This document shows positions 1 to 64,000 of a stretch of 64,000 nucleotides of DNA, piece by piece (positions within the stretch are counted from its first letter, which is position 1; each line of letters begins with the position of its first letter). The DNA lies in assembly GCA_012839295.1 (NCBI GenBank), contig DUNO01000050.1, forward strand, positions 1 to 64,000, written 5' to 3'. The notes under the pieces are model-generated. The model had not been told where the DNA came from and searched no databases. It was given only the letters and a program-made list of their open reading frames with translations. Both the position numbers and the translations under genes were made by a program. The DNA comes from Clostridiales bacterium. Its GTDB lineage: Bacteria; Bacillota; Clostridia; Lachnospirales; Lachnospiraceae.

Positions 1-23
1 CACTTTCAAACTATTTATTAAGG

Positions 24-44
24 CCTATTCACTTTTTGAATAGG
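24..44. repeat. Short inverted repeat before the first gene
   Basis: A 7-bp perfect inverted repeat (CCTATTC / GAATAGG) with a 7-base loop lies 30 bases before the first gene. There is no T-run after it on either strand, so it is not a clear terminator. It could be an operator or the end of an upstream element lying outside the window. Confidence 0.35.
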
Positions 45-75
45 TCATCAAAAACTGAAAGGCACGGGTATAGAT

Positions 76-780
76 ATGAGAAATAAATTAACAAATGTTT
101 TATGGGGACTGTTTTTTGTTGTAGTTGGTATCGGGATAGCAGGGAATGTCCTTAATCTTTGGGATTTCAACTTGTTTTTTAATGGATGGTGGACCTTCTT
201 CATTATTATACCATGTTTTATCAGCATGATCCAAAGTGGTTTTGGAATTGCATCCACCATAGGCTTCATTTTTGGCGTACTTTTATTTGTATCCTGTAAC
301 GTGAAGCTTAAGTTTAGCGTATGGGAATTAATCATCCCTGTAATTTTAATATTTATAGGAATACGGATCCTGCTGCAAAATGTACTTCGGAGGAGGCCAA
401 GGCTGACGAACCAGGACGGGGACTTCACCGGGGCAAGCGGCGGGGCATATACCGGGGCGGCAAAATCGGATTACAATGCTACTTTTAGCAGCAACCGTAT
501 CCATGTTACGGATGTCTTTGCCGGAACAGATTTAAATGCGATATTTGGGGCTTTGGTTCTTGACTTACGGGATGCACAGATCATGAATGATGTGGAAATA
601 AATGCCACTACAGTTTTTGGGGGTATTGACATTTATCTTCCGGCAGGTGTTAACATAAGGGTAAATAACGTTCCTGTTTTTGGTGGTGTAAGCAATAAGT
701 CGAATCAATATGCCCAACCGGGCGCTCCGACGATATATCTTAACTCCACCTGCATGTTTGGAGGGATCGATATCAAATGA
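76..780 (+). CDS. LiaF-like membrane protein
   Basis: A 234-residue protein of the LiaF/DUF5668 type. The first ~125 residues hold four hydrophobic segments (about 7-27, 33-52, 55-73 and 84-105). The C-terminal part, from about residue 150, has the glycine-rich beta pattern FGxxxLDLRDA ... FGGIDIYLP ... FGGV typical of the LiaF cytoplasmic domain. In Bacillus, LiaF inhibits the LiaRS cell-envelope stress system, but no liaRS genes are visible here, so a role in envelope stress sensing is inferred. Its stop overlaps the start of the next gene (ATGA), so the two are translationally coupled. A weak GAAAGG ribosome site precedes the ATG. Confidence 0.75.
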   Translation: MRNKLTNVLWGLFFVVVGIGIAGNVLNLWDFNLFFNGWWTFFIIIPCFISMIQSGFGIASTIGFIFGVLLFVSCNVKLKFSVWELIIPVILIFIGIRILLQNVLRRRPRLTNQDGDFTGASGGAYTGAAKSDYNATFSSNRIHVTDVFAGTDLNAIFGALVLDLRDAQIMNDVEINATTVFGGIDIYLPAGVNIRVNNVPVFGGVSNKSNQYAQPGAPTIYLNSTCMFGGIDIK

Positions 781-1625
781 ACAGCTTTCAACGAACCATT
801 AAGTATATAGCCATCGGCTTTGCTGTCCTGCTGGCAGTAGGAATCGTATCAGCCATTGTCAATGTGGGCTTAGCCATAGCCTCGGCAGTATCGGGCAGCT
901 ATGCATTCCATCAGACGGAAAACGTTGGTTTTTCGGAAGCCTTTACGGGTGTAAGCAGTTTGGAGGTAAGGAATTCAACGGGGAAATTATGGATCCGGGA
1001 GGGAGATACCTTCAAGGTGGAAGCAGAGAATGTATCGAGGGGCTTTGAGGCAAGGGTGACAAAGGATGGAACCCTGACGGTTTCTGATGATAACCGAGGT
1101 TTTAAGTTCCTGTGGTTCCGCTTTAATGGAATTGGCAGCCCCAATTCTACAATCACGGTCTATCTTCCAAAGGATTTCGTAGCCGAGGATGTAAGGCTGG
1201 AGACAGGCGCAGGAAATGTTGAAATCGAAGGGCTGCGGACTGACAGGCTGGTTCTGTCTGCCGGTGCGGGAAATATCGATGGGAGTAATATTACCGCCGG
1301 AAAAGTAAAGGTAGATGGCGGTGTCGGCAATATAGAGTTTGAGAATGTAAGCTTTTCTGATTCGGACTTTGACTGTGGTGTCGGTAACCTTTCGGTTGAA
1401 GGCACAATTCTCGGAAAGAATAAGTTTGACTGTGGCATCGGTGATGTCAAGCTGGATTTATCCGGAGATGTTAATGCTTATGGCATTAAGGTGGATGCCG
1501 GGGTTGGTACCATCCGCTTGAACGGGGAAAAAATATCCGATGAGCACCGGTATAATACAAATGCCCCAAATTCAATTGACATCGATGGCGGTGTCGGCAA
1601 TGTCACTATTGAGATATCACAGTAG
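777..1625 (+). CDS. DUF4097-type beta-repeat membrane protein
   Basis: A 282-residue protein with one N-terminal membrane segment (about residues 9-40), followed by an all-beta domain. That domain carries about seven copies of a ~20-residue repeat centred on G-[VAI]-G-[ND]-[VIL], for example GAGNVEIEG, GVGNIEFEN and GVGNVTIEI. This is the layout of DUF4097/LiaX-like proteins, in which a parallel beta-helix or solenoid is predicted. It overlaps the LiaF-like gene by 4 bases, which suggests a joint role in envelope stress. The external domain may bind a peptide or lipid, but nothing in the sequence shows the ligand. Confidence 0.7.
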   Translation: MNSFQRTIKYIAIGFAVLLAVGIVSAIVNVGLAIASAVSGSYAFHQTENVGFSEAFTGVSSLEVRNSTGKLWIREGDTFKVEAENVSRGFEARVTKDGTLTVSDDNRGFKFLWFRFNGIGSPNSTITVYLPKDFVAEDVRLETGAGNVEIEGLRTDRLVLSAGAGNIDGSNITAGKVKVDGGVGNIEFENVSFSDSDFDCGVGNLSVEGTILGKNKFDCGIGDVKLDLSGDVNAYGIKVDAGVGTIRLNGEKISDEHRYNTNAPNSIDIDGGVGNVTIEISQ

Positions 1626-1703
1626 CAATTGATGGTCCATGAAAAAGAAAATGTTATGAAAAATGTTGCAATCTTTGCGCACAAATATTAAAATAAGAGA
1701 AAA

Positions 1704-1736
1704 ATGGGGACGTTAGTGGAATAGGGACGTCCCCAT
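1704..1736. repeat. REP-like hairpin with GGGGACGT arms
   Basis: A perfect 10-bp stem (ATGGGGACGT / ACGTCCCCAT) with a 13-base loop follows the DUF4097 gene. It lacks a T-run, so it is a poor intrinsic terminator. GGGGACG-containing palindromes of this kind are common REP elements mobilised by RAYT transposases in Firmicutes. No RAYT gene is in the window, so that assignment is inference. Confidence 0.4.
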
Positions 1737-1896
1737 TCGGTGTACCCGGTGGGTACATATTCTCACGCCACGTAAAATTTATTTAATAATTTGGGAAAAA
1801 TGAGGTATTTTATTATTACATGAAGTAAAAATAACTTCTGATAATTTATTAGGATTAACATTGCCGCACATATGCTGCGGTGGAACGGAGAAATTA

Positions 1897-3159
1897 ATGA
1901 ACAAGAAGAGTTTGCTGGGGTTAATTCTATTTGCCGTAGTGGTAACGGCAGTTTTATTTGCGGGGGCACATTATTTATCGGCACAAGGCCAGACCGGTAC
2001 GAAAGATTATATAGATGAGGGTGGGAAGGATGTTTTGGGTTCGGCAAAAGCAGCCACGGACGACGGTATAGATCCCGCTGGTTCAGATGCGTTACAGGCA
2101 GACGGGGTAGAAGGAGCAAAGGCTGAAGCTGAGAATTCAGCCTCGGACAGGTTCCTGGATCCATCCGAGGCCAGTACGGTGGGGGCAGACCCGGGAAATC
2201 CCGGTGAAATCCTTGCTGGTGGGACCTTGGGGGAGGAAAGGATCTTCAGTACCGCAATGGATCCTGCTAAGGCTCCTGAACTAATATACGACAGCACTAC
2301 GGTGGACTATCTGTCCCATATTCCTGAGATGAATTTTGACAGCGCACTGGAAGCTGCACTGGATATTGAGAACCCGGATATTTCCATAGATGCGAAAGCA
2401 GCTATCCTGATGGATGCGGACACGCTGGAGGTGCTTTATTACAAAAATGCAGTGAAAGCCATGTTTCCGGCAAGCACGGCAAAGCTGCTTACCTCCCTGG
2501 TCGCCTTAAGCTGGTGTGAGTTGGATGAACAGGTTACCGTAGGTGATGAGATTACAATGATGGCATCCGATTCTACCAGGGCTTATTTGGAGGAAGGGGA
2601 GGTTCTGACAGTCCATAACCTCCTTGAGGGAATGCTCTTGCCCTCTGGAAATGATGCTGCCTATGCGATTGCGGCATATGTGGGGAGAAAGTCCCTGGAT
2701 AAACCCGAGGCGACGAAAGAAGAAGCAGTAGTGGAATTTGTACGGCTTATGAATGAAGAGGCAGCCAGGATTGGAGTGAAAAACTCCTGCTTCCAGACCC
2801 CTGACGGTTATGATGCCATTGGACAATACACGACTGCCTATGATATGTGCCTCATCGGGGCAGAGGCAGCAAAGAACAGTACGATTACGGAGATTACCAA
2901 AAAAAGCAAGGGACGGAACCAGTTTATCAGCGGAGAGGACATTACCTGGAAGAGTACGAATAAACTAATTACGAAGTACAGCGGCCAGTATTATGCGAAA
3001 GCAACCGGTTTAAAGACAGGAACAAGTACCCTGGCCGGCAGATGTATTGTTGCTGCTGCGGAGGAAGGCGGACGCAGGGTTGTCTGCGCTATCCTTGATT
3101 CTACCTCGGCTGGCAGATGGGAGGATGCAATCAACCTTCTGGAATATGGGCTCCAATAA
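1897..3159 (+). CDS. D-alanyl-D-alanine carboxypeptidase (peptidase S11)
   Basis: A 420-residue penicillin-binding protein that trims the terminal D-Ala from peptidoglycan stem peptides outside the membrane. All three catalytic motifs are present: SxxK as S193-T-A-K196, SGN at 250-252, and KTG at 373-375. An N-terminal membrane anchor or signal covers residues 6-27. A long low-complexity acidic stretch (about 30-140) then separates it from the catalytic domain, which is longer than usual. The ATG at 1897 follows a CGGAG ribosome site; an upstream in-frame TTG at 1861 is less likely. The next gene begins 25 bases downstream and is probably co-transcribed. Confidence 0.88.
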   Translation: MNKKSLLGLILFAVVVTAVLFAGAHYLSAQGQTGTKDYIDEGGKDVLGSAKAATDDGIDPAGSDALQADGVEGAKAEAENSASDRFLDPSEASTVGADPGNPGEILAGGTLGEERIFSTAMDPAKAPELIYDSTTVDYLSHIPEMNFDSALEAALDIENPDISIDAKAAILMDADTLEVLYYKNAVKAMFPASTAKLLTSLVALSWCELDEQVTVGDEITMMASDSTRAYLEEGEVLTVHNLLEGMLLPSGNDAAYAIAAYVGRKSLDKPEATKEEAVVEFVRLMNEEAARIGVKNSCFQTPDGYDAIGQYTTAYDMCLIGAEAAKNSTITEITKKSKGRNQFISGEDITWKSTNKLITKYSGQYYAKATGLKTGTSTLAGRCIVAAAEEGGRRVVCAILDSTSAGRWEDAINLLEYGLQ

Positions 3160-3184
3160 AACTAAAATAAAGGGGGACTTTGGC

Positions 3185-4174
3185 TTGGAACGAGATAATG
3201 TTGAAATCAACTGGTCAACTGGAACTGGCGGGAATTATGGGGAGGATATGGACAATGGGAGCCATAATGATTTTCAGGAGATAGGGCTGCCTCCAAAGAA
3301 GGTGATGAGCTATGCGGGGCTTTCTTTATTTGTCCTTTCCTTTGTAGTCCTGGGAGTGCAGAGCCTGCTGGATCTCCTCGCGAGAAGCACCGTACCCTGG
3401 ATTGTAGATACGGATTGGTATGTATGGGCCTTAACGGCGATTTCAATCGTGGGGATAGGCTTTCCGGTTTATTATGCCTTCATCCGCAGGATCCCGGATT
3501 CCCCAAAGGGCAAGGTGGAAAAGCTGAAGCCCACAAGGTTTATCATGATATTCTTTATCTGTTATATGGCTATGTATTTCACAAACCTAATGAGCACAGT
3601 ATTGACCCTGGTAATATCCCTGGTTAAGGGGGAGGAATTGGTTAATCCGGTTGCAGAAGCCATCATAGGAGGCAATTTCCTTATAACCTTGCTGTATGCG
3701 GCGGTTATAGCTCCCATCATTGAGGAGGTAATTTTCCGCAAGCTGCTGCTTGACAAGGTTCGCCGGTTCGGAGAGCTTCCCGCAATTTTGATTACAGGTA
3801 TCGCCTTCGGATTATTCCATATGAACCTGTCACAGTTTTTCTATGCGGCAGTGCTTGGTTTTATTTTTGCCTATGTTGTATTAAAGACGAATACCATCCG
3901 GTACTCCATCCTGCTGCATATGATGATTAACTTTATCTCATCGGTAATGGCACCGGTCCTTACTAAAAATAAATTTATATTCATGGCAGTAATCCTTCTG
4001 TGGATTGGGGTTGCCCTCACGCTGGGGGTGGTCTTTGCCATCCTGAATTATAAAAAGGTAAAATTAGAAAAATACCAACCGGTAATGAAGACCTCTTCCT
4101 TTTTCTTGAACACGGGAACAATCCTCTATCTGCTGACCTGCCTTGCAGTGATCGTCTATGCGACAGTCAGCTAG
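3185..4174 (+). CDS. CPBP family intramembrane glutamic protease
   Basis: A multi-pass membrane protein of 329 residues with the Abi/CPBP (CAAX protease and bacteriocin processing) motifs in order: EEVIFR (EExxxR), FGLFH (FxxxH) and HMMIN (HxxxN). Family members act inside the membrane on prenylated or signal-peptide-like substrates, and some give bacteriocin self-immunity. The N-terminal 35 residues are polar, followed by about eight hydrophobic segments. I chose the TTG at 3185 because AGGGGG lies 8 bases before it. The in-frame ATG at 3248 has its GGAGG only two bases away. It follows the carboxypeptidase gene closely, so an envelope-related role is plausible. Confidence 0.8.
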   Translation: MERDNVEINWSTGTGGNYGEDMDNGSHNDFQEIGLPPKKVMSYAGLSLFVLSFVVLGVQSLLDLLARSTVPWIVDTDWYVWALTAISIVGIGFPVYYAFIRRIPDSPKGKVEKLKPTRFIMIFFICYMAMYFTNLMSTVLTLVISLVKGEELVNPVAEAIIGGNFLITLLYAAVIAPIIEEVIFRKLLLDKVRRFGELPAILITGIAFGLFHMNLSQFFYAAVLGFIFAYVVLKTNTIRYSILLHMMINFISSVMAPVLTKNKFIFMAVILLWIGVALTLGVVFAILNYKKVKLEKYQPVMKTSSFFLNTGTILYLLTCLAVIVYATVS

Positions 4175-4252
4175 GAAGAAGTGGTGAAGGGACGGTTTAC
4201 TATAGGATAAGAGGCTGTGGATATGATTTTTGATCCGCTGCAGAATAAACGA

Positions 4253-4313
4253 AAAGTCAGGCTGTGGGCTCCAAAACAAAGGATGATTTGGAGCCGGTAG
4301 CCTGGCTTTGTTA
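4253..4313. terminator. Candidate bidirectional terminator
   Basis: A long hairpin pairs AAAGTCAGGCT with AGCCTGGCTTT and, inside it, GGCTCCAAA with TTTGGAGCC. It sits between the convergent CPBP and YbjQ genes. The T-tract is short, so terminator strength is uncertain. Confidence 0.55.
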
Positions 4314-4325
4314 CAATGGAGCTGC

Positions 4326-4646
4326 CTATCTTATCTTCACGGCTGTACCTGACACTGTAACCATCAGCATGCCGTTATCAGATCCGAGTACCTCATAATC
4401 AACGTCAATGCCGACAACGGCATCAGCACCCATCTGATAAGCCCTTTGCTGCAGTTCATGCAAGGCCTGCTCCCTGGCATTGATTAATTCCTCCTCATAG
4501 GTTCCGGAACGTCCGCCAAAGAAGTTTGATAGGCCGGCAGTAAAATCCTTAATAAAATTAACGCCCGAGATTACCTCTCCGAAGACTACCCCAAGATAGT
4601 CCGTAATTTGTTTTCCTTCAACAGAAGGAGTAGTTGTCATTATCAT
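4326..4646 (-). CDS. YbjQ/UPF0145 family protein
   Basis: A complete 106-residue protein of the YbjQ (UPF0145, PF01906) family. Recognisable features are the N-terminal TTT-P-x-VEG start, the central [11 protein letters not shown] segment and the ending [14 protein letters not shown] ... VSGTAV. Members form pentamers with a dodecin-like fold and have been called heavy-metal-binding, but the function is unproven. GGAGG lies 7 bases before the ATG on the minus strand. The gene stands alone, convergent with the CPBP protease gene. Confidence 0.85.
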
Positions 4647-4921
4647 AAATTGTCCTCCATGGTTTGTGTAGTAGTTTTCTTCAATATAACGGCTCCGGGG
4701 AGCAATGTCAACATGGGAAGCTCTTCTTTAATAGGGTTTTAACCAGGTTTTAATTATTTCCCCGGCCGGCGGCAGAAAGTGTCTGTAAGGAGGGGGACAG
4801 GGGATGGAATAAAATAGATTTCCCTGGAAAAATAAATGAAAATCAATTAAAATAGAAGCATGCTTAAAGTATTATAAAATAGAGAACCATTATAAATATC
4901 TCAAAAGGAAAGGAAGCTGCT

Positions 4922-6091
4922 ATGAATAATTTTACTTTTTATAGTCCCACCTACTTTGTATTTGGCAGGGATAAGGAGATGAAAGCAGGACATTATGTGA
5001 AACGGTTTGGGGGAAGCAAGGTGCTAATCCATTATGGGGGAGGCTCCGTAATCCGTTCCGGTCTACTGGACAGGGTAAAGGAGTCCCTTAAGGCGGAGAA
5101 GCTTGAGTATGTGGAGCTTGGCGGCGTAATGCCAAATCCCCGGAGTGGTCTGGTATATGAGGGGATTGAGCTTTGCAGGAAGGAAGGTGTTGATTTCATC
5201 CTTGCAGTCGGAGGAGGTAGTGCCATTGATTCTGCAAAGGCAATCGCAGCAGGAGCCGTATATGAGGGTGATTTTTGGGAGTTTTATGAAGGTAAGCCCG
5301 TGGAACAGGCGCTTAAGGTGGGGACTGTCCTAACGATTGCCGCAGCCGGGAGCGAGGGCTCCGGAGATTCGGTTATTACCCTGGAGAAGGGGATGCTTAA
5401 AAGAGGTGCAAGCGGGGAAGCCATAAGACCGGTATTTTCAATCCTGAACCCGGAGCTGACCCAGACACTGCCTGCATACCAGACGGCAGCAGGAGCAACG
5501 GATATTATGGCTCATGTATTTGAACGGTATTTTACCAATACAAAGGAAGTAGAGGTTACGGACCGGCTATGTGAGGCGATCCTCCTTACTATGGTGAAGG
5601 AGGTTCCAAGGGTAATCGAGGATCCGGATAATTATGAAGCCCGGGCAAATATCATGTGGGCAGGCATGGTAGCCCACAATAACCTGGTGGGTGTTGGACG
5701 GGAGCAGGATTGGACGAGCCATGCATTGGAGCATGAATTGTCCGCCCTGTATGATGTGGCACACGGTGCGGGACTCGCCGTAATTTTCCCGGCCTGGATG
5801 ACCTTTGTGATGAAGCAGGATGTTAACCGCTTTGCCCAGCTTGCAGCCCGGGTCTGGGGTGTGGACATGAATTTTGCCGACCCTGAAGAAACGGCCAAGA
5901 AGGGTATTGAACGGTTCAAACAGTTTTTAACCTCTATTGGCATGCCCGTCAATTTCCGCGAGCTTGGCGCAAAAGAAGAGGACATCCCACAGATGGTGAA
6001 AAAGCTTGGCCTTGGAGACCAATATACAATCGGAAGCTTTGTGAAGATATCAAGCGCGGAGGCTGAGCAGATCTACCGGTTGGCAATATAG
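4922..6091 (+). CDS. Iron-containing alcohol dehydrogenase (butanol dehydrogenase-like)
   Basis: A 389-residue group III (Fe-type) alcohol dehydrogenase that would reduce aldehydes or ketones with NAD(P)H during fermentation. The dinucleotide-binding GGGSAIDSAKA lies at about 97-107. The four metal ligands are in their usual spacing: D194, H198, H267 and H281 (GATDIMAH, HALEH, AHGAG). The sequence is closest in feel to the BdhA/YqdH butanol dehydrogenases. AAAGGAAAGG precedes the ATG. The TAG stop lies exactly at the first three bases of a dispersed repeat (6089-6157), so the repeat directly abuts the coding end. Confidence 0.88.
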   Translation: MNNFTFYSPTYFVFGRDKEMKAGHYVKRFGGSKVLIHYGGGSVIRSGLLDRVKESLKAEKLEYVELGGVMPNPRSGLVYEGIELCRKEGVDFILAVGGGSAIDSAKAIAAGAVYEGDFWEFYEGKPVEQALKVGTVLTIAAAGSEGSGDSVITLEKGMLKRGASGEAIRPVFSILNPELTQTLPAYQTAAGATDIMAHVFERYFTNTKEVEVTDRLCEAILLTMVKEVPRVIEDPDNYEARANIMWAGMVAHNNLVGVGREQDWTSHALEHELSALYDVAHGAGLAVIFPAWMTFVMKQDVNRFAQLAARVWGVDMNFADPEETAKKGIERFKQFLTSIGMPVNFRELGAKEEDIPQMVKKLGLGDQYTIGSFVKISSAEAEQIYRLAI

Positions 6092-6157
6092 TGTGAAATG
6101 AAGAGCATTCACATCCGACATGGATTTGGCCTAACGGCCAAATGTTCGTTAGTATGA
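6089..6157. repeat. Dispersed ~70-bp hairpin repeat, family 2, copy 1
   Basis: This element is nearly identical to 35528-35602. Shared blocks are TAGTGTGAAATGAAGA, CACATCCGACAT, a TGGCC/GGCCA hairpin and CAAATGTTCGTTAGT. The outer ends repeat TAGTRTGAAA directly. The first three bases are the stop codon of the alcohol dehydrogenase gene. No coding potential is visible. Confidence 0.75.
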
Positions 6158-6158
6158 A

Positions 6159-6211
6159 AAGGGCTGCTTCCGAAGGAAACCTTGTTAGGGTTTCCTTTGG
6201 GAACAGCCCTT
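6159..6211. terminator. Bidirectional intrinsic terminator
   Basis: A large hairpin pairs AAGGGCTG...GGAAACC with GGTTTCC...CAGCCCTT between the convergent alcohol dehydrogenase and GDPD genes. A-rich and T-rich flanks on both sides suit termination in both directions. Confidence 0.75.
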
Positions 6212-6221
6212 ATTATCTGGC

Positions 6222-8069
6222 TTAGTATTTAATCAGTTGGGTCGCCTGGTAGCGGGAGCGGGTTTTGAACATCTGCTTAATCAGCTGGATAAAGGTGTCA
6301 TTCGTATTGTCACGGTATATTACTTCCCTGGCATGGGTTGGATTATCCGTGATAATGCAGTCCACCCCATAGGATTTCATGCGCAGGAGCTCGCTGGTAC
6401 TATTTACAGTCCAGGCGTAGATTTCCTTACCTGCTCCATGCACGTTATCAACTACGCTTTTGTTGATATAGCTGGAATGGATGCTAAAGAAATCAAGGTA
6501 TTCGGTGTTATAAAAGTTGCCGTAGACGGCGGAAAGGATATAGCCGGTTTTGATATTCGGGTTTATTTCCTTCAATTTAATCAAGGAAGAATATTTGGAG
6601 GAGGATACCACGCATTGGTTCTCAAAATCATATTTGACGATTAAATCGGCCAGCTGCTGCTCCACATCCTTCTCTGTTCCGTTTATTTTTAGCTCAATGT
6701 TTAATTTAATCCTTCCCTTGCAATATTCCAGGGCTTCCTCCAGGGTCGGGATCCTCGTGTTAAGAAAATCCTTACCAAACCAGGCACCCACATCCAGCTC
6801 GTTTAATTGTGCATAGGTCATATTGCTGAGGTATTGGTTAACTCCGGAGGTGCGTTTTAAGTTGGAATCATGCATCAGGACCAGGATTTGGTCCTTGGTC
6901 TGCCTTACGTCAATTTCAGCGTAGTCAGAGGAAGCGATGATGGCCTGCTCCAGAGCCGGCAGTGTATTCTCCGGCGCAATATGTGAATTGCCCCGGTGGG
7001 AGGATATCTGTGTTCCCTGGAAGACGTCACGGATAGAAAGGGAGCTGTTGCGGATGGTCAGGTAGAAGTTCAATGAGCCGGCCAGGAACAGGCTGATAAG
7101 CAGGGTTCTAAGGATAATAAGCTGTTTTTTCGTCCTGCCCTGGCGGGGTCTGGAAGCAATCTTTAATTCATCCAGGGTGTGGTCGGCCGCTATCTCCATA
7201 TAGGTGTGGAACTGCGTGGTACTTAAGTTCAGGTTATAGATAAAAGCAATCATGCTAAAGAACAAGGTTGCATAAAGATTAATTACCGGATAAGCGGAGA
7301 GGAAAACAGCCACCGCTAAAACTCTGGCGGAAAATAAATATACCGCGATGGAGACCAGGAATAGCAGGAAATAATAAAAGACAAGATAACCCAGGAAGAT
7401 GGCAAAGTTTCTTGTCAGGTAAGAAAGCCATATCTTCCTGTAGTTTCCCTTCAGGGCTGCCTGGACCTGGCGTAAGCCCTCCGTGAACCGGCAGCCTTCC
7501 TTGATACAGTAATTCAAGGCAAAAACTCCGGGCATGGAAAGGAGGCTGATTAGTATCAGACAAAGGATCAGGATGCTTTTATAGGTCAGGATTTTAGGGC
7601 TTTGCAGATTCCCAAAATCAAAATGTAAGATGACCCCCAGGATTAAGGGCAGGCAGGTGTAGATATAGAAGGGCAGGGTAAAGAACAAAAGAGCAATATT
7701 ACCCTTTCGCAGGTTGCCGTAAACATTTTTTAGCCCAAAGGTTAGGATACGGAGCATTTGGGGATGCTTTAATATGCCCTCCGTATTGCAGTAAAAAATT
7801 AGGGAGGATATCTTCGTAAACAGAAAAAGTGCTATGGTAATTATTAAAGCTAAGATAAAAACCCAGGCGGAAGGGGATTTTAGAAAGCTGGAAAGATTCT
7901 GGGAAGTGATATAGCTTTGCTTGGACAGCGCCAGCACCAGCTTAAAGGCCGAATTGAACAAGGGCATTACGAGCAGAATCAGTATAAGGTTATAAAAAAC
8001 ATCAATCAGAAACAAGGGACTGTTGTGGAACCTTAGTTTCCTTCGGAAAAGGGAGATCGCAGGCTTCAT
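6222..8069 (-). CDS. Membrane-anchored glycerophosphodiester phosphodiesterase
   Basis: A 615-residue two-part protein. Residues 1 to about 340 hold seven or so hydrophobic segments, matching the membrane domain found before GDPD domains in Firmicutes. From about 350 the GDPD catalytic domain begins: SHRGNSHIAPENT supplies the HR and E metal/catalytic residues, followed by AEIDVRQTKD and LMHDSNLKRTSG. It would hydrolyse glycerophosphodiesters, released from lipids or lipoteichoic acid, to glycerol-3-phosphate and an alcohol. AGGAAGG lies about 8 bases before the ATG. The gene is single and its promoter faces away from the cation efflux gene. Confidence 0.85.
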   Translation of the reverse strand: MKPAISLFRRKLRFHNSPLFLIDVFYNLILILLVMPLFNSAFKLVLALSKQSYITSQNLSSFLKSPSAWVFILALIITIALFLFTKISSLIFYCNTEGILKHPQMLRILTFGLKNVYGNLRKGNIALLFFTLPFYIYTCLPLILGVILHFDFGNLQSPKILTYKSILILCLILISLLSMPGVFALNYCIKEGCRFTEGLRQVQAALKGNYRKIWLSYLTRNFAIFLGYLVFYYFLLFLVSIAVYLFSARVLAVAVFLSAYPVINLYATLFFSMIAFIYNLNLSTTQFHTYMEIAADHTLDELKIASRPRQGRTKKQLIILRTLLISLFLAGSLNFYLTIRNSSLSIRDVFQGTQISSHRGNSHIAPENTLPALEQAIIASSDYAEIDVRQTKDQILVLMHDSNLKRTSGVNQYLSNMTYAQLNELDVGAWFGKDFLNTRIPTLEEALEYCKGRIKLNIELKINGTEKDVEQQLADLIVKYDFENQCVVSSSKYSSLIKLKEINPNIKTGYILSAVYGNFYNTEYLDFFSIHSSYINKSVVDNVHGAGKEIYAWTVNSTSELLRMKSYGVDCIITDNPTHAREVIYRDNTNDTFIQLIKQMFKTRSRYQATQLIKY

Positions 8070-8381
8070 AAAATATCCTTCCTGGGTGAGTTGTGATATG
8101 CTACTATTATGCTATATTTTTCGGTTCAAAACAAGGGAATCCTTCTAAAAATGACGAGAAATTATATGAAAAGGCAATAACAGTTAAAACTATCGCTGGC
8201 TACTTTTCCGTTGATTTGTTTCCGGATTATGTTAAAATAAGCTTATGTCAGCATTTTCTGGAAGTGTGATGATTTATTAAAGAGTTACAATATTATATGA
8301 GGTTGAAGGGAAGTAAGTTAACCATAGAGCATCAATGATAAAAAATAAGATATCAGAACTAAGGGAAGGAGCGTTAGATAT
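8070..8381. promoter_or_regulatory. Divergent intergenic region with candidate promoter
   Basis: This 312-bp gap separates the GDPD and cation efflux genes. A possible plus-strand promoter is TTGATT at 8211-8216, then 16 bases, then TAAAAT at 8233-8238. The efflux leader is about 140 bases and I could not match it to a known metal riboswitch such as yybP-ykoY. Confidence 0.35.
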
Positions 8382-9560
8382 TTGACAGAGTTATTGGTAA
8401 GGCTATTTGTTAAGGATAATAAGAATGTGGAGGACCGTAAGGTGAGAACCAGCTACGGCGTCCTGTCAAGCATCGTTGGCATCTGCTGCAATATAATCCT
8501 ATTTGCAGTTAAGATGATGATTGGCATGGTCATTAATAGTATTTCTGTAATGGCGGACGCATTTAACAACCTGTCCGATGCGGCTTCTTCCATAATCAGC
8601 TTTATCGGCGTAAAGCTGGCTGAACGGCCGGCAGACAAGGAGCATCCCTTTGGCCATGGCAGGTTTGAATACCTGTCGGCACTGGCGGTAGCCTTCCTGA
8701 TCCTGCAGGTTGGCTTTACATTGTTTAAAAATGCTATCGGCAAGGTATTCCACCCGGAAGCAATTGAATTTAATCTGCTGCTCATTATCTTCTTATGTAT
8801 ATCGGTACTGATAAAGATTTGGCTTATGCTGTTTAACCGTAAGCTGGGGAAAAGGATAAAATCCACGGTGATGATAGCGACCTCGGCAGATTCAAGAAAT
8901 GATGTGATTGTTACCTCCGCGACCATAATTTCAGCCATTGTCTCCGGTGCGACCGGGCTGAATATCGATGGCTATATAGGACTTTTAGTGTCTGTCTTTG
9001 TCATGCTGGCCGGATTTAACATTGCGAAGGATACGCTGGAGCCCCTGCTTGGGGAGGCCGTCGACCGGGATATGTATGAAAAGGTTTCGAGGATGGTACA
9101 AGGCTATGAGGGCATCGTTGGAACCCATGACCTGATTATCCATAACTATGGGCCGACCCAACGGATGGCCACCATCCATGCTGAGGTGCCCAATAATATC
9201 GATTTTGAGGCAGCCCATGAAACCATTGACCGGATTGAACGGGACGTATTGCAGAAGCTGGATATTTTCCTTGTAATCCATATGGATCCGATTGAAGTGG
9301 ACAATGAGATGGTAAATGATAAAAAACGTATGGTATTAGAGGTCATCCTGGGGCTGGAGCCAAAGGCCTCCATCCATGACTTCCGCCTTGTTAACGGTGA
9401 GCACCAGATCAACCTGATCTTTGACCTGGTATTGCCATATTCCTATACAAAGGATATGAAGCAAAAGCTGCTTTCCAGTATCGTGGAGGAGCTGCGGAAG
9501 GAAGATACAAGGCATCAGTGCATTATTACAATGGAAAATAGCTTTATAGCGGAGGAGTAA
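8382..9560 (+). CDS. Cation diffusion facilitator efflux protein
   Basis: A 392-residue CDF family metal/proton antiporter with about six membrane segments. The metal-site motifs are ADAFNNLSDAASS in the second segment (about 58-71), HPFGHGRFEY just after it, and ATSADSRNDV in the fifth. The C-terminal ~190 residues contain the usual cytoplasmic dimerisation domain, then an extra ~90-residue region. The motifs resemble the Mn/Zn/Fe-exporting branch but do not settle the metal. Start is TTG at 8382, ten bases after AAGGGAAGGAG; no upstream ATG is in frame. Confidence 0.85.
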   Translation: MTELLVRLFVKDNKNVEDRKVRTSYGVLSSIVGICCNIILFAVKMMIGMVINSISVMADAFNNLSDAASSIISFIGVKLAERPADKEHPFGHGRFEYLSALAVAFLILQVGFTLFKNAIGKVFHPEAIEFNLLLIIFLCISVLIKIWLMLFNRKLGKRIKSTVMIATSADSRNDVIVTSATIISAIVSGATGLNIDGYIGLLVSVFVMLAGFNIAKDTLEPLLGEAVDRDMYEKVSRMVQGYEGIVGTHDLIIHNYGPTQRMATIHAEVPNNIDFEAAHETIDRIERDVLQKLDIFLVIHMDPIEVDNEMVNDKKRMVLEVILGLEPKASIHDFRLVNGEHQINLIFDLVLPYSYTKDMKQKLLSSIVEELRKEDTRHQCIITMENSFIAEE

Positions 9561-9621
9561 AGTGAAAGGCACGGGTGTAAAGAATGATTTTAAAAAAAGA
9601 TGAAAAATTTAAAAATTATGC

Positions 9622-9650
9622 TTGAAATGTACAAGCCTATTTGTTATAAT
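9622..9650 (+). promoter_or_regulatory. Sigma-A promoter of the tRNA-Gln gene
   Basis: TTGAAA at 9622-9627 and a perfect TATAAT at 9645-9650 are separated by 17 bases. They lie 42 bases ahead of the tRNA gene. Confidence 0.75.
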
Positions 9651-9692
9651 ATCATTCGTGGCTGACATAAGAGGCCGCAAGATAAAGTAAAT

Positions 9693-9764
9693 AGGGCTAT
9701 CGCCAAACGGTAAGGCACTGGACTCTGACTCCAGCATCTCAAGGTTCGAATCCTTGTAGCCCTG
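9693..9764 (+). tRNA. tRNA-Gln (anticodon CTG)
   Basis: A 72-base cloverleaf. The acceptor arms AGGGCTA and TAGCCCT pair fully, with discriminator G at 9764. The anticodon stem CTGGA/TCCAG encloses the loop CTCTGAC, giving anticodon CTG, which reads CAG glutamine codons. The T-arm contains GGTTCGAATCC. CCA is not encoded. The acceptor begins A-U, while many tRNA-Gln genes begin U-A. The gene stands alone with its own promoter and terminator. Confidence 0.93.
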
Positions 9765-9772
9765 TATATTGG

Positions 9773-9799
9773 GAGTATCGCATGATACTCTCTTTTTTT
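9773..9799 (+). terminator. Intrinsic terminator of tRNA-Gln
   Basis: The stem GAGTATC / GATACTC with a 4-base loop is followed by a run of seven T, directly downstream of the tRNA. Confidence 0.85.
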
Positions 9800-10037
9800 C
9801 GCTGATTTTTGCATACGGGTTGTATGTTGGGATTGATCAGGTTATTACCGAATTTGAAAGAGCGATTGGATTGTAAATATATTGCATGGTCAATAATCTT
9901 GACAATAAGCTACCTTCACCTTTATTTTTCCAATTTCAAGAATGAGCATGGAACAGATATTTATAATGTAACCGGTACAGCAGGAAGAGAAATTGAATAA
10001 GAGTGGGTTGCAGATACCAGAGAATTATGAAAGAGAC

Positions 10038-10062
10038 AACTTGTGCAAAAATTGCACAAGTT
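10038..10062. promoter_or_regulatory. 11-bp-arm perfect palindrome, operator-like
   Basis: AACTTGTGCAA and TTGCACAAGTT are perfect inverted arms around AAA. There is no T-run. It lies about 200 bases before the SatD-like gene in a stretch (9801-10165) where I see no gene. Confidence 0.5.
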
Positions 10063-10165
10063 AATAATTGACAGAATATATTTTCCTTTGTTTTTGCTTA
10101 GTTTTACAGCGAGTTGGGATTTATTCCGGTTATTGGAGGTTTGTATAAAAATATAACGGGAAATC

Positions 10166-10233
10166 GTTATATAATGATTATATAACATAAAATAGACATA
10201 TAACTTGAATATAGAATAAAATGGCTATATAAT
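10166..10233 (+). promoter_or_regulatory. Promoter and palindromic operator of the satD-like operon
   Basis: A perfect 21-bp palindrome (arms GTTATATAAT / ATTATATAAC) lies at 10166-10186. A near-consensus promoter follows: TTGAAT at 10205-10210, 17 bases, TATAAT at 10228-10233. The leader is very short, since the ribosome site AAGGAGGTG begins at 10243. Confidence 0.65.
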
Positions 10234-10260
10234 ATGAGTTGTAAGGAGGTGTGAGACGAA

Positions 10261-10944
10261 TTGCTTTTTTTTAATTTCAACCCATATATAGCCATTATAG
10301 GAGATATCAAGGCTTCGAAAAAATCCACTGACAGAAAGGAAATACAGATAAGGCTGAATGATGTACTAAGGGAAATTAACCTGAAATACAAAAAAGATAT
10401 AGCCTCGAATTTCACCATTACCCTGGGAGATGAATTCCAAGGCTTGCTTAATCAGGGAACAAATGTGATGAATATAATTTTTGATATTGAGAAAAAAATG
10501 TTTCCGACAAAATTGCGTTTTGGGATCGGGGTAGGGGAGATTACTACGGATATTAACCCGGAAATCTCAATTGGGTCAGATGGACCTGCGTATTATAAAG
10601 CGCGGGAGTCTGTCATATTCCTTAAGGAGGTTGAACGAAGGCGGAAAACGGCCATTTCCAGTATAAGGATTGAGTTGGACAGTGAGAATAGGATGGCCTC
10701 TGAACTTATGAATACAATACTGTCCCTTACAGAAGTGATAAAGAATTCATGGACAGATAGGCAGAGGGAGGTTATATGGGACATGATGGAGTATCAGGAC
10801 GGTCAGGTTAATGTGGCAAATCGTTTGAAGGTATCCCAGCCGGCCATACAAAGATGCCTTACTGGGGGGAAATATTATGCCTATAAGGAAGCAGTAGATA
10901 CCATTACGCGAACGCTGTCCGGGATAAGGAGGGAAGATGTTTAG
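10261..10944 (+). CDS. SatD family protein
   Basis: A 227-residue SatD-family protein. The family is named from the acid-tolerance locus of Streptococcus mutans; its biochemical role is unknown to me. Residues 9-16 read YIAIIGDI and residues 53-61 read TITLGDEFQ. Together with FGIGVGEI (about 89-96), these place acidic residues (D15, D57, E58) as in the palm domain of nucleotide cyclases and GGDEF proteins. The C-terminal ~70 residues (WTDRQREVIWDM ... VSQPAIQRCL) look like a sigma region 4-type helix-turn-helix. Start is TTG at 10261 after a perfect AAGGAGGTG. It overlaps the next gene by 8 bases. Confidence 0.75.
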   Translation: MLFFNFNPYIAIIGDIKASKKSTDRKEIQIRLNDVLREINLKYKKDIASNFTITLGDEFQGLLNQGTNVMNIIFDIEKKMFPTKLRFGIGVGEITTDINPEISIGSDGPAYYKARESVIFLKEVERRRKTAISSIRIELDSENRMASELMNTILSLTEVIKNSWTDRQREVIWDMMEYQDGQVNVANRLKVSQPAIQRCLTGGKYYAYKEAVDTITRTLSGIRREDV

Positions 10945-11698
10945 GGAAATTATGATAGTCCTTGTGATGTCGCATACGATAGGGGACTTCTATTTACAGA
11001 CAAATAAAATAGCTAAGAAAAAGGAAAAAAGCTTTAAGTGGCTTTGCTTGCATGGATTATTATACTGGCTCTCCTTCTTCCTGGTTTCGCTTCCTGTCTT
11101 ATCGTTGGAGATATTCCTGTGCGGATTGGTTATGGGCGTAGTTCATTTAATTATAGATTCAATAAAGTTTATTGTCATGAATTACAGTAAGAGAAAAAAG
11201 AAATTAACGTCAAACTACAGGCGCAATATGTACCTGCTTGATCAGGTAGCCCATGTTGCCGGTCTGATAGCCGGAGGCTATTTTTTCGCAAGCGGGAATT
11301 ATGGTGTAGAACTAATTAGCCTATGCAGGGATTTTATCAATGTTACTGGGATACCGGCATTGAAAGCAGTGTGCATTGTTTTAGCCATTTTATTGATCCA
11401 TAAACCGGCCAATATTACAATATCGCACCTGCTTGTTGGTTATAAGCCAAAAAAGGAATTGTCAGATTTGCAGGTACAGGATTATAAAGCCGGCCGCTTT
11501 ATTGGGAGCGTCGAAAGAATGATTATGCTGATACTTTTGGTTTTGGGACAGTATTCAGCAATCGGGCTTGTATTGACTGCAAAATCAATTGCACGTTATG
11601 ACGAAATAGCAAAGAACAAAATAACGGCTGAATATTACTTGTTGGGTACATTAATGAGTACGGGGTTTGCGATTGTCGTTTCGTTTTTTCTTACATAA
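10937..11698 (+). CDS. DUF3307 membrane protein
   Basis: A 253-residue protein with about five hydrophobic segments, of the DUF3307 family. Conserved features are SHTIGDFYLQT near the N-terminus (8-18) and the following LHGLLYW and GVVHLIIDSIKF segments, whose His and Asp residues sit at membrane edges. DUF3307 genes are commonly paired with satD genes. Here the pair overlaps by 8 bases, so the proteins probably work together. The charged loop at about 78-95 is likely cytoplasmic. No enzymatic role is established. Confidence 0.72.
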   Translation: MFREIMIVLVMSHTIGDFYLQTNKIAKKKEKSFKWLCLHGLLYWLSFFLVSLPVLSLEIFLCGLVMGVVHLIIDSIKFIVMNYSKRKKKLTSNYRRNMYLLDQVAHVAGLIAGGYFFASGNYGVELISLCRDFINVTGIPALKAVCIVLAILLIHKPANITISHLLVGYKPKKELSDLQVQDYKAGRFIGSVERMIMLILLVLGQYSAIGLVLTAKSIARYDEIAKNKITAEYYLLGTLMSTGFAIVVSFFLT

Positions 11699-11794
11699 TA
11701 TCTTAGGTCCCACGGATCTTCTATCATTTCTGGTAATTATGTTGTATAATAAGATCTAATAACTTGATTTACCAGGAAAGAGAGAGATGCAGAA

Positions 11795-12418
11795 ATGAAG
11801 GTCTTATTGATTAACGGAAGCCCTCGGGCAAAGGGATGTACTTATACGGCATTGTGTGAAATCGCCGCAGAATTGGAAAAAGAAAATATTGAAACAGAGA
11901 TATTCCATCTGGGAATTGCCCCAATCAGGGGTTGTACGGCCTGTGGAGGCTGCAATAAGCTTGGAAGGTGCGTGTTCAATGATGATGTGGTCAATGCCGG
12001 AATCGAAAAGATGAAGGAGTGTGACGGACTGATTGTTGGTTCTCCTGTCCACTACGCCGGGGCATCCGGTTTTTTAACCTCCTTTTTGGACCGGGTCTTT
12101 TATGCAAGCGGAGGTGCTTTTGCCTATAAACCGGGAGCTGCGATTATAAGCTGCCGCCGTGGGGGAGCTACTGCTGCCTTTGACCAGCTGAATAAATATT
12201 TTACGATTTCCAATATGCCCATAATATCTTCCCAGTACTGGAATATGGTCCATGGCAATACTCCGGAGGAGGTAAAGCAGGACTTGGAAGGGATGCAGAT
12301 TATGAGGACGCTGGGAAGGAATATGGCCTGGCTGATAAAATCGATCCAGGCAGGAAGGGAAGCGGGGGTCGAACTCCCGCGGAAGGAAAAAAGGGCGGTT
12401 ACCAATTTTATAAGATAA
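11795..12418 (+). CDS. Iron-sulfur flavoprotein-like NADPH-dependent FMN reductase
   Basis: A 207-residue flavodoxin-fold protein. The N-terminal LLINGSPRAKGCTY is the FMN phosphate loop. C47, C50, C53 and C59 (CTACGGCNKLGRC) form the compact CX2CX2CX5C motif known from iron-sulfur flavoproteins of anaerobes, which bind one 4Fe-4S cluster beside FMN. SPVHYAGASG follows at about 75-84. It would carry electrons to an unknown acceptor, possibly reducing oxygen, peroxide or quinones. The gene stands alone and ends at a terminator that overlaps the convergent gene. Confidence 0.8.
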   Translation: MKVLLINGSPRAKGCTYTALCEIAAELEKENIETEIFHLGIAPIRGCTACGGCNKLGRCVFNDDVVNAGIEKMKECDGLIVGSPVHYAGASGFLTSFLDRVFYASGGAFAYKPGAAIISCRRGGATAAFDQLNKYFTISNMPIISSQYWNMVHGNTPEEVKQDLEGMQIMRTLGRNMAWLIKSIQAGREAGVELPRKEKRAVTNFIR

Positions 12419-12441
12419 GCTGGTATGGATACCGAAAAAAA

Positions 12442-12479
12442 CAACCTCCTCAGGTCTCTGGGGAGGTTGCAGCTTTTTT
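12442..12479. terminator. Bidirectional intrinsic terminator
   Basis: The stem CAACCTCC / GGAGGTTG is followed by a run of six T on the plus strand and preceded by an A-run that serves the minus strand. It overlaps the last codons of the minus-strand GGDEF-like gene. Confidence 0.7.
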
Positions 12480-13097
12480 ATTGGATTCTAATTCGTTATA
12501 GTCTGCCAGTATATGGTGGTTCTGGTCCTTGATGGTGCTTTTGGCGTAAAATGCCTGACGGTACAGGGCTGTAATGTCGATGTCCGGCTGGTTGGACAGG
12601 CAGGTCCCAAAGGTTAATTTAACCTTTAAACCAGGGTCGAATTGGTTGGCTTCTTCCATAAGGCTGATGGCAAGGAGTGCGATATCGACTGATTTATAAT
12701 TTTCCACCAGAATGGCAAAGGTGTTATGGTTCATCTGGCAGAACAGATCCGGCTTTGCAATATATTTTTTTAATACAGTATCCACATAGGCGACCAAATC
12801 CCGGAAGACATATAGATTGCAGGCTTCACTGGCGCCGCCAAGGAGTGTGACATCAAAGATAATCATGGTGTAAGTGTGCCGCCTGCTACCTTTATGTAAT
12901 AGCTTTTGGGCAGAAACCGTAAAGTGATGCATGCCGGAGGCATGGGTCTTCGGAACGGGCAGCAAGGTCTTGGTCGGATGGCTGCCCCGGGAAGTAAGAT
13001 TAGACCATGCTCCAAGGATGGGAGAAATATTTTCATTGGAAGCTAAATCATCTGTAATATGGAATTCTGGCTGCTTTTCGGTATCCAAATGTTTCAT
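12450..13097 (-). CDS. Degenerate GGDEF-domain protein
   Basis: A 215-residue soluble protein. Residues from about 75 to 200 follow the secondary-structure pattern of a GGDEF domain: IIFDVT at the first metal strand, the DLFCQMNHNTFAILV segment where GGDEF would lie, then FGTCLSN and a final DITALYRQAFYAKS helix. The signature itself is NHNTF, so cyclase activity is not expected. It could bind a ligand or act as a regulatory partner. The first 70 residues match nothing I recognise. No strong ribosome site precedes the ATG. A pseudoknot-capable leader ends about 40 bases upstream. Confidence 0.6.
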   Translation of the reverse strand: MKHLDTEKQPEFHITDDLASNENISPILGAWSNLTSRGSHPTKTLLPVPKTHASGMHHFTVSAQKLLHKGSRRHTYTMIIFDVTLLGGASEACNLYVFRDLVAYVDTVLKKYIAKPDLFCQMNHNTFAILVENYKSVDIALLAISLMEEANQFDPGLKVKLTFGTCLSNQPDIDITALYRQAFYAKSTIKDQNHHILADYNELESNKKAATSPET

Positions 13098-13137
13098 TTC
13101 TTTATAAGCCCCACTTTCTTATATTCTTGTTGAAATA

Positions 13138-13211
13138 TTCTGGCTCTCTGCCGGTATAGGCACTTACCGGATGTCGCTTTGTGCCATCACCCTTCGGTAA
13201 TTCTGCCAGAA
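13138..13211 (-). ncRNA. Candidate structured leader with H-type pseudoknot
   Basis: On the minus strand this lies 41 bases before the degenerate GGDEF gene. TTCTGGC and GCCAGAA (13205-13211 with 13138-13144) close the element. Inside, TTACCG pairs with CGGTAA. The enclosed GGCAC pairs with the GTGCC directly after the 3' arm, giving an H-type pseudoknot. An alternative hairpin, CCGGTA with TACCGG, is mutually exclusive with it. These pairings were found by eye. It lacks the c-di-GMP-I signature and I cannot assign it to a known riboswitch class. Confidence 0.5.
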
Positions 13212-13492
13212 GCATTATAAGTACCAAGATAATAAAGGTTTTCTGAACTGAATATCACTTTTTGTTGATATATAGGATTTTAATGGATATTTTGGGAAAT
13301 GTATAGAGGGGATCGTGAAAATAGGGCTAATTACCTTGGTTTTGTGTTAAATACAGAACGCCCTGGGGGGGAATTGCGGCATAAAGCAGGGGTGGAAGTG
13401 CAAATAGGAAGAAAGATTGAAAAGTATATAATTAATAAGATAGAAAGTATTGTTATAATAATATAGAATTATGTTATTATAGAACCGATACC

Positions 13493-13544
13493 AGATACGA
13501 ATTAAAGATACGAATTAAAGATATGAATTAAAGATATGAATTAA
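13493..13544 (+). repeat. Four tandem 13-bp direct repeats
   Basis: AGATACGAATTAA occurs twice, followed directly by AGATATGAATTAA twice. The array ends about 12 bases before the ribosome site of the nitroreductase gene. It could be a set of regulator sites or a slippage-prone spacer. The gap from 13212 to 13492 otherwise shows only AT-rich sequence and no gene. Confidence 0.85.
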
Positions 13545-13572
13545 TTATAATTATGAAGAAAGGGTGTACGAG

Positions 13573-14067
13573 ATGAATGCAATTTTTCAGCGTGTTAGTG
13601 TGAGAAGCTATCAGGATAGGGCAGTAGAAGGGGAAAAGATAGAATTAATCCTAAGGGCTGCCATGGCAGCACCTTCTGCAGGCAACCAGCAGCCCTGGGA
13701 ATTCTATGTAGTCAGGACAAAAGAGGTATTGGGGCAATTATCACAATGCAGTCCTTATGCAGGCTGTACAAAGGCTGCCCCAATAGCAATCGTACCCTGT
13801 TATAGGACTGAGGGGTTAAAATTTTACGACTATACGGATATTGATCTGAGTGCTGCAACGCAGAATATTTTGCTGGAGGCGGTGGAACTGGGATTGGGAG
13901 CGGTCTGGCTTGGCGTGGCACCGGTAAAGGACAGAATGGAAGCAGTCAGCCAAATATTGGGCCTACCGGAGGATTTACATCCCTTCGCCATCATTCCCCT
14001 GGGATATCCGACTAAGGATTATACTCAGCAGGGCCGCTTTGACGCAAGCCGTATCCATAATATTTAA
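13573..14067 (+). CDS. Nitroreductase family protein
   Basis: A 164-residue FMN-dependent nitroreductase-fold protein. The start RVSVRSYQDRAVEGEKIE and APSAGNQQPWEFYVV (about 34-48) form the FMN phosphate site. LEAVELGLGAVWLG and IIPLGYPTK close the domain. It would reduce nitro compounds, quinones or flavins with NAD(P)H. The ATG at 13573 has GAAAGGG about 8 bases upstream; a GTG at 13564 is also in frame but overlaps that site. The sbcD gene begins 33 bases downstream. Confidence 0.83.
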   Translation: MNAIFQRVSVRSYQDRAVEGEKIELILRAAMAAPSAGNQQPWEFYVVRTKEVLGQLSQCSPYAGCTKAAPIAIVPCYRTEGLKFYDYTDIDLSAATQNILLEAVELGLGAVWLGVAPVKDRMEAVSQILGLPEDLHPFAIIPLGYPTKDYTQQGRFDASRIHNI

Positions 14068-14083
14068 ATTTAAGCGCCCAAAC

Positions 14084-14102
14084 AAAGGAGGTAACTGCCA
14101 TA
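14084..14102 (+). promoter_or_regulatory. Ribosome site that points to an ATA start
   Basis: AAAGGAGG at 14084-14091 is a near-perfect ribosome site. The codon at normal spacing, in frame with the conserved SbcD N-terminus, is ATA (14100-14102). Confidence 0.6.
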
Positions 14103-15242
14103 AAATTATTACATACGGCTGATTTACATATTGGTAAACGTGTAAACGAATTTTCTATGATTGAAGATCAGGAATATATTCTGACGCAGATTATAACCCT
14201 GGTGGATGAGCAAAAGCCGGAGGGAATACTGATTGCAGGAGATATCTATGATAAAAGCATACCAACGGAAGAAGGAGTTGCTCTGTTTGATAGCTTCCTG
14301 ACCCAGTTACATAGCAGGAATATTAATGTTTTCGTAATCAGTGGGAACCATGATTCCAGCGAACGCATCAATTATGGCGGAAGAATTATGGAGAAGAATG
14401 GAATCCACATTGTAGGCACCTTCCAGGGGGAGCTGGAGAAGGTAACGTTGCAGGATGAGCTGGGAGAAGTGGATATTTATTTGCTCCCCTTTGTTAAGCC
14501 GGCAATGGTTAACCGGTTCTTTCCCGGTGTTACCACCTATCAGGAAGCGGTAGCCGCAGTAATTGGGAATAGTGGGATAGACAGCAGCAGGAGGAATATC
14601 CTCGTGGCGCATCAATTTGTCACAAGCGGTGAAACCCAGCCGGAGCGCTGTGATTCTGAACAGGTATCCGTTGGGGGGCTGGACAATGTTGATGCCTCGG
14701 TTTTTGAAGCTTTTGATTATGTCGCCCTTGGGCATCTCCATGGGGCCCAGAGGATAGGGAGGGATACGGTCCGTTACTCCGGCTCGCCCCTGAAATATTC
14801 CTTTTCGGAGGTCAATCAGGTTAAAGGCATCACCGTGGTCACGCTGAAGGAAAAAGGAAATATTGGGATAACGAAGCTTCCGCTGGTTCCAATCAGGGAT
14901 ATGCGCCGTATCAGGGGACCGATTGCCGCCCTGACAGACAGTGAGTTCTACAGCCAGGCAAATATCCAGGATTATATCCATGCCATACTTACGGATGAAG
15001 AGGAGATCTATGATGCCATTGGAAAATTGCGCAGTGTCTATCCGAATATTATGCGCCTGGATTTTGAAAACAGCAAATCCGTCTATCAGGAGAGCCTTAA
15101 GCTGGCAGCAGAGGCAGTGGAGCAGAAGACGCCCCTGGAATTGTTTGAGGAATTTTTTCAGGGCCAGAATAATATACCGCTATCTGAGCGGCAAAGAGAA
15201 ATTATGGTGAAGCTTTTAAAGGATTCGGAGGGAAGAGTATGA
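14100..15242 (+). CDS. sbcD: Exonuclease subunit SbcD (Mre11 type)
   Basis: About 380 residues of a calcineurin-like phosphoesterase, the nuclease subunit of the SbcCD complex that cuts DNA hairpins and processes ends. The conserved N-terminus KLLHTADLHIGK lies upstream of the first in-frame ATG (14157), so translation must begin earlier. The only codon well placed after AAAGGAGG is ATA at 14100. Further metal motifs are GDIYDK, SGNHDS and ALGHLHGAQ. The C-terminal capping domain follows. The stop overlaps the sbcC start (ATGA), as usual for this pair. The ATA could be a rare genuine start, a mutation lowering expression, or a sequencing error. Confidence 0.88.
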   Translation: MKLLHTADLHIGKRVNEFSMIEDQEYILTQIITLVDEQKPEGILIAGDIYDKSIPTEEGVALFDSFLTQLHSRNINVFVISGNHDSSERINYGGRIMEKNGIHIVGTFQGELEKVTLQDELGEVDIYLLPFVKPAMVNRFFPGVTTYQEAVAAVIGNSGIDSSRRNILVAHQFVTSGETQPERCDSEQVSVGGLDNVDASVFEAFDYVALGHLHGAQRIGRDTVRYSGSPLKYSFSEVNQVKGITVVTLKEKGNIGITKLPLVPIRDMRRIRGPIAALTDSEFYSQANIQDYIHAILTDEEEIYDAIGKLRSVYPNIMRLDFENSKSVYQESLKLAAEAVEQKTPLELFEEFFQGQNNIPLSERQREIMVKLLKDSEGRV

Positions 15243-18200
15243 AGCCGGTTAAGCTTGAGATAAATGCCTTTGGCCCCTTCTGTAAAAGAACCCTGATACC
15301 CTTTGGGGAATTTGGGGAGAGCGGGTTGTTTTTGCTGACCGGAGATACAGGTGCCGGGAAGACGACCATATTTGATGCAATATCCTTTGCCCTGTTTGGA
15401 AATGCAAGCGGTGAGAACCGCACGCCCGATTGCTTCCGCAGCGATTACGCCACCCCTGAGGAGAAGACATTTGTAGAATTAGTCTTTCTACATAAAGGGA
15501 AAAGTTACCAGGTGACAAGGAACCCTGCCTATGAAAGAAGCAAGCGGAGAAGCAGCGGGATAACAATGGAAAAGTCGGACGCAACACTGGTTATGCCGGA
15601 TGGCTCCGTCATTGCCGGAAGCTCCCGGGTTACCTCAGCAATCGTTGATTTGCTGGGTATTGATTGGAGGCAATATAAGCAGATTGCCATGATAGCTCAG
15701 GGGGAATTCCTCCAGCTGTTGACGGCGGACAGTAATGAACGGGGAATTATCTTCAGAAAAGTCTTTGGGACGCAGATTTTTGACGATATACAGAAGAAAT
15801 TAAAGGTCATGTCGAACAATTTGAGATACCGCTGTGAGGATCTGGATAAAAGTATCCTGCAATTTTTGAACGGGATCAGCTGTGAAGGGGAAGACTCTCC
15901 TTCCATGGCCATAAAAGAATGGAAGGCCAGCCCGGATATTAACCGGGTGGATAAAATACTGGAGCAGCTGGCGGCCATGATTGATAGGGATACGCTGCTA
16001 TATGGGCAGGAGCAGGCGGCGGCTCATATCCTTTCCGGGAAAATAAAGGAGAAAACGGCGGAATATACGGCTGCACAGGGGATCAACCAGGCCTTTCTGG
16101 AGCTTCAAAGGGCGGAGGGACAATACCAGGCCTTGCTTGCCCGTGAAGCGGATATGGAGCAATTGGAGGCGCTGACCCAGCGGGGCAGGAAGGCCTTATA
16201 TACGGTGAAGCCTGCCGAGGAGGCATTCTTGCGTACCACAGCGGAGCTTCAAAAATTAAATGCTGCAATTGCGCAGCAGCACCGGGAGGAGGAAAGGTTA
16301 ACAAAGGAGCTTTCCGGCTGCAAGCGGGCATTAGCAGAGAAAGAGGCGGCCAGGCCGGAGATTGATGTCCTGAATCTCAAAATCAAGCGCCAGGAGGAGG
16401 ACGGGGTAAAATATGATGCCGCCCTGGAGCTGGAGCTAAGCTATAAAAAAGCTGACCAGGAGAAGAAACGGCTGGAACAGGAGCTTGGGGAGCTTGAGGT
16501 GCAGAGCAGGAGGCTGATGGCGGAGCAGGAGGAGAAGGTGAAGGAACAGGAAGCCTTCTCATGCGTTGACCGTGACCTGGTGGCCTATAGTAACCAGCTG
16601 GAGCAAACGCAAAGAGCCATTGAAAAATTTAAAGAAATCCTCGTGCAATATGGGGAACTTCTGTCAGAGAAGGCACAGCTGGAGCAGCTTCAGGTAAGGT
16701 TTACAGAAGCACAGCTGCAATACCTGGATCAGAGTGACCGGTATCTTAAGCTGGAGACCCAGTTTTTGAGTGAGCAGGCGGGAATCATGGCAGCCAAGCT
16801 GGAAGAGGGGAAGCCCTGTCCGGTATGCGGTTCGGAGGAGCATCCCCGGAAGGCGCAGCTTACCGGTGAAGCACCCAGCGAAGAACAGCTAAAGCAGGCA
16901 GGTGCCCGGAAGGAACAGCTGCAGAAAGAGATGGCGGAGGCCAGCAGCAATTGCAGAACCCAGCTGACGAAGCTGGAGCTTAAGCAAAGCCAGCTGAAAA
17001 AAGAAGCATCAGAAGCGCTTAAGCAAGGCCGGCTCCAGAAGGAAGTGACAGAAGCTCCTAAACTGGAAGTAGCTGCTACCAAGGAAGCGGATACCTCCCT
17101 GGAAGTGGACACTTTCCCCGAAGCCACAGTTTTCCTGGAGCAGATCCACGATCAGGTTAAGGACAAGCTGGAGGCAGAGGAAGCCTCCGAAAGGGAGCTG
17201 CGCGGCAAGGTCCTAAATGTACAGGAAAAGCTTAAGCAAAAGGAACAATGCATAGCAAGGCTTCAGGATATCCGCCGGGAATTAGAGCAAAAGGAGAAGC
17301 TGATCCGTGGAAAAACGGAGGAAAAAGCAGCCCTGATGAACCGGCTTAGCATGCTGGAGGGACAGTTGACAGCCCTGCGGAGTGGTTTGCTATATCCTAC
17401 GAAAAAGGAAGCAGAGCGGGCTTTGGAGGCTGACCGTGAGAGCTGCTCCAGGCTGCAGAAGGAGCTGGCACAAGCGGAGGAAGGCTTCCGCAGCTGTGAA
17501 TCGGCTCTTGGGAAATTAAAGGCTGTGCTTGCGGAAACGCAAGCGTCCCAGAGGGAGAAAGCTGTGGAATTAGCCGGGGCAGAAGAAAATCTGGCACAGA
17601 AGCTCAGAGCCTGTGGCTTTGCCGGTATGGAAGAGTATAAGGAAAGCTTCCTGCCGGAAGAGGAGCTGGAGAGAAGGCAGGAAACCCTGGGCAGCTACCA
17701 AAGGCAGCGCAGCAGCCTGGAACAGGATTTAAAACGCCTGTCACTGGAGACCAGGGGAAAGGAAAGTAAGGAGCTGGCCATTCTTGAGAAGGAGCAGGCG
17801 GAGCTTGACCGGGAGAAGCAGGAAAGTGAGGCCAGGCAGCGGGAGATATTCGGCAGGCTTAAGATCAATAAGGAAATCCTTAAAAATGCCCGGGAAACCT
17901 ATCAGGAGCAGGAAGGGCTCCGAAAGGAATTCCTTATGGTAAATGAGCTGTCCAGGACGGCAAACGGAGAGCTTGCAGGAAAGGCGAAGATTGCTTTTGA
18001 GCAGTATGTACAGGCATTTTACTTTAACAGCATTATTAATGAGGCAAATAAACGCCTCTATAAAATGACAAACAGCCAGTATGCACTGCGCAGGAAGGAG
18101 GATCCCACGGATCTGAGAAGCTCTGCCGGGCTTGAGCTGGAGGTCATGGATTATTATACGGGTAAGCCGCGCTCCATTAAGTCCTTATCCGGCGGGGAAT

Positions 18201-18475
18201 CCTTTAAGGCAGCCCTGTCACTTGCCCTGGGGCTGTCAGATGTAATTCAGGGCTTTGCCGGAGGGATCCAGGTGGATACCATGTTTATCGATGAAGGCTT
18301 TGGTTCCCTGGACAGCAATTCCCTGGAGCAGGCCATCGAGACCCTGAATACGCTGACAACCGGTAACCGGCTGGTAGGGATCATCTCCCATGTGGGCGAA
18401 CTGAAAGAACGCATTGATAAGAAGATAGTCATAACGAAGAGGCCCGATGGAAGCAGCTTAACCTTATTAAAGTAG
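15239..18475 (+). CDS. sbcC: Exonuclease subunit SbcC (Rad50 type)
   Basis: A 1078-residue SMC-like ATPase that pairs with SbcD. Walker A is GDTGAGKTT (35-43). Two long coiled coils flank the zinc hook C527-P-V-C530. The ABC signature LSGGESF starts at about 983 and Walker B, MFIDE, is at 1015-1019. The coiled coils are rich in Glu, Lys and Gln. The second coil carries a Glu/Ala/Val/Thr-rich insertion (about 590-640) that interrupts the heptads and may be a local expansion. The gene is translationally coupled to sbcD. Confidence 0.93.
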   Translation: MKPVKLEINAFGPFCKRTLIPFGEFGESGLFLLTGDTGAGKTTIFDAISFALFGNASGENRTPDCFRSDYATPEEKTFVELVFLHKGKSYQVTRNPAYERSKRRSSGITMEKSDATLVMPDGSVIAGSSRVTSAIVDLLGIDWRQYKQIAMIAQGEFLQLLTADSNERGIIFRKVFGTQIFDDIQKKLKVMSNNLRYRCEDLDKSILQFLNGISCEGEDSPSMAIKEWKASPDINRVDKILEQLAAMIDRDTLLYGQEQAAAHILSGKIKEKTAEYTAAQGINQAFLELQRAEGQYQALLAREADMEQLEALTQRGRKALYTVKPAEEAFLRTTAELQKLNAAIAQQHREEERLTKELSGCKRALAEKEAARPEIDVLNLKIKRQEEDGVKYDAALELELSYKKADQEKKRLEQELGELEVQSRRLMAEQEEKVKEQEAFSCVDRDLVAYSNQLEQTQRAIEKFKEILVQYGELLSEKAQLEQLQVRFTEAQLQYLDQSDRYLKLETQFLSEQAGIMAAKLEEGKPCPVCGSEEHPRKAQLTGEAPSEEQLKQAGARKEQLQKEMAEASSNCRTQLTKLELKQSQLKKEASEALKQGRLQKEVTEAPKLEVAATKEADTSLEVDTFPEATVFLEQIHDQVKDKLEAEEASERELRGKVLNVQEKLKQKEQCIARLQDIRRELEQKEKLIRGKTEEKAALMNRLSMLEGQLTALRSGLLYPTKKEAERALEADRESCSRLQKELAQAEEGFRSCESALGKLKAVLAETQASQREKAVELAGAEENLAQKLRACGFAGMEEYKESFLPEEELERRQETLGSYQRQRSSLEQDLKRLSLETRGKESKELAILEKEQAELDREKQESEARQREIFGRLKINKEILKNARETYQEQEGLRKEFLMVNELSRTANGELAGKAKIAFEQYVQAFYFNSIINEANKRLYKMTNSQYALRRKEDPTDLRSSAGLELEVMDYYTGKPRSIKSLSGGESFKAALSLALGLSDVIQGFAGGIQVDTMFIDEGFGSLDSNSLEQAIETLNTLTTGNRLVGIISHVGELKERIDKKIVITKRPDGSSLTLLK

Positions 18476-18502
18476 AAGCTTAAGAGCCATGGACTGGACA
18501 AG

Positions 18503-18861
18503 AGGGCTTATATTCCACGATGGAATGCTTCCAAGCATAAATGGAATATTGATCTGTCAGGGCTGGACTGGCTGGCCCTACAGGCTGGCAGGATGACTGA
18601 CCTGGACTTTGGCCGGTATGTTAAATTTGCAACCAGAATGAAGACGGCTCCGGCCTTTGACAGCATCTCAAAGAATACGCCTGGGAATGAATTATTTGGT
18701 ACGTCTGCGGTTCAATATCAGCATTTTACTGAGTTTGGAAAGGTACAAAGCTTATGAATACCGGAATTCCTGTGGATTTTGCCCTCCCTTGGGGAACCAG
18801 GCATGATGGGGATTATGATTTGGCTGAGCTGTTTGCCTGGATGGATGGCATTACGGCCTGA
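18503..18861 (+). pseudogene. Decayed subtype B tannase (alpha/beta hydrolase) remnant
   Basis: Reading from 18503, one frame gives residues such as DLDFGRYVKFATRM, APAFDSI and [19 protein letters not shown], then stops at 18755. A different frame continues IPVDFALPW ... [13 protein letters not shown] up to a stop at 18859. Both pieces match in order the C-terminal half of bacterial subtype B tannases, as I remember them. The catalytic-site stretch expected between them is missing. The 5' half of the gene is also gone. The gene would have hydrolysed gallate esters of plant polyphenols. Confidence 0.6.
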
Positions 18862-18993
18862 TTATTAAAGCTTCGCCCGCTGGTTTTGGATTGCGGGAAG
18901 GTTCTCAGGCTGACAGATGATATCATGTGTCAAGCTTTCCGGCTGCATATGAGGACAAGGTAAGAGGATTTATTGGAAAATATATAAAATAGA

Positions 18994-19044
18994 AGATGGT
19001 GCAATGATAGGATTTGGAAGAAATTTTATCATTGCATCTTTTTT
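18994..19044 (+). terminator. Candidate intrinsic terminator
   Basis: TGCAATGATA pairs with TATCATTGCA and is followed by TCTTTTTT. It lies after the tannase remnant and just before the marR promoter, so it insulates that promoter. Confidence 0.65.
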
Positions 19045-19056
19045 ATAAGAATATAC

Positions 19057-19112
19057 CAAGGTACCTTGACAAATCAAAAATAATAAATTATAATAACAAT
19101 CAAGGTACCTTG
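19057..19112 (+). promoter_or_regulatory. marR promoter bracketed by two identical palindromic operators
   Basis: Two copies of the perfect 12-bp palindrome CAAGGTACCTTG lie at 19057-19068 and 19101-19112, 44 bp apart. Between and over them is a consensus promoter: TTGACA 19066-19071, 17 bases, TATAAT 19089-19094. The first site overlaps the -35 box and the second covers the start of transcription. This is the expected layout for direct repression, most likely by the MarR protein encoded just downstream. Confidence 0.85.
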
Positions 19113-19166
19113 ATAATTAGCCGGGAGTTGGAAACTAGATGGCAGGTTTTGAAAGAAGGGATTTAT

Positions 19167-19922
19167 ATGGGTGACAACACGGAAGAAATATGTGGTCTGT
19201 GCGGAAGGCACTGCCGGGTAGAGGCGTTGCAGTGTGAAAAAGGAAGAAAATATTTTGGAACTATAGAAAATAATAATGAGGAAGGATTGGAGACTTCCAA
19301 GGAGGTAACTATGGAAAGAGATCATAAAGAATATAGCAGAGGGCACAGAGGCCATGGCTTCGCTGGACTGGAAGCCGGGAAGGAGAATGAGCTGCTGGCT
19401 TTAATCGCTAAGGCAGGGCATTTTATGCATCACAAGCACGGAGGAAAACGGGGACAGGACAGGATTTTGAGAATCCTGGAGGAAAACGAGGAAGTGAGCC
19501 AAAAGGAAGTCCAGGAGCAATTAGGAATCCAGTCCGGTTCCATGAGTGAAATCGTAATAAAGCTGGAAAGCAAAGGCTTACTGGAAAGAGTTAAGGATGA
19601 TGCCGACAAGAGAATGGCAAAGCTAAGATTAACAGAGCTTGGCAGGGAAAAGCTAAAGGAGATTAACCAAAGATCAGAAGCAGGGGATGCACAGCTGTTC
19701 CAGGCACTCAGTGAAGAGGAGCAGGAAACCTTAAAAGGACTGCTGTCCAAGCTTACTGCCAGCTGGGAAGAAAGCTACGAAGCAGCAAGGCTGTCAAAAT
19801 GTAACCACGGTGAATGGAAAGGTGGCATGCATGGAGGACATAAGGGCTGTGGAAAGCATCATGGGCTACACCATGGCCATGAAGGCCATAGATACGGTGA
19901 GCATCATGGCAGACATGATTAA
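19167..19922 (+). CDS. MarR family regulator with Cys-rich head and His-rich tail
   Basis: A 251-residue protein. The winged helix lies at about 80-180 (RILRILEENEEVSQKEVQEQ ... GLLERVKDDADKR ... LRLTELG). Before it are four cysteines, C9, C12, C16 and C23 (CGLCGRHCRVEALQC). After it comes a tail rich in His, Gly and Cys (about 210-251, HGGHKGCGKHHG and similar). Both ends look able to bind metal, so a metal- or redox-responsive repressor is likely. The ATG at 19167 has GAAAGAAGGG upstream. Two identical operators overlap its promoter, arguing for autoregulation. No efflux gene follows, unlike many relatives. Confidence 0.8.
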   Translation: MGDNTEEICGLCGRHCRVEALQCEKGRKYFGTIENNNEEGLETSKEVTMERDHKEYSRGHRGHGFAGLEAGKENELLALIAKAGHFMHHKHGGKRGQDRILRILEENEEVSQKEVQEQLGIQSGSMSEIVIKLESKGLLERVKDDADKRMAKLRLTELGREKLKEINQRSEAGDAQLFQALSEEEQETLKGLLSKLTASWEESYEAARLSKCNHGEWKGGMHGGHKGCGKHHGLHHGHEGHRYGEHHGRHD

Positions 19923-20500
19923 ATAAGCTTGCGCCAAAAGAATGCGGGAAGGATTAAGGCTTCTGTAGATTATATATTATGGAGGGCTTAGTCCTTTTTT
20001 ATTATGCCATTCGCCTGAAAATTTGTTGAATATATATAAATAATGTCGTATAATAGAGAAGATAGTAGTATAAATGCCGTATAAATAAATTAAAACATCA
20101 AAGGAAAATGGATAATAGTATTAAAAGATAATATTTTGCTCCGGGTGGGGGAATCAGCTATTTAAGATACCTCTTAACTTAGTAAGAAGTATGGTATTTA
20201 TTGCTTGTTAAAGTTGTAAATATTTGTGCAAATTGATGCATCTAAAAGTGGGATGGGATAATATGCACAAAAAAAATTAGTAATTTTCGTAAAATAATAA
20301 GGTGGTTTTCTATGGAATATATGGGAAATATTTACAAAAACGTATTGCTTTTTTTAGAGAATTCCTATAGAATATGAGTGAATACTGACGTTCAGCAGGT
20401 TTTTTTTAAAACAGTCAGTAATATAACATGAATCGGGACAATGTTTTACAAAGGGGAAGAGGGGTTCTTTTAGAACCATAAGAAACAAGGAGGATGAACA
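19923..20500. other. Long AT-rich intergenic region
   Basis: I see no gene in these 578 bases between marR and the chemoreceptor gene. A weak hairpin before TTTTTT (about 19982-20000) may end the marR transcript. A sequence resembling part of a sigma-D box (GCCGTATAA, about 20077) lies far upstream of the chemoreceptor but lacks a convincing partner. AAGGAGG precedes the chemoreceptor ATG. Confidence 0.4.
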
Positions 20501-22681
20501 ATGAAGAAAGCAGGCAATGCTCTGGGCAAATTGCGAAAATCTGTCCGGGGACTTGGGAACAAACGAGTAATTGGGAAAGGAAGACAGTGGCTGCATAAGT
20601 TATCGGATAATAAGCTATTCAGGACGATCCGCGTCCGTCTGATAGCTTCTTTTATGGTTCCGGTTGCATTTATCATAATACTGGGCATAGTATCATTTTT
20701 AAAGGCCTCCGAGGGCATTACCACCAGCTATGAAAAGTCAACCAGCCAGGCACTCGGCATGGCAGGGGATTATTTGCAGTTTGGCTTTGATTCCATTAAG
20801 GCAACGGGAAACCAGTATAGCAATGATGCCAGCATTAAGAAGTTTTTTGTAGGGTTTTATGATAGCGATATTATTGAGAAAAGCTCAATGCTGACAGATA
20901 TCAATAACGGGTTTACAGCCAAGAAGATGACGGATAAGTTTATCGGGGACATTTATGTTCTTTCTGACCGGTATGCCCCGGTCTCAACTCTTTCGACCAC
21001 GAACCCGGATTCCTATACCGGATTTCTGGATTCAGAGCTTGGAAAATATCTCAAAGACAATAAGATGAAGGTCATGTGGATCGGAAGCGATGCGTATTTG
21101 GATGAGAATTTGAGCGTAGGCTCCGATAAATATGCGATGAGAATGGTCCGGATGGTACCCGGAACCAATGCCATTCTCATTATTGACGTTAAAATAGATG
21201 CTGTAAAGGAGGTCCTGAAAAACCTTGAGTTTGACAAGACCGGCATTTTAAGCATGGTAACTCCGGATGGAAAGGAGATCATGCCGGATATTGCTGAGAA
21301 GGGGAAAAAGGTAACTGAGGCTCCTTCAGATGCAGATAAGGAACCGGCAGAGCCTGTTTTCACAGATGAGGAGTTCTATAAGGAAGCAGTGGAATCAGAC
21401 AAAGCAAAGGATTCCTCTTTAGTTGAATATAAGAAAAAGCCTTACATGTTCATGTATTCCAAAATTGGAGATACAGGAGCCATGATCTGCGGCCTGGTTC
21501 CAAGGGATACCATTGTGGGGCAGGCTGACAGCATTAAAGATATTACGATCATTGTAGTGCTGATTTCCATTGTTGTGGCGGTAGGAACGGCAGTTTTGAT
21601 TTCTACAGGAATCGATAAGGCAATCAAGACTATCATTGGGAAGCTGAGGATTGCGGCGAAGGGTGATCTGACCGTTGATTTCAGCATGAAGCGCAATGAT
21701 GAATTTAAGATCCTGATTGAAGAGATCCAGCATACCTTCTCTAACATGAAGAATTTAATTCAGCAGGTGAAGCAATTGAGCGGTGAAGTTTCCGTATCCT
21801 CTGAAAATGTGACCGGGGCTTCAAAACAATTCTTAAAATCAACAGAGGAAATCTCTGTTGCAATGAATGAAATTGAGTCAGGGGTAATGCAGCAGGCGAA
21901 GGATGCGGAAGAATGCTTAAACCAGATGGATAATTTGTCCCAGAAGATCGTTCTGGTCAGTGATAATACGAAGGAAATCAGTCAGATCGCAGAGAGCACG
22001 AAGCAAAGCGTCCTGCAGGGAACTATTACTACGGATGACCTGAATAAGCAGATGGTGGAAACAGCAAGAATCGCTGCAGAAATCATTGATGAGATCCAGA
22101 ACCTGGAGAAGAAATCAGCTTCGATTACTAAGATAATTAATGTAATTAACGAGATAGCGAACCAGACAAACCTGCTATCCTTAAATGCGTCCATAGAAGC
22201 GGCCAGAGCCGGGGAAGCTGGAAAAGGCTTTGCGGTTGTAGCCAGTGAGATCAGGATCCTGGCAGACCAGTCCAAGGAATCCGTAAATAACATCAAGGCT
22301 ATCATTGAAGGGATCCAAAAGGATACCCAGAGTGCGGTAGATACGGCAAGGCAGGCAGAAAGCGTAATGCAGCTGCAGGAAAGTGCTGTAAAGAATACAA
22401 CGCTGTCCTATAAGAATATCAATGAGAGCGTAGAAAATCTAGTTGTATACCTAAGACAGATTTCTGAAAACGTTGAAAATATCGAAGAAGCCCGGGTAAG
22501 TACCCTGGGTGCAATCGAGAGTATCTCCGCTGTGCTGGAGGAGATAGCGGCATCCTCAAACACGGTAAACCAGACGGCAAGCGAGCAGCTGTCCTCTGTT
22601 GAGGTTCTGAATAAATCAGCTGACAGCCTGAACAACCATGCGGGTGTTCTTGTGGAAGCAGTTGAGGAGTTTAAGGTGTGA
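20501..22681 (+). CDS. Methyl-accepting chemotaxis protein
   Basis: A 726-residue chemoreceptor. A basic cytoplasmic lead of about 45 residues precedes the first membrane segment (about 48-68). An extracellular Cache-like sensor follows, then the second membrane segment (about 346-368), a HAMP linker and a long helical signalling domain. The hairpin tip carries the conserved [20 protein letters not shown] and the following [15 protein letters not shown]. The ligand is unknown; nearby sugar genes make a carbohydrate or its binding protein possible. The unusually long basic N-terminus and an acidic Pro/Lys-rich loop (about 275-300) in the sensor stand out. Confidence 0.9.
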
Positions 22682-22717
22682 TCTGCCAGTTGAATTAATT
22701 TGACTAAACTATAATAA

Positions 22718-22762
22718 AAAGAGCGGTATGGAATCCTTGGGGAAGTTCCATACCGCTCTTTC
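22718..22762. terminator. Strong bidirectional terminator
   Basis: A perfect 16-bp stem (AAAGAGCGGTATGGAA with its complement) with a 12-base loop, flanked by A-run and T-run. It separates the convergent chemoreceptor and AraC genes. Confidence 0.9.
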
Positions 22763-22784
22763 TGGCATATAGTTCTATATATAG

Positions 22785-23849
22785 TTATGAAAGGTGGCTT
22801 TCCCGGTATTGGCTCGGGGTCATGTGGTAATATTTTCGGAATACACGGTAAAAGTGGCTGGTATCTGTATATCCCGTAAGCTCGATAATGTCTTGGATTG
22901 TCAGGTCTGGATTTGCCAGCAGGTTGGCGGCTTTTTGGATCCTGGTGCTTTGCAGGATTTCCAGGAAGGTAGTACCGGTATATTCCTTCAGCAGCCGGGT
23001 AATATGGCGCTCGCTGTAGTTGAATTTCTCAGATAGCTCAGACATCGACACCGTCTTATAATTGCCCTGGATATGATTTAGGATGGAGATGATCTTTTCA
23101 TCAGGCTCTTTTCCCTCGGGATGGGGGATGATGGCGTCTTTTTCATGATTTCTTAAAAGGGTAATGAAGAATATTGTGAGGATGGAATTGAGCATGCGTT
23201 TTTTGTAGCTGCGGGTGCTGAAGAATTCTTCAATTACCTGGATGATATAGCCTCTTACCTCTTCGTCCCCTGCGGTGCGGAACAGGATATAGGCTTCCGG
23301 GATGTCCGTTTTATAGAGGGTTTTTGAGAAAAAGCTGGCCAGGATATCCTTCTCTGCCAGAGTACCAAAGAATGCTTTGTCAAAGGTGCTGGTACGGAGC
23401 AGAAGATTAAAGCCCAGGAAATCATCATGATATGCGCTGATGGCATGCTGCACCCCTGGGGCGATGATACAAATGTCTCCCCTATCCATCTCAAGGGTAT
23501 GGGAAGCAATATAATTGGTACAGCTTCCATGCAGGACACAAAATATTTCAAAGAAATCATGGGAGTGAAAATTCGCAGGAGAATATCTTCCATGCTTTAT
23601 AATGGAAACATCACTGCCCTCGGGGATATAGGCATCCTCCGTGTAGGTATTCAAGCCGCTCAGCGTAAAAAATCCACTGCTTTGATACATATCCCGGTAT
23701 CTTGCTATCATGCTCTCGGGGAGAAGTCCCGATAGAATATTGCCTGTATCCGGAGTGGTCAGTTGTAAATAAAAGGTCTTCATCAACTGCTCTGGCAAGG
23801 ACAGCTGAAGTTCCTTCTTAAAATCAAATTTATCCATAGCGGTTCCCAT
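22785..23849 (-). CDS. AraC family regulator with cupin sensor domain
   Basis: A 354-residue regulator. The N-terminal cupin sugar-binding domain shows HSHDFFEIFCVLHGSC and MDRGDICIIAPGVQHAIS (about 90-140). The C-terminal ~100 residues hold two helix-turn-helix motifs ending in GYTDTSHFYRVFRKYYHMTPSQYR. It is transcribed away from the GH78 rhamnosidase gene and probably controls it in response to rhamnose or a rhamnoside. Start could be at 23849 or at the fifth codon (MDKFDF); neither has a strong ribosome site. Confidence 0.85.
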   Translation of the reverse strand: MGTAMDKFDFKKELQLSLPEQLMKTFYLQLTTPDTGNILSGLLPESMIARYRDMYQSSGFFTLSGLNTYTEDAYIPEGSDVSIIKHGRYSPANFHSHDFFEIFCVLHGSCTNYIASHTLEMDRGDICIIAPGVQHAISAYHDDFLGFNLLLRTSTFDKAFFGTLAEKDILASFFSKTLYKTDIPEAYILFRTAGDEEVRGYIIQVIEEFFSTRSYKKRMLNSILTIFFITLLRNHEKDAIIPHPEGKEPDEKIISILNHIQGNYKTVSMSELSEKFNYSERHITRLLKEYTGTTFLEILQSTRIQKAANLLANPDLTIQDIIELTGYTDTSHFYRVFRKYYHMTPSQYRESHLS

Positions 23850-24160
23850 GCAGATAAAACCACCGGGGTTTCTCCTGCATTTCCTTTCCTGTAATACTCC
23901 TATCCTGACAAGATAATTGCTCCCAGAAATCTACGCAATTATATGAAGAATTTTACCAACTCTATAGCTTTGTAATTACCGAATGCTTATAAATTTTCTT
24001 ATATCCTAACACGGCTAAAGCAAAAAAGCAAATTGCCGGCTGGAGCCATGTCTGAAAAAGCAAAGGGTATCTGTCGGATTGGTACATAGCTTTTCCTTCT
24101 GCTTTTGTATAAAATTTAGGCAGATACATTTTGTAAATAGAAAGAAGATGGAGGCATAGC
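23850..24160. promoter_or_regulatory. Divergent regulatory region, AraC gene and GH78 gene
   Basis: These 311 bases separate two diverging genes and must hold both promoters. I found no clear -35/-10 pair or repeated operator by eye. GGAGG (24150-24154) is the ribosome site of the rhamnosidase gene. Confidence 0.4.
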
Positions 24161-26959
24161 ATGAAAATTATCCAGATGAAGACAAACCATGTCATCAATC
24201 CCCTGGGATATATGATGACAGAACCGGTACTTTCCTATAAGGTTGCCTGTGCGGAAGGAAAAAAGCAAACCTCGGCAAGGATTCAGGTGGCTCTGGACCA
24301 GGAGATGAAGGAGCTGGTCTATGACAGCGGGGATACGAAAGAGATTGACAGCATTTCCTATAGGGTGCCAATGGAATTAAAGCCCTGCACCAGATACTAC
24401 TGGACAGTAACCGTGAACACGGATGCGGGCGAGACAATGCAGAGCGGGACAGCCTGGTTTGAGACCGGAAAAATGCAGGAGGGCTGGAGCGGTAAGTGGA
24501 TCAGCTCCGACCTGAATGTAGGGACCCATCCCTTCTTTTTTAAAGACTTTAAGTTGAGGGGTAAAGTAAAAAAAGCACGTCTCTATATCTGCGGACTGGG
24601 GCTTTATGAGGCTTATATCAATGGGAAAAAGATATCGGAGGAATGCCTTACGCCCTACTACAATAACTATGATACCTGGCTCCAGTACCAGACCTATGAC
24701 GTGACGGAGCTGCTGGCCGGAGAGAAGATACACCTGGAGGTGCTGCTTGGCAATGGCTGGTATAAGGGGCGCTTTGGCTTAAATAATCCGACCAATGCGG
24801 ATAGGGGACTATATGGAGATACCTTTACGTTAATCAGTGAGTTAAAGATCGAATATATGGATGGCAGTACGGAGCTGGTCCTATCGGATGAAAGCTGGAA
24901 GGCAAAAAAAAGCAAGCTCCTGGCAAGCACCATTTATGATGGAGAGGTTTATGATGAAACCTTCCGGGAGGATATGGAATACCCTGTCAGGCTGTATGAA
25001 AAGAAAATGGCAAGACTGTGTGAGCGCCTAAGCCTTCCAATTAAGGTACAGGAGAGCATCAAGCCCATCAAGCTGATCACCTCCCCCAAGGGAGAGGCCA
25101 TCCTTGACCTGGGACAGAACCACAGCGGCTGGTTCAGCCTCAGGGTAAAGGAACCAAAGGGAACACAGGTGAAGCTCTATTTTGGTGAGGAGCTTCAGGA
25201 TGGATGCTTCTATAACACGAATTTAAGAACCGCCAAGGCGGAGTATACCTACATCTCCGACGGAACGGAGCAGACCATCAGGCCTCATTTTACCTTCTAC
25301 GGCTACCGTTATGTCATGCTGGAGGGCTTTACGAATTTCTCCCCGGAGGACTACACGGCACTGGTGCTTTATTCAGACCTTGAAGATGCAGGTCATTTTG
25401 AAACGGACAATCCTCTGGTGAACAGGCTGATATTAAATGCAAAATGGGGGCAGAAGAGCAATTTCCTGGATGTTCCCACGGACTGTCCCCAGAGGGATGA
25501 GCGGCTGGGATGGACCGGGGATGCACAGGTATTTGCGGCGACCGCCTGCTTTAATATGGACAGCTATGCCTTTTATAAGAAATATCTTTATGATATGTAT
25601 GAGGAGCAGAAGATAAGGGACGGTGCGGTGCCGGATGTCATTCCTGCCTGCGGCCAGCAGGGAACCAGCACGGTATGGGGGGATGCGGCCACGATTATTC
25701 CATGGGTGGTGTACCAGTTCTATGGTGATAAGACGATCCTGGAGGAGCAGTATGACAGCATGAAGGCCTGGGTGGAATATATCAGGAAAACAAACGGCGG
25801 GGATTGGCAGTGGAGGAAGAAGTTCCACTATGGGGACTGGCTGGCCCTTGATTCAAAGGATCCGGATTCTCCCATTGGAGCCACGGATACCGGATATATT
25901 GCAACCGTTTATTACTATTATTCAACCTTATTAGTCTCCAAGGCGGCTGGAATCTTAGGTAGGACAGAGGATGAAAGGAATTATGGGGAAAGGGCAAGGG
26001 AGCTCCTGGCTGAAATACATAAGGAATACTTCTCTCCTACGGGACGCCCCTGTGTTACGACACAGACCGGATTGATAACCGCCCTTAAATTTGATGTCGC
26101 CGTGGACCGGCAGCGAATCCTTGATGACCTGGTCATGGCCTTTAAGTTAAATGGCAATAAGCTGGAAACCGGCTTTGTTGGAACACCGCTGCTATGTAAC
26201 GTACTTTCTGAAAATGGTTTGAATGAGATTGCCTATTCCCTGCTTGTGAATGAGGATTACCCGGGATGGCTATATGCAGTGAAGCTCGGTGCAACCACCA
26301 TCTGGGAGCGCTGGAACTCCCTGGATCCGGAAGGACATTTCAGCTCCACGGGCATGAACTCCTTGAACCATTATTCCTATGGGTCAATTGTAGAATGGAT
26401 GTACCGGCATGTGGCAGGAATCAACCCGGTTCTGTCAAAGCCGGGCTTCCGTGAGGTGGAGCTTGCTCCGAAGCCGGACCATAGGCTGAAGAGGGCGGAA
26501 GTCTCCTTTGATTCACCCATCGGTGTCTACAAAAGCAAATGGGAGATTACGCCGGACTTTGGATTGAGCCTTGATATTACTGTCCCCTTTGGAGGAAAGG
26601 CTTACCTGACCCTGCCCTATGCGCCGGAGGAGCTCTACCAGCAAAAGGATAATGAGATCTTTAAGGAAATTGAAAAGACGGAAGCAGGCCGCCGCTGTAT
26701 TCTGGAAAGCGGAACCTACCATATTGAATATGCAACCACAGCACCGATGAGAAAAATCTACACCCTGAAGCTAAGCATTGGTGAATTAATGGCATCTGAT
26801 AAGGCGAAGGCAGTGCTGATGGAGGTTAATCCCATGTTTACCAGGATACCAAAGGATATGCAAAAAGCCTCCCTGTATGATCTTTTGAAATATATGCCGG
26901 TGCCTCTTACAAAGGAAGTGCTGGCCCAGATCGATGGGAAGCTTCAGGCAATCATATAA
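24161..26959 (+). CDS. GH78 alpha-L-rhamnosidase
   Basis: A 932-residue cytoplasmic enzyme with no signal peptide. N-terminal beta domains (about 1-390) include the RhaB_N-type segment KWISSDLNVGTHPFFFKDF and the ALYICGLGLYEAYINGK-like strand. The (alpha/alpha)6 catalytic barrel begins near 400 and holds DCPQRDERLGWTGDAQ at 441-456, which carries the acidic active-site residues of GH78. TTIWERWNS follows at about 709. It would release terminal L-rhamnose from imported plant or microbial glycosides. The C-terminal ~70 residues (from KIYTLKLSIGELMA) are a helical extension beyond the usual family end, resembling the separate small protein at 32892. Confidence 0.9.
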   Translation: MKIIQMKTNHVINPLGYMMTEPVLSYKVACAEGKKQTSARIQVALDQEMKELVYDSGDTKEIDSISYRVPMELKPCTRYYWTVTVNTDAGETMQSGTAWFETGKMQEGWSGKWISSDLNVGTHPFFFKDFKLRGKVKKARLYICGLGLYEAYINGKKISEECLTPYYNNYDTWLQYQTYDVTELLAGEKIHLEVLLGNGWYKGRFGLNNPTNADRGLYGDTFTLISELKIEYMDGSTELVLSDESWKAKKSKLLASTIYDGEVYDETFREDMEYPVRLYEKKMARLCERLSLPIKVQESIKPIKLITSPKGEAILDLGQNHSGWFSLRVKEPKGTQVKLYFGEELQDGCFYNTNLRTAKAEYTYISDGTEQTIRPHFTFYGYRYVMLEGFTNFSPEDYTALVLYSDLEDAGHFETDNPLVNRLILNAKWGQKSNFLDVPTDCPQRDERLGWTGDAQVFAATACFNMDSYAFYKKYLYDMYEEQKIRDGAVPDVIPACGQQGTSTVWGDAATIIPWVVYQFYGDKTILEEQYDSMKAWVEYIRKTNGGDWQWRKKFHYGDWLALDSKDPDSPIGATDTGYIATVYYYYSTLLVSKAAGILGRTEDERNYGERARELLAEIHKEYFSPTGRPCVTTQTGLITALKFDVAVDRQRILDDLVMAFKLNGNKLETGFVGTPLLCNVLSENGLNEIAYSLLVNEDYPGWLYAVKLGATTIWERWNSLDPEGHFSSTGMNSLNHYSYGSIVEWMYRHVAGINPVLSKPGFREVELAPKPDHRLKRAEVSFDSPIGVYKSKWEITPDFGLSLDITVPFGGKAYLTLPYAPEELYQQKDNEIFKEIEKTEAGRRCILESGTYHIEYATTAPMRKIYTLKLSIGELMASDKAKAVLMEVNPMFTRIPKDMQKASLYDLLKYMPVPLTKEVLAQIDGKLQAII

Positions 26960-27020
26960 TGTATTAAAAAAATTTAAGTAACTTGGTTTCGGGCGTAATT
27001 TTATCCGGAAGAAATGAGTT

Positions 27021-27048
27021 AGGGCGCTATTAGCGCCCTGCTTTTTTT
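27021..27048 (+). terminator. Intrinsic terminator after GH78
   Basis: AGGGCGCT and AGCGCCCT form an 8-bp stem with a 3-base loop, followed closely by seven T. Confidence 0.88.
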
Positions 27049-27112
27049 GTTATAATTTGGGGCATGGACGTAAACATAAGTATAACAAGAACAGGAATGT
27101 AAGGAGGACAAT

Positions 27113-29164
27113 ATGGCAAATTGGATTTGGTACCCGGGAGATTTTGAAATCTATCATGGAATGAAGCAGAACCTTGAGCGGGAAGAGCGTGGGTTCTTCT
27201 GGCCGGCATATTGGAAGCTTGCCCAGTGCAGGCGTAGTGTGAAATTTTCAAACAGCTATAGCTTAAAGGAAGAAACTGCATTCACAGCAGCCGCAATGGG
27301 GCGGGGATATGTAAATGTGAAATGGGAGCCGCCCCTGGAACCCGATGGGACAAGACCGCCCTATCCGAAGTGGATCGAGAAAAAATACCGCTTTGGGGAA
27401 GTGATTACCTGTCCGGCAAAGGATGTAACCATTGATGTCATTGTTGGTAACCTGGAAGGCTTACCCTGTGCATTTATTGAAGGAGAAGTAATCCACTCCG
27501 ATGGTTCCTGGAAGGCGGGAGATTATTCCTCCGGCATGCTGCCTGTGGGCTGTAATAAGGACTATACCAGGGCAGGGCAAAATCCGATGGTCTTTGAATA
27601 CACGTCCAAGCTGTGTAAGCCGGTGGAAGCGGAAGAAATAGACGGTGGTGTCCTCTTTGATTTCGGGAAAGAGATCACGGCGGAGACAATTATCCGTTAT
27701 CCGGAGCTGGTAAAGGAGCTTACATTATGCTATGGGGAATCCAGGGCTGAGGCTTTGGATGTGGAGCTGTGCTACTTAAAGCAGCATTTGATGGCAGAAG
27801 GAAATGATAGGCTCTATGGGGCCTTTGAATCGGAGCTGGTCTACCGCACCAGGCTGAGGGCATTCCGGTATATCTTTATCCCGGAGGGCGATGTGGCAAA
27901 GGAAATAGAGCTGAAGGCAGATTATAAATATGTGGATTTCCCCCGGAGAAGTAAGTTTGCCTGCCAGGACGAAAAGCTTAACAGGATCTGGGAGGTATCC
28001 GAGGAAACCTTCCGGCTGGCGAGCGGCATCTTCTTCATTGACGGAATCAAGAGGGACCGCTGGATCTGGTCAGGGGATGCATACCAGAGCTATTTTATCA
28101 ACCAATATCTGTTCTATGATGCTGATATCTGCAAGCGGACCATCCTGGCCTTGAGGGGCAATGACCCGATTCCCCAGCACATCAATACGATCCTCGATTA
28201 TTCCCTCTACTGGCTCATCAGCATTGAGAATTATTACAATATGACTGGTGACCTGGAATTTGTCCGGATGATCCATCCAAAGATGGAATCCATGATGGAG
28301 TATTGCAGGAACCAAGTGGATGAGCATGGGTTTATCTACGGCAGGCCGGAGGACTGGGTATTCATTGACTGGTCCGATATTGACAGGGAAGGAACTATAA
28401 GTGAAGAGCAGTTCCTGCTTGCAAGAAGCTATCAGGCCATGATCGCGGTGGGAAGGCTGCTGGGAAAGGACACAGGGGAGTTTGAACAGCTTTTTGCCGA
28501 ATTAAAGAAAAACATCTGGAGCTTTTATTGGGATGAAGCCCAGGGAGCCTTTATCGACAGCTTCTCCTCAGGAAGAAGGAAGGTAAGCAGGCACAGCAAT
28601 ATCTTTGCCGTACTCTTTGAATATACAACAAAGGAAGAGACGGAAAGCATCCTGAAAAATGTACTGCTAAACGATAACATAACTGCAATCACAACGCCCT
28701 ATTTTAAATTCTATGAGCTGGAGCTCCTGTCAAAGCTCGGACAATATGACCAGGTATTAGAAACCATCAGAAGCTATTGGGGCGGCATGCTGGACCGTGG
28801 GGCATCCACCTTCTGGGAGGAATACAAGCCGGATGAACCGGAGGAAGAGCAGTACGGCATGTATGGGGATAAATACGGCAAAAGCCTCTGCCATGCCTGG
28901 GGAGCGAGCCCCATCTATCTGATCGGCAGGTATTTCATAGGGCTTCGCCCCACCAGTGCTGCCTATGAAACCTTTGAGGTGGAGCCTCAGCTGGGCATCT
29001 TTGGGGAGTTTAGCTGTGAGCTTCCTGTAAATGAGGGAACCCTCCGTATAAAATTAGAAGCAGGCAAGCTGGAGGTATCTACGGATAAGGAAGGGGGCCT
29101 GCTAAAGCTTGGGGCAGAAACCTTTGAATTGAAAAGGGGTGAAACCCTGACGGTGTCTGTCTAA
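27113..29164 (+). CDS. GH78-like six-hairpin glycosidase
   Basis: A 683-residue cytoplasmic protein with the architecture of alpha-L-rhamnosidases: N-terminal beta domains to about 270, an (alpha/alpha)6 barrel, and a C-terminal beta domain ending in LRIKLEAGKLEVS. The segment D310-G-I-K-R-D-R-W-I-W-S-G-D matches the GH78 active-site block but has Arg where GH78 has the Glu after RD. It therefore belongs to the divergent branch often annotated only as rhamnosidase-like. The LCHAWGASPIYLIGR stretch near 600 is conserved. It likely acts on another rhamnose- or related-sugar linkage. AAGGAGG precedes the ATG by 5 bases. Confidence 0.75.
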   Translation: MANWIWYPGDFEIYHGMKQNLEREERGFFWPAYWKLAQCRRSVKFSNSYSLKEETAFTAAAMGRGYVNVKWEPPLEPDGTRPPYPKWIEKKYRFGEVITCPAKDVTIDVIVGNLEGLPCAFIEGEVIHSDGSWKAGDYSSGMLPVGCNKDYTRAGQNPMVFEYTSKLCKPVEAEEIDGGVLFDFGKEITAETIIRYPELVKELTLCYGESRAEALDVELCYLKQHLMAEGNDRLYGAFESELVYRTRLRAFRYIFIPEGDVAKEIELKADYKYVDFPRRSKFACQDEKLNRIWEVSEETFRLASGIFFIDGIKRDRWIWSGDAYQSYFINQYLFYDADICKRTILALRGNDPIPQHINTILDYSLYWLISIENYYNMTGDLEFVRMIHPKMESMMEYCRNQVDEHGFIYGRPEDWVFIDWSDIDREGTISEEQFLLARSYQAMIAVGRLLGKDTGEFEQLFAELKKNIWSFYWDEAQGAFIDSFSSGRRKVSRHSNIFAVLFEYTTKEETESILKNVLLNDNITAITTPYFKFYELELLSKLGQYDQVLETIRSYWGGMLDRGASTFWEEYKPDEPEEEQYGMYGDKYGKSLCHAWGASPIYLIGRYFIGLRPTSAAYETFEVEPQLGIFGEFSCELPVNEGTLRIKLEAGKLEVSTDKEGGLLKLGAETFELKRGETLTVSV

Positions 29165-29327
29165 GTGGATGCTTCACCCGGGAAGGGTTTGACGGCCGAA
29201 AGAGAAAACCCCTTATAAGGCATGGAGCTGGGGAAAAGTTAAAGCCCGGGTAAATAGAGAGCGGTAGCCGGTTAAAGCAATAAATTTATAATTAGAATTA
29301 ATCAGAAAATGGAAGAGGGGAAAGTAA

Positions 29328-31700
29328 ATGAAACGTTTGGATTTAAACTATAACTGGGATTTCTACGAAAGTAATGAAGGCATGAGCTTTGTATTCCATA
29401 AGCCGGAATCCAAGGTAGTGAACCTGCCCCATGATTTTATTATTACAAAGCCACGCTCCCCCAAGGAGGAAGGCGGCCCGGGCAACGGCTACTTCGGGCA
29501 GGGGGAAGGCGTGTACAGGAAGCAGCTGGAGGTTCCCCCGGAGTGGGAGGGTAAAACCGTCATTTTGGATATTGACGGTGCCTATATGAATACGGAGGTA
29601 GCGTTAAACGGCGATCTGCTGGGATTACATCCCTACGGTTATACACCCTATCTGGTCGATTTAAGCCCTGCACTGCGTTTTAATGGAAAGAAGAATGAAT
29701 TAAAAATCATAACCCAGAGCAGACAGCCCTCAAGCCGCTGGTACAGCGGCGGCGGTATTTACCGCAGTGTAGCCCTGTGGGTAGGCAATCCGGTCCATAT
29801 CAGGCCCTGGGATATCTTTGTCACAACCCCGGTGGTCAACGACGGGGAGGCAACTGTAAATGTTAATATTACAGTGAGCAGCAAGGAAGAAAAGGAAAGG
29901 GCTGTGACCCTGGCATGCGAAATCCTGGATGCAGAGGGCAGGGAAGTAGCGGAAGGAAGCCTTGGGGTGAGCCTGTCTGGGAAGTCCTCCACCGTATGTG
30001 ACCTGGAGCTTAAGGTGGAGCATCCAAAGCAGTGGGATCTGGACACGCCCTATCTATATACCTGCCGGGTTAAAGTAATGGCTGACGGTGCAGTGCTGGA
30101 TGAATCCCAGGACACCTTTGGGATCAGGACGATTTCCATAGATACGGAACATGGCTTTATGCTAAATGGCAGAACCGTAAAAATGCAGGGAGGCTGCCTC
30201 CATCATGATAACGCCTTCCTGGGAGCCTGCGCGTATCCGAAGGCAGAAGCGAGAAAGATAAGCATATTAAAAGCCGTTGGCTACAATGCAGTCCGCATCA
30301 GCCACTATCCGCCCTCACTTGCCATGCTGAAGGCCTGTGACGAACAGGGAATGCTGCTTCTGGATGAATGCTTTGACGTATGGAGGATGGGCAAGGTACC
30401 CTTAGATTACCACCTCTATTTTGAGGACTGGTGGGAAAGGGATATCGAGCTGATGGTAAAGCGTGACCGGAACCACCCCTGCGTAATCACCTATTCCATC
30501 GGTAATGAGGTTGGTGAACGTGACGGCAAGGGGGAGGGAGCTCTTTGGGCAAAGAGATTGCATGATAAATTCAAAGCCCTGGATCCGACCAGGTTCACCA
30601 TGTCCGGCATCTGCGGCATCTTTGATGATGACGCGGAGGTGGGGACTAATTTTGACGCAAATGCCATCTCCGATAATAACTGGGGCGAAGTGACCAAAGC
30701 CTTTGCAGAGCCCTTGGATATCGTAGGCTATAACTATCTTTATGAAAGATACGAAAAGGATCATGAAACCTTCCCGGACCGGATTATTGTTGGCTCGGAA
30801 ACCCATTCCTTTAAGACTTATGATAACTGGGAAGCGGTCAAGAAAAATCCCCATGTCATCGGTGATTTTATCTGGGCGGCAGTGGACTACCTGGGTGAGG
30901 TGGGAACCGGCAAGGTATACTGGGAGAAGGCAGGGGAGCCCTTTGGCTTTATGGCGCCCTACCCCTGGAGATCCTCCTGGCAGTCCGATATCCTCCTGAC
31001 AGGAAAGCGCAGGCCCCAGTCCTATTACCGGGAAATTATGTGGGGGCATACCCGTGACACTTATTTGTTCACCACCCACCCGGAGCATTATGGAGATAAC
31101 TTCTTTGGCATGAACTGGCACTGGTATGATGTAAATGAGGACTGGTCCTTCCCGGAGGAATATCTCGGTAAGCCGGTAAAAGTGGATGCTTATGGCTCCG
31201 GCGATGAGGCCGAGTTTATTTTAAATGGAAGGAGCCTGGGACGGGCACCTTATAATAAGCTGATTGCAACCATGGACATTCCTTATGAAAAAGGAACCTT
31301 AGAAGCGGTGACCTATGAACAAGGTGTGGAGATCAGCAGGGCGACCCTGAAAACAGCCGGGCAGGCTACGGCCCTGCTGCTGACCCCGGAAGAGAACCAA
31401 CTGGCGGCAGATTTACAGGATCTATGCTACATCCATGTTGATATTGTGGACGGAGAGGGCATACGCTTACCGTCAGATGAAAGGGAGCTGCAGGTAACCT
31501 TATCGGGACCTGGTGAATTCCTTGCCATCGGAAGCGGCAGCCCCTGTACGGAGGATCAGATCGGCGATACCAAATGCCATGCCTACCATGGCAGGGCGGT
31601 AGTCATTCTCAAAGCCGGTGCCCCAGGGGAGATCCGGGTTACAGTCACGGCAGAGGGTGTGGCAGCAGGAACCTGTGTGGTACAGGCCCTCCAGGCCTAG
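29328..31700 (+). CDS. GH2 beta-galactosidase/glycosidase
   Basis: A 790-residue GH2 enzyme without a signal peptide. The N-terminal jelly roll contains NLPHDFIIT and SSRWYSGGGIYR. Ig-like domains and the TIM barrel follow. The acid/base is E394 in SIGNEVGE and the nucleophile E491 in VGSETHS. A C-terminal DUF4982-like domain (SYGDEAEFILNGRSLG region) completes it. It would hydrolyse beta-galactosides or related sugars freed from imported oligosaccharides. The TAG stop overlaps the stop of the convergent AraC gene in a shared CTAG. GGGGAAAG lies before the ATG. Confidence 0.87.
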   Translation: MKRLDLNYNWDFYESNEGMSFVFHKPESKVVNLPHDFIITKPRSPKEEGGPGNGYFGQGEGVYRKQLEVPPEWEGKTVILDIDGAYMNTEVALNGDLLGLHPYGYTPYLVDLSPALRFNGKKNELKIITQSRQPSSRWYSGGGIYRSVALWVGNPVHIRPWDIFVTTPVVNDGEATVNVNITVSSKEEKERAVTLACEILDAEGREVAEGSLGVSLSGKSSTVCDLELKVEHPKQWDLDTPYLYTCRVKVMADGAVLDESQDTFGIRTISIDTEHGFMLNGRTVKMQGGCLHHDNAFLGACAYPKAEARKISILKAVGYNAVRISHYPPSLAMLKACDEQGMLLLDECFDVWRMGKVPLDYHLYFEDWWERDIELMVKRDRNHPCVITYSIGNEVGERDGKGEGALWAKRLHDKFKALDPTRFTMSGICGIFDDDAEVGTNFDANAISDNNWGEVTKAFAEPLDIVGYNYLYERYEKDHETFPDRIIVGSETHSFKTYDNWEAVKKNPHVIGDFIWAAVDYLGEVGTGKVYWEKAGEPFGFMAPYPWRSSWQSDILLTGKRRPQSYYREIMWGHTRDTYLFTTHPEHYGDNFFGMNWHWYDVNEDWSFPEEYLGKPVKVDAYGSGDEAEFILNGRSLGRAPYNKLIATMDIPYEKGTLEAVTYEQGVEISRATLKTAGQATALLLTPEENQLAADLQDLCYIHVDIVDGEGIRLPSDERELQVTLSGPGEFLAIGSGSPCTEDQIGDTKCHAYHGRAVVILKAGAPGEIRVTVTAEGVAAGTCVVQALQA

Positions 31701-32734
31701 TTTTTCAAGCTGCGGGCATCAGCCTTGTGCCTGTCCCGGAACTCCTTCGGTGACATGCCCACTCCCTTTTGGAACAGCTCATAAAAATGTGAGGTGCTTG
31801 CGAAGCCAAGCTCCGATATAATATCAGAAACGCTCTTATCGGACCCGGTGAGCTGCAGCTTGGCAGAATCAAGTAAATAGCTTTTGCCAAGCTGCATGAT
31901 GCTCATCCCGGTCCGTCTTTTTACGATCTGGTTCAGGTATTCCGCATTATAGTTCAGTACCCTGGACAGCTCCGCCCGGGAGATGCGCCCATTACTTTCC
32001 TTTAAATAATTAGTAATACGTGCCAGCAGGAATTCTTCGTTGCTGGAATCCAATTTCATAAGGTTGGTATGGTATTTTACAGGGTTCTCTATGGTATGGA
32101 ACAGCCGGGAAACCAGCCCGTTAATCAAAAAAGAGCAGCCGGGCTTTTGCTCAACCAGCTCCAGCTGTATCTGGCTTATAATCTGCTCCAGCGGATGTGC
32201 CTCCTGTTGGGAGAGGGCCTGCAGGGTAGAGGTAAATTCCATATAGTTTTTTGCGAACCGCTCCTCGCCATGGAGGTTGGACTGAAGGAACTGTCTGACA
32301 GGGCTGCTGACCAGCTGCTGCCTGGAGTCCCTGGCATGGACAATATCCCCCTCCAGGATGCTGCTGATATAATCGCCGGAGAAGTTGATGAAAACTACGC
32401 TGGAGTTATTGGCCGGGCTATCGGAGTGGAAGGTATTCCGGTTCAGGAGGCAGGCGTCTCCTTTCTTGTACTGGTAAGACACATCCTCGATCCGGTTGGT
32501 GCAGTTACCCTCCAGGACATAGATAAATTCAAAATGGTCGTGGCGGTGCTTCATGCCAAAATCAGTACCCGGCACATAGCCAACCCCTCCCGGATAAACC
32601 GTAAAATTTGATACAAACCCGTCCTGTATAATTTTATAGTAGAGGGTTAAGGGCAGCGATATTTTTAAACGGTCAGGGACGGATTGGTCCATGGTATCCC
32701 GGACAAATCGGTCGAATTGTTCATAGTGGTTCAT
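31697..32734 (-). CDS. AraC family regulator with cupin sensor domain
   Basis: A 345-residue regulator of the same build as those at 22785 and 38354. The cupin part shows HRHDHFEFIYVLEGNC and YKKGDACLLNRNTFH (about 85-125). The C-terminal helix-turn-helix pair ends in GFASTSHFYELFQKGVGMSPKEFR. It is convergent with the GH2 gene and faces away from the small helical protein gene. It probably controls one of the surrounding glycosidase units, but which one the sequence does not show. Confidence 0.83.
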   Translation of the reverse strand: MNHYEQFDRFVRDTMDQSVPDRLKISLPLTLYYKIIQDGFVSNFTVYPGGVGYVPGTDFGMKHRHDHFEFIYVLEGNCTNRIEDVSYQYKKGDACLLNRNTFHSDSPANNSSVVFINFSGDYISSILEGDIVHARDSRQQLVSSPVRQFLQSNLHGEERFAKNYMEFTSTLQALSQQEAHPLEQIISQIQLELVEQKPGCSFLINGLVSRLFHTIENPVKYHTNLMKLDSSNEEFLLARITNYLKESNGRISRAELSRVLNYNAEYLNQIVKRRTGMSIMQLGKSYLLDSAKLQLTGSDKSVSDIISELGFASTSHFYELFQKGVGMSPKEFRDRHKADARSLKN

Positions 32735-32891
32735 TAGTTAGCTCTTCCTTATCTGATGCGCCATGTAATAGCTCTTATTATAGTTCTTATTGTACTATAG
32801 CAGCAAAGAAAATGCATTAGAAAGCTGTATTTAAAATAATAAAAGGATAAAAATAGTAAAAATAAGCCTGCTGGCTGAAAGCTATGGGGAA

Positions 32892-33269
32892 TTGAGTGAG
32901 TACAGGAAGCCATCCATTCCCATGAGGATTAGTGACAGCCAATTTGAAAAGCTCCTGGGTTATAAGCCTCCCCTGGGTTATCATCCCAAGGGTGAACCCT
33001 TTACCCTGAATTCTACCCTGGGAGACATGAAGGATACCTGGGTCGGCAGGCTGCTGTTATCTGTGGCTAAAAAGGGAAGCCGTAAGCTGCTGGGGGAAAT
33101 GGACGATCCGGCAATGATCCGTATGGCGGAGACGGCAATCCTGGAAGCGCCCCTGCGCGCCATGAAAATGGCATCCGATGGAAAGCTGACTGACGGCAAG
33201 CTGGAAGGAATTGTTGACCTTGCCAATGGAAGCTTTTTCAAGGGAATTGGAAAGCTGTTATCCAAATAA
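32892..33269 (+). CDS. Small helical protein, stand-alone glycosidase tail-like
   Basis: A 125-residue soluble protein with no recognised catalytic motif. Its middle (FTLNSTLGDMKDTWVGRLLL) resembles the tail of the GH78 enzyme at 24161 (YTLKLSIGELMASDKAKAVL). Both continue with amphipathic helices. It may be a free-standing version of that module, or a member of an uncharacterised family. Start is TTG at 32892 with GGGGA a few bases upstream. An in-frame ATG lies at 32922 without a ribosome site. A terminator follows. Confidence 0.6.
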   Translation: MSEYRKPSIPMRISDSQFEKLLGYKPPLGYHPKGEPFTLNSTLGDMKDTWVGRLLLSVAKKGSRKLLGEMDDPAMIRMAETAILEAPLRAMKMASDGKLTDGKLEGIVDLANGSFFKGIGKLLSK

Positions 33270-33305
33270 AGTATAATTTTAAAATTAAAAAAATTGTATA
33301 AAAGG

Positions 33306-33344
33306 CCCCGTTAATATGCACAAATATTAATGGGGTTTCTCTTT
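33306..33344 (+). terminator. Intrinsic terminator
   Basis: A 12-bp stem (CCCCGTTAATAT / ATATTAATGGGG, one G-T pair) is followed by TTTCTCTTT, after the small helical protein gene. Confidence 0.8.
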
Positions 33345-33511
33345 GGTGATTCGTAAGAATGACGATTGACAAGAAGCATTTGTAGCAATACAATTAGTTG
33401 CGTTATTTCAGGAATAATTAAATACGGACATGCCGGAAATTAAAATAAAGCATAAGGCCGACAGGCTCCGGGAACCTGTTTTTCAGTAATATAAATGAAG
33501 GAGATTATGAA

Positions 33512-35386
33512 ATGAGTATTAAAGAATTAATACTTGGCAAACCATTAAAAAATAATGAAATAAGCCATGAGAAATTAACACGGCTTTGGGGGCTGCCGAT
33601 TATGGCCAGTGATGCGGTTTCTTCCGTTGCCTACGCGATTGAGGAAATCCTGTTGATTCTGGTACCCGCAGTCGGTATCCTGGCATTCCATTCGTTGCCC
33701 TACATTGATCTGCCGATCCTGTTGCTGCTGGGAATTCTGGTGCTTTCTTATTCCCAGATTATCGACCATTACCCGAGAGGGGGCGGTGCTTATGCCGTGG
33801 CACAGGAGAACATCGGGAAAACAGCCGCCCTGCTGTCGGCAGCAGCATTGACCATTGATTATATCATGACAGTAGCGGTAAGTATCTCCTCTTCAACCGC
33901 AGCCTTAGTCTCTGCTTTCCCCGGCCTTCGGGATCATAAGGTTATGATCTCCCTGGTCTGCGTGGCGCTGATTACGCTGATTAACCTGAGGGGAGTCCGG
34001 GAGGCTTCCAAGGTATTCGGCCTGCCGACTTATATCTTTATTGCTTCCATGGGGATTTTGATCCTGTGCGGTCTTTATAAATTGTTTACGGGTACCCTGG
34101 CGCCGATTGAATACGGGGGAGGAATCCTGCCGGCAGAAACAATGCAGGGAATCGGGATCCTTGTTCTGCTGAAGGCATTTTCTTCCGGCTGCTCCGCCAT
34201 GTCCGGTGTGGAGGCCGTAAGTGATGCGGTTCCTTCCTTTGCAGCGCCGTCAACCAGGAATGCAAAGCATGTGCTATATATCCTGGGGACGATTATTATA
34301 TTTATCTTTGGCGGTACCTCCATCCTTGCAATGCGCCTGCAGGTGGTTCCTCTGGAGGGGCATACGGTATTGTCCCAGATTTCTGCAGCAGTATTCGGGC
34401 ATACCTTTATGTACTATGTCATTCAGGTGTTTACCTCCCTGATCCTTATCCTGGCAGCCAATACTGCTTATAACGGACTGCCCCAGCTGCTGTATATTTT
34501 GGCGCATGACGGCTATGTTCCCCGCCAGTTTTCCTCCAGGGGGACGAAGCTTAGCTTTTCCAACGGCATTATATTTATTTTCATTGCCGCTGCTGCCTTA
34601 ATTATTGGCTTTCAGAGTGAGGTACATGCCCTGATCCCCTTATATTCGGTGGGCGTATTTGTCTCCTTTACCATAGCCCAGTACGGCATGTTTAAAAAGT
34701 GGCGCATTATGAAGGAAAAGGGCTGGCAGTATAAATGCTGGATCAATGGCTTTGGCGCCATTGTGACGGCCGTTGTTTCCGTTATCGTCTTCTGTATGAA
34801 ATTTGTGGATGGCGCATGGATCCTGGCCATCGCCCTTCCGGTGCTGATGTTTGGGATGTACTCCGTTAATAAATATTACTCAAAGATTGGTGAGCAATTA
34901 AAATTGGAGAAATTTCATCCCTATTACGATAAGGAGATAGTAAGGTCCACCCAGTGCATCGTATTAATCCATGATATTAATAAGCCCTTTTTAAAGGCCA
35001 TCAACTATGCCAATTCAATTTCAAATAACATTACAGCCCTCCATGTATGCCGCCATCCGGAGCATGCACAGGAGCTGAGGCAGAAATGGGCCGATCTGAA
35101 GATGCCGGTTCCGTTGGAGATTATTGAGACACCTTACCGTGATATCATACATCCCATGGATGAATATTTGTGGAAGAGGGAGCGTGCCTTAAACCACGGT
35201 GAAAATATCTCCGTCATCCTGATTAAGTTTATTACGGAGCACAGATTTGATAACCTGCTCCATAACCAGACGACCTATTTTGTATCCCAGCATTTGAGCA
35301 AGCATAAGAATGTTTCGACGGTTATCATTCCATTCCATTATATATGGGATGATAAGCTGTTTGGGGAGCTTGAGGACAGAAAATAG
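33512..35386 (+). CDS. kimA: KimA-like potassium importer (APC superfamily)
   Basis: A 624-residue membrane protein that aligns along its length with Bacillus subtilis KimA as I recall it. Shared segments are the start IGKPLK, the DAVSSVAYAIEEIL block, YPRGGGAYAVAQENIG, LLKAFSSGCSAMSGVEA and ASLILILAANTAYNGLPQL-like helices. Twelve membrane segments run to about residue 440. The C-terminal ~170 residues form a soluble UspA-like domain, which in KimA binds c-di-AMP. It would drive K+/H+ symport. It was probably called a generic amino acid permease in automatic annotation. AAGGAGA lies before the ATG. Confidence 0.8.
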   Translation: MSIKELILGKPLKNNEISHEKLTRLWGLPIMASDAVSSVAYAIEEILLILVPAVGILAFHSLPYIDLPILLLLGILVLSYSQIIDHYPRGGGAYAVAQENIGKTAALLSAAALTIDYIMTVAVSISSSTAALVSAFPGLRDHKVMISLVCVALITLINLRGVREASKVFGLPTYIFIASMGILILCGLYKLFTGTLAPIEYGGGILPAETMQGIGILVLLKAFSSGCSAMSGVEAVSDAVPSFAAPSTRNAKHVLYILGTIIIFIFGGTSILAMRLQVVPLEGHTVLSQISAAVFGHTFMYYVIQVFTSLILILAANTAYNGLPQLLYILAHDGYVPRQFSSRGTKLSFSNGIIFIFIAAAALIIGFQSEVHALIPLYSVGVFVSFTIAQYGMFKKWRIMKEKGWQYKCWINGFGAIVTAVVSVIVFCMKFVDGAWILAIALPVLMFGMYSVNKYYSKIGEQLKLEKFHPYYDKEIVRSTQCIVLIHDINKPFLKAINYANSISNNITALHVCRHPEHAQELRQKWADLKMPVPLEIIETPYRDIIHPMDEYLWKRERALNHGENISVILIKFITEHRFDNLLHNQTTYFVSQHLSKHKNVSTVIIPFHYIWDDKLFGELEDRK

Positions 35387-35527
35387 CCGGAGCGGCATTA
35401 GGGCGGCATTATCCACTTGAAGGCTCCGGGCATGGGTTCCCGTGGCTGAGAAAAGGTTAAGAATGGTCAGTGCTTCAGTTGTGTAATGACATAGGAAGGA
35501 ACAACCTTTTGTGGTACCATAAGAGCA

Positions 35528-35602
35528 TAGTGTGAAATGAAGATCATTTCACATCCGACATTGAATGGCCTGGCGGTCAAATGTTCGTTAGTGTGAAATG
35601 AA
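35528..35602. repeat. Dispersed ~70-bp hairpin repeat, family 2, copy 2
   Basis: The second copy of the element at 6089-6157. GTGAAATGA pairs with TCATTTCAC. TAGTGTGAAATGAA occurs at both ends as a direct repeat. It ends just before the ribosome site of the GH106-like gene, so it forms part of that gene's leader or promoter region. Confidence 0.75.
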
Positions 35603-35625
35603 GGAAAGGAAGGTACGGTAAAACT

Positions 35626-38298
35626 ATGAATCAAAAGGTGAAACAGCTACTGGAGGGCAAGGGTAATAATCACATTCTTCCGTTTTTGTGGGTCCATGGG
35701 GAGGAAGAAGCGGTACTGAGGGAGTATATGGGCGCAGTTGAAGCAAGCGGAATTGGTGCCGTCTGCGTGGAGAGCCGTCCACACCCGGATTACTGCGGGC
35801 CCCAGTGGTGGCATGATATGGACATTATTTTAGATGAGGCAAAAAAACGGGATATGAAGGTATGGATCCTGGATGACAGCCATTTTCCCACAGGCTATGC
35901 CAACGGAGCATTAAAGGATGCGCCTGCAGAGCTTTGCAGACAGTATGTATACTATTCTTCCGTGGAGGTTGTAGGCCCCATGAAGTCTGCCCAGATGGAT
36001 GTGGCGGCACACTCAAAATATGTTAGGAATCCATTTGCCCCAGCCAGCCCTTTTTCCATGGGACAGGGTAAGGAAAGAAGGCAATTTGATGATGACAGGC
36101 TGCTCAGCGTATGTGCAGCAAGAATAGACCAGGGCTATGATGCTTCAACCCTGGTGGATCTGACGGATCTGGTTAAGGACGGACAGCTGGTATGGGATAT
36201 TCCGGCGGGAAAATGGATGATCAGCGTTAATTTCCTTACAAGAAATGCGGGATCCCGTGAAAACTACATTAATATGATCGATAAACGCAGTGCGAGAACT
36301 CAGATTGAAGCAGTATATGAGCCACATTATGCGCGCTATAAGGAGGAGTTTGGAAAGACAATCGCAGGCTTCTTCTCCGATGAACCGGAGCTTGGCAACG
36401 GTCAGATGTACAGCCATGATAATGCCATTGGGGCGGACCAGGACCTTCCCTGGAGCGATGAGCTTGAGGAGCAGTTAAAGCTCCGTCTGGGAGAGGGATG
36501 GAGGGTTAAGCTGCCCCTGCTCTGGATGAACGGGTCTTATCCCGAGGAAGCCGCCAGGATGCGCTACGTCTATATGGACATTGTGACAAGGCTGGTGGAG
36601 GAGGATTTTTCAAAGGCCATCGGCAGCTGGTGTGAGGAACGGGGTGTCATGTATATCGGCCACCTGATTGAGGACAACAACTCCCACGCAAGGCTTGGCT
36701 CAAGCCTGGGACATTTCTTCCGCGGGCTCTCCGGACAGCATATGTCAGGGATTGATGATATCGGCGGACAGGTTATGCCGGGCGGTGAGGTATATCCGAA
36801 GAAGGCCTTAATCAGCGGAAGGGACGGAGAGTTCTACCATTATATGCTTGGTAAGCTGGGCAGCTCTTACGGCGCAATTGACCCTCAGAAGAAGGGGCGC
36901 ACCATGTGCGAGATCTTTGGCGCCTATGGCTGGGGTGAAGGTGTCCGCATGATGAAATACCTGGTGGACCATTTCCTGGTAAGGGGCGTGAATGAATATG
37001 TACCCCATGCGTTTTCCTGTAAGGCCTATCCGGACCCGGACTGCCCGCCGCATTTTTATGCCAATGGCCATGATCCGCAGTTCAGGCATTTTGGGGTGTT
37101 GATGAGATATTTAAACCGCATGTGTGAACTGATCAGTGATGGAATCCGGGTTACTCCCGCAGCCATCCTGTATCATGCGGAGGCGGAATGGGCAGGAGAT
37201 TATATGCTAAGCCAGAAGCCGGCCAGGGTATTGCTGGAGAACCAGATCGATTTTGATATTCTTCCTACGGATGTATTTGCAGAGGTGGAGCGCTACAGGA
37301 CAGCCCTTGGCAAGGAGCTTAAGGTAAATGGGCAGACCTATAAGGTGCTGGTGGTACCTTACAGCCAGTATATTACGCAGGCGGCAGTAAAGGCGGTTGC
37401 AGAGTTAAAGGCATTAGGCTTCCCGGTCATCTTTATCAATTCACTTCCCGAAGGAATTGTTGACGGAGATGGTGGGCTGCTAAAAGAGCTGGCAGGCTGC
37501 CAGGTAGTAGCCCTGGAAGAGCTGGCAGGCGCCTTAAAGGCGATGGAAGTACCTGAGATATCCCTGGATAAGGAATATCCGATGCTGCGCTATCTCCATT
37601 ACCGTGAGGAGAGCGAGCTGTTCCTGTTCACCAACGAGGACATTACCCAGACCTTTCAGGGTGCGGTTAGGATTCCCTGCAAGGCCAGGGTCTATGCTTA
37701 TGATGCATGGAGCAATGAATTAAGGGCTGTAGAGGCAAAGCAGGAGGGTGAAGCTACCGTAGTTTCTGTAGAGCTGCCTCCCTACCAAAGCCTGGTTCTT
37801 CTCTTTGATGAGGCAGAGGGTGCAGAGGTAAAGCCTGCCGCCGCCTTTAACGAGGTGCTCACTCTTGGGGAGGGCTGGAGGATGAGCCTTGCAAAGGCAA
37901 TTGAGTATCCAAACTTCCGGGAGGAGCAGGCCATCAGTTCCTTTGATAACGTGGGACTGAAATACCCTGAATTCTCTGGAATTATCCGCTATGAGAATAC
38001 GGTAGAGCTGCCGGAGGTTAAGAAGGCGGAGCTTCGGATTGAGGATGCCTTTGAAGGTGTTGAGGTATTCATAAATGATAAGTCCCTTGGAATCCAGGTG
38101 GTACAGCCCTTTGCTTTTGATTTAAGCGGGCATATAAAGGCGGGCGCCAACAAGCTGCGCATTGAGGTGGCTACTACACTGGAAAGGGAGCGCTATCATG
38201 CACCGATTCCGGGAGACTTTATGGCAAGGTTCTCCAAAGCGCCGGTCCTGGGATCGACGGGTATTGTTGGTGAAGTGACGCTGGCAATCCAGAGATAA
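35626..38298 (+). CDS. GH106-like glycosyl hydrolase
   Basis: An 890-residue cytoplasmic protein. The N-terminal third is a TIM-barrel-like domain with FLWVHGEEE, VCVESRPHPDYCGPQWW and ILDDSHFPTGYANG (residues 20-90), a pattern typical of proteins annotated as GH106 rhamnosidase-like or unclassified glycosyl hydrolases. GFFSDEPELG (about 248) and GHLIEDNN (about 345) supply acidic residues that may be catalytic. The C-terminal ~140 residues form a galactose-binding-like jelly roll. With the GH78 enzymes nearby, a role in removing rhamnose or a related deoxysugar is likely. The exact linkage is unknown. Confidence 0.65.
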   Translation: MNQKVKQLLEGKGNNHILPFLWVHGEEEAVLREYMGAVEASGIGAVCVESRPHPDYCGPQWWHDMDIILDEAKKRDMKVWILDDSHFPTGYANGALKDAPAELCRQYVYYSSVEVVGPMKSAQMDVAAHSKYVRNPFAPASPFSMGQGKERRQFDDDRLLSVCAARIDQGYDASTLVDLTDLVKDGQLVWDIPAGKWMISVNFLTRNAGSRENYINMIDKRSARTQIEAVYEPHYARYKEEFGKTIAGFFSDEPELGNGQMYSHDNAIGADQDLPWSDELEEQLKLRLGEGWRVKLPLLWMNGSYPEEAARMRYVYMDIVTRLVEEDFSKAIGSWCEERGVMYIGHLIEDNNSHARLGSSLGHFFRGLSGQHMSGIDDIGGQVMPGGEVYPKKALISGRDGEFYHYMLGKLGSSYGAIDPQKKGRTMCEIFGAYGWGEGVRMMKYLVDHFLVRGVNEYVPHAFSCKAYPDPDCPPHFYANGHDPQFRHFGVLMRYLNRMCELISDGIRVTPAAILYHAEAEWAGDYMLSQKPARVLLENQIDFDILPTDVFAEVERYRTALGKELKVNGQTYKVLVVPYSQYITQAAVKAVAELKALGFPVIFINSLPEGIVDGDGGLLKELAGCQVVALEELAGALKAMEVPEISLDKEYPMLRYLHYREESELFLFTNEDITQTFQGAVRIPCKARVYAYDAWSNELRAVEAKQEGEATVVSVELPPYQSLVLLFDEAEGAEVKPAAAFNEVLTLGEGWRMSLAKAIEYPNFREEQAISSFDNVGLKYPEFSGIIRYENTVELPEVKKAELRIEDAFEGVEVFINDKSLGIQVVQPFAFDLSGHIKAGANKLRIEVATTLERERYHAPIPGDFMARFSKAPVLGSTGIVGEVTLAIQR

Positions 38299-38316
38299 TA
38301 AAAAGCTTAAAAAGAT

Positions 38317-38355
38317 AATAGGAGGCTGTTGCTTTTTCGCAGCATCCTCCTTATT
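38317..38355. terminator. Bidirectional terminator
   Basis: AATAGGAGGCTG pairs with the AGCATCCTCCTTATT arm (small bulge) around a T-rich loop. It ends the GH106-like gene and overlaps the stop of the convergent AraC gene. Confidence 0.75.
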
Positions 38356-39397
38356 ACTGGGCAGACTGGGAATCACGGTATTCCTTTGGGGTCTGCCCAA
38401 ATTTTTTTGTGAATTTCCGGTAGAAAAAATTCTGGTTTTGGTAACCGCATTCGGACACAATCTTGTAAATCGGCATATCAGAATTCTTCAGCAGGAAGAC
38501 AGCCCGGTTCATCCGGTTTTCGCTTATGTTTTCCTGGAAGGTGAGTCCGGTTTCTGATTTGATCAGCCGGGAAAGGTAGTTTGGATGGTAATTGAATTTC
38601 TTTGCCACACCCTCCAGGGAACAGCTGCTGAAGTTCTGCTCCATATAGTTGAGGATTTCCGTGATATAGCGCTTGTTTTTCTGGTGGTGCCTCCGTTCCA
38701 TATCGCCCTGGTAGCACCGGGCCAGCTCGATGAAGAGGAGATTTAGGTAGTAGCGGAGCACATCCTCGCAGCAGATGCCAGGATTTAAGTATTCTATAAA
38801 AATATTTTCTATAATCTCTTTCACCAGCGGATCATGCTCCGTATGGAACAAAAGGTACTGGTTATGTTCATTTGCCTGGTCAATGACGCCTGCTAAAAAC
38901 CTTGCAACGGCGCCTCCGCTTAGCAGGCTTCCGATAAAGGTGTTGGAAAAGTAATCCGTGGCAAGCATGATATTCAGCACGATGTCGTCGATGCCGGTGG
39001 GGAGGATCGTATGCTCCGCCAGCCTGTCCATGATACAGATGTCCCCGGCAGTCATGGGGATTTTCCTCTTATTTACGATGGCGGTACAATTTCCGGAAAA
39101 AACATAGTTAAGCTCAATATAGCCATGGTGGTGGATGGGGACATCAGAAAAACGGTCCTGCCGGTTCAGCCTGATATTGGAGGATCTGAAATGCAGGTGC
39201 CCCGGCAGGGAATCCATAATATTGCTTTCTGATAAAAATACATGGTTCCTGATATACTCAGCCCTTGCATAAAGTGCGGGATAACCGGGATCGTGGTACC
39301 GGCCATACTGCTCCTGGAAGTATGCCGGGTTTTTCTGATGCAGCAGTTCCTGCTTTGTTAATGGGAGCAATGCTTCCTCAAATTCCTGTCGGGTCAT
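38354..39397 (-). CDS. AraC family regulator with cupin sensor domain
   Basis: A 347-residue regulator, third of its type in this region. The cupin part has IHHHGYIELNYVFSGNC and MTAGDICIMDRLAEH (about 85-125). The C-terminal helix-turn-helix pair ends in GYQNQNFFYRKFTKKFGQTPKEYR. It is convergent with the GH106-like gene and diverges from the sensor kinase operon, so it may control either. Three regulators in 16 kb suggest separate glycosidase modules with different inducers. Confidence 0.83.
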   Translation of the reverse strand: MTRQEFEEALLPLTKQELLHQKNPAYFQEQYGRYHDPGYPALYARAEYIRNHVFLSESNIMDSLPGHLHFRSSNIRLNRQDRFSDVPIHHHGYIELNYVFSGNCTAIVNKRKIPMTAGDICIMDRLAEHTILPTGIDDIVLNIMLATDYFSNTFIGSLLSGGAVARFLAGVIDQANEHNQYLLFHTEHDPLVKEIIENIFIEYLNPGICCEDVLRYYLNLLFIELARCYQGDMERRHHQKNKRYITEILNYMEQNFSSCSLEGVAKKFNYHPNYLSRLIKSETGLTFQENISENRMNRAVFLLKNSDMPIYKIVSECGYQNQNFFYRKFTKKFGQTPKEYRDSQSAQ

Positions 39398-39806
39398 AGT
39401 CTGTCCATGCCCCTAAGCGCACAAATCGTCCTAAAAGTGCCGGCATGGATCCGGTCCCCCCTTCGTTCATTGATTTTATTTCCTTCAATCTTTTCACCTC
39501 TGTTCAAACCTTTTATATTAGTATACCACGGAAAAAGCACCATGGCAGGGCGCTCCGTGCCAGGATGAACACGCCCGTTGGCCGGCACCAATGCCCACAA
39601 GGGGACATTGGTACAATGTCTGTCGACATTATACCATAATTACGAATTTGGGAACAGCAAAGAAGATAAGCGCCGGATGGTATCCCTCCATATACGCATA
39701 GGGATGCCTGCAGGATAATTGCCAATATACAGTGGGCGGCAGATGATATATAATAATTTTAAACAGCTTTGGAGGTTATTTTTGTTTTACTGATTGGGGG
39801 GATCTT
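39398..39806. promoter_or_regulatory. Divergent region with two mutually exclusive hairpins
   Basis: No gene is seen in these 409 bases. ACCAATG (39587-39593) pairs with CATTGGT (39606-39612). That second arm overlaps TGGTA (39609-39613), which pairs with TACCA (39632-39636) as the base of a 28-base palindrome including AATGTC/GACATT. The two structures cannot form together. TATATAATAATTT near 39748 may be a -10 region for the kinase gene. Confidence 0.5.
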
Positions 39807-41510
39807 ATGATAAAAAGGCTTTTTCTACGTTATAACAATGTATCGATTCATAAAAAGCTTACGATATCCTGTTGGGGGGCAATCATCATCCCCTTGCTGG
39901 TACTTTTTACGATCATATCTATTGTATACGTGAAGGTAACGATGAATGCTTCAAGGGAGCAGGCACAGATTACATTAAATAAGGCTTCTGATGAAATTAA
40001 TACCTGGTTTTTGCAGAATAAAGAAAAGCTTGCCAGCATTGCAACGGATATCAGCGTGCAAAAAGAGATGCAGGAGTATCCGGATCTTAATTATAAGGGG
40101 AAACTCGAATTCCGGGATTTCATCAGGAACCGTCTTGCTAATGTGGCAACCTCCGACAAGAGGGTCATTAATATCTATATCTATATCAATAAATCAAAAA
40201 AGTCCTTCTCAAATGATTTTTCGGATAAAGATCTCGGTGCCTACTACCACCAGGCGGAGTGGTTCAAAGGGCTGCTTTCCGGCGATAAAAACCAAGTGTT
40301 AAGTGAGACAATCAGCATACAGACGGGAAAAAAGGTTTTATTTACAGCAATTCCGATTATCAGCGTACAGGACGGCACCTTCCTCGGGTTCGTATATTCA
40401 GAACTGGATTATGATAATATAATGAGCGCATTCTATCCGCTGGTACAGGGGAGTAAAAACACCGTAATTGTAAATGGAAAAGAGATCGGGTCACAGGATG
40501 GGAAGGACAAGGATTTCATGTCCGTCTATTCAACCGTGGGCGCCTTAAATGAAAAGGTGGAATATAAAATCAGCCTGCAGGATATCAGGGCGGGATATAG
40601 ATTAGCCTTCCTTTACTTTGCCCTCGGCATGCTGGCGCTGATGGTGAGCATCTATTTCACCAACAGGCTATTTACAAACTGGTTTACGGACCGGATTTTC
40701 CATTTGAGGGATACCTTGCTGTCCGTTGCGGGAGGAAACCTGGACATCCACGTAAAGGAGGATTACCAGGATGAGATTGGTGAGCTGAGCCATAGCTTAA
40801 ATACCATGATCCATGATATGAAGCAATTGATTAATGAAAACTATATTGCCCAGATTGAGAACCAAAAAGCAACCTTAAGGGCGCTGCAGGGCCAGATCAA
40901 CCCGCATTTTATCTATAATACCCTGGAGAGCATCTCAATGCTTGCACTGATACAGGACAATTATGAGATCGTTGGCTTATCCAAATCCTTTTCCGATATG
41001 GTACGGTATGCAATGGAGGTGGCCAGGCCGGAGGTCCCGGTCCAGTCGGAGCTGGAAAATGCCAGGAACTATATTGCAATACAAAGGATACGCTTTGGGG
41101 AATGCTTTACCGCTGAATTTGACGTGGAGGAAGGATGTGAAGCCTGTAAAATGCTCCGCCTGTCCCTGCAGCCGCTGGTAGAGAACTCCTTTAAGCATGG
41201 CTTTAATGATTTTGAAGACCAGGGCTATCTGAGGATTTCCATCCGGATACGGAATAAATATCTGCTTATCCGGGTCTATAATAATGGAAGGCATATTGAT
41301 TGGGGCAGCATGGAACGGATCCGGAGGCTCCTTGTCAGTGAACCGGAGGAGCAGCCCTCGGAATGCTATGCCATAAGAAACCTGTACCGCCGGTTAAAGC
41401 TCGCCTATGGGGAGCAAAGCCGCCTTTCGATCCATTCTAAGGAAGGGGTGGGCACCATAACCACAATTCGGATTCCAATTCAGGAGGAAAAGCTATGGGA
41501 CACAAAGTGA
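39807..41510 (+). CDS. YesM-type sensor histidine kinase
   Basis: A 567-residue membrane kinase. Membrane segments at about 20-42 and 262-284 flank an extracellular dCache-like sensor. A HAMP linker (SVAGGNLDIHVKEDYQDEIG) follows. The phosphoacceptor is H367 in QINPHFIYNTLE. The ATPase N-box LVENSFKHGF lies near 455. Kinases of this type, paired with YesN regulators, sense extracellular sugars or the substrate-bound binding protein and switch on ABC importers. It overlaps the regulator gene by 16 bases. GGGGGGATC precedes the ATG. Confidence 0.9.
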   Translation: MIKRLFLRYNNVSIHKKLTISCWGAIIIPLLVLFTIISIVYVKVTMNASREQAQITLNKASDEINTWFLQNKEKLASIATDISVQKEMQEYPDLNYKGKLEFRDFIRNRLANVATSDKRVINIYIYINKSKKSFSNDFSDKDLGAYYHQAEWFKGLLSGDKNQVLSETISIQTGKKVLFTAIPIISVQDGTFLGFVYSELDYDNIMSAFYPLVQGSKNTVIVNGKEIGSQDGKDKDFMSVYSTVGALNEKVEYKISLQDIRAGYRLAFLYFALGMLALMVSIYFTNRLFTNWFTDRIFHLRDTLLSVAGGNLDIHVKEDYQDEIGELSHSLNTMIHDMKQLINENYIAQIENQKATLRALQGQINPHFIYNTLESISMLALIQDNYEIVGLSKSFSDMVRYAMEVARPEVPVQSELENARNYIAIQRIRFGECFTAEFDVEEGCEACKMLRLSLQPLVENSFKHGFNDFEDQGYLRISIRIRNKYLLIRVYNNGRHIDWGSMERIRRLLVSEPEEQPSECYAIRNLYRRLKLAYGEQSRLSIHSKEGVGTITTIRIPIQEEKLWDTK

Positions 41511-42223
41511 TTATATGTGATGATGAGGGTATCATACGCCAGGGGATACGCAAGATCATTGAAACGACCTATGACGGGGTAGAGGTCGTAGCAGAATGTA
41601 AAAATGGGGAGGAGGGCTACAAAGAAGCAGTAATCCATATGCCGGAGCTTATTATTACGGATATCCGCATGCCGGTCGTAAGTGGCCTAAGCCTGGTCCA
41701 GCTCTGCCACGAAATGGAAAAGAGGCCGAAATTTATCCTCGTCAGCGCATACAGCGAGTTTGAATATGCCCGTACTGCTATGAAATACGGAGTTAGTGAG
41801 TATATCATAAAGCCAATTAACCGTTTTGAGCTGATCCAGGCCATGAACCATATTCTTGGGATCAGTGCGGCTTCCAGGGAAGAGACAAAGCAAATAGGTG
41901 CTGTCCCTGACAATAGTGTGATTGGAAAAGCGAAGGAATACATAGACCGGAATTTTTATAAAAATATTAGCCTGGAGGATGTCAGCCAGAAGGTGGGAGT
42001 AAATCCAAACTACCTTTCCTCCCTCTTTAAAAAGCAGCTGGGGATGAAATACATTGAATACCTTACAAAGCTCCGCATGGAAAAGGCACACAACCTGTTA
42101 TTGAATACAGATTTAAAGGTAAGTGACATCTCGGAGATGGTAGGTTATTTGAGCACAAAGCATTTTACCAGAGTATATAAAGAGGAATTTGGAACCACGC
42201 CCTCGGAAGGACGTGAAAAGTAA
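41495..42223 (+). CDS. YesN-type response regulator
   Basis: A 242-residue regulator. The receiver domain (1-120) has the acidic pair D9-D10, phosphoacceptor D56 in IITDIRMP, and the conserved lysine in YIIKPIN. An AraC-type double helix-turn-helix follows (about 140-240) ending in GYLSTKHFTRVYKEEFGTTPSEGR. At 242 residues it is much shorter than typical ~500-residue YesN proteins because it lacks the middle region. It likely activates the adjacent sugar ABC transporter operon. Confidence 0.88.
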   Translation: MGHKVIICDDEGIIRQGIRKIIETTYDGVEVVAECKNGEEGYKEAVIHMPELIITDIRMPVVSGLSLVQLCHEMEKRPKFILVSAYSEFEYARTAMKYGVSEYIIKPINRFELIQAMNHILGISAASREETKQIGAVPDNSVIGKAKEYIDRNFYKNISLEDVSQKVGVNPNYLSSLFKKQLGMKYIEYLTKLRMEKAHNLLLNTDLKVSDISEMVGYLSTKHFTRVYKEEFGTTPSEGREK

Positions 42224-42370
42224 CTAAAATATCTCTAAGAATAGGGTTTGATATGTGAAAATGATACCTAATGTGAAGTTTGTGTCCTTATATCCTTGTG
42301 CTATTTTACTATATAATAATGCTGCAAAGTAATTTATGCAACAAAATATTAAATTTAGGAGGAGAAGGAA

Positions 42371-43747
42371 ATGAAGAAATTGCTAAGTATTATTTTGCTG
42401 GCGGCTCTGATGGGGAGCATGGTTCTTACGGGATGCGGTAAAAAATCAGAAGAAATAGCATCTACGGATAAGGGGACAACAGGAACTAAAACAGAGACTG
42501 GGACTGAGGATAAAGCAGGGGATACAAAAGCGGAAGACGAGAATGAAATTATCACAATTACCATGAGCAACTGGTTAGAGGCAGAGGAAGCCACAAGTGA
42601 GATTTTTAAGGAGCTTTTAGCCGATTTTATGGCAGCTAATCCAAATATTAAGGTGGAATCCGTTGCAATTCCGTTCAACCAGTATAAGGACCAGGTTTTA
42701 ATTGCAGGAACCTCAGGAAATGCAGCAGATGTTATTATGGGCAATTCACAGATGATCGTTGCCTTTTATGGGGCAGGGGTCCTTGCAGACCTGAAGGGTG
42801 TTGTGTCACAGGAGGTGCTGGATGACATATATCCGAACTATCTTGCGGGGACGACTTTTGAGGGAAAGATAGCGGCAATTTCCTGGGCACCGCATCCCTT
42901 AGCCCTGTACTATAATAAGGACTTAATGAAAAAAGCCGGCCTTGATCCTGAGAAGGCTCCCGCCACCTGGGATGAGATGACAGAAATGGCGAAGAAAATA
43001 GCTGCCCTTGGCAAGGATGAGGCAGGCAACACCATTTATGGCTTAGGCCTTCCGACCGGAAAGGTAGCACATAGCGGTTCTGTTGCAAATGGCGTGTTCT
43101 ACAGCTTTGGCGGACATTTCCTGGGCGGGGATGGCAAGGTTGACCTTAGCAACGAGGGCACCGTGAATGCGCTAAAGTATATGAAGCAGATGGTTGACGA
43201 GAAGGTAATGCCGGGCGGATTGGAAATTAAGGATCTGCGTGGGTTATTTGCAACGGGACAGATCGGCTTTATTATTGATGGTGATATGGGACGTAATGCA
43301 TATAGGGCCAGCAGCGGAAAAGGAGAGGCCTTTGATGCTTCCATGGGCTACGCCATTATTCCAACAGGAGTAACGGGAAGGAGCGAAACCGTATATACGG
43401 AGCATGAGCTCGCCATCTCGTCTACTTCAAGCCATCCGGAAGCTGCAGCAAAATTAATCGAATACCTGACCGGAAAGGACGCCATGTTAAAGTACCATAA
43501 ATCAAATGCGGTGCTTTCAGGCAGAAAATCCGTTGCAGCCCTGCCGGAGATGAATGAGGATAATTTTATGGAGGTATTTAATAAGCAGGCAGAAACAGCA
43601 AGCCCGCTTCCAGCTACGAACCCTCTGTTTGATAATGCCATGAATGAAGTCACAAAGGCAATGGAGCGTATCATGGTGAATAACGAGGATATTACAGAGG
43701 TGCTGGAAGACACAGAAACAACAATCAAAAACATGTACGGCGAATAA
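42371..43747 (+). CDS. ABC sugar transporter substrate-binding lipoprotein
   Basis: A 458-residue binding protein of the extracellular solute-binding family 1 type. The signal peptide ends in the lipobox LTGC, with the lipid-bound Cys at 22. A Thr/Glu/Lys linker precedes the fold. Typical motifs include AISWAPHPLALYYNKDL and AASGKGEAFDAS-like segments. It captures an oligosaccharide outside the cell and hands it to the two permeases encoded next. The preceding YesM/YesN pair probably controls it. GGAGGAGAAGG lies before the ATG. Confidence 0.9.
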   Translation: MKKLLSIILLAALMGSMVLTGCGKKSEEIASTDKGTTGTKTETGTEDKAGDTKAEDENEIITITMSNWLEAEEATSEIFKELLADFMAANPNIKVESVAIPFNQYKDQVLIAGTSGNAADVIMGNSQMIVAFYGAGVLADLKGVVSQEVLDDIYPNYLAGTTFEGKIAAISWAPHPLALYYNKDLMKKAGLDPEKAPATWDEMTEMAKKIAALGKDEAGNTIYGLGLPTGKVAHSGSVANGVFYSFGGHFLGGDGKVDLSNEGTVNALKYMKQMVDEKVMPGGLEIKDLRGLFATGQIGFIIDGDMGRNAYRASSGKGEAFDASMGYAIIPTGVTGRSETVYTEHELAISSTSSHPEAAAKLIEYLTGKDAMLKYHKSNAVLSGRKSVAALPEMNEDNFMEVFNKQAETASPLPATNPLFDNAMNEVTKAMERIMVNNEDITEVLEDTETTIKNMYGE

Positions 43748-43809
43748 CTAGTTTAAATTTAGGAGGATTCAAATTCCTCCTAAATTTTTGGAAAGACAAG
43801 GTGATATAG

Positions 43810-44691
43810 ATGAATGCAAGGAAAAAAACGAAAATTAACTGGTTCATGATTATCCTGCTGGCACCTGCACTTATGCTGCTGTCAATCACGATTGTGGTTC
43901 CTGTAGTGACAGTAATCGGCATGAGCTTTATGCGCTATAACCTGATGGATATTAATAACATAGCCTGGAATAACTTCCAGAATTATAAGGATGTATTACA
44001 GGACGCCCAGTTCTTTGCTACCTTTGGCAGGACATTAACCTATGTGGTATCAACCGTATGTATCCAATTCATCATAGGGCTTACGGTTGCAATGCTGCTA
44101 AATACCAGGTGGCTTCGGGGACAGAAGATATTCAGGGGGCTGTTATTTTTGCCCTGGACCATTCCGTCCCTGGTCGTCGCTGTCGTGTGGATGTTCACCT
44201 TCCAGCCCCAGTACGGTATTGTTAATTATCTCTTCCAGCTGGGCAATTACAGCATGCTGGGGAACCCGGGGACAGCAATGCTTTCCGTTGTAATTTCGGC
44301 GGTCTGGAAGCAGATGCCCCTTATGATGATCATGCTGCTGTCAGGGCTTCAGACTGTTCCGGAGGATTTAAAGGAGGCTGCCTCCATAGATGGAGCAACA
44401 GGCTGGCAGAAATTCCATGCAATCACGATCCCATTTATTATGCCTGTAATAAAAACAGTCACCTTGACCTCCATTGTTTCTAACTTCCAGATGTTCGTCC
44501 TCTTTTTCACAATGACCGGCGGCGGTCCGGTGAGGGTGACAACCACCTTGCCCCTCTATACCTATGAAACAGCATTTTCCGGCTTTAACATGGGGAAGGG
44601 CGCTGCAGTCGGTGTATGCTGGCTCGGGTTCCTGGTTATATTCTCAACGGTATATAATAAGGTTCTGGCAGCAAAGGAAGTTCAATATTAG
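43810..44691 (+). CDS. ABC sugar transporter permease (MalF/UgpA type)
   Basis: A 293-residue permease with six membrane segments. The EAA motif, EAASIDGATGWQKFHAITIPF-like, lies near residues 195-214 and contacts the ATPase. It follows the binding protein gene by 62 bases and precedes the second permease. No ATPase gene is present, so a shared MsmK-type ATPase elsewhere in the genome is expected. Confidence 0.9.
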   Translation: MNARKKTKINWFMIILLAPALMLLSITIVVPVVTVIGMSFMRYNLMDINNIAWNNFQNYKDVLQDAQFFATFGRTLTYVVSTVCIQFIIGLTVAMLLNTRWLRGQKIFRGLLFLPWTIPSLVVAVVWMFTFQPQYGIVNYLFQLGNYSMLGNPGTAMLSVVISAVWKQMPLMMIMLLSGLQTVPEDLKEAASIDGATGWQKFHAITIPFIMPVIKTVTLTSIVSNFQMFVLFFTMTGGGPVRVTTTLPLYTYETAFSGFNMGKGAAVGVCWLGFLVIFSTVYNKVLAAKEVQY

Positions 44692-44706
44692 GGAGGCGTG
44701 GCATAA

Positions 44707-45540
44707 ATGAAGGTTAAAGTATCAAATAAGGTATTGGTATACCTTGGAGTAGTTGCAATTACCATTATATTTATATTTCCGATCTATTGGATGATATTAA
44801 CGTCCATTAAACCAAATGAAGCAATCCTAAGGCTGCCGCCCCAATTTATACCAAAGGGTGCGACCTTAAATAACTATAAAAATATCATGGGTGATGGAAA
44901 GTTCGTGGTTTTTTATAAGAACAATGTGATTGTTTCTACGGTGACGACCCTGGTCACATTGGTCCTCGCAGTGTTTGCTTCCTATGCATTTTCCCGGTTC
45001 CGCTTCCGTGGCTCCCGGTTTTTGCAAATGCTGTTTTTGTCCACACAGATGTTCCCGGCCATGACCTTGCTGATTGCCTTATATAACATGTATTTTAAGC
45101 TGGGATTGTTAAATACCTATACGGCCCTGGTGCTGGCCTGCTCTACCAACGCGCTGCCCATGTCTGTCTGGATTTTGAAGGGCTTCTTTGACACGATCCC
45201 CAAATCCCTGGAGGAGGCGGCCTATATCGACGGCTCCTCCAAGGCAAACACCTTGTTCCGGGTCATATTGCCCCTGATCCGGCCCGGGATCATCGCTGTT
45301 GGCATCTATTCTTTCCTGATATCCTGGGAGGATTTTTTATGGGGGCTGACCCTTGTAAACAAAACCGAGATGAGGACATTGGCCTCGGGAATCGCGATGA
45401 CATACCTGGGAGAATATAATTATGACTGGGGACGTGTTATGGCATCAGCCGTTACGGCAGCGGTCCCTATTCTGATTATATTCATATTCCTTCAAAAATA
45501 CATTATCTCAGGACTGACCGCCGGTGCGGTCAAAGAGTGA
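44707..45540 (+). CDS. ABC sugar transporter permease (MalG/UgpE type)
   Basis: A 277-residue permease with six membrane segments and the EAA motif EEAAYIDGSSKANTLFRVIL at about 175-194. The C-terminus ISGLTAGAVKE is typical of the family. It forms the channel with the upstream permease. The sulfatase gene begins 15 bases downstream and is probably in the same transcript. Confidence 0.9.
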   Translation: MKVKVSNKVLVYLGVVAITIIFIFPIYWMILTSIKPNEAILRLPPQFIPKGATLNNYKNIMGDGKFVVFYKNNVIVSTVTTLVTLVLAVFASYAFSRFRFRGSRFLQMLFLSTQMFPAMTLLIALYNMYFKLGLLNTYTALVLACSTNALPMSVWILKGFFDTIPKSLEEAAYIDGSSKANTLFRVILPLIRPGIIAVGIYSFLISWEDFLWGLTLVNKTEMRTLASGIAMTYLGEYNYDWGRVMASAVTAAVPILIIFIFLQKYIISGLTAGAVKE

Positions 45541-45555
45541 AAGGGGAGATCTGCA

Positions 45556-46875
45556 ATGAAAAGAAGACCGAATATCCTATTATTTTTTACGGACCAGCAA
45601 AGGGCGGATACCTGCGGCTGTTATGGCTCAGGCCTTGGGCTGACTCCCAGCCTTGATGCACTGGCCGCGGAAGGCGTGACCTTTAAGAATGCAGTTACCT
45701 GCCAGCCTGTATGCGGCCCGGCAAGGGCGGTTATCCAGACCGGAAGGTATGCCACGAAAAACGGATGCTTCCGCAATGCCCTGGAGCTAAAGGATGATAA
45801 TAAAACGCTGGCGCATCTGTTAAATGATGCAGGCTATACAACCAACTACATCGGAAAATGGCATCTCTCCCTTACAGGGCTTGAGCCGGTGCCCCTGGAA
45901 AAAAGATGTGGGTATACGGGGGAGTGGAAGGCCGCGGATTTATTGGAATTCACCTCCGATGCGTATGAGGGCTATATTTATGGACGCGATAACCAAAAGC
46001 TATCCTTCTTTGGCCAGTACCGTTCTGATTTTTTGACAGGGCATGCTGCCCGGTTCATCAGCCAATATGAGAAGGAGGAACCGTTTTTCTTAATGGTCTC
46101 TTATTTGGAGCCACACCACCAGAATACAAAAAACCGTTATATCGCACCGGAGGGATATGCGGACAGGTACCGGGATGCTGAGGTGCCGGAAGATTTATTG
46201 CAGCTGGATAAGCCGGATGCGGACTGGAGGGCTAATCTTGCTGACTATTACGGCTGTATCAGGAGGCTGGACGAAAATTTAGGGGAGGTTGTGGCAGCCT
46301 TAAAGGAGAAGGGGCTTTACGAGGATACGGTCATTATCTTTACCTCCGACCACGGAAGCCATTTCCGTACCAGAAATGGAGAATATAAGCGCTCCTGCCA
46401 TGAGGCAAGCATAAAAATTCCAATGGTGTTCCGGGGAGGCAGCTATTTAGGCGGAAGGGTGGTCGAACAATCCCTAAGCCTGGTGGATCTTGCACCGACG
46501 GTTTTGGAAATTGCAGGAGCAGAACCGGAGGAGCAGATGGATGGCAGGGCAGCAGGAAGCCTGCTAAAGGGCGGAGCTGCGGACTGGGATAACGATGTCC
46601 TGATCCAAATCAGCGAAAGCCAGGTGGGGCGTGCCCTGCGCACGCCAAGATGGAAATATTGTGTGACGGCACCGCATAAAAATGCCTGGTTGGATTCCGG
46701 CAGTGATATTTATGTGGAGGAATGCCTCTATGATTTGGAGGAAGATCCTTATGAGCTGAATAACCTCATCGACAGGCAGGCATACCAGGAAGTAAGGGAG
46801 GAGCTGAAGGATAAGCTGCTAAGGAAGCTGGAGCTGGCGGGGGAAGGGCGTCCCAGGATAGTTCCGCTCATTTAA
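45556..46875 (+). CDS. Cys-type sulfatase
   Basis: A 439-residue type I sulfatase that would remove sulfate esters from a sugar. C53 in PVCGPARAVIQTG is the CxPxR cysteine that must be converted to formylglycine. Metal ligands are visible at N6/D13 (NILLFFTDQQR), the HH of EPHHQN, and FTSDHGSH. There is no signal peptide, so it is probably cytoplasmic. Maturation in anaerobes needs an anSME radical SAM enzyme, which is not in the window. Its place at the end of the ABC operon suggests that the imported sugar is sulfated. An alternative role on phosphonate or phosphate esters is less likely. Confidence 0.85.
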   Translation: MKRRPNILLFFTDQQRADTCGCYGSGLGLTPSLDALAAEGVTFKNAVTCQPVCGPARAVIQTGRYATKNGCFRNALELKDDNKTLAHLLNDAGYTTNYIGKWHLSLTGLEPVPLEKRCGYTGEWKAADLLEFTSDAYEGYIYGRDNQKLSFFGQYRSDFLTGHAARFISQYEKEEPFFLMVSYLEPHHQNTKNRYIAPEGYADRYRDAEVPEDLLQLDKPDADWRANLADYYGCIRRLDENLGEVVAALKEKGLYEDTVIIFTSDHGSHFRTRNGEYKRSCHEASIKIPMVFRGGSYLGGRVVEQSLSLVDLAPTVLEIAGAEPEEQMDGRAAGSLLKGGAADWDNDVLIQISESQVGRALRTPRWKYCVTAPHKNAWLDSGSDIYVEECLYDLEEDPYELNNLIDRQAYQEVREELKDKLLRKLELAGEGRPRIVPLI

Positions 46876-47416
46876 TGGTGTATTAATTGATATTTGTTTA
46901 TAGAAGCCTGCGAATAAAAGTCGACGGTGTTTTTTTAAGGAAGCTTTAGAAGGTATTAAAAAAGGCGTTGAAAAAGGGTGCTGCAAAAAGAAGGGTGATA
47001 TGCTCCCTTCTGCAGCGCCTTTATCATGCTTTTATTTAGTCAGGATCCTGAGTCTGGGAATGATTTTTTATTTGCCGGGGTAAGCTATCGGTTCATGTTT
47101 TTTCGACAGATTTCTAGAAAATACCAGGTTATTCATAGCTATTCCTACTAAAAATAGTGGAATTGTATAAAAAACAATTTTAAAATGAAAAAAATAATAG
47201 CTATAATTAACATTTCGAAAATAGGATATTTTCAAACATATAATATGGTGATATACTAATACTATTAATGCGGTTTAATGGCACAGAACCGCTTAAAGTC
47301 TCTTAATATTTTACATTTTATTGTTATTATATTAACGAAATTGCAGGCACAGCAATGACAATATATTAACAATGGAAGGCACAGCGAAAACTATAGAAAT
47401 GAATGAAGGAGCAGCC
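46876..47416. promoter_or_regulatory. Intergenic region before the electron transfer operon
   Basis: 541 bases without a gene. A terminator at 46972-47024 ends the sulfatase operon. The rest is AT-rich and must contain the ndh2 promoter. A hairpin, GCGGTT with AACCGC, lies near 47269-47290. AGGCACAGC occurs twice (about 47345 and 47377). No regulator site could be named. Confidence 0.45.
46972..47024 (+). terminator. Intrinsic terminator after the sulfatase operon
   Basis: AAAGG(G)TGCTGC...AGAAGGG pairs with CCCTTCTGCAGCGCCTTT, then TATCATGCTTTTATTT. The stem is long with a small bulge. Confidence 0.75.
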
Positions 47417-49492
47417 ATGGGAAAAAGAATTGTAATTGTTGGAGCCGGCTATGCTGGCATTCTAACAGCTAAAAAATTAGAGAAGAAGTTAAAAAAACAG
47501 GATGTTCAAATCACTGTAATTGACAAAAATCCCTTCCATACGATGTTAACGGAATTACATGAAGTGGCAGCAAACCGGGTGGACGAAGACAGTATCAAGA
47601 TTAGCCTGAAAAAGGTCTTTGCAGGCAGAAAAGTGGATGTGAAGACGGATACGGTTTCTTCCATTGATTTCGCTAAAAAGACAGTGGTTGGAACGAATGA
47701 AAGCTATTCCTATGATTATTTGGTTCTGGCAGCAGGCTCCAAGCCCAACTTTTTTGGAGTACAGGGCGCAGAGGAGTATGCTTATAAGCTTTGGTCCTAT
47801 GATGATGCAGTTATCTTAAAGGATCAGATCCATAATACCTTCCGTAAGGCAATGCGTGAGACCAATCCGGAGGAGAGGAAAAGATTACTTACCTTCTGGA
47901 TTGTCGGAGCGGGCTTTACCGGTGTTGAGATGGTTGGTGAATTAGCGGAATATGTCCCGATCCTGTGTGAGAAATATAATATTGACCGCAGCGAGGTCAG
48001 TCTGTTTAATGTAGATGGCTTAAGCAGGGTAATTCCTACTTTATCGGAAAAGTTATCTGCCAAGGTTCAGAGAAGGCTGGAAAAGATGCGGGTTAAGGTG
48101 ATTTTAAATACCTTCGTTTCGGAAATCGGTTCGGATTTCATCAGCCTGAAGGAAGGCGACCGTGTTAACCGGTATCCGGCAGGAACAATTGTATGGGCAG
48201 CAGGAATCCAGAGTACGGATGTGACACAGAAAACCGTTGATAACCTGGAGGTTGTCCAGGGCGGCCGTGTTCAGGTTGATGCGTATTTGCGTTCTACGAA
48301 GGATAAGAATGTATATGTCATCGGTGATAATATGTATTACATTCCCGAGGGCGAGGAGCGTCCGGTTCCACAGATGGTGGAAAATTGTGAGCAAAGCTCC
48401 GATACCGCAGCCCACAATATTGTATGTGATATTACCGGCAGCGGAAGCCTTGAAGAATATAAGCCGAAATTCCACGGTGTTATGGTCAGCATCGGCGGAC
48501 GTTATGCGGTTTGCCATGTGGGTCTGCCCGGAAGGTTTTTTAGCATGCCATCCTTTTTGGCCATGTTTGCAAAGCATTTTATTAATATTATTTATTTCAT
48601 ACAGGTTCTTGGCTGGAATAAGGTTTTCAATTATGCGAAGCATGAATTTTTCACCATCAGGAACTGCAGAAGCTTTGTCGGCGGACATTTCTCTAACAGG
48701 ACACCAAGCTTCCTATTGGTACCGCTCCGTCTTTGGCTTGGAGCAATATGGGTATTTGAAGGTATCATGAAGATTGTGGAAGGCTGGTTTACCTCTCCGA
48801 AGTTAACAGGCTTCTTTGGCGGGGCAAACTCCTGGTATGACACGATCCTGAATGGTACATCAGCTCCTGCGACAGATGCAACCTCATCCGCAACAGTATC
48901 TTCTGTGGATACAATTACGAAAGCAGTTGCGGTTGTATCAAAATCAGTCAGGGTAATCACGACTGCAGCAGATGCGGCATCCTCCGCTACCGTTGATGCA
49001 GGTGCGGCAGCAGGTGCAGGAGAGCAGGCTGCCCAGGCAGTAGGTCATGTATTAGTTAATTTTAATTTCTTAGGTTTGGTCCGGGTGATTTTCGTCAGCG
49101 GAAAGGAGCTGGCGCATTCTACAATTAGTGACTATGCTTTTAAGCTGGATATACCGTTGATGGACTGGTTTGTTAGCCATCTGATCCTTCCGAGCAATGG
49201 AATGCAGATGTTTATGCAGGTATTTATCGTTCTGGCGGAAATATTAATCGGACTTGCACTGATGGGCGGTTTACTTACTACCCCGGCAGCGGCATTTTCA
49301 CTTGTACTGCAATTCATGTTCGTATGTACTACCGGTTTATACCTTGGAACCTTCTGGATGGTATTTGGCGCAATCGCCGTATTAATTGGTGCAGGCAGGA
49401 CCTTAGGACTTGATTATTATGCAATGCCCGGACTGAAGAAAGGGTGGAAGAGGCTGCCTTTTGTAAGAAAGTGGTATCTCTATAATGACTAA
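47417..49492 (+). CDS. ndh2: Type II NADH dehydrogenase with membrane extension (Ndh2 of EET)
   Basis: A 691-residue flavoprotein that would oxidise NADH and reduce demethylmenaquinone. The FAD site is VIVGAGYAG near the start and the NADH site WIVGAGFTGVEMVGEL near 155-170. Unlike plain NDH-2 (~400 residues), a C-terminal part with about five membrane segments of DoxX-like type is fused on, as in the electron transfer Ndh2 of Listeria. A low-complexity Ala/Thr/Ser linker (about 478-538) interrupts that part. ATG at 47417 follows AAGGAG by 5 bases; an upstream ATG at 47372 has no site. It overlaps dmkB by 8 bases. Confidence 0.87.
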   Translation: MGKRIVIVGAGYAGILTAKKLEKKLKKQDVQITVIDKNPFHTMLTELHEVAANRVDEDSIKISLKKVFAGRKVDVKTDTVSSIDFAKKTVVGTNESYSYDYLVLAAGSKPNFFGVQGAEEYAYKLWSYDDAVILKDQIHNTFRKAMRETNPEERKRLLTFWIVGAGFTGVEMVGELAEYVPILCEKYNIDRSEVSLFNVDGLSRVIPTLSEKLSAKVQRRLEKMRVKVILNTFVSEIGSDFISLKEGDRVNRYPAGTIVWAAGIQSTDVTQKTVDNLEVVQGGRVQVDAYLRSTKDKNVYVIGDNMYYIPEGEERPVPQMVENCEQSSDTAAHNIVCDITGSGSLEEYKPKFHGVMVSIGGRYAVCHVGLPGRFFSMPSFLAMFAKHFINIIYFIQVLGWNKVFNYAKHEFFTIRNCRSFVGGHFSNRTPSFLLVPLRLWLGAIWVFEGIMKIVEGWFTSPKLTGFFGGANSWYDTILNGTSAPATDATSSATVSSVDTITKAVAVVSKSVRVITTAADAASSATVDAGAAAGAGEQAAQAVGHVLVNFNFLGLVRVIFVSGKELAHSTISDYAFKLDIPLMDWFVSHLILPSNGMQMFMQVFIVLAEILIGLALMGGLLTTPAAAFSLVLQFMFVCTTGLYLGTFWMVFGAIAVLIGAGRTLGLDYYAMPGLKKGWKRLPFVRKWYLYND

Positions 49493-50465
49493 TGACAATA
49501 CACGACAAGAGAGCTTGAACCAGGCGCTCCTGCCGGAGGAAGCTTTGGAGCAGGTGAAGCGGGAAGTGGAGCATGCCCTTTCCAAATCGCCCTTGCTGAT
49601 ACGTGAGTATACAAAGCATCTTGCCATGTCACAGGGTAAATATATCCGGGCAGTCTCAGTTATTACCTGTGCTATGGATAAGGAGGGCAGGGTTGCTGCC
49701 AATGCGGTTAAGATTGCCGCGGCGATTGAAATATTGCATCTGGCTACTTTGGTTCATGATGATATTATTGACAATGCGGATCTTCGGAGGGGAGAAGTCA
49801 CACTGCAGAAAAAATACGGCAAACGTACGGCTGTAATCTGTGGGGACTATCTTCTTAGCATGGCACTGAAAATGGGTGCCTCGATTGAAAATAAAAAGGA
49901 TTACCTGGACTTAAGGCTTCCCGATTATGTGGGAAGGGTATGCCTCGGTGAGCTGAACCAGCATTTGAATAACCATAATCTGAGCTTGTCGGTCTTCCGG
50001 TACCTAAAGATCATTTCCGGAAAAACGGCTGCTTTGTTTGAAGCCTCTTACTATGCCGGTGCGATTTTTTCAGGATGCTCCGAGGCAGAAGCCAAAAAGT
50101 ATAAAAGACTGGGCTACTATGTTGGAATGATATTCCAACTGGTGGACGACTGTATTGATTTTGAAGAGACAGTTGAGACCGCATATAAACCGGTACAGTC
50201 TGACTACGAGCAGGGCGTCATTACCTTGCCGCTAATCCATGCGTTGACAAAACGGCAGGATTTGAAGGAAAGGGCGGGGCAGTCCGGCTTGCAAAGGGAA
50301 GAAATCAACAAGGCGGTTACGGAGAGCGGAGGAATCACATTTACCCGCGCTTTCGTCCAGAGGTATTATGATAAGTCTGTAAAGGTAATCGAAGGGCTGG
50401 AAGCCGATGGGGATAAGCAGGATAAGCTGATGCACATTTTAAAGAAGGCTTCTAGGATTGGTTAA
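49485..50465 (+). CDS. dmkB: Polyprenyl diphosphate synthase (DmkB-like)
   Basis: A 326-residue trans-prenyl synthase. The two aspartate-rich motifs are D92-D-I-I-D96 (HDDIIDNADLRRG) and D221-D-C-I-D225 (QLVDDCIDF), which bind magnesium and the diphosphates. It would build the isoprenoid tail for the quinone made with the next gene. Position between ndh2 and dmkA supports the DmkB role in the dedicated quinone pathway rather than general polyprenol synthesis. It overlaps ndh2. Confidence 0.85.
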   Translation: MTNDNTRQESLNQALLPEEALEQVKREVEHALSKSPLLIREYTKHLAMSQGKYIRAVSVITCAMDKEGRVAANAVKIAAAIEILHLATLVHDDIIDNADLRRGEVTLQKKYGKRTAVICGDYLLSMALKMGASIENKKDYLDLRLPDYVGRVCLGELNQHLNNHNLSLSVFRYLKIISGKTAALFEASYYAGAIFSGCSEAEAKKYKRLGYYVGMIFQLVDDCIDFEETVETAYKPVQSDYEQGVITLPLIHALTKRQDLKERAGQSGLQREEINKAVTESGGITFTRAFVQRYYDKSVKVIEGLEADGDKQDKLMHILKKASRIG

Positions 50466-50516
50466 TAAAGCTTGGCAGAAAATAGGCGGCCGCACCTGCG
50501 GCCAAAGTGAGGGAGC

Positions 50517-51416
50517 ATGGTAAAGAGATTTCTGGATTACGTCGAGATTAGGACGAAGATTACCAGTACATTTACGTTTTTTATGACGATAGCGTTCCTG
50601 CTGTACCAGAAGCAGGCAATTCGATGGGACTTGACCTTAGTATTTTTTGCTGCCATGTTTCTCTTCGATTTAACGACGACTGCCATAAATAATTATATTG
50701 ATACGAAGAATAACCACCAGATCCTGCAATTTAGCAGGAGGACAGCATTGATTATCATCTACGTTTTGTTTGCAATAAGCGCTGCCCTGGGGTTATTGCT
50801 TGCTTACCGGACGGATCTCGTTGTTTTGCTGGCCGGCGGGCTGTGCTTCCTGTGCGGTGTCTTCTATACCTATGGTCCGGTTCCAATTTCCAGGATGCCC
50901 TTGGGGGAGGTATTATCAGGATTGTTTTATGGACTGTTAATTCCATTCATCCTGCTTTACATCAATTCCCCGGCAGGAACCTACCTAGAGCTTGGGGTAA
51001 GCTTGAAGACAATCTCGCTGGAGCTTCAGGTATGGCCTGTAATCACCTTGCTTTTATTGTCCGTAACACCTTTTTGTGTGACGGCAAATATCATGCTGGC
51101 CAACAATATCTGTGATGTGGAGAAGGATATTGCGGTGAAGCGGCATACCTTGCCTTATTATATCGGTAGGAAGGCTCTTTACCTGTTTGCAGGATTATAT
51201 TATCTGACCTATGGGGCTACGGTAATCATGGTTTTGTGCAGTATCCTGCATCCGATTTGCCTTCTGTCCCTGGCAACGGTTATTTTGGTTCAGAAAAATA
51301 TCAATGTCTTTTTTAAGAAGCAGGATAAGGCAGTGACATTTGTATGCGCCATTAAGAATTTTGTTATTATTATGGGCGTTAATTCGTGTTTAATCCTGGT
51401 TAGCGCGTTTCTTTAG
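50517..51416 (+). CDS. dmkA: UbiA/MenA prenyltransferase (DmkA-like)
   Basis: A 299-residue membrane protein with about eight to nine hydrophobic segments. The first metal motif is NNYIDTKN (N-x3-D) near residue 60, and the second NNICDVEKDI near 200. It would join a polyprenyl chain to 1,4-dihydroxy-2-naphthoate, giving demethylmenaquinone. It lies 51 bases after dmkB. In Listeria the equivalent gene supplies a quinone pool separate from respiration. No men genes for the naphthoate are in the window. Confidence 0.85.
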   Translation: MVKRFLDYVEIRTKITSTFTFFMTIAFLLYQKQAIRWDLTLVFFAAMFLFDLTTTAINNYIDTKNNHQILQFSRRTALIIIYVLFAISAALGLLLAYRTDLVVLLAGGLCFLCGVFYTYGPVPISRMPLGEVLSGLFYGLLIPFILLYINSPAGTYLELGVSLKTISLELQVWPVITLLLLSVTPFCVTANIMLANNICDVEKDIAVKRHTLPYYIGRKALYLFAGLYYLTYGATVIMVLCSILHPICLLSLATVILVQKNINVFFKKQDKAVTFVCAIKNFVIIMGVNSCLILVSAFL

Positions 51417-51527
51417 CCCCATAATAGCATGATAAGCAAGAATATCATGATAGGTATATTATTTCCATTTCCGGGATGATGCTGCAATAACCGGAGGAAT
51501 AAGGTTATTCATCCTTAGGGATTGGGT

Positions 51528-51594
51528 TAATATAAAGTTATCAGAAGTTGTACTTTAACTTCTGATAAAAGGCGCTGTTTTTGCGCCATGCATC
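51528..51594 (-). repeat. Dispersed 66-bp hairpin repeat, family 1, copy A
   Basis: In minus orientation this reads as a GGCGC/GCGCC hairpin, CTTTTAT, then a long hairpin (TTATCAGAAGTT / AACTTCTGATAA), then CTTTATATTA. It matches 53067-53132 and 62855-62919 along the whole length. It sits between dmkA and pplA, so any shared transcript must pass through two hairpins. Confidence 0.85.
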
Positions 51595-51643
51595 TATAAA
51601 TTGGTACACAACGAAAAATATCAAACATGGGAGGATTAAAAAA

Positions 51644-52750
51644 ATGAAAAAGGTTTTAACTTTATTATTAGCTTTAACCATGGTACTTGGATTAGTATCA
51701 GGATGCGCAAAGTCATCCACCCCTTCGGCCGATCCTACGAAAGCACCTGAGGCTACAACAGCACCAGAAGCTACCACAGCTCCGGAGACAGAAGCAACTA
51801 TAGCACCTGAGGCTTCCGGCGGTGCAAAGACAGGCCTGGCTGTAATAACCTCGCTTGGAAAATCAACAGCTGCAACAGCTGATGCAGAAGGCTTAGCTCA
51901 GACAGATGCGGCTATCTTTGCTGTATTAGTAGGCGCAGACGGCAAGATTTTAGATTGTAAAATTGATGCTGCCCAGACAAAGATCAAATTCTCAGCAGAC
52001 GGCAAGATCACATCCGATAAGGCAGCTGAGTACAAATCAAAGCAACAGCTTGGTGATGAGTACGGCATGAGAGGATCTTCTAAAATCGGTAAGGAATGGA
52101 ATGAGCAGGCGGATGCATTCGCAGCTTATGTAGTTGGTAAGACAGTGGATGAGGTAAAAGGTCTTGCCGTGACAGAAGAAGGTGTAGCTGGTGATGCAGA
52201 CTTAGCAGCTTCCGTAACCGTGCATATCGCTGATTTTATTGAAGGTGTTGCAGAAGCTGTTGCCAACGCACAAGATTTAGGCGCAGGCGCAGCAGATAAA
52301 TTAGGTCTTGGTGTTACAACAGATATCGCAAGCTCTAAGGATGCAGCAGCAGATGCAGACGGCTTGGCGCAGGCTTACACAAATATTGCAGTTGTAACAG
52401 TTGATGCAGGCAACAAGATTACAAGCTGCTTCATTGATGCAGTTCAGGGAAATGTTAATTTTAATACAACTGGTGCCATCACAACAGATTTAACAGTTGC
52501 TCCTCAGGCAAAGCAGGTGCTTAAGGATGCCTATGGCATGAAGAAGGCTTCTTCTATCGGTAAAGAATGGTATGAGCAGGCAAATGCATTTTCAGCATAT
52601 GTTACTGGCAAAACTGTCGATGAAGTAAACGGTATTGCTTTAAATGAAGAAGGCAAAGCAGCAGACGCAGATCTTGCAGCATCTGTGACCGTGCATGTTG
52701 GACCATTTATGGCAAACATCACTAAGGCAGTGGAAAACGCAGCAAAATAA
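51644..52750 (+). CDS. pplA: Duplicated FMN-binding surface lipoprotein (PplA-like)
   Basis: A 368-residue lipoprotein. The lipobox VSGC places the lipid-bound Cys at 21. A Pro/Thr/Ala/Glu linker (about 26-58) would span the wall. Two repeats of about 150 residues follow, each with SIGKEW, AYVxGKTVDEV and an identical DADLAASVTVH block. The Thr residues, T192 and T349, fit the D-x-x-S/A-x-x-T spacing of ApbE flavinylation sites, so each repeat probably carries one covalent FMN. It would pass electrons from the quinone to outside acceptors. GGGAGG lies before the ATG at 51644. It is flanked by inverted repeat copies. Confidence 0.85.
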   Translation: MKKVLTLLLALTMVLGLVSGCAKSSTPSADPTKAPEATTAPEATTAPETEATIAPEASGGAKTGLAVITSLGKSTAATADAEGLAQTDAAIFAVLVGADGKILDCKIDAAQTKIKFSADGKITSDKAAEYKSKQQLGDEYGMRGSSKIGKEWNEQADAFAAYVVGKTVDEVKGLAVTEEGVAGDADLAASVTVHIADFIEGVAEAVANAQDLGAGAADKLGLGVTTDIASSKDAAADADGLAQAYTNIAVVTVDAGNKITSCFIDAVQGNVNFNTTGAITTDLTVAPQAKQVLKDAYGMKKASSIGKEWYEQANAFSAYVTGKTVDEVNGIALNEEGKAADADLAASVTVHVGPFMANITKAVENAAK

Positions 52751-52769
52751 TCCATTTCCAATAAAGAAG

Positions 52770-52905
52770 GATCTTCTAACTGAAGTGGTTTGCTTTTAAA
52801 ATGAAATTAATTTTCTTCTGATGAAGTTGATTTTCTTTTGACAAAGTAATTCTCTTTTAATGAAGTGAAATTCTTCTAATTGAAGTGAATTTGAAGTGAA
52901 TTCCT
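52770..52905. repeat. Imperfect ~20-bp tandem repeats after pplA
   Basis: About six degenerate units near the consensus TTCTTYTRATGAAGTGAATT run in series. Each unit can partly pair with itself (TTCTT with AAG). There is no open reading frame of note. The array is unlike the surrounding sequence. Confidence 0.6.
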
Positions 52906-52934
52906 TCTGCGTGATGAAGAAAGCGTGATATAGG

Positions 52935-53008
52935 GAGTGCTAGAATATAATTTCTATTATTGGGAGATTTCCTGAAACAGTAGAAAAATGTTTTCTGGCA
53001 CTCTCTTT
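52935..53008 (+). terminator. Candidate long-hairpin terminator after pplA
   Basis: GAGTGCTAGAA (52935-52945) pairs with TTCTGGCACTC (52993-53003), with an inner stem ATTTCTA/TAGAAAAT, and TCTTTC follows. The loop is long, so strength is uncertain. Confidence 0.5.
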
Positions 53009-53066
53009 CATATTAATAGGAAGCAGATGCCGATTCCTATAATCGGTGCGCCTCTTGGGGCACACT

Positions 53067-53132
53067 TTGTACGGCGCAAGAACGGCGCCTTTTATGAGAA
53101 GTTAAAAAGACAACTTCTAAGAACTTATATTA
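53067..53132 (+). repeat. Dispersed 66-bp hairpin repeat, family 1, copy B
   Basis: GGCGC/GCGCC hairpin, CTTTTATGAGAAGTT, then AACTTCT and CTTATATTA. It lies in the opposite orientation to copy A, so the two form large inverted repeats around pplA. Further small hairpins (CCGAT/ATCGG, GTGC/GCAC) lie just upstream. Confidence 0.85.
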
Positions 53133-53194
53133 CAGGATGACTGGGGCGATGCACCGGAAGCCCCGTTCCCCATATTTCTCTATGAGGTGGAAAA

Positions 53195-54241
53195 TTGAAC
53201 AGAAAAATAGCAGCAATCCTATTATTAATAACAATTTTAGTTACAATGACGTCCTGTGGCAGCGGCAATAAGCGGTACCAGGCTAGCTTTTTGGAGCTGT
53301 TTGATACGGTCACGACAATTATAGGCTATGCAAAGGATGAGGCCACGTTTTCCAAGAAAGCCCAGATGATCTATGATGACCTGAAGGTATACCATGAGCT
53401 CTACGATATTTATAACAATTACGAAGGAATCAATAATATCAAAACTATTAATGACAATGCGGGTATCCAGCCTGTCAAGGTGGACCAGAAGATTATAGAT
53501 CTGCTCAAATTCTCCGAGGAAGCCTACGACATGTCGAAGGGGAAGAAAAATATAGCCTTGGGAGCCGTCCTCCAGGTATGGCATGACTACAGGGAGGAAG
53601 GGACGAATGACCCGGAGAATGCCAAGCTTCCCCCTATGGAATTATTGAAGGAGAAGGCAGAACATACGGACATCCATGATATCATCATTGACGAAGAGGC
53701 GTCAACGGTCTATCTGGCGGATCCTGAAATGAGCCTTGATGTCGGCGCAGTCGCAAAAGGATATGCAACGGAACGGGTGGCCCAATATATGATTGGCCAG
53801 GGCTACACGAGCCTGCTGCTCAGTGTGGGCGGAAACGTAAGGGCAATCGGAAGCAGGGATGAGGCGGACAAGCTCTGGAGTGTAGGGATCCAGAACCCGG
53901 ACCTGGAAAGCGATAAGCAATACCTGATGATTACAAAGCTGGAGAACCTGTCCCTGGTGACCAGCGGTGATTATGAGAGATACTATACCGTGGATGGTGT
54001 CCGTTACCACCATATCATTGACCCGGACACACTGATGCCGGCCAATTACTATACGGCGGTATCCATCATCACAAAGGATTCCGGTTTGGCAGATGCCTTG
54101 TCGGCCACCTTATTTAATATGCCCCTGGAGGAAGGGAAAGCCCTGATTGAATCCATGGAGGGTACTGAGGCAATGTGGGTCAATAAGGATGGCAGCCTGG
54201 TCTACAGCTCCGGGTTTGAGAAATTCATTAAGAAGGATTAG
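53195..54241 (+). CDS. fmnB: FMN transferase lipoprotein ApbE/FmnB
   Basis: A 348-residue ApbE-family enzyme that transfers FMN from FAD onto Thr or Ser of target proteins outside the cell. It has a lipobox (TMTSC, Cys21). Conserved features are ELFDTVTTI near the start, DVGAVAKGYATERVAQYM, LLSVGGNVRAIGS and SGDYERYYTVDGVRYHHIIDP. The last region holds the FAD and magnesium site. Its target is almost certainly the PplA-like protein encoded upstream. Start is TTG at 53195 with GAGGTGG 4 bases before it. The gap to pplA is filled by repeats and a possible terminator, so it may have its own promoter. Confidence 0.88.
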   Translation: MNRKIAAILLLITILVTMTSCGSGNKRYQASFLELFDTVTTIIGYAKDEATFSKKAQMIYDDLKVYHELYDIYNNYEGINNIKTINDNAGIQPVKVDQKIIDLLKFSEEAYDMSKGKKNIALGAVLQVWHDYREEGTNDPENAKLPPMELLKEKAEHTDIHDIIIDEEASTVYLADPEMSLDVGAVAKGYATERVAQYMIGQGYTSLLLSVGGNVRAIGSRDEADKLWSVGIQNPDLESDKQYLMITKLENLSLVTSGDYERYYTVDGVRYHHIIDPDTLMPANYYTAVSIITKDSGLADALSATLFNMPLEEGKALIESMEGTEAMWVNKDGSLVYSSGFEKFIKKD

Positions 54242-54390
54242 GGAATGCCACAGTCGGGTCCATGGGAAAAGGCTCCCCTGGGCATAGGGCCGGAATCCTT
54301 GAAACCATTTTAGTATTTTTTCTTGCATTCTTCATATGCTAGGGTTAGAATAAAGCTGTATAAAATTAATGGGGAGGGCCAGGTACATTC

Positions 54391-54846
54391 ATGGATCATA
54401 TAGACAGACAGTTATTAATCATGCTTCAGGAGAACGCAAGGGTGCCATTAAAGCAGCTTGCAGAAAAGGTATACCTATCTTCACCGGCAGTAGCCGCAAG
54501 AATTGAACGGCTGGAGAAGAAGGGCATCATCAAGGGCTACCATACGAATATTGATTGGCTGAAGCTGGGGCATCATATTACCGCATTTATTAATCTTGAG
54601 GTAGCGCCGGCACAGAAATCAGAGTTCTATCCATTCATCAAGTCCTGCCCCAACGTTATGGAATGCAATTGTGTCACAGGAAATTTCTCGATGCTGATCA
54701 AGGTATGCTTTAAAAGCACCATGGATTTGGACCTGTTTATCGGAGAGATCCAGAAGTTTGGTAAGACCAGTACCCAGGTCGTCTTTTCCACCGCAGTGGA
54801 GCACCGGGGAATACAGGTTCTGGCGGCGGAGAACGAGGAAATATAA
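54391..54846 (+). CDS. Lrp/AsnC family regulator
   Basis: A 151-residue regulator. The N-terminal helix-turn-helix is DRQLLIMLQENARVPLKQLA followed by SSPAVAARIERLEKKGIIKGY. The C-terminal alpha/beta sandwich (about 65-150) is the RAM ligand-binding domain that binds amino acids in relatives. It is monocistronic with a terminator about 120 bases downstream. Its target is not evident from position. Confidence 0.88.
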   Translation: MDHIDRQLLIMLQENARVPLKQLAEKVYLSSPAVAARIERLEKKGIIKGYHTNIDWLKLGHHITAFINLEVAPAQKSEFYPFIKSCPNVMECNCVTGNFSMLIKVCFKSTMDLDLFIGEIQKFGKTSTQVVFSTAVEHRGIQVLAAENEEI

Positions 54847-54966
54847 AAGAGAATAAGAAGTATGGAAGAAGTATAGAAAAAGTATAGAAGAGCTATGGAG
54901 AGGTTTCCAGGTTATAGTAATAGGAGCTTGCTTCTGGTAAATAATAAAATATGGTCAGTACAGGGC

Positions 54967-55008
54967 GGTTACGTCAGGATGGCAGAAATCCTGATGTAAT
55001 CGTTTTTT
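54967..55008 (+). terminator. Intrinsic terminator
   Basis: A 14-bp stem (GGTTACGTCAGGAT with ATCCTGATGTAATC, one G-T pair) and a 7-base loop are followed by six T. It lies in a 306-base gap (54847-55152) that otherwise shows nothing but AT-rich sequence. Confidence 0.85.
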
Positions 55009-55152
55009 GGTTCAGAACCTGTCTTATGAACAGGAGGGAAAGAAAATAATAAGTTTAGCTTGTAGAAATGAGCAGGGATTGGTATTATCATTTATATAAA
55101 CATGTATTTTGTAACAATACAAGAATTCTGTTAAATATAAGGGGAAGCTGCT

Positions 55153-56079
55153 ATGATACAGACAATAAAAATGAATCTTGATGATACGGAGCGTTTGGCT
55201 GGTATTGCCAAAGCCCTTTCATCGGAAACCAGGATAGAGATGCTCAGACTGCTGCGCCATAAGTCCCTGAATGTGAATGAAATTGCGGAGCTGCTGGATA
55301 TTCCGGCATCCTCCTCGGCGGCACATGTAAAGGTATTGGAGGAGGCGGGAATTATTAAGACGAACCTGCAGCCCGGTATCCGTGGTTCCATGAAGGTATG
55401 CCATATTGTCCTCGACCATGTCTATGTCGAGATGAATACCTTGAAGAACCTGGAGCAGGATGAGGAGGTTATTAAGATGCCCATAGGCAGTTATGTGGAC
55501 TACCGGATAGAGCCTACCTGCGGTATCGTGAGTGCAAAGGGACCCATTGGTCCAGAGGACAATCCACGCTGCTTTTACTTGCCGGGGCGTATGGAGGCTC
55601 AGTTAATCTGGCTTGGGCATGGATTCCTGGAATATCGTTTTCCTTCCGATTCACTATCCGGTAAAAGGGTGAAATGTCTTGAGCTGTCCATGGAGCTGTG
55701 CTCCGAGGACCATGAATATAATATGGATTATCCGTCCGATATCACCCTATGGGTAAATGGAATGGAAGCCGGTACCTGGAGCTGCCCAGGTGATTTTGGG
55801 GGGCGCAGGGGAAAGCAAAATCCCGATTGGTGGCCTGATAAGAATACCCAGTACGGGGTCTTAAAGACCTGGAGGATTACGGAGCAGGGCTGTTATCTTG
55901 ATGACGAGAAATCAGAGGAGAGGGTATTGCGGGAATTCCAGCTGGAAAAACAGGATTATATATCCGTCCGGATTGGGATTAAGGAGGATGCAGTCCATAA
56001 GGGAGGGCTGAACTTATTTGGCGAAGGCTTTGGGGATTATGGGCAGAATATTGTTATGAAGCTTATTTTTGGATCATAA
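55153..56079 (+). CDS. ArsR-type regulator fused to a jelly-roll domain
   Basis: A 308-residue fusion. Residues 12-85 form an ArsR winged helix (LAGIAKALSSETRIEMLRLL ... SSSAAHVKVLEEAGIIKT). The remaining ~200 residues are an all-beta domain with many Trp, Gly and Asp residues (DNPRCFYLPGRMEAQLIWLG, ITLWVNGMEAGTWSCPGDFG, NPDWWPDKNTQYG). This looks like a carbohydrate-binding jelly roll, so it probably senses a sugar rather than a metal. It lies 232 bases ahead of the gal operon in the same direction and is a fair candidate regulator of it. AAGGGGAAG precedes the ATG. Confidence 0.78.
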   Translation: MIQTIKMNLDDTERLAGIAKALSSETRIEMLRLLRHKSLNVNEIAELLDIPASSSAAHVKVLEEAGIIKTNLQPGIRGSMKVCHIVLDHVYVEMNTLKNLEQDEEVIKMPIGSYVDYRIEPTCGIVSAKGPIGPEDNPRCFYLPGRMEAQLIWLGHGFLEYRFPSDSLSGKRVKCLELSMELCSEDHEYNMDYPSDITLWVNGMEAGTWSCPGDFGGRRGKQNPDWWPDKNTQYGVLKTWRITEQGCYLDDEKSEERVLREFQLEKQDYISVRIGIKEDAVHKGGLNLFGEGFGDYGQNIVMKLIFGS

Positions 56080-56311
56080 AAGATAGGAGCCTGGAAAACA
56101 GGATTGTAAAATAAATTGTAAATAATAAGCCATGAAAAACGGGAGGAAGCCTCTTTACAAATAGGGGAAAGAGGAGTATGATAGAATTGAACAGAAAAAC
56201 TGTAATATAACAGGAAATATAAAATAAACTTAAAAAACAAATCAAAAATAAATAAAAAGCTAAAGCAGGAAATAACATCGAAAGGAAATAGTAATAGAAG
56301 GGAGATCAGGT

Positions 56312-57472
56312 ATGAAGAGAGAGTTATTGCAGAAATTTGAAGAGATATTTGGGGATAGTGGAGCGTATGGGGTTTATTTTGCTCCGGGCAGAGTGAATTT
56401 GATCGGGGAGCATACGGATTATAATGGGGGGCATGTGTTTCCCTGCGCATTGACAATCGGTACCTACGCGGTTGCCAGAAAGAGGGAGGATAAGAAGCTG
56501 CGCTTTTATTCCATGAATTTTGAGCAGATGGGTATCATTGAATCTTCTATAGAAAATTTAGAGAAGAAAGAAGATAATTGGTCAAATTATCCCAAGGGCG
56601 TAATCTGGGCCATGCAGCTGAAGGGCTATGATATCAGTTCCGGTATGGACATACTTTATTTTGGCAACATCCCCAACGGCTCCGGGCTTTCTTCTTCCGC
56701 ATCCCTTGAGGTACTGACCGGTTTTGTGCTGGATCAGCTTTTTGGGTTGGGAATTAGTTTTACGGATCTGGCGCTGCTTGGACAGTATGCGGAGAATAAG
56801 TTTATTGGGGTTAACTGCGGCATCATGGACCAGTTTGCAGTTGCCATGGGCAAAAAGGATAATGCCATTTTCCTGGATACGGCAGATTTATCCTATGAGT
56901 ACGCACCGCTGGATTTGGGCGGAGCCAAGATTGTCATCATGAATACCAATAAGAAGCGGGGACTTGGTGATTCAAAGTATAATGAGAGAAGAAGCGAATG
57001 CGAGGCTGCGCTGGCTGACCTTCAGAAGGTGGTGGAAATAAAGACCTTGGGAGATCTGTCGGAGGAGCAGTTCGAGACCTATAAGGAGGCAATTAAGGAT
57101 CCGGTGCATGCCACCCGTGCAAAGCATGCGGTTTATGAAAACCAAAGAACCATAAAGGCAGTGGAGGCCCTGAAAAAGAACGACCTTACCTTATTTGGGC
57201 AGCTGATGAATGCTTCCCATAAATCCACCCAGTTTGATTATGAGGTAACTGGGATCGAGCTGGATACGATTGTAGAAGCTGCATGGAAGCAGGAGGGCGT
57301 TATCGGTGCGAGGATGACCGGTGCGGGCTTTGGCGGTTGTGCGGTAAGCATTGTGAAGGGTGAAGCAGTGGACAGCTTTATCCGGGAGGTTGGAAAGGAA
57401 TACAAGGACAAGATCGGTTATGAGGCCAGCTTCTATGTGGTGGAAGTAGGTAACGGGCCGGTTATATTATAA
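56312..57472 (+). CDS. galK: Galactokinase
   Basis: A 386-residue GHMP kinase that phosphorylates galactose at C1, the first step of the Leloir pathway. Diagnostic motifs are the galactokinase signature GRVNLIGEHTDYNGG (about 26-40), the ATP loop PNGSGLSSSASLEV (about 121-134) and GARMTGAGFGGCAVS near 335. It begins the galK-galE-galT operon, with GAAGGGAG before the ATG. The intergenic gap to galE is 39 bases. Confidence 0.95.
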   Translation: MKRELLQKFEEIFGDSGAYGVYFAPGRVNLIGEHTDYNGGHVFPCALTIGTYAVARKREDKKLRFYSMNFEQMGIIESSIENLEKKEDNWSNYPKGVIWAMQLKGYDISSGMDILYFGNIPNGSGLSSSASLEVLTGFVLDQLFGLGISFTDLALLGQYAENKFIGVNCGIMDQFAVAMGKKDNAIFLDTADLSYEYAPLDLGGAKIVIMNTNKKRGLGDSKYNERRSECEAALADLQKVVEIKTLGDLSEEQFETYKEAIKDPVHATRAKHAVYENQRTIKAVEALKKNDLTLFGQLMNASHKSTQFDYEVTGIELDTIVEAAWKQEGVIGARMTGAGFGGCAVSIVKGEAVDSFIREVGKEYKDKIGYEASFYVVEVGNGPVIL

Positions 57473-57511
57473 GTACTATTATAAGTATAAGAGATAGAAA
57501 GGAAGCGGCGT

Positions 57512-58498
57512 ATGGCAATTTTAGTATTAGGCGGAGCCGGATATATTGGTTCACATACGGTATATGAATTAATTGACCGGGGAGAAGAGGTAGTTATTGT
57601 CGACAATCTTGAGACCGGATATAAAGAGGCAGTACACCCGAAGGCACGCTTCTATCAGGGGGATATCCGTGACAGGAGCTTTATTGACAGTGTATTTGAC
57701 CAGGAAAAGGTGGATGCAGTGATTCATTTTGCTGCAAATTCCCTGGTAGGTGAGAGCATGGTAAACCCATTAAAGTATTATGATAATAACCTCTGTGGGA
57801 CTAAGGTGCTGCTGGAATCCATGGTTGCCCACGGGATTGATAAAATCGTATTTTCCTCCACGGCGGCTACCTATGGGGAGCCGGAGCGTGTTCCGATCCT
57901 GGAATCTGACCGCACGGAGCCTACGAACACTTATGGTGAGACAAAATTATCTATGGAGAAGATGTTCAAATGGACGGGAAAGGCATATGGACTTAGGTTT
58001 GTGTCCCTGCGCTATTTCAATGCCTGCGGTGCCCATAGGAGCGGTAATATCGGTGAAGCCCATAATCCGGAATCACATTTAATCCCGTTGATCCTGCAGG
58101 TTCCCAATAAGCAGAGGGAAGCAATCAGTATTTTCGGCGATGATTATGATACAAAGGATGGTACCTGTATCCGCGATTATATTCATGTTACGGATCTGGC
58201 ACAGGCGCATATTTTAGCGGTGGATTACCTGAGGAAGGGCAACGGAAGCGACATCTTTAACCTTGGAAATGGGGTGGGCTTTACTGTTAAAGAAGTAATT
58301 GAGACAGCCCGCAAGGTCACAGGGGATCCCATTAAGACAGAAATCGTGCCGAGGCGTGCAGGCGATCCGGCGGTATTAATTGCCTCCAGTGAGAAAGCAA
58401 AAAAGGTTCTGGGGTGGAAGCCACAGCATGCAGATTTGGAAGAAATCATTGCTTCTGCCTGGAACTGGCATAAGAACCATCCGAAGGGATACCGGTAG
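57512..58498 (+). CDS. galE: UDP-glucose 4-epimerase
   Basis: A 328-residue extended short-chain dehydrogenase that interconverts UDP-galactose and UDP-glucose. The NAD site [14 protein letters not shown] begins at residue 6. The catalytic Tyr and Lys lie in [12 protein letters not shown] (YxxxK), after [12 protein letters not shown]. It is the middle gene of the Leloir operon, with AAAGGAAG before the ATG. Confidence 0.95.
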
Positions 58499-58539
58499 GA
58501 TTTGGGCGTTAAATGGGTGAGAGGAGCATAGTTGTAATT

Positions 58540-60060
58540 ATGATTTACAGGTGGATTAAGAAGCTGGTGGTGTATTCTGTTAAGGCCGGCTTAACCCAGG
58601 CGGAGGATATTGATTATACGATCAACAGATTGTTGGAGCTGTTCCAATTGGAGGATTATCAGGATCCGGAGGGTGAGGATATTGCAGTTCAGGCGGCCAG
58701 GCTATCGGAAGAAGAGCTTTCCCTGGAGGATATTCTGGCTTCTCTGTTGGATTATGCCCAGGAAAAGGGTTATTTAGAGGATAGTATCGTATACAGGGAT
58801 TTATTTGATACAAGGATTATGGGGCTTTTGACACCGCGCCCCAGCGAGGTGGCTGCCAGATTCAAAAAAGAATATGCCAAATCACCGAAGGAAGCGACGG
58901 ATTTTTATTATAAATTCAGCCAGGTGACAGATTATATCAGAAGCTACCGCATCAAGAAGGATATGAAATGGGTCACAAGGACGGAGTACGGGGATATTGA
59001 TATCACCATTAACCTGTCAAAGCCGGAGAAGGATCCGAGGGCGATTGCCGCTGCAAAGCAGGCGAAGCAGAGCGGATATCCCAAATGCCTTCTTTGCAAG
59101 GAGAACGTGGGGTATGCGGGAAGGGTGGATCACCCGGCCAGGCAGAACCACAGGGTGATCCCGGTGACGATCCATGGTCAGGACTGGGGATTTCAATACT
59201 CACCCTATGTATATTATAATGAGCATTGTATTGTATTTAATAATGAACATGTTCCGATGAGGATTGAAAGGGCTACCTTCCGTAAGCTGTTGGATTTTGT
59301 TGCCCTGTTCCCCCACTACTTTGTCGGTTCCAATGCGGACCTGCCCATTGTGGGAGGGTCTATCCTGAGCCATGACCATTTTCAGGGCGGTAATTACGAA
59401 TTTGCCATGGCCAGGGCGGCCATAGAATATGAATTCAAGATTCCCGGCTTTGAGGATGTCCAGGCCGGTATTGTAGCCTGGCCCATGTCCGTGCTGCGGA
59501 TTTGCTCCCAGGATGATGAAAGGTTAGTGGAGCTTGCGGACCATATTTTACTGAAGTGGCGCGGTTACTCTGATGAGGCAGCGGGCATTTATGCTGAAAC
59601 CAACCGGGAGCCGCATAATACGATTACCCCCATTGCAAGAAAACGGCAGGGGGTCTATGAATTGGATCTTGTGCTACGAAATAACCTGACCACAGAGGAG
59701 CACCCCCTCGGCGTATTCCATCCCCATGCCGGGCTTCACCATATTAAGAAAGAGAATATTGGATTAATTGAGGTTATGGGGCTTGCCGTACTGCCGGCAA
59801 GATTAAAGGATGAGATGGAGCTGCTAAGCCAGTATCTGCTGGAAGGAAAGGATCCCAGGAGCAATGAGCTGTTAGAGAAGCATGCTGATTGGGTGGAGGA
59901 ATTCCTGCCGAACCATCCCGGACTTTCAGCAGACAATGTCAATGAGGTATTACAGGAGGAAATAGGTAAGGTATTTTTACAGGTTCTGACCCATGCGGGA
60001 GTCTATAAGAGGACTCCGGAGGGTCAGGAAGCATTCCGGCGTTTTATCCAGAGGCTGTAG
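58540..60060 (+). CDS. galT: Galactose-1-phosphate uridylyltransferase, class II
   Basis: About 506 residues, the length of the Firmicutes class II GalT (classical enzymes are ~350). It swaps UMP between UDP-glucose and galactose-1-phosphate. Marks of the class are LTPRPSEV, YFVGSNADLPIVGGSI followed by LSHDHFQGG, NREPHNTITPIARK and GVFHPHAGLHHIKKENIG. CLLCKENVGYAGR is a likely Zn-binding part. The ATG at 58540 fits the family N-terminus, with GAGAGGAG upstream. An in-frame ATG at 58513 would add nine residues. It ends the operon at a strong terminator. Confidence 0.93.
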   Translation: MIYRWIKKLVVYSVKAGLTQAEDIDYTINRLLELFQLEDYQDPEGEDIAVQAARLSEEELSLEDILASLLDYAQEKGYLEDSIVYRDLFDTRIMGLLTPRPSEVAARFKKEYAKSPKEATDFYYKFSQVTDYIRSYRIKKDMKWVTRTEYGDIDITINLSKPEKDPRAIAAAKQAKQSGYPKCLLCKENVGYAGRVDHPARQNHRVIPVTIHGQDWGFQYSPYVYYNEHCIVFNNEHVPMRIERATFRKLLDFVALFPHYFVGSNADLPIVGGSILSHDHFQGGNYEFAMARAAIEYEFKIPGFEDVQAGIVAWPMSVLRICSQDDERLVELADHILLKWRGYSDEAAGIYAETNREPHNTITPIARKRQGVYELDLVLRNNLTTEEHPLGVFHPHAGLHHIKKENIGLIEVMGLAVLPARLKDEMELLSQYLLEGKDPRSNELLEKHADWVEEFLPNHPGLSADNVNEVLQEEIGKVFLQVLTHAGVYKRTPEGQEAFRRFIQRL

Positions 60061-60119
60061 AGGGACTTTAGCCTGATCTGGTGATGGATTAATGCTTGGA
60101 TACATGATTTCCCGATATA

Positions 60120-60182
60120 AATAAAGCTATGGGCAGCCCCCACTTGGAAGAGGAAAATCTTCTATGGGGGCTGCTCTTTATT
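60120..60182. terminator. Terminator of the gal operon
   Basis: GGCAGCCCCCA pairs with TGGGGGCTGCTC, extended by AATAAAG/CTTTATT at the base. It lies in a gap (60061-60392) that otherwise shows no gene. Confidence 0.82.
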
Positions 60183-60392
60183 GTGGCTCTTTGTCAAGTA
60201 TCGGGGTGGGATTTTCTGGTCCGATCCATCACTGCATTTAGGGTTATTGATAGGAGTTTTTCCTGTTTGTAGATATATGGAGGGTTTACCTGATAATGGA
60301 ATTTGACAGATATAATGAGGCATGGTTAAATTAAAATATAGCAATTAAACCAAGGACTTTACTGCACGGCAACAACAATGAGGGACAAAAGA

Positions 60393-62216
60393 ATGAATGT
60401 AAGAAATGGAAAAAGCGAGAAAGACAGAACGAAGGAAAGGATGGGGGAAAGAGCAAGAGAAAGAATAAAAGGGAAAGCACTGTTAATTAAACTTACACTA
60501 ATGATAACTTTAATGATACCGTATCCCGGTACAATGATCGCGGAGGCGAGCAGTACGGCCAAGGGTAATGCGGATTATTCTAATACATCTGTTAATCTTA
60601 TATCAGTACCTGATCAACCCGATACAATACCACAGCTAACAAATATATCGCAGCTGACGGATGCACCTCAGCTAACAGTTACACCGCAGCTGACGGATGC
60701 ACCTCAGCTAACAGTTACACCGCAGCTGACGGATGTGCCTCAGCTAACAACTACACCGCAGCTGACGGATGTGCCCCAGCCAACTGCTTCACCCCAGCCT
60801 ACCATGCAACCGGATACGCCGGATGCTTCAATTACTCCAACACCGACACCGGCACCGGCCACCACTCCCACAATTACGCCAACGGTGGAACCGGCGGTAA
60901 CACCGTTACCGGGAGTAAGACCATACCGTTCCAATACCTTGAACTTAATGGCGGGCTACGATTACATAAACAACAGCATAACAGGAATCAGCCAGGGAAA
61001 AGTGTCCCGCTACCTGCTGCAGCTGGGGCTGATGAATGTCGGAACTCTCCGCGGAAACGGTATGCCCTATGGAGAATATAAGAAGGCTATGGGATATATG
61101 TGGTCAGATGCAACGGAATATGGCAAGGCGCCGGTAAATATGCGGATAGACATTAATAAAACCATGGACTATAAAGCCTATACAACAATTTTAAAGCAGC
61201 TCTCAAGGTATGAAGGGGTCTATCTTTATAAAATAGGAACTTCTCCTGAGGGGAGAGCTTTATATGCGGTTGAAATCGATATGGATTCCGATTATAATAA
61301 GAATGTTATCATGCTGACAGGGCAGGTTCATGCCAGGGAATTTGGCGGGGGAACCTTTCTGGTGAAGCAATTGGTAGACCTGGTACAAAAAGCCCAGACG
61401 GATGCGAAAACCATGGAGCTTCTGAAAAGGAACAAATATGTAGCAGTACCAGTCATCAATGTGGACGGAAGGGAAGCCTTAATAAAGACGCCGGGTAAAT
61501 ATACGACCAAGGGCGGAATTCTTTGGAAGGCATATCCGAACGGAACGGACGGAGGCCGTAATTTTCCCGGACTTCAATGGGGGCAGATAATCAAGGGCAG
61601 CCGCTTAAGGCCATCCATAGCAAGCAAGCCGGGCTATGCCAATTACCCAGGTACCTATGCGGGATCCATGAATGAAACAAAGGCCTTAATGAAATGGCTC
61701 TATCATTATATTGTCGTTGAGAAGGCGGATATCTATATCGACATGCATAACCAGGGCTCCATTATTTATGCCGGAAAGACCTGGCAGACAAAAGCCCAGG
61801 CACGGAAAAGCTCCGATTTAAGGACGGGGGTAATGAAGGTCTTAAACCAAGGGATAACGAAGAGAAAATATACCCCGGTTTATGAGAGCACCCTGTACGG
61901 TATGAGGGGTGAGGGCTCCAGTTTAACGGATTATGCAATCGGCCTCGCCATTGGGGCAAGGTTCTCACCGGCCTACGGTTTCTCGGCCTTTACGGATGGG
62001 AAGAAGGAATATATCCTGATGCAGGTCAAGGATTTGGACCAGACAAAATTAAAGATCAGCGCCCCCAATCCTGATTTTGCCGCAATTACCCTGGAAATCG
62101 GGTATGGAGCCAATTGTCTTGGCAATTCCAGCAAAGCGAGAACCCTTTTGGCAAATGAATATAACTACTATAACTATGGTAAGCTATTAGAGGCTCTGCC
62201 TAAATTGATTGGTTAA
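60393..62216 (+). CDS. Secreted M14 zinc carboxypeptidase
   Basis: About 607 residues. A basic start and hydrophobic stretch form a signal peptide (cleaved near EAS). A spacer follows with about eight PQLTxxP units and then Pro/Thr-rich sequence (about 75-180). The M14 catalytic domain binds zinc through H313 and E316 (HARE) and H452 (DMHNQGS). Substrate-binding Asn-Arg lie in DGGRNFPG and the catalytic Glu is E568 in ITLEIGYG. It would trim peptides outside the cell, perhaps cell-wall peptides as for DL-carboxypeptidases of the family. The ATG at 60393 has GAGGGA upstream; one at 60378 lacks it. Confidence 0.85.
   Translation: MNVRNGKSEKDRTKERMGERARERIKGKALLIKLTLMITLMIPYPGTMIAEASSTAKGNADYSNTSVNLISVPDQPDTIPQLTNISQLTDAPQLTVTPQLTDAPQLTVTPQLTDVPQLTTTPQLTDVPQPTASPQPTMQPDTPDASITPTPTPAPATTPTITPTVEPAVTPLPGVRPYRSNTLNLMAGYDYINNSITGISQGKVSRYLLQLGLMNVGTLRGNGMPYGEYKKAMGYMWSDATEYGKAPVNMRIDINKTMDYKAYTTILKQLSRYEGVYLYKIGTSPEGRALYAVEIDMDSDYNKNVIMLTGQVHAREFGGGTFLVKQLVDLVQKAQTDAKTMELLKRNKYVAVPVINVDGREALIKTPGKYTTKGGILWKAYPNGTDGGRNFPGLQWGQIIKGSRLRPSIASKPGYANYPGTYAGSMNETKALMKWLYHYIVVEKADIYIDMHNQGSIIYAGKTWQTKAQARKSSDLRTGVMKVLNQGITKRKYTPVYESTLYGMRGEGSSLTDYAIGLAIGARFSPAYGFSAFTDGKKEYILMQVKDLDQTKLKISAPNPDFAAITLEIGYGANCLGNSSKARTLLANEYNYYNYGKLLEALPKLIG
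60632..60795 (+). repeat. 36-bp coding minisatellite (PQLT repeats)
   Basis: Units near CAGCTGACGGATGCACCT alternating with CAGCTAACAGTTACACCG give about four 36-bp periods inside the M14 gene. They encode PQLTDAPQLTVT-like units in the spacer. Confidence 0.8.
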
Positions 62217-62344
62217 GGAAAAGGAATAGATGCCTTTCAGAGGAATTACGGAGGCAAAAGGATTAAAATAATAAGTGGAAGGGGGACCGGATCCATGCTG
62301 CATTTTGTGGAATTTTGTGTTGTATGTGGAGCATGGACATACAT

Positions 62345-62893
62345 ATGGGGAACGTCGTATTGATTGGGATGCCCGGTGCGGGTAAGAGTACGGTTGGAGT
62401 AATTTTAGCGAAGGTGTTGGGCTATCGCTTTATTGATTCGGATTTATTGATCCAGGAGCAGGAGAAATGCCTGTTGAAGGATATTATTGAACGGGATGGG
62501 CTTGAAGGGCTCATCCGGATTGAAGAGCAGGTAAATTTTGAAATTGCGGTGGAGAATTCTGTGATTGCTACAGGCGGCAGCGTAATTTACGGCGCGAAAG
62601 CGATGGAGCACCTGCGGGAGATTGGCACCGTGGTCTATATACAGCTCAGCTATAAGACAATTAATAACCGCCTGGGCAATATTAAGCAAAGAGGTGTGGT
62701 ATTCCGCGACGGGCAGACGTTAAAGGATCTTTATGAGGAACGCTGCCCCCTCTATGAAAAATATGCCCATATCATCGTGGATGCTGAGAAGCTGGGCATG
62801 GAAGAAGTGATGGAAAAGATATTATCGGAACTAAATACATGTTCCGATAATCGGGATGCACGGCGCAGGTACAGCGCCTTTTATGAGAAGTAA
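62345..62893 (+). CDS. aroK: Shikimate kinase
   Basis: About 182 residues, a P-loop kinase that makes shikimate-3-phosphate. Walker A is GMPGAGKST (8-16), followed by FIDSDLLIQ, the binding Arg/Glu region, and the TGGSVIY loop. The lid region holds RGVVFRDG. The ATG at 62345 directly precedes the first strand; in-frame ATGs at 62315 and 62333 are also possible. The last ~20 codons lie inside a dispersed repeat, so the natural end was probably near LSEL and the tail is repeat-derived. Specificity for shikimate rather than gluconate is inferred from overall pattern. Confidence 0.75.
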   Translation: MGNVVLIGMPGAGKSTVGVILAKVLGYRFIDSDLLIQEQEKCLLKDIIERDGLEGLIRIEEQVNFEIAVENSVIATGGSVIYGAKAMEHLREIGTVVYIQLSYKTINNRLGNIKQRGVVFRDGQTLKDLYEERCPLYEKYAHIIVDAEKLGMEEVMEKILSELNTCSDNRDARRRYSAFYEK

Positions 62894-62941
62894 AGTGCAA
62901 CTTCTCATAACCTATATTATCGGAACTAAATACATGTTCCG
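62821..62941 (+). repeat. Dispersed repeat family 1, copy C, with flanking hairpins
   Basis: The 65-bp core at 62855-62919 matches copies A and B. On both sides lies ATTATCGGAAC with loop TAAATACAT and GTTCCG (62821-62851 and 62916-62941). The left hairpin has an 11-bp stem. The first part is translated as the end of the shikimate kinase. Confidence 0.85.
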
Positions 62942-62971
62942 TTAACCAAGATGCATGACATAAAACAAGCA

Positions 62972-63466
62972 TTATCTGTCCCAGTCAGTGCCAGCTGCCA
63001 ATAGCTCCACGAATTTTTCCAGGCCGTTTTGATCCGCATGGTCAAAACGGCCTAAGCTTGGGCTGTCGATATCAAGGACACCGACAATCCGGCTCCCGGC
63101 GTGTATTGGTACTACAATCTCAGAACGGGAAGCACTGTCACAGGCGATATGGCCTGGAAATTCATGTACATCCGGTACTAATTGTGTTTTGTCCTCAGAG
63201 ACGGCTGTGCCGCATACGCCTTTGCCAATGGGGATATGGATGCAGGCGGGCTTGCCTTGGAAGGGGCCGAGTAATAATTCCCCATTCCGGATCAGGTAGA
63301 AGCCGGCCCAGTTGATATCCTTCAGGGCTCCGGCAAGCAGGGCTGAGGCATTGCTTAAATTTGGAATTAGAAAGGTTTCATTTTCTAACAGGGACTTAAG
63401 CTGGCTATGTAATAGCTGATAGAATTCTGTTTTTTCTTCCGGGTATATCAATAATGTTTCGTACAT
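62972..63466 (-). CDS. msrC: Free methionine-(R)-sulfoxide reductase
   Basis: A 164-residue GAF-domain enzyme that reduces free Met-R-sulfoxide. Three cysteines, C75, C85 and C109, in KPACIHIPIGKGVCG and HIACDSASRSEIVVP, have the same spacing as the three catalytic-site cysteines of the E. coli enzyme. DINWAGFYL and GVLDIDSPSLGRF are conserved. ATG at 63466 has AAGGAG 6 bases upstream; an extended start at 63487 is less likely. The DUF3006 gene lies just upstream on the same strand. Confidence 0.88.
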   Translation of the reverse strand: MYETLLIYPEEKTEFYQLLHSQLKSLLENETFLIPNLSNASALLAGALKDINWAGFYLIRNGELLLGPFQGKPACIHIPIGKGVCGTAVSEDKTQLVPDVHEFPGHIACDSASRSEIVVPIHAGSRIVGVLDIDSPSLGRFDHADQNGLEKFVELLAAGTDWDR

Positions 63467-63476
63467 TGTGATCTCC

Positions 63477-63698
63477 TTAACCTGCAAATAGGCGGTTCAT
63501 TTTCTTGCGGATCCGGTCTTCCAGTTTTTTTGTGGTAGTGGAATCCTCGCGGTACATTCCGTCCGAACCCTGTATCAGGCAATCCCCCTCTTTTGCCTCC
63601 AAAGGTAGTTTGTACTTAGGAACTTTGACGGTGGTCTTATCTTCAAGTTCACATATGGCATAACTGCCCTCAAATCGGTCAATGATCAGTTTTTTCAT
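63477..63698 (-). CDS. DUF3006 family protein
   Basis: A 73-residue protein of the DUF3006 type, with the small beta domain pattern IIDRFEGSYAICE ... PLEAKEGDCLI and a basic tail. Such genes often sit beside a ComEC-like metallo-beta-lactamase gene, as here. GGAGGC precedes the ATG on the minus strand. The function is unknown. Confidence 0.8.
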   Translation of the reverse strand: MKKLIIDRFEGSYAICELEDKTTVKVPKYKLPLEAKEGDCLIQGSDGMYREDSTTTKKLEDRIRKKMNRLFAG

Positions 63699-63714
63699 GA
63701 AAAGCCTCCAAACA

Positions 63715-64000
63715 TCAGTCTTCTAAATCTTCGTCCGTTATATCATAATCTTTTGTATTCACGGATATATTTTTACCATTTGAGGTGAACACTATGGTTC
63801 CCTGCATATCGGTGCGGTAGAGCTTGACGCCCTGCTCTTTTATCCTGCGTAATGTTTCCTCCTTGGGATGGCCGTAATCGTTGTTGGTGCCAACGCAGAT
63901 GACGGCATAAGTGGGATTTACCGCGGCTAGGAAATCCCTGCTGGTACTGGATTCCGAGCCATGGTGCCCGATCTTCAGTACATCGGCCGACAGGTCAAAG
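63715..64000 (-). CDS. ComEC/Rec2-like metallo-beta-lactamase protein, partial
   Basis: The last 94 codons of a minus-strand gene whose start lies beyond the window. They encode ADVLKIGHHGSESSTS, the metal-binding GHHGS motif of the ComEC C-terminal/MBL-fold family, then AVICVGTNNDYGHPKEETL and LYRTDMQGTIVF, ending in an acidic tail. Stop is at 63715-63717, 17 bases before the DUF3006 start. It may be a free-standing secreted hydrolase or nuclease-like protein, or the end of a full ComEC. Confidence 0.85.
   Translation of the reverse strand, partial: FDLSADVLKIGHHGSESSTSRDFLAAVNPTYAVICVGTNNDYGHPKEETLRRIKEQGVKLYRTDMQGTIVFTSNGKNISVNTKDYDITDEDLED

Follow-up and report, generated by a model that had tools for sequence, protein, structure and literature searches.

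A clostridial FLEET-type locus with putative ApbE flavinylation motifs in its NADH dehydrogenase

Positions 47417-54241 of the window (the whole stretch of 64,000 nucleotides analysed, from a Lachnospiraceae genome) are a clostridial version of the core of flavin-based extracellular electron transfer (EET) of the FLEET type. We propose, from sequence and with a probability of about two in three, that this pathway carries covalent flavins on its dehydrogenase: FmnB would flavinylate Ndh2, and the attached FMNs would carry electrons from demethylmenaquinol outwards. The feature deserving attention is the presence of ApbE-type motifs inside Ndh2, which was missed at the first reading of this DNA.

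Gene order and relation to the Listeria locus

The gene order given in the initial annotation was confirmed, with five genes on one strand followed by a regulator gene:

47417..49492, plus strand: ndh2, type II NADH dehydrogenase, 691 aa (Pyr_redox_2, 4.9e-39)
49485..50465, plus strand: dmkB, polyprenyl diphosphate synthase (polyprenyl_synt, 1.7e-57; nearest NCBIfam model HepT, score below its cut-off)
50517..51416, plus strand: dmkA, UbiA-type DHNA prenyltransferase (UbiA, 1.3e-18; NF009926, 245 bits, cut-off 316)
51644..52750, plus strand: two-domain lipoprotein at the pplA position, not recognised as PplA (lipobox Cys21; no Pfam or NCBIfam match)
53195..54241, plus strand: fmnB, ApbE-type FAD:protein FMN transferase, a lipoprotein (ApbE, 9.7e-67; top PDB match 7esa, FAD:protein FMN transferase)
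54391..54846, plus strand: Lrp/AsnC-type regulator (87-89% identical in two close relatives, L086 and L082)

Shine-Dalgarno-like sequences lie 5' of the starts at 47417, 51644 and 53195. The synteny recurs among relatives: of a set of 80 loci, 55 continue for 5.5 kb or more past the downstream end of ndh2, and in these FmnB is linked in 54 and a lipoprotein of the window's type in 53. Such loci are not rare, as a single scan returned 363 related stretches. None of the flanking genes was recognised as a terminal reductase, and Rfam at gathering scores gave no conserved RNA in positions 40000-64000. The promoter scan (27 versus 17.1 in shuffles) and the terminator scan (11 versus 6.4) were not used in the interpretation.

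Among the genes listed for the FLEET locus of Listeria monocytogenes (L170) are fmnA, an ApbE gene, pplA, an oxidoreductase gene, eetA, eetB and a polyprenyl synthetase gene; we take dmkA, dmkB, ndh2 and fmnB to be gene names of this locus. Like the window, Listeria has an Ndh2 with a DoxX-like membrane extension, DMK genes and ApbE/FmnB; however, it has an FMN_bind PplA and local eetA and eetB, whereas the window's lipoprotein is of another kind and eetA and eetB lie elsewhere in the genome. The Listeria-type core proposed initially stands insofar as this Lachnospiraceae genome has a core of the FLEET type; its lipoprotein does not qualify as PplA.

ApbE-type motifs in the Ndh2 loop

The membrane-extended Ndh2 that had been described was also borne out: the protein, of 691 aa, is extended at its C terminus by a membrane part, and apbE is nearby. 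It matches the NDH-2 structure 4nwz (Foldseek E 2.4e-37, TM 0.95 by target). The C-terminal domain appears to resemble DoxX as well as DoxD, a TQO subunit: at an E-value of 1 or below, DoxX, DoxD and MauE matched 34, 18 and 42 of 49 Ndh2 homologues, respectively, although the window protein scores 16.5 bits against the curated Pfam DoxX/DoxD cut-off of 23.6, with Listeria Ndh2 barely above it (DoxX, 23.9 bits). Within the membrane part lies a loop with two motifs:

48857..49039, plus strand: Ndh2 loop, aa 481-541, predicted disordered (AlphaFold pLDDT about 26-30)
48875..48895, plus strand: putative ApbE-type flavinylation motif 1, DATSSAT, aa 487-493 of Ndh2
48971..48991, plus strand: putative ApbE-type flavinylation motif 2, DAASSAT, aa 519-525 of Ndh2

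We infer that the loop faces outwards, as the charge balance of its flanking segments and the AlphaFold model agree. The model shows it disordered and without a flavin pocket; it is rich in Ala and varies in length from 62 to 131 residues.

Both motifs depart from D-x-x-[S/T]-G-A-[S/T] at a single position, with Ser for Gly at position 5. Loops taken by alignment from 108 sequences were reduced to 91 that were non-identical and, after removal of three from Bacilli, to 88. The strict motif was found in 72 of these 88 loops, with 126 motifs in total, against a mean of 0.5 in shuffles (which preserve composition and are blind to kinship), 1 for the reversed motif and 1 for permuted motifs; no strict motif lay elsewhere in Ndh2. 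The relaxed motif occurred in 87 of the 88 loops and the exact D-x-x-[S/T]-G-A-[S/T] form in 14, while 16 had no strict motif and nine no loose motif. Among the 157 loose matches, Thr occupies position 7 in 152 and Gly occupies position 5 in just 14; a Ser or Thr at position 4 and the Ala-Thr of positions 6 and 7 accompany the motif Asp. Identical motif pairs inside one gene showed silent base differences in 13 of 15 cases. The three Bacilli loops contain SGAS or TGAS, with no match to the Asp-containing motif; Listeria Ndh2 has TSGAS in the same loop and, unlike that of the window, no Asp-containing motif.

Specificity was assessed with the strict motif in proteins of at least 150 aa from the 80 loci. 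The motif was present in 65 of 80 Ndh2 proteins versus none of the window-type lipoproteins (0/63), FmnB (0/59), DmkB (0/78), DmkA (0/64), EetB (0/44) or EetA (0/11), and in 6 of 534 other proteins. To call it absent from every other cluster protein would be too wide, as the PplA-type proteins of two loci, L106 and L113, have it.

According to the review PMC12052999, ApbE needs just seven residues and can modify surface loops, loops being flavinylated to a lower degree and Gly to Ala in the motif giving about 50% flavinylation. In PMC8238504, multi-flavinylated proteins resemble the proposed Ndh2 in having several ApbE sites on one extracytosolic protein, but are counted by FMN_bind domains, whereas Ndh2 has bare motifs in the loop of a membrane dehydrogenase. 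A flavoprotein family acquiring an ApbE motif is also seen in Flavodoxin_4 and FMN_red proteins (one from Anaerocolumna xylanovorans), in which gain of the motif in an inserted loop or tail was shown experimentally (PMC10979944 and PMC11334425). There the motif sits at a known flavin pocket, whereas the Ndh2 motifs belong to a distinct membrane domain and, provided that the topology is right, are on the opposite side of the membrane to the FAD domain.

The lipoprotein and other candidate FmnB substrates

What had been taken for a duplicated FMN lipoprotein, PplA, does have a lipobox and two similar domains, but not the features that would justify the FMN or PplA label. FMN_bind was found in 0 of 49 homologues and was not among the 11 Pfam families matched at E up to 0.01; the window protein matched no NCBIfam model and contains no SGAT motif. 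In positive controls, Listeria PplA scored 436 bits against NF041941, and Listeria and Enterococcus PplA matched FMN_bind at about 1e-12. The AlphaFold model of the lipoprotein is confident; it gave no significant fold match in the PDB, in a search run without a positive control, and no sequence of a solved structure matched at E up to 1. FMN_bind structures are present in the PDB. Identity with PplA is rejected on the family models, although a weak profile match remains. Each repeat carries one conserved site:

52193..52219, plus strand: DADLAASVT, repeat 1, at a position comparable with the PplA SGAT site
52664..52690, plus strand: DADLAASVT, repeat 2

In the set of 80, two loci, from Clostridium aminobutyricum (L106) and from a Bacillota MAG (L113), share with the window an ndh2 of the family with loop motifs, dmkB, dmkA and fmnB, but directly after fmnB they encode a protein of the PplA type, which has FMN_bind twice and carries DAVSGAT/DAVTGAT. 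This protein replaces the window-type lipoprotein in L106 and accompanies it in L113. Both retain the loop motifs in Ndh2, and their FmnB may have other targets. FMN_bind is matched three times in the genome of the window and, to judge by the open frames, no match is a two-domain PplA; a 141-aa FMN_bind protein on contig C6 could be another target.

eetA, eetB and quinone supply

The absence of eetA and eetB that had been noted holds for the window but not for the genome, in which PF07456 and PF07009 are each matched once, by neighbouring genes on contig C66 that lie beside a second apbE; the EetB-like protein scores 147 bits in PF07456 (cut-off 30). The local absence is not a functional gap, because the pair sits elsewhere, some relatives are alike (eetB is missing downstream of ndh2 in 17 of 54 with long enough flanks), EetB is a FAD-exporter subunit and Listeria without eetA has no EET defect (PMC9973259). 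Loss of eetA and eetB was accordingly dropped as the main point. That the C66 pair is a relocated classical eetAB is unsupported: in a tree with 25 unlinked rows, all out of the best-scoring 30 matches, a 100/100 branch parts the C66 EetB from 32 classical EetB and groups it with unlinked Lachnospiraceae EetB, among which its position is loose; the long-branch rows L158 and L024 are placed uncertainly. A search for FmnA, the ECF-T partner, gave a 42% identical homologue at C72:33245-34021, which may be a general ECF-T subunit.

Dedicated DMK genes, dmkA and dmkB, are present, both below the cut-offs of their nearest NCBIfam models. MenD, the sole men gene searched, gave nothing above cut-off in this genome and was above it in one of eight Ndh2 genomes; DHNA is therefore probably scavenged. 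Likewise, FLEET of Lactiplantibacillus plantarum needs external DHNA and requires Ndh2, but it has pplA, unlike the window (PMC8837199). Cytochrome bd was found in none of the eight Ndh2 genomes.

Alternative readings

It is unlikely that the locus is an ordinary Listeria-like FLEET, with the lipoprotein as a PplA that has diverged strongly and is flavinylated by FmnB at DxDLxxSVT, and with the Ndh2 loop as a mere linker. Gene position, lipobox and two repeats are indeed shared, the V-T of the site is almost invariant in both repeats, the site precedes the last helix as SGAT does, and hhalign pairs the lipoprotein with PplA at 77% probability (E 2e-5). However, the 95 aligned columns span only signal peptide, linker and first strands; neither FMN_bind (49 homologues) nor the strict motif (63 proteins) was found in lipoproteins of this type, that of the window gave no significant fold match, L113 has both protein types separately, and the loop motifs would be left unexplained.

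Less probable again is that the locus serves a purpose other than extracellular transfer, such as quinone-dependent NADH disposal with an acceptor inside the cell, or a part in the redox balance of the envelope. The want of a recognised terminal reductase among the adjoining genes and of an assigned function for the lipoprotein would fit such a role, but the linked ApbE and lipoprotein point outside, the eight genomes lack cytochrome bd, and the related L. plantarum and Listeria loci perform ferric reduction (PMC9973259 and PMC8837199). We are most sceptical of the idea that the loop is a flexible spacer or O-glycosylated linker, rich in Ala, Ser and Thr, with motif-like strings arising by composition; its Ala content, variable length and predicted disorder suit a spacer, but the controls gave 0.5 to 1 motifs versus 126, and the residues at positions 4, 6 and 7 track the Asp.

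Proposed mechanism

In the reading that we prefer, flavinylation of Ndh2 by FmnB, Ndh2 would oxidise cytosolic NADH and reduce demethylmenaquinone made from DHNA via DmkB and DmkA. The only EetB that the genome search gave, encoded on contig C66, would export FAD, probably together with an ECF-T subunit. On the outer side of the membrane, the lipoprotein FmnB would put FMN on the Thr residues of the two motifs, DATSSAT and DAASSAT, in the loop that faces outwards; these FMNs would accept quinol electrons at the outer face and hand them to the two-domain lipoprotein, soluble flavins or acceptors such as ferric iron. In favour of this reading, L. plantarum requires Ndh2 while its pplA mutant gives unchanged anode current, and L. 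lactis without pplA yields current (PMC8837199).

A broader proposal, for and against which we see even odds, is that in Clostridia at large, and in a reduced version in Bacilli, FLEET Ndh2 is itself the transmembrane conduit, with NADH inside, DMK via the DoxD-like domain and one to four covalent FMNs on the outward loop, and that the dedicated ApbE of most clostridial loci acts mainly on the loop rather than on the lipoprotein.

Significance

The literature cited here leaves a gap in FLEET, the electron carrier from quinol to the outside: EetB is a subunit of a FAD exporter, eetA is dispensable in Listeria (PMC9973259) and PplA is dispensable for the anode current of L. plantarum (PMC8837199). 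If our reading is true, flavin sites borne by Ndh2, whose requirement is already established, would fill this gap. The range of ApbE substrates would also come to include a respiratory dehydrogenase that has no FMN_bind domain; the Listeria papers of 2018 and 2019 may already remark on flavinylation of Ndh2. Clostridia that have the locus but not MenD would, in turn, rely on their neighbours' DHNA for this disposal of electrons.

Gene content and distribution of the ndh2 locus

The gene order proposed in the initial annotation, ndh2-dmkB-dmkA-lipoprotein-apbE, was borne out, with five genes on one strand, including the apbE next to the lipoprotein gene.

47417-49492, +: ndh2, type II NADH dehydrogenase (gene call and family match)
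49485-50465, +: dmkB (gene call and family match)
50517-51416, +: dmkA (gene call and family match)
51644-52750, +: lipoprotein gene (lipobox cysteine, two similar domains)
53195-54241, +: apbE (fmnB) (gene call and family match)
54391-54846, +: Lrp/AsnC-type regulator, 3' of fmnB (family match)
51557-51587 (+), 53073-53103 (-), 62862-62892 (-): copies of a REP-like element

Shine-Dalgarno-like sequences lie upstream of the starts at 47417, 51644 and 53195. The predicted Ndh2 structure matches PDB 4nwz (E 2.4e-37; TM 0.95 by target), which identifies the protein as a genuine type II NADH dehydrogenase. Its membrane extension was likewise confirmed, the C-terminal part resembling the DoxX, DoxD and MauE membrane families (matches at E up to 1 in 34, 18 and 42 of 49 homologues, respectively); the DoxX match of the window Ndh2 is under the curated cut-off, and that of Listeria passes narrowly (23.9 vs. 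23.6).

Ndh2 was found in 8 of 200 family genomes and 14 of 34 genus genomes, both counts including this genome (6.36 Mb, 82 contigs). A contig scan yielded 363 related stretches, the nearest including records named Herbinix and Anaerocolumna, and loci were compared among the best 80 of these. In the synteny comparison that had been proposed initially, FmnB is present in 54, and the lipoprotein in 53, of the 55 loci in that set whose sequence runs 5.5 kb or further downstream from ndh2. The regulator after fmnB is common to two close relatives (L082 and L086).

The adjoining 22785-46875 is a carbohydrate-use neighbourhood, with rhamnosidase- and beta-galactosidase-like enzymes, AraC-type regulators, an ABC sugar importer and a sulfatase (names read from the sequences, except the sulfatase). 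The REP-like element, dispersed and with small hairpins, flanks the lipoprotein gene with one copy in each orientation; the genome holds 55 copies at up to 3 mismatches (backward control, 0), several of them paired at a spacing of about 96 bases and three starting at base 28 of a contig.

Motifs in the Ndh2 loop

In the Ndh2 alignment, predicted membrane helices 1 and 2 are joined by an Ala-rich loop in which strings like DAVSAAT recur; the window sequence has DATSSAT (residues 487-493) and DAASSAT (residues 519-525), within a stretch (481-541) that is disordered in the model. Passages of PMC12052999 give the ApbE target as D-x-x-[S/T]-G-A-[S/T], seven residues being enough, and report only minor effects of changing the Asp to Ala. 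In 88 distinct loops, Bacilli excluded, the strict motif D[AG]x[ST][GAS]A[ST] occurred 126 times, in 72 loops (at least twice in 43), against a total of 0.5 on average and 3 at most in per-loop shuffles. The sequences are related, so neither these counts nor those below are independent trials. The reversed and permuted motifs each occurred once in the same loops, and the rest of the Ndh2 proteins held no strict motif. Gly occupies position 5 in 14 of the 88 loops. A looser motif was found in 79 loops and a relaxed one in 87 (shuffles, 8.4). Thr fills position 7 in 152 of the 157 loose matches. Of 15 identical motif pairs within one gene, 13 differ by silent bases.

Among proteins of at least 150 residues from the best 80 loci, the strict motif occurred in 65 of 80 Ndh2 and 6 of 534 others, with none in window-type lipoproteins, FmnB, DmkA, DmkB, EetB or the 11 EetA long enough. 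Two of the six are PplA-type proteins, from Clostridium aminobutyricum (L106) and a Bacillota MAG (L113); two from L097 look, by sequence, like Rnf subunits, and the last two, from L098, have the same motifs as that pair. Loops from Listeria and two Enterococcus contain SGAS or TGAS, along with other strings of Ala, Ser and Thr; the Asp-containing motif had no match in these three sequences, too few for a test.

On average, Lys+Arg vs. Asp+Glu numbered 5.3 vs. 1.1 before the first helix, 4.8 vs. 10.7 in the outer loop and 6.9 vs. 2.0 in the C-terminal tail. This charge balance fits a predicted topology with a cytosolic N-terminus and tail and an outward-facing loop.

The lipoprotein at the pplA position

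The initial annotation of a duplicated FMN lipoprotein, PplA, held in so far as the protein has a lipobox cysteine and two similar domains; the identity as PplA was not confirmed. The lipoprotein had no NCBIfam match (Listeria PplA control, 436 bits with NF041941), FMN_bind was not among the 11 families matched by any of 49 homologues at E up to 0.01 (Listeria and Enterococcus PplA, about 1e-12), and a search with its model (pLDDT of about 95-98 within domains) gave no PDB chain with an E of 0.001 or lower. By these searches it is not a recognisable PplA. Profile comparison with PplA gave 77% probability, the aligned part being limited to the signal peptide, the linker and the first strands. 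The confidently predicted domain fold weakly resembles IscU scaffolds (E 0.017).

L113 encodes a window-type lipoprotein as well as a second protein, immediately following fmnB, in which FMN_bind matches two stretches (15423-16271; FMN_bind 1.8e-21; NF041941 167 bits vs. a cut-off of 325); L106 has a two-FMN_bind PplA-type protein right after fmnB (14179-15021) and no window-type lipoprotein. The two are thus different proteins. Most copies of each window-type domain end in a DxDLxxSVT-like string, possibly a remnant or variant of a flavin site.

eetA, eetB and the quinone context

The reported absence of eetA and eetB is true of the locus but not of the genome, in which a whole-genome profile search found one PF07456 and one PF07009 match as neighbours on another contig (C66), divergent from a second apbE. 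The latter encodes an ApbE lipoprotein (L002:9622-10740) that perhaps serves Rnf; the same layout recurs in other Lachnospiraceae. As PF07456 occurs in 180 of 200 family genomes (177 over cut-off), it is not specific to the Listeria-type flavin-based pathway.

Among the best 80 stretches, eetB precedes fmnB in 23 of 54 loci with at least 6.5 kb downstream of ndh2, follows it in 14 and is found nowhere downstream in 17. In an EetB tree (n=74), a 100/100 branch splits off, as a group of their own, 32 of the 33 rows whose eetB was assigned to the dmkA side of pplA/fmnB; the remaining one (L158), with eetB upstream of ndh2, has a long branch. The C66 EetB falls across that branch from the 32, among 25 unlinked Lachnospiraceae and 15 after-fmnB copies, whose labels need three changes on the tree. 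eetA and eetB are usually paired, unlike in Candidatus Galacturonibacter (G144; L056, L092), where eetB is directly 3' of fmnB with no eetA between. One genome with an ndh2-fmnB locus (G051; L059) gave no PF07456 hit with an E of 0.001 or lower, which leaves either a different route of FAD export or an incomplete assembly.

According to passages of PMC9973259, EetB acts together with FmnA as the substrate subunit of a FAD exporter, Listeria eetA deletion causes no EET defect, and clostridial eetB often adjoins Rnf genes. Given the first two points, a remote eetAB is no obstacle to the pathway. The genome also has an Rnf-like cluster (L004, name read from sequences) that includes an FMN_bind protein.

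The proposed check for men genes covered MenD alone, which had no match over cut-off in this genome. Among the eight Ndh2 genomes, one has MenD over cut-off and none cytochrome bd. In L. plantarum, passages of PMC8837199 state, EET needs outside DHNA and requires Ndh2, and a pplA mutant gives the same anode current.

Significance

Taken as first described, the finding adds an ordinary member to a known pathway, its rearrangement being harmless; what surprises is the array of motifs in Ndh2. No publication describing a flavinylated Ndh2 was found in the titles, abstract starts and passages covered (PMC10979944, PMC11334425, PMC12052999, PMC8238504, PMC9973259, PMC8837199), the 2018 and 2019 Listeria papers lying outside that coverage. 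The array offers a direct test of how electrons exit the quinone pool.
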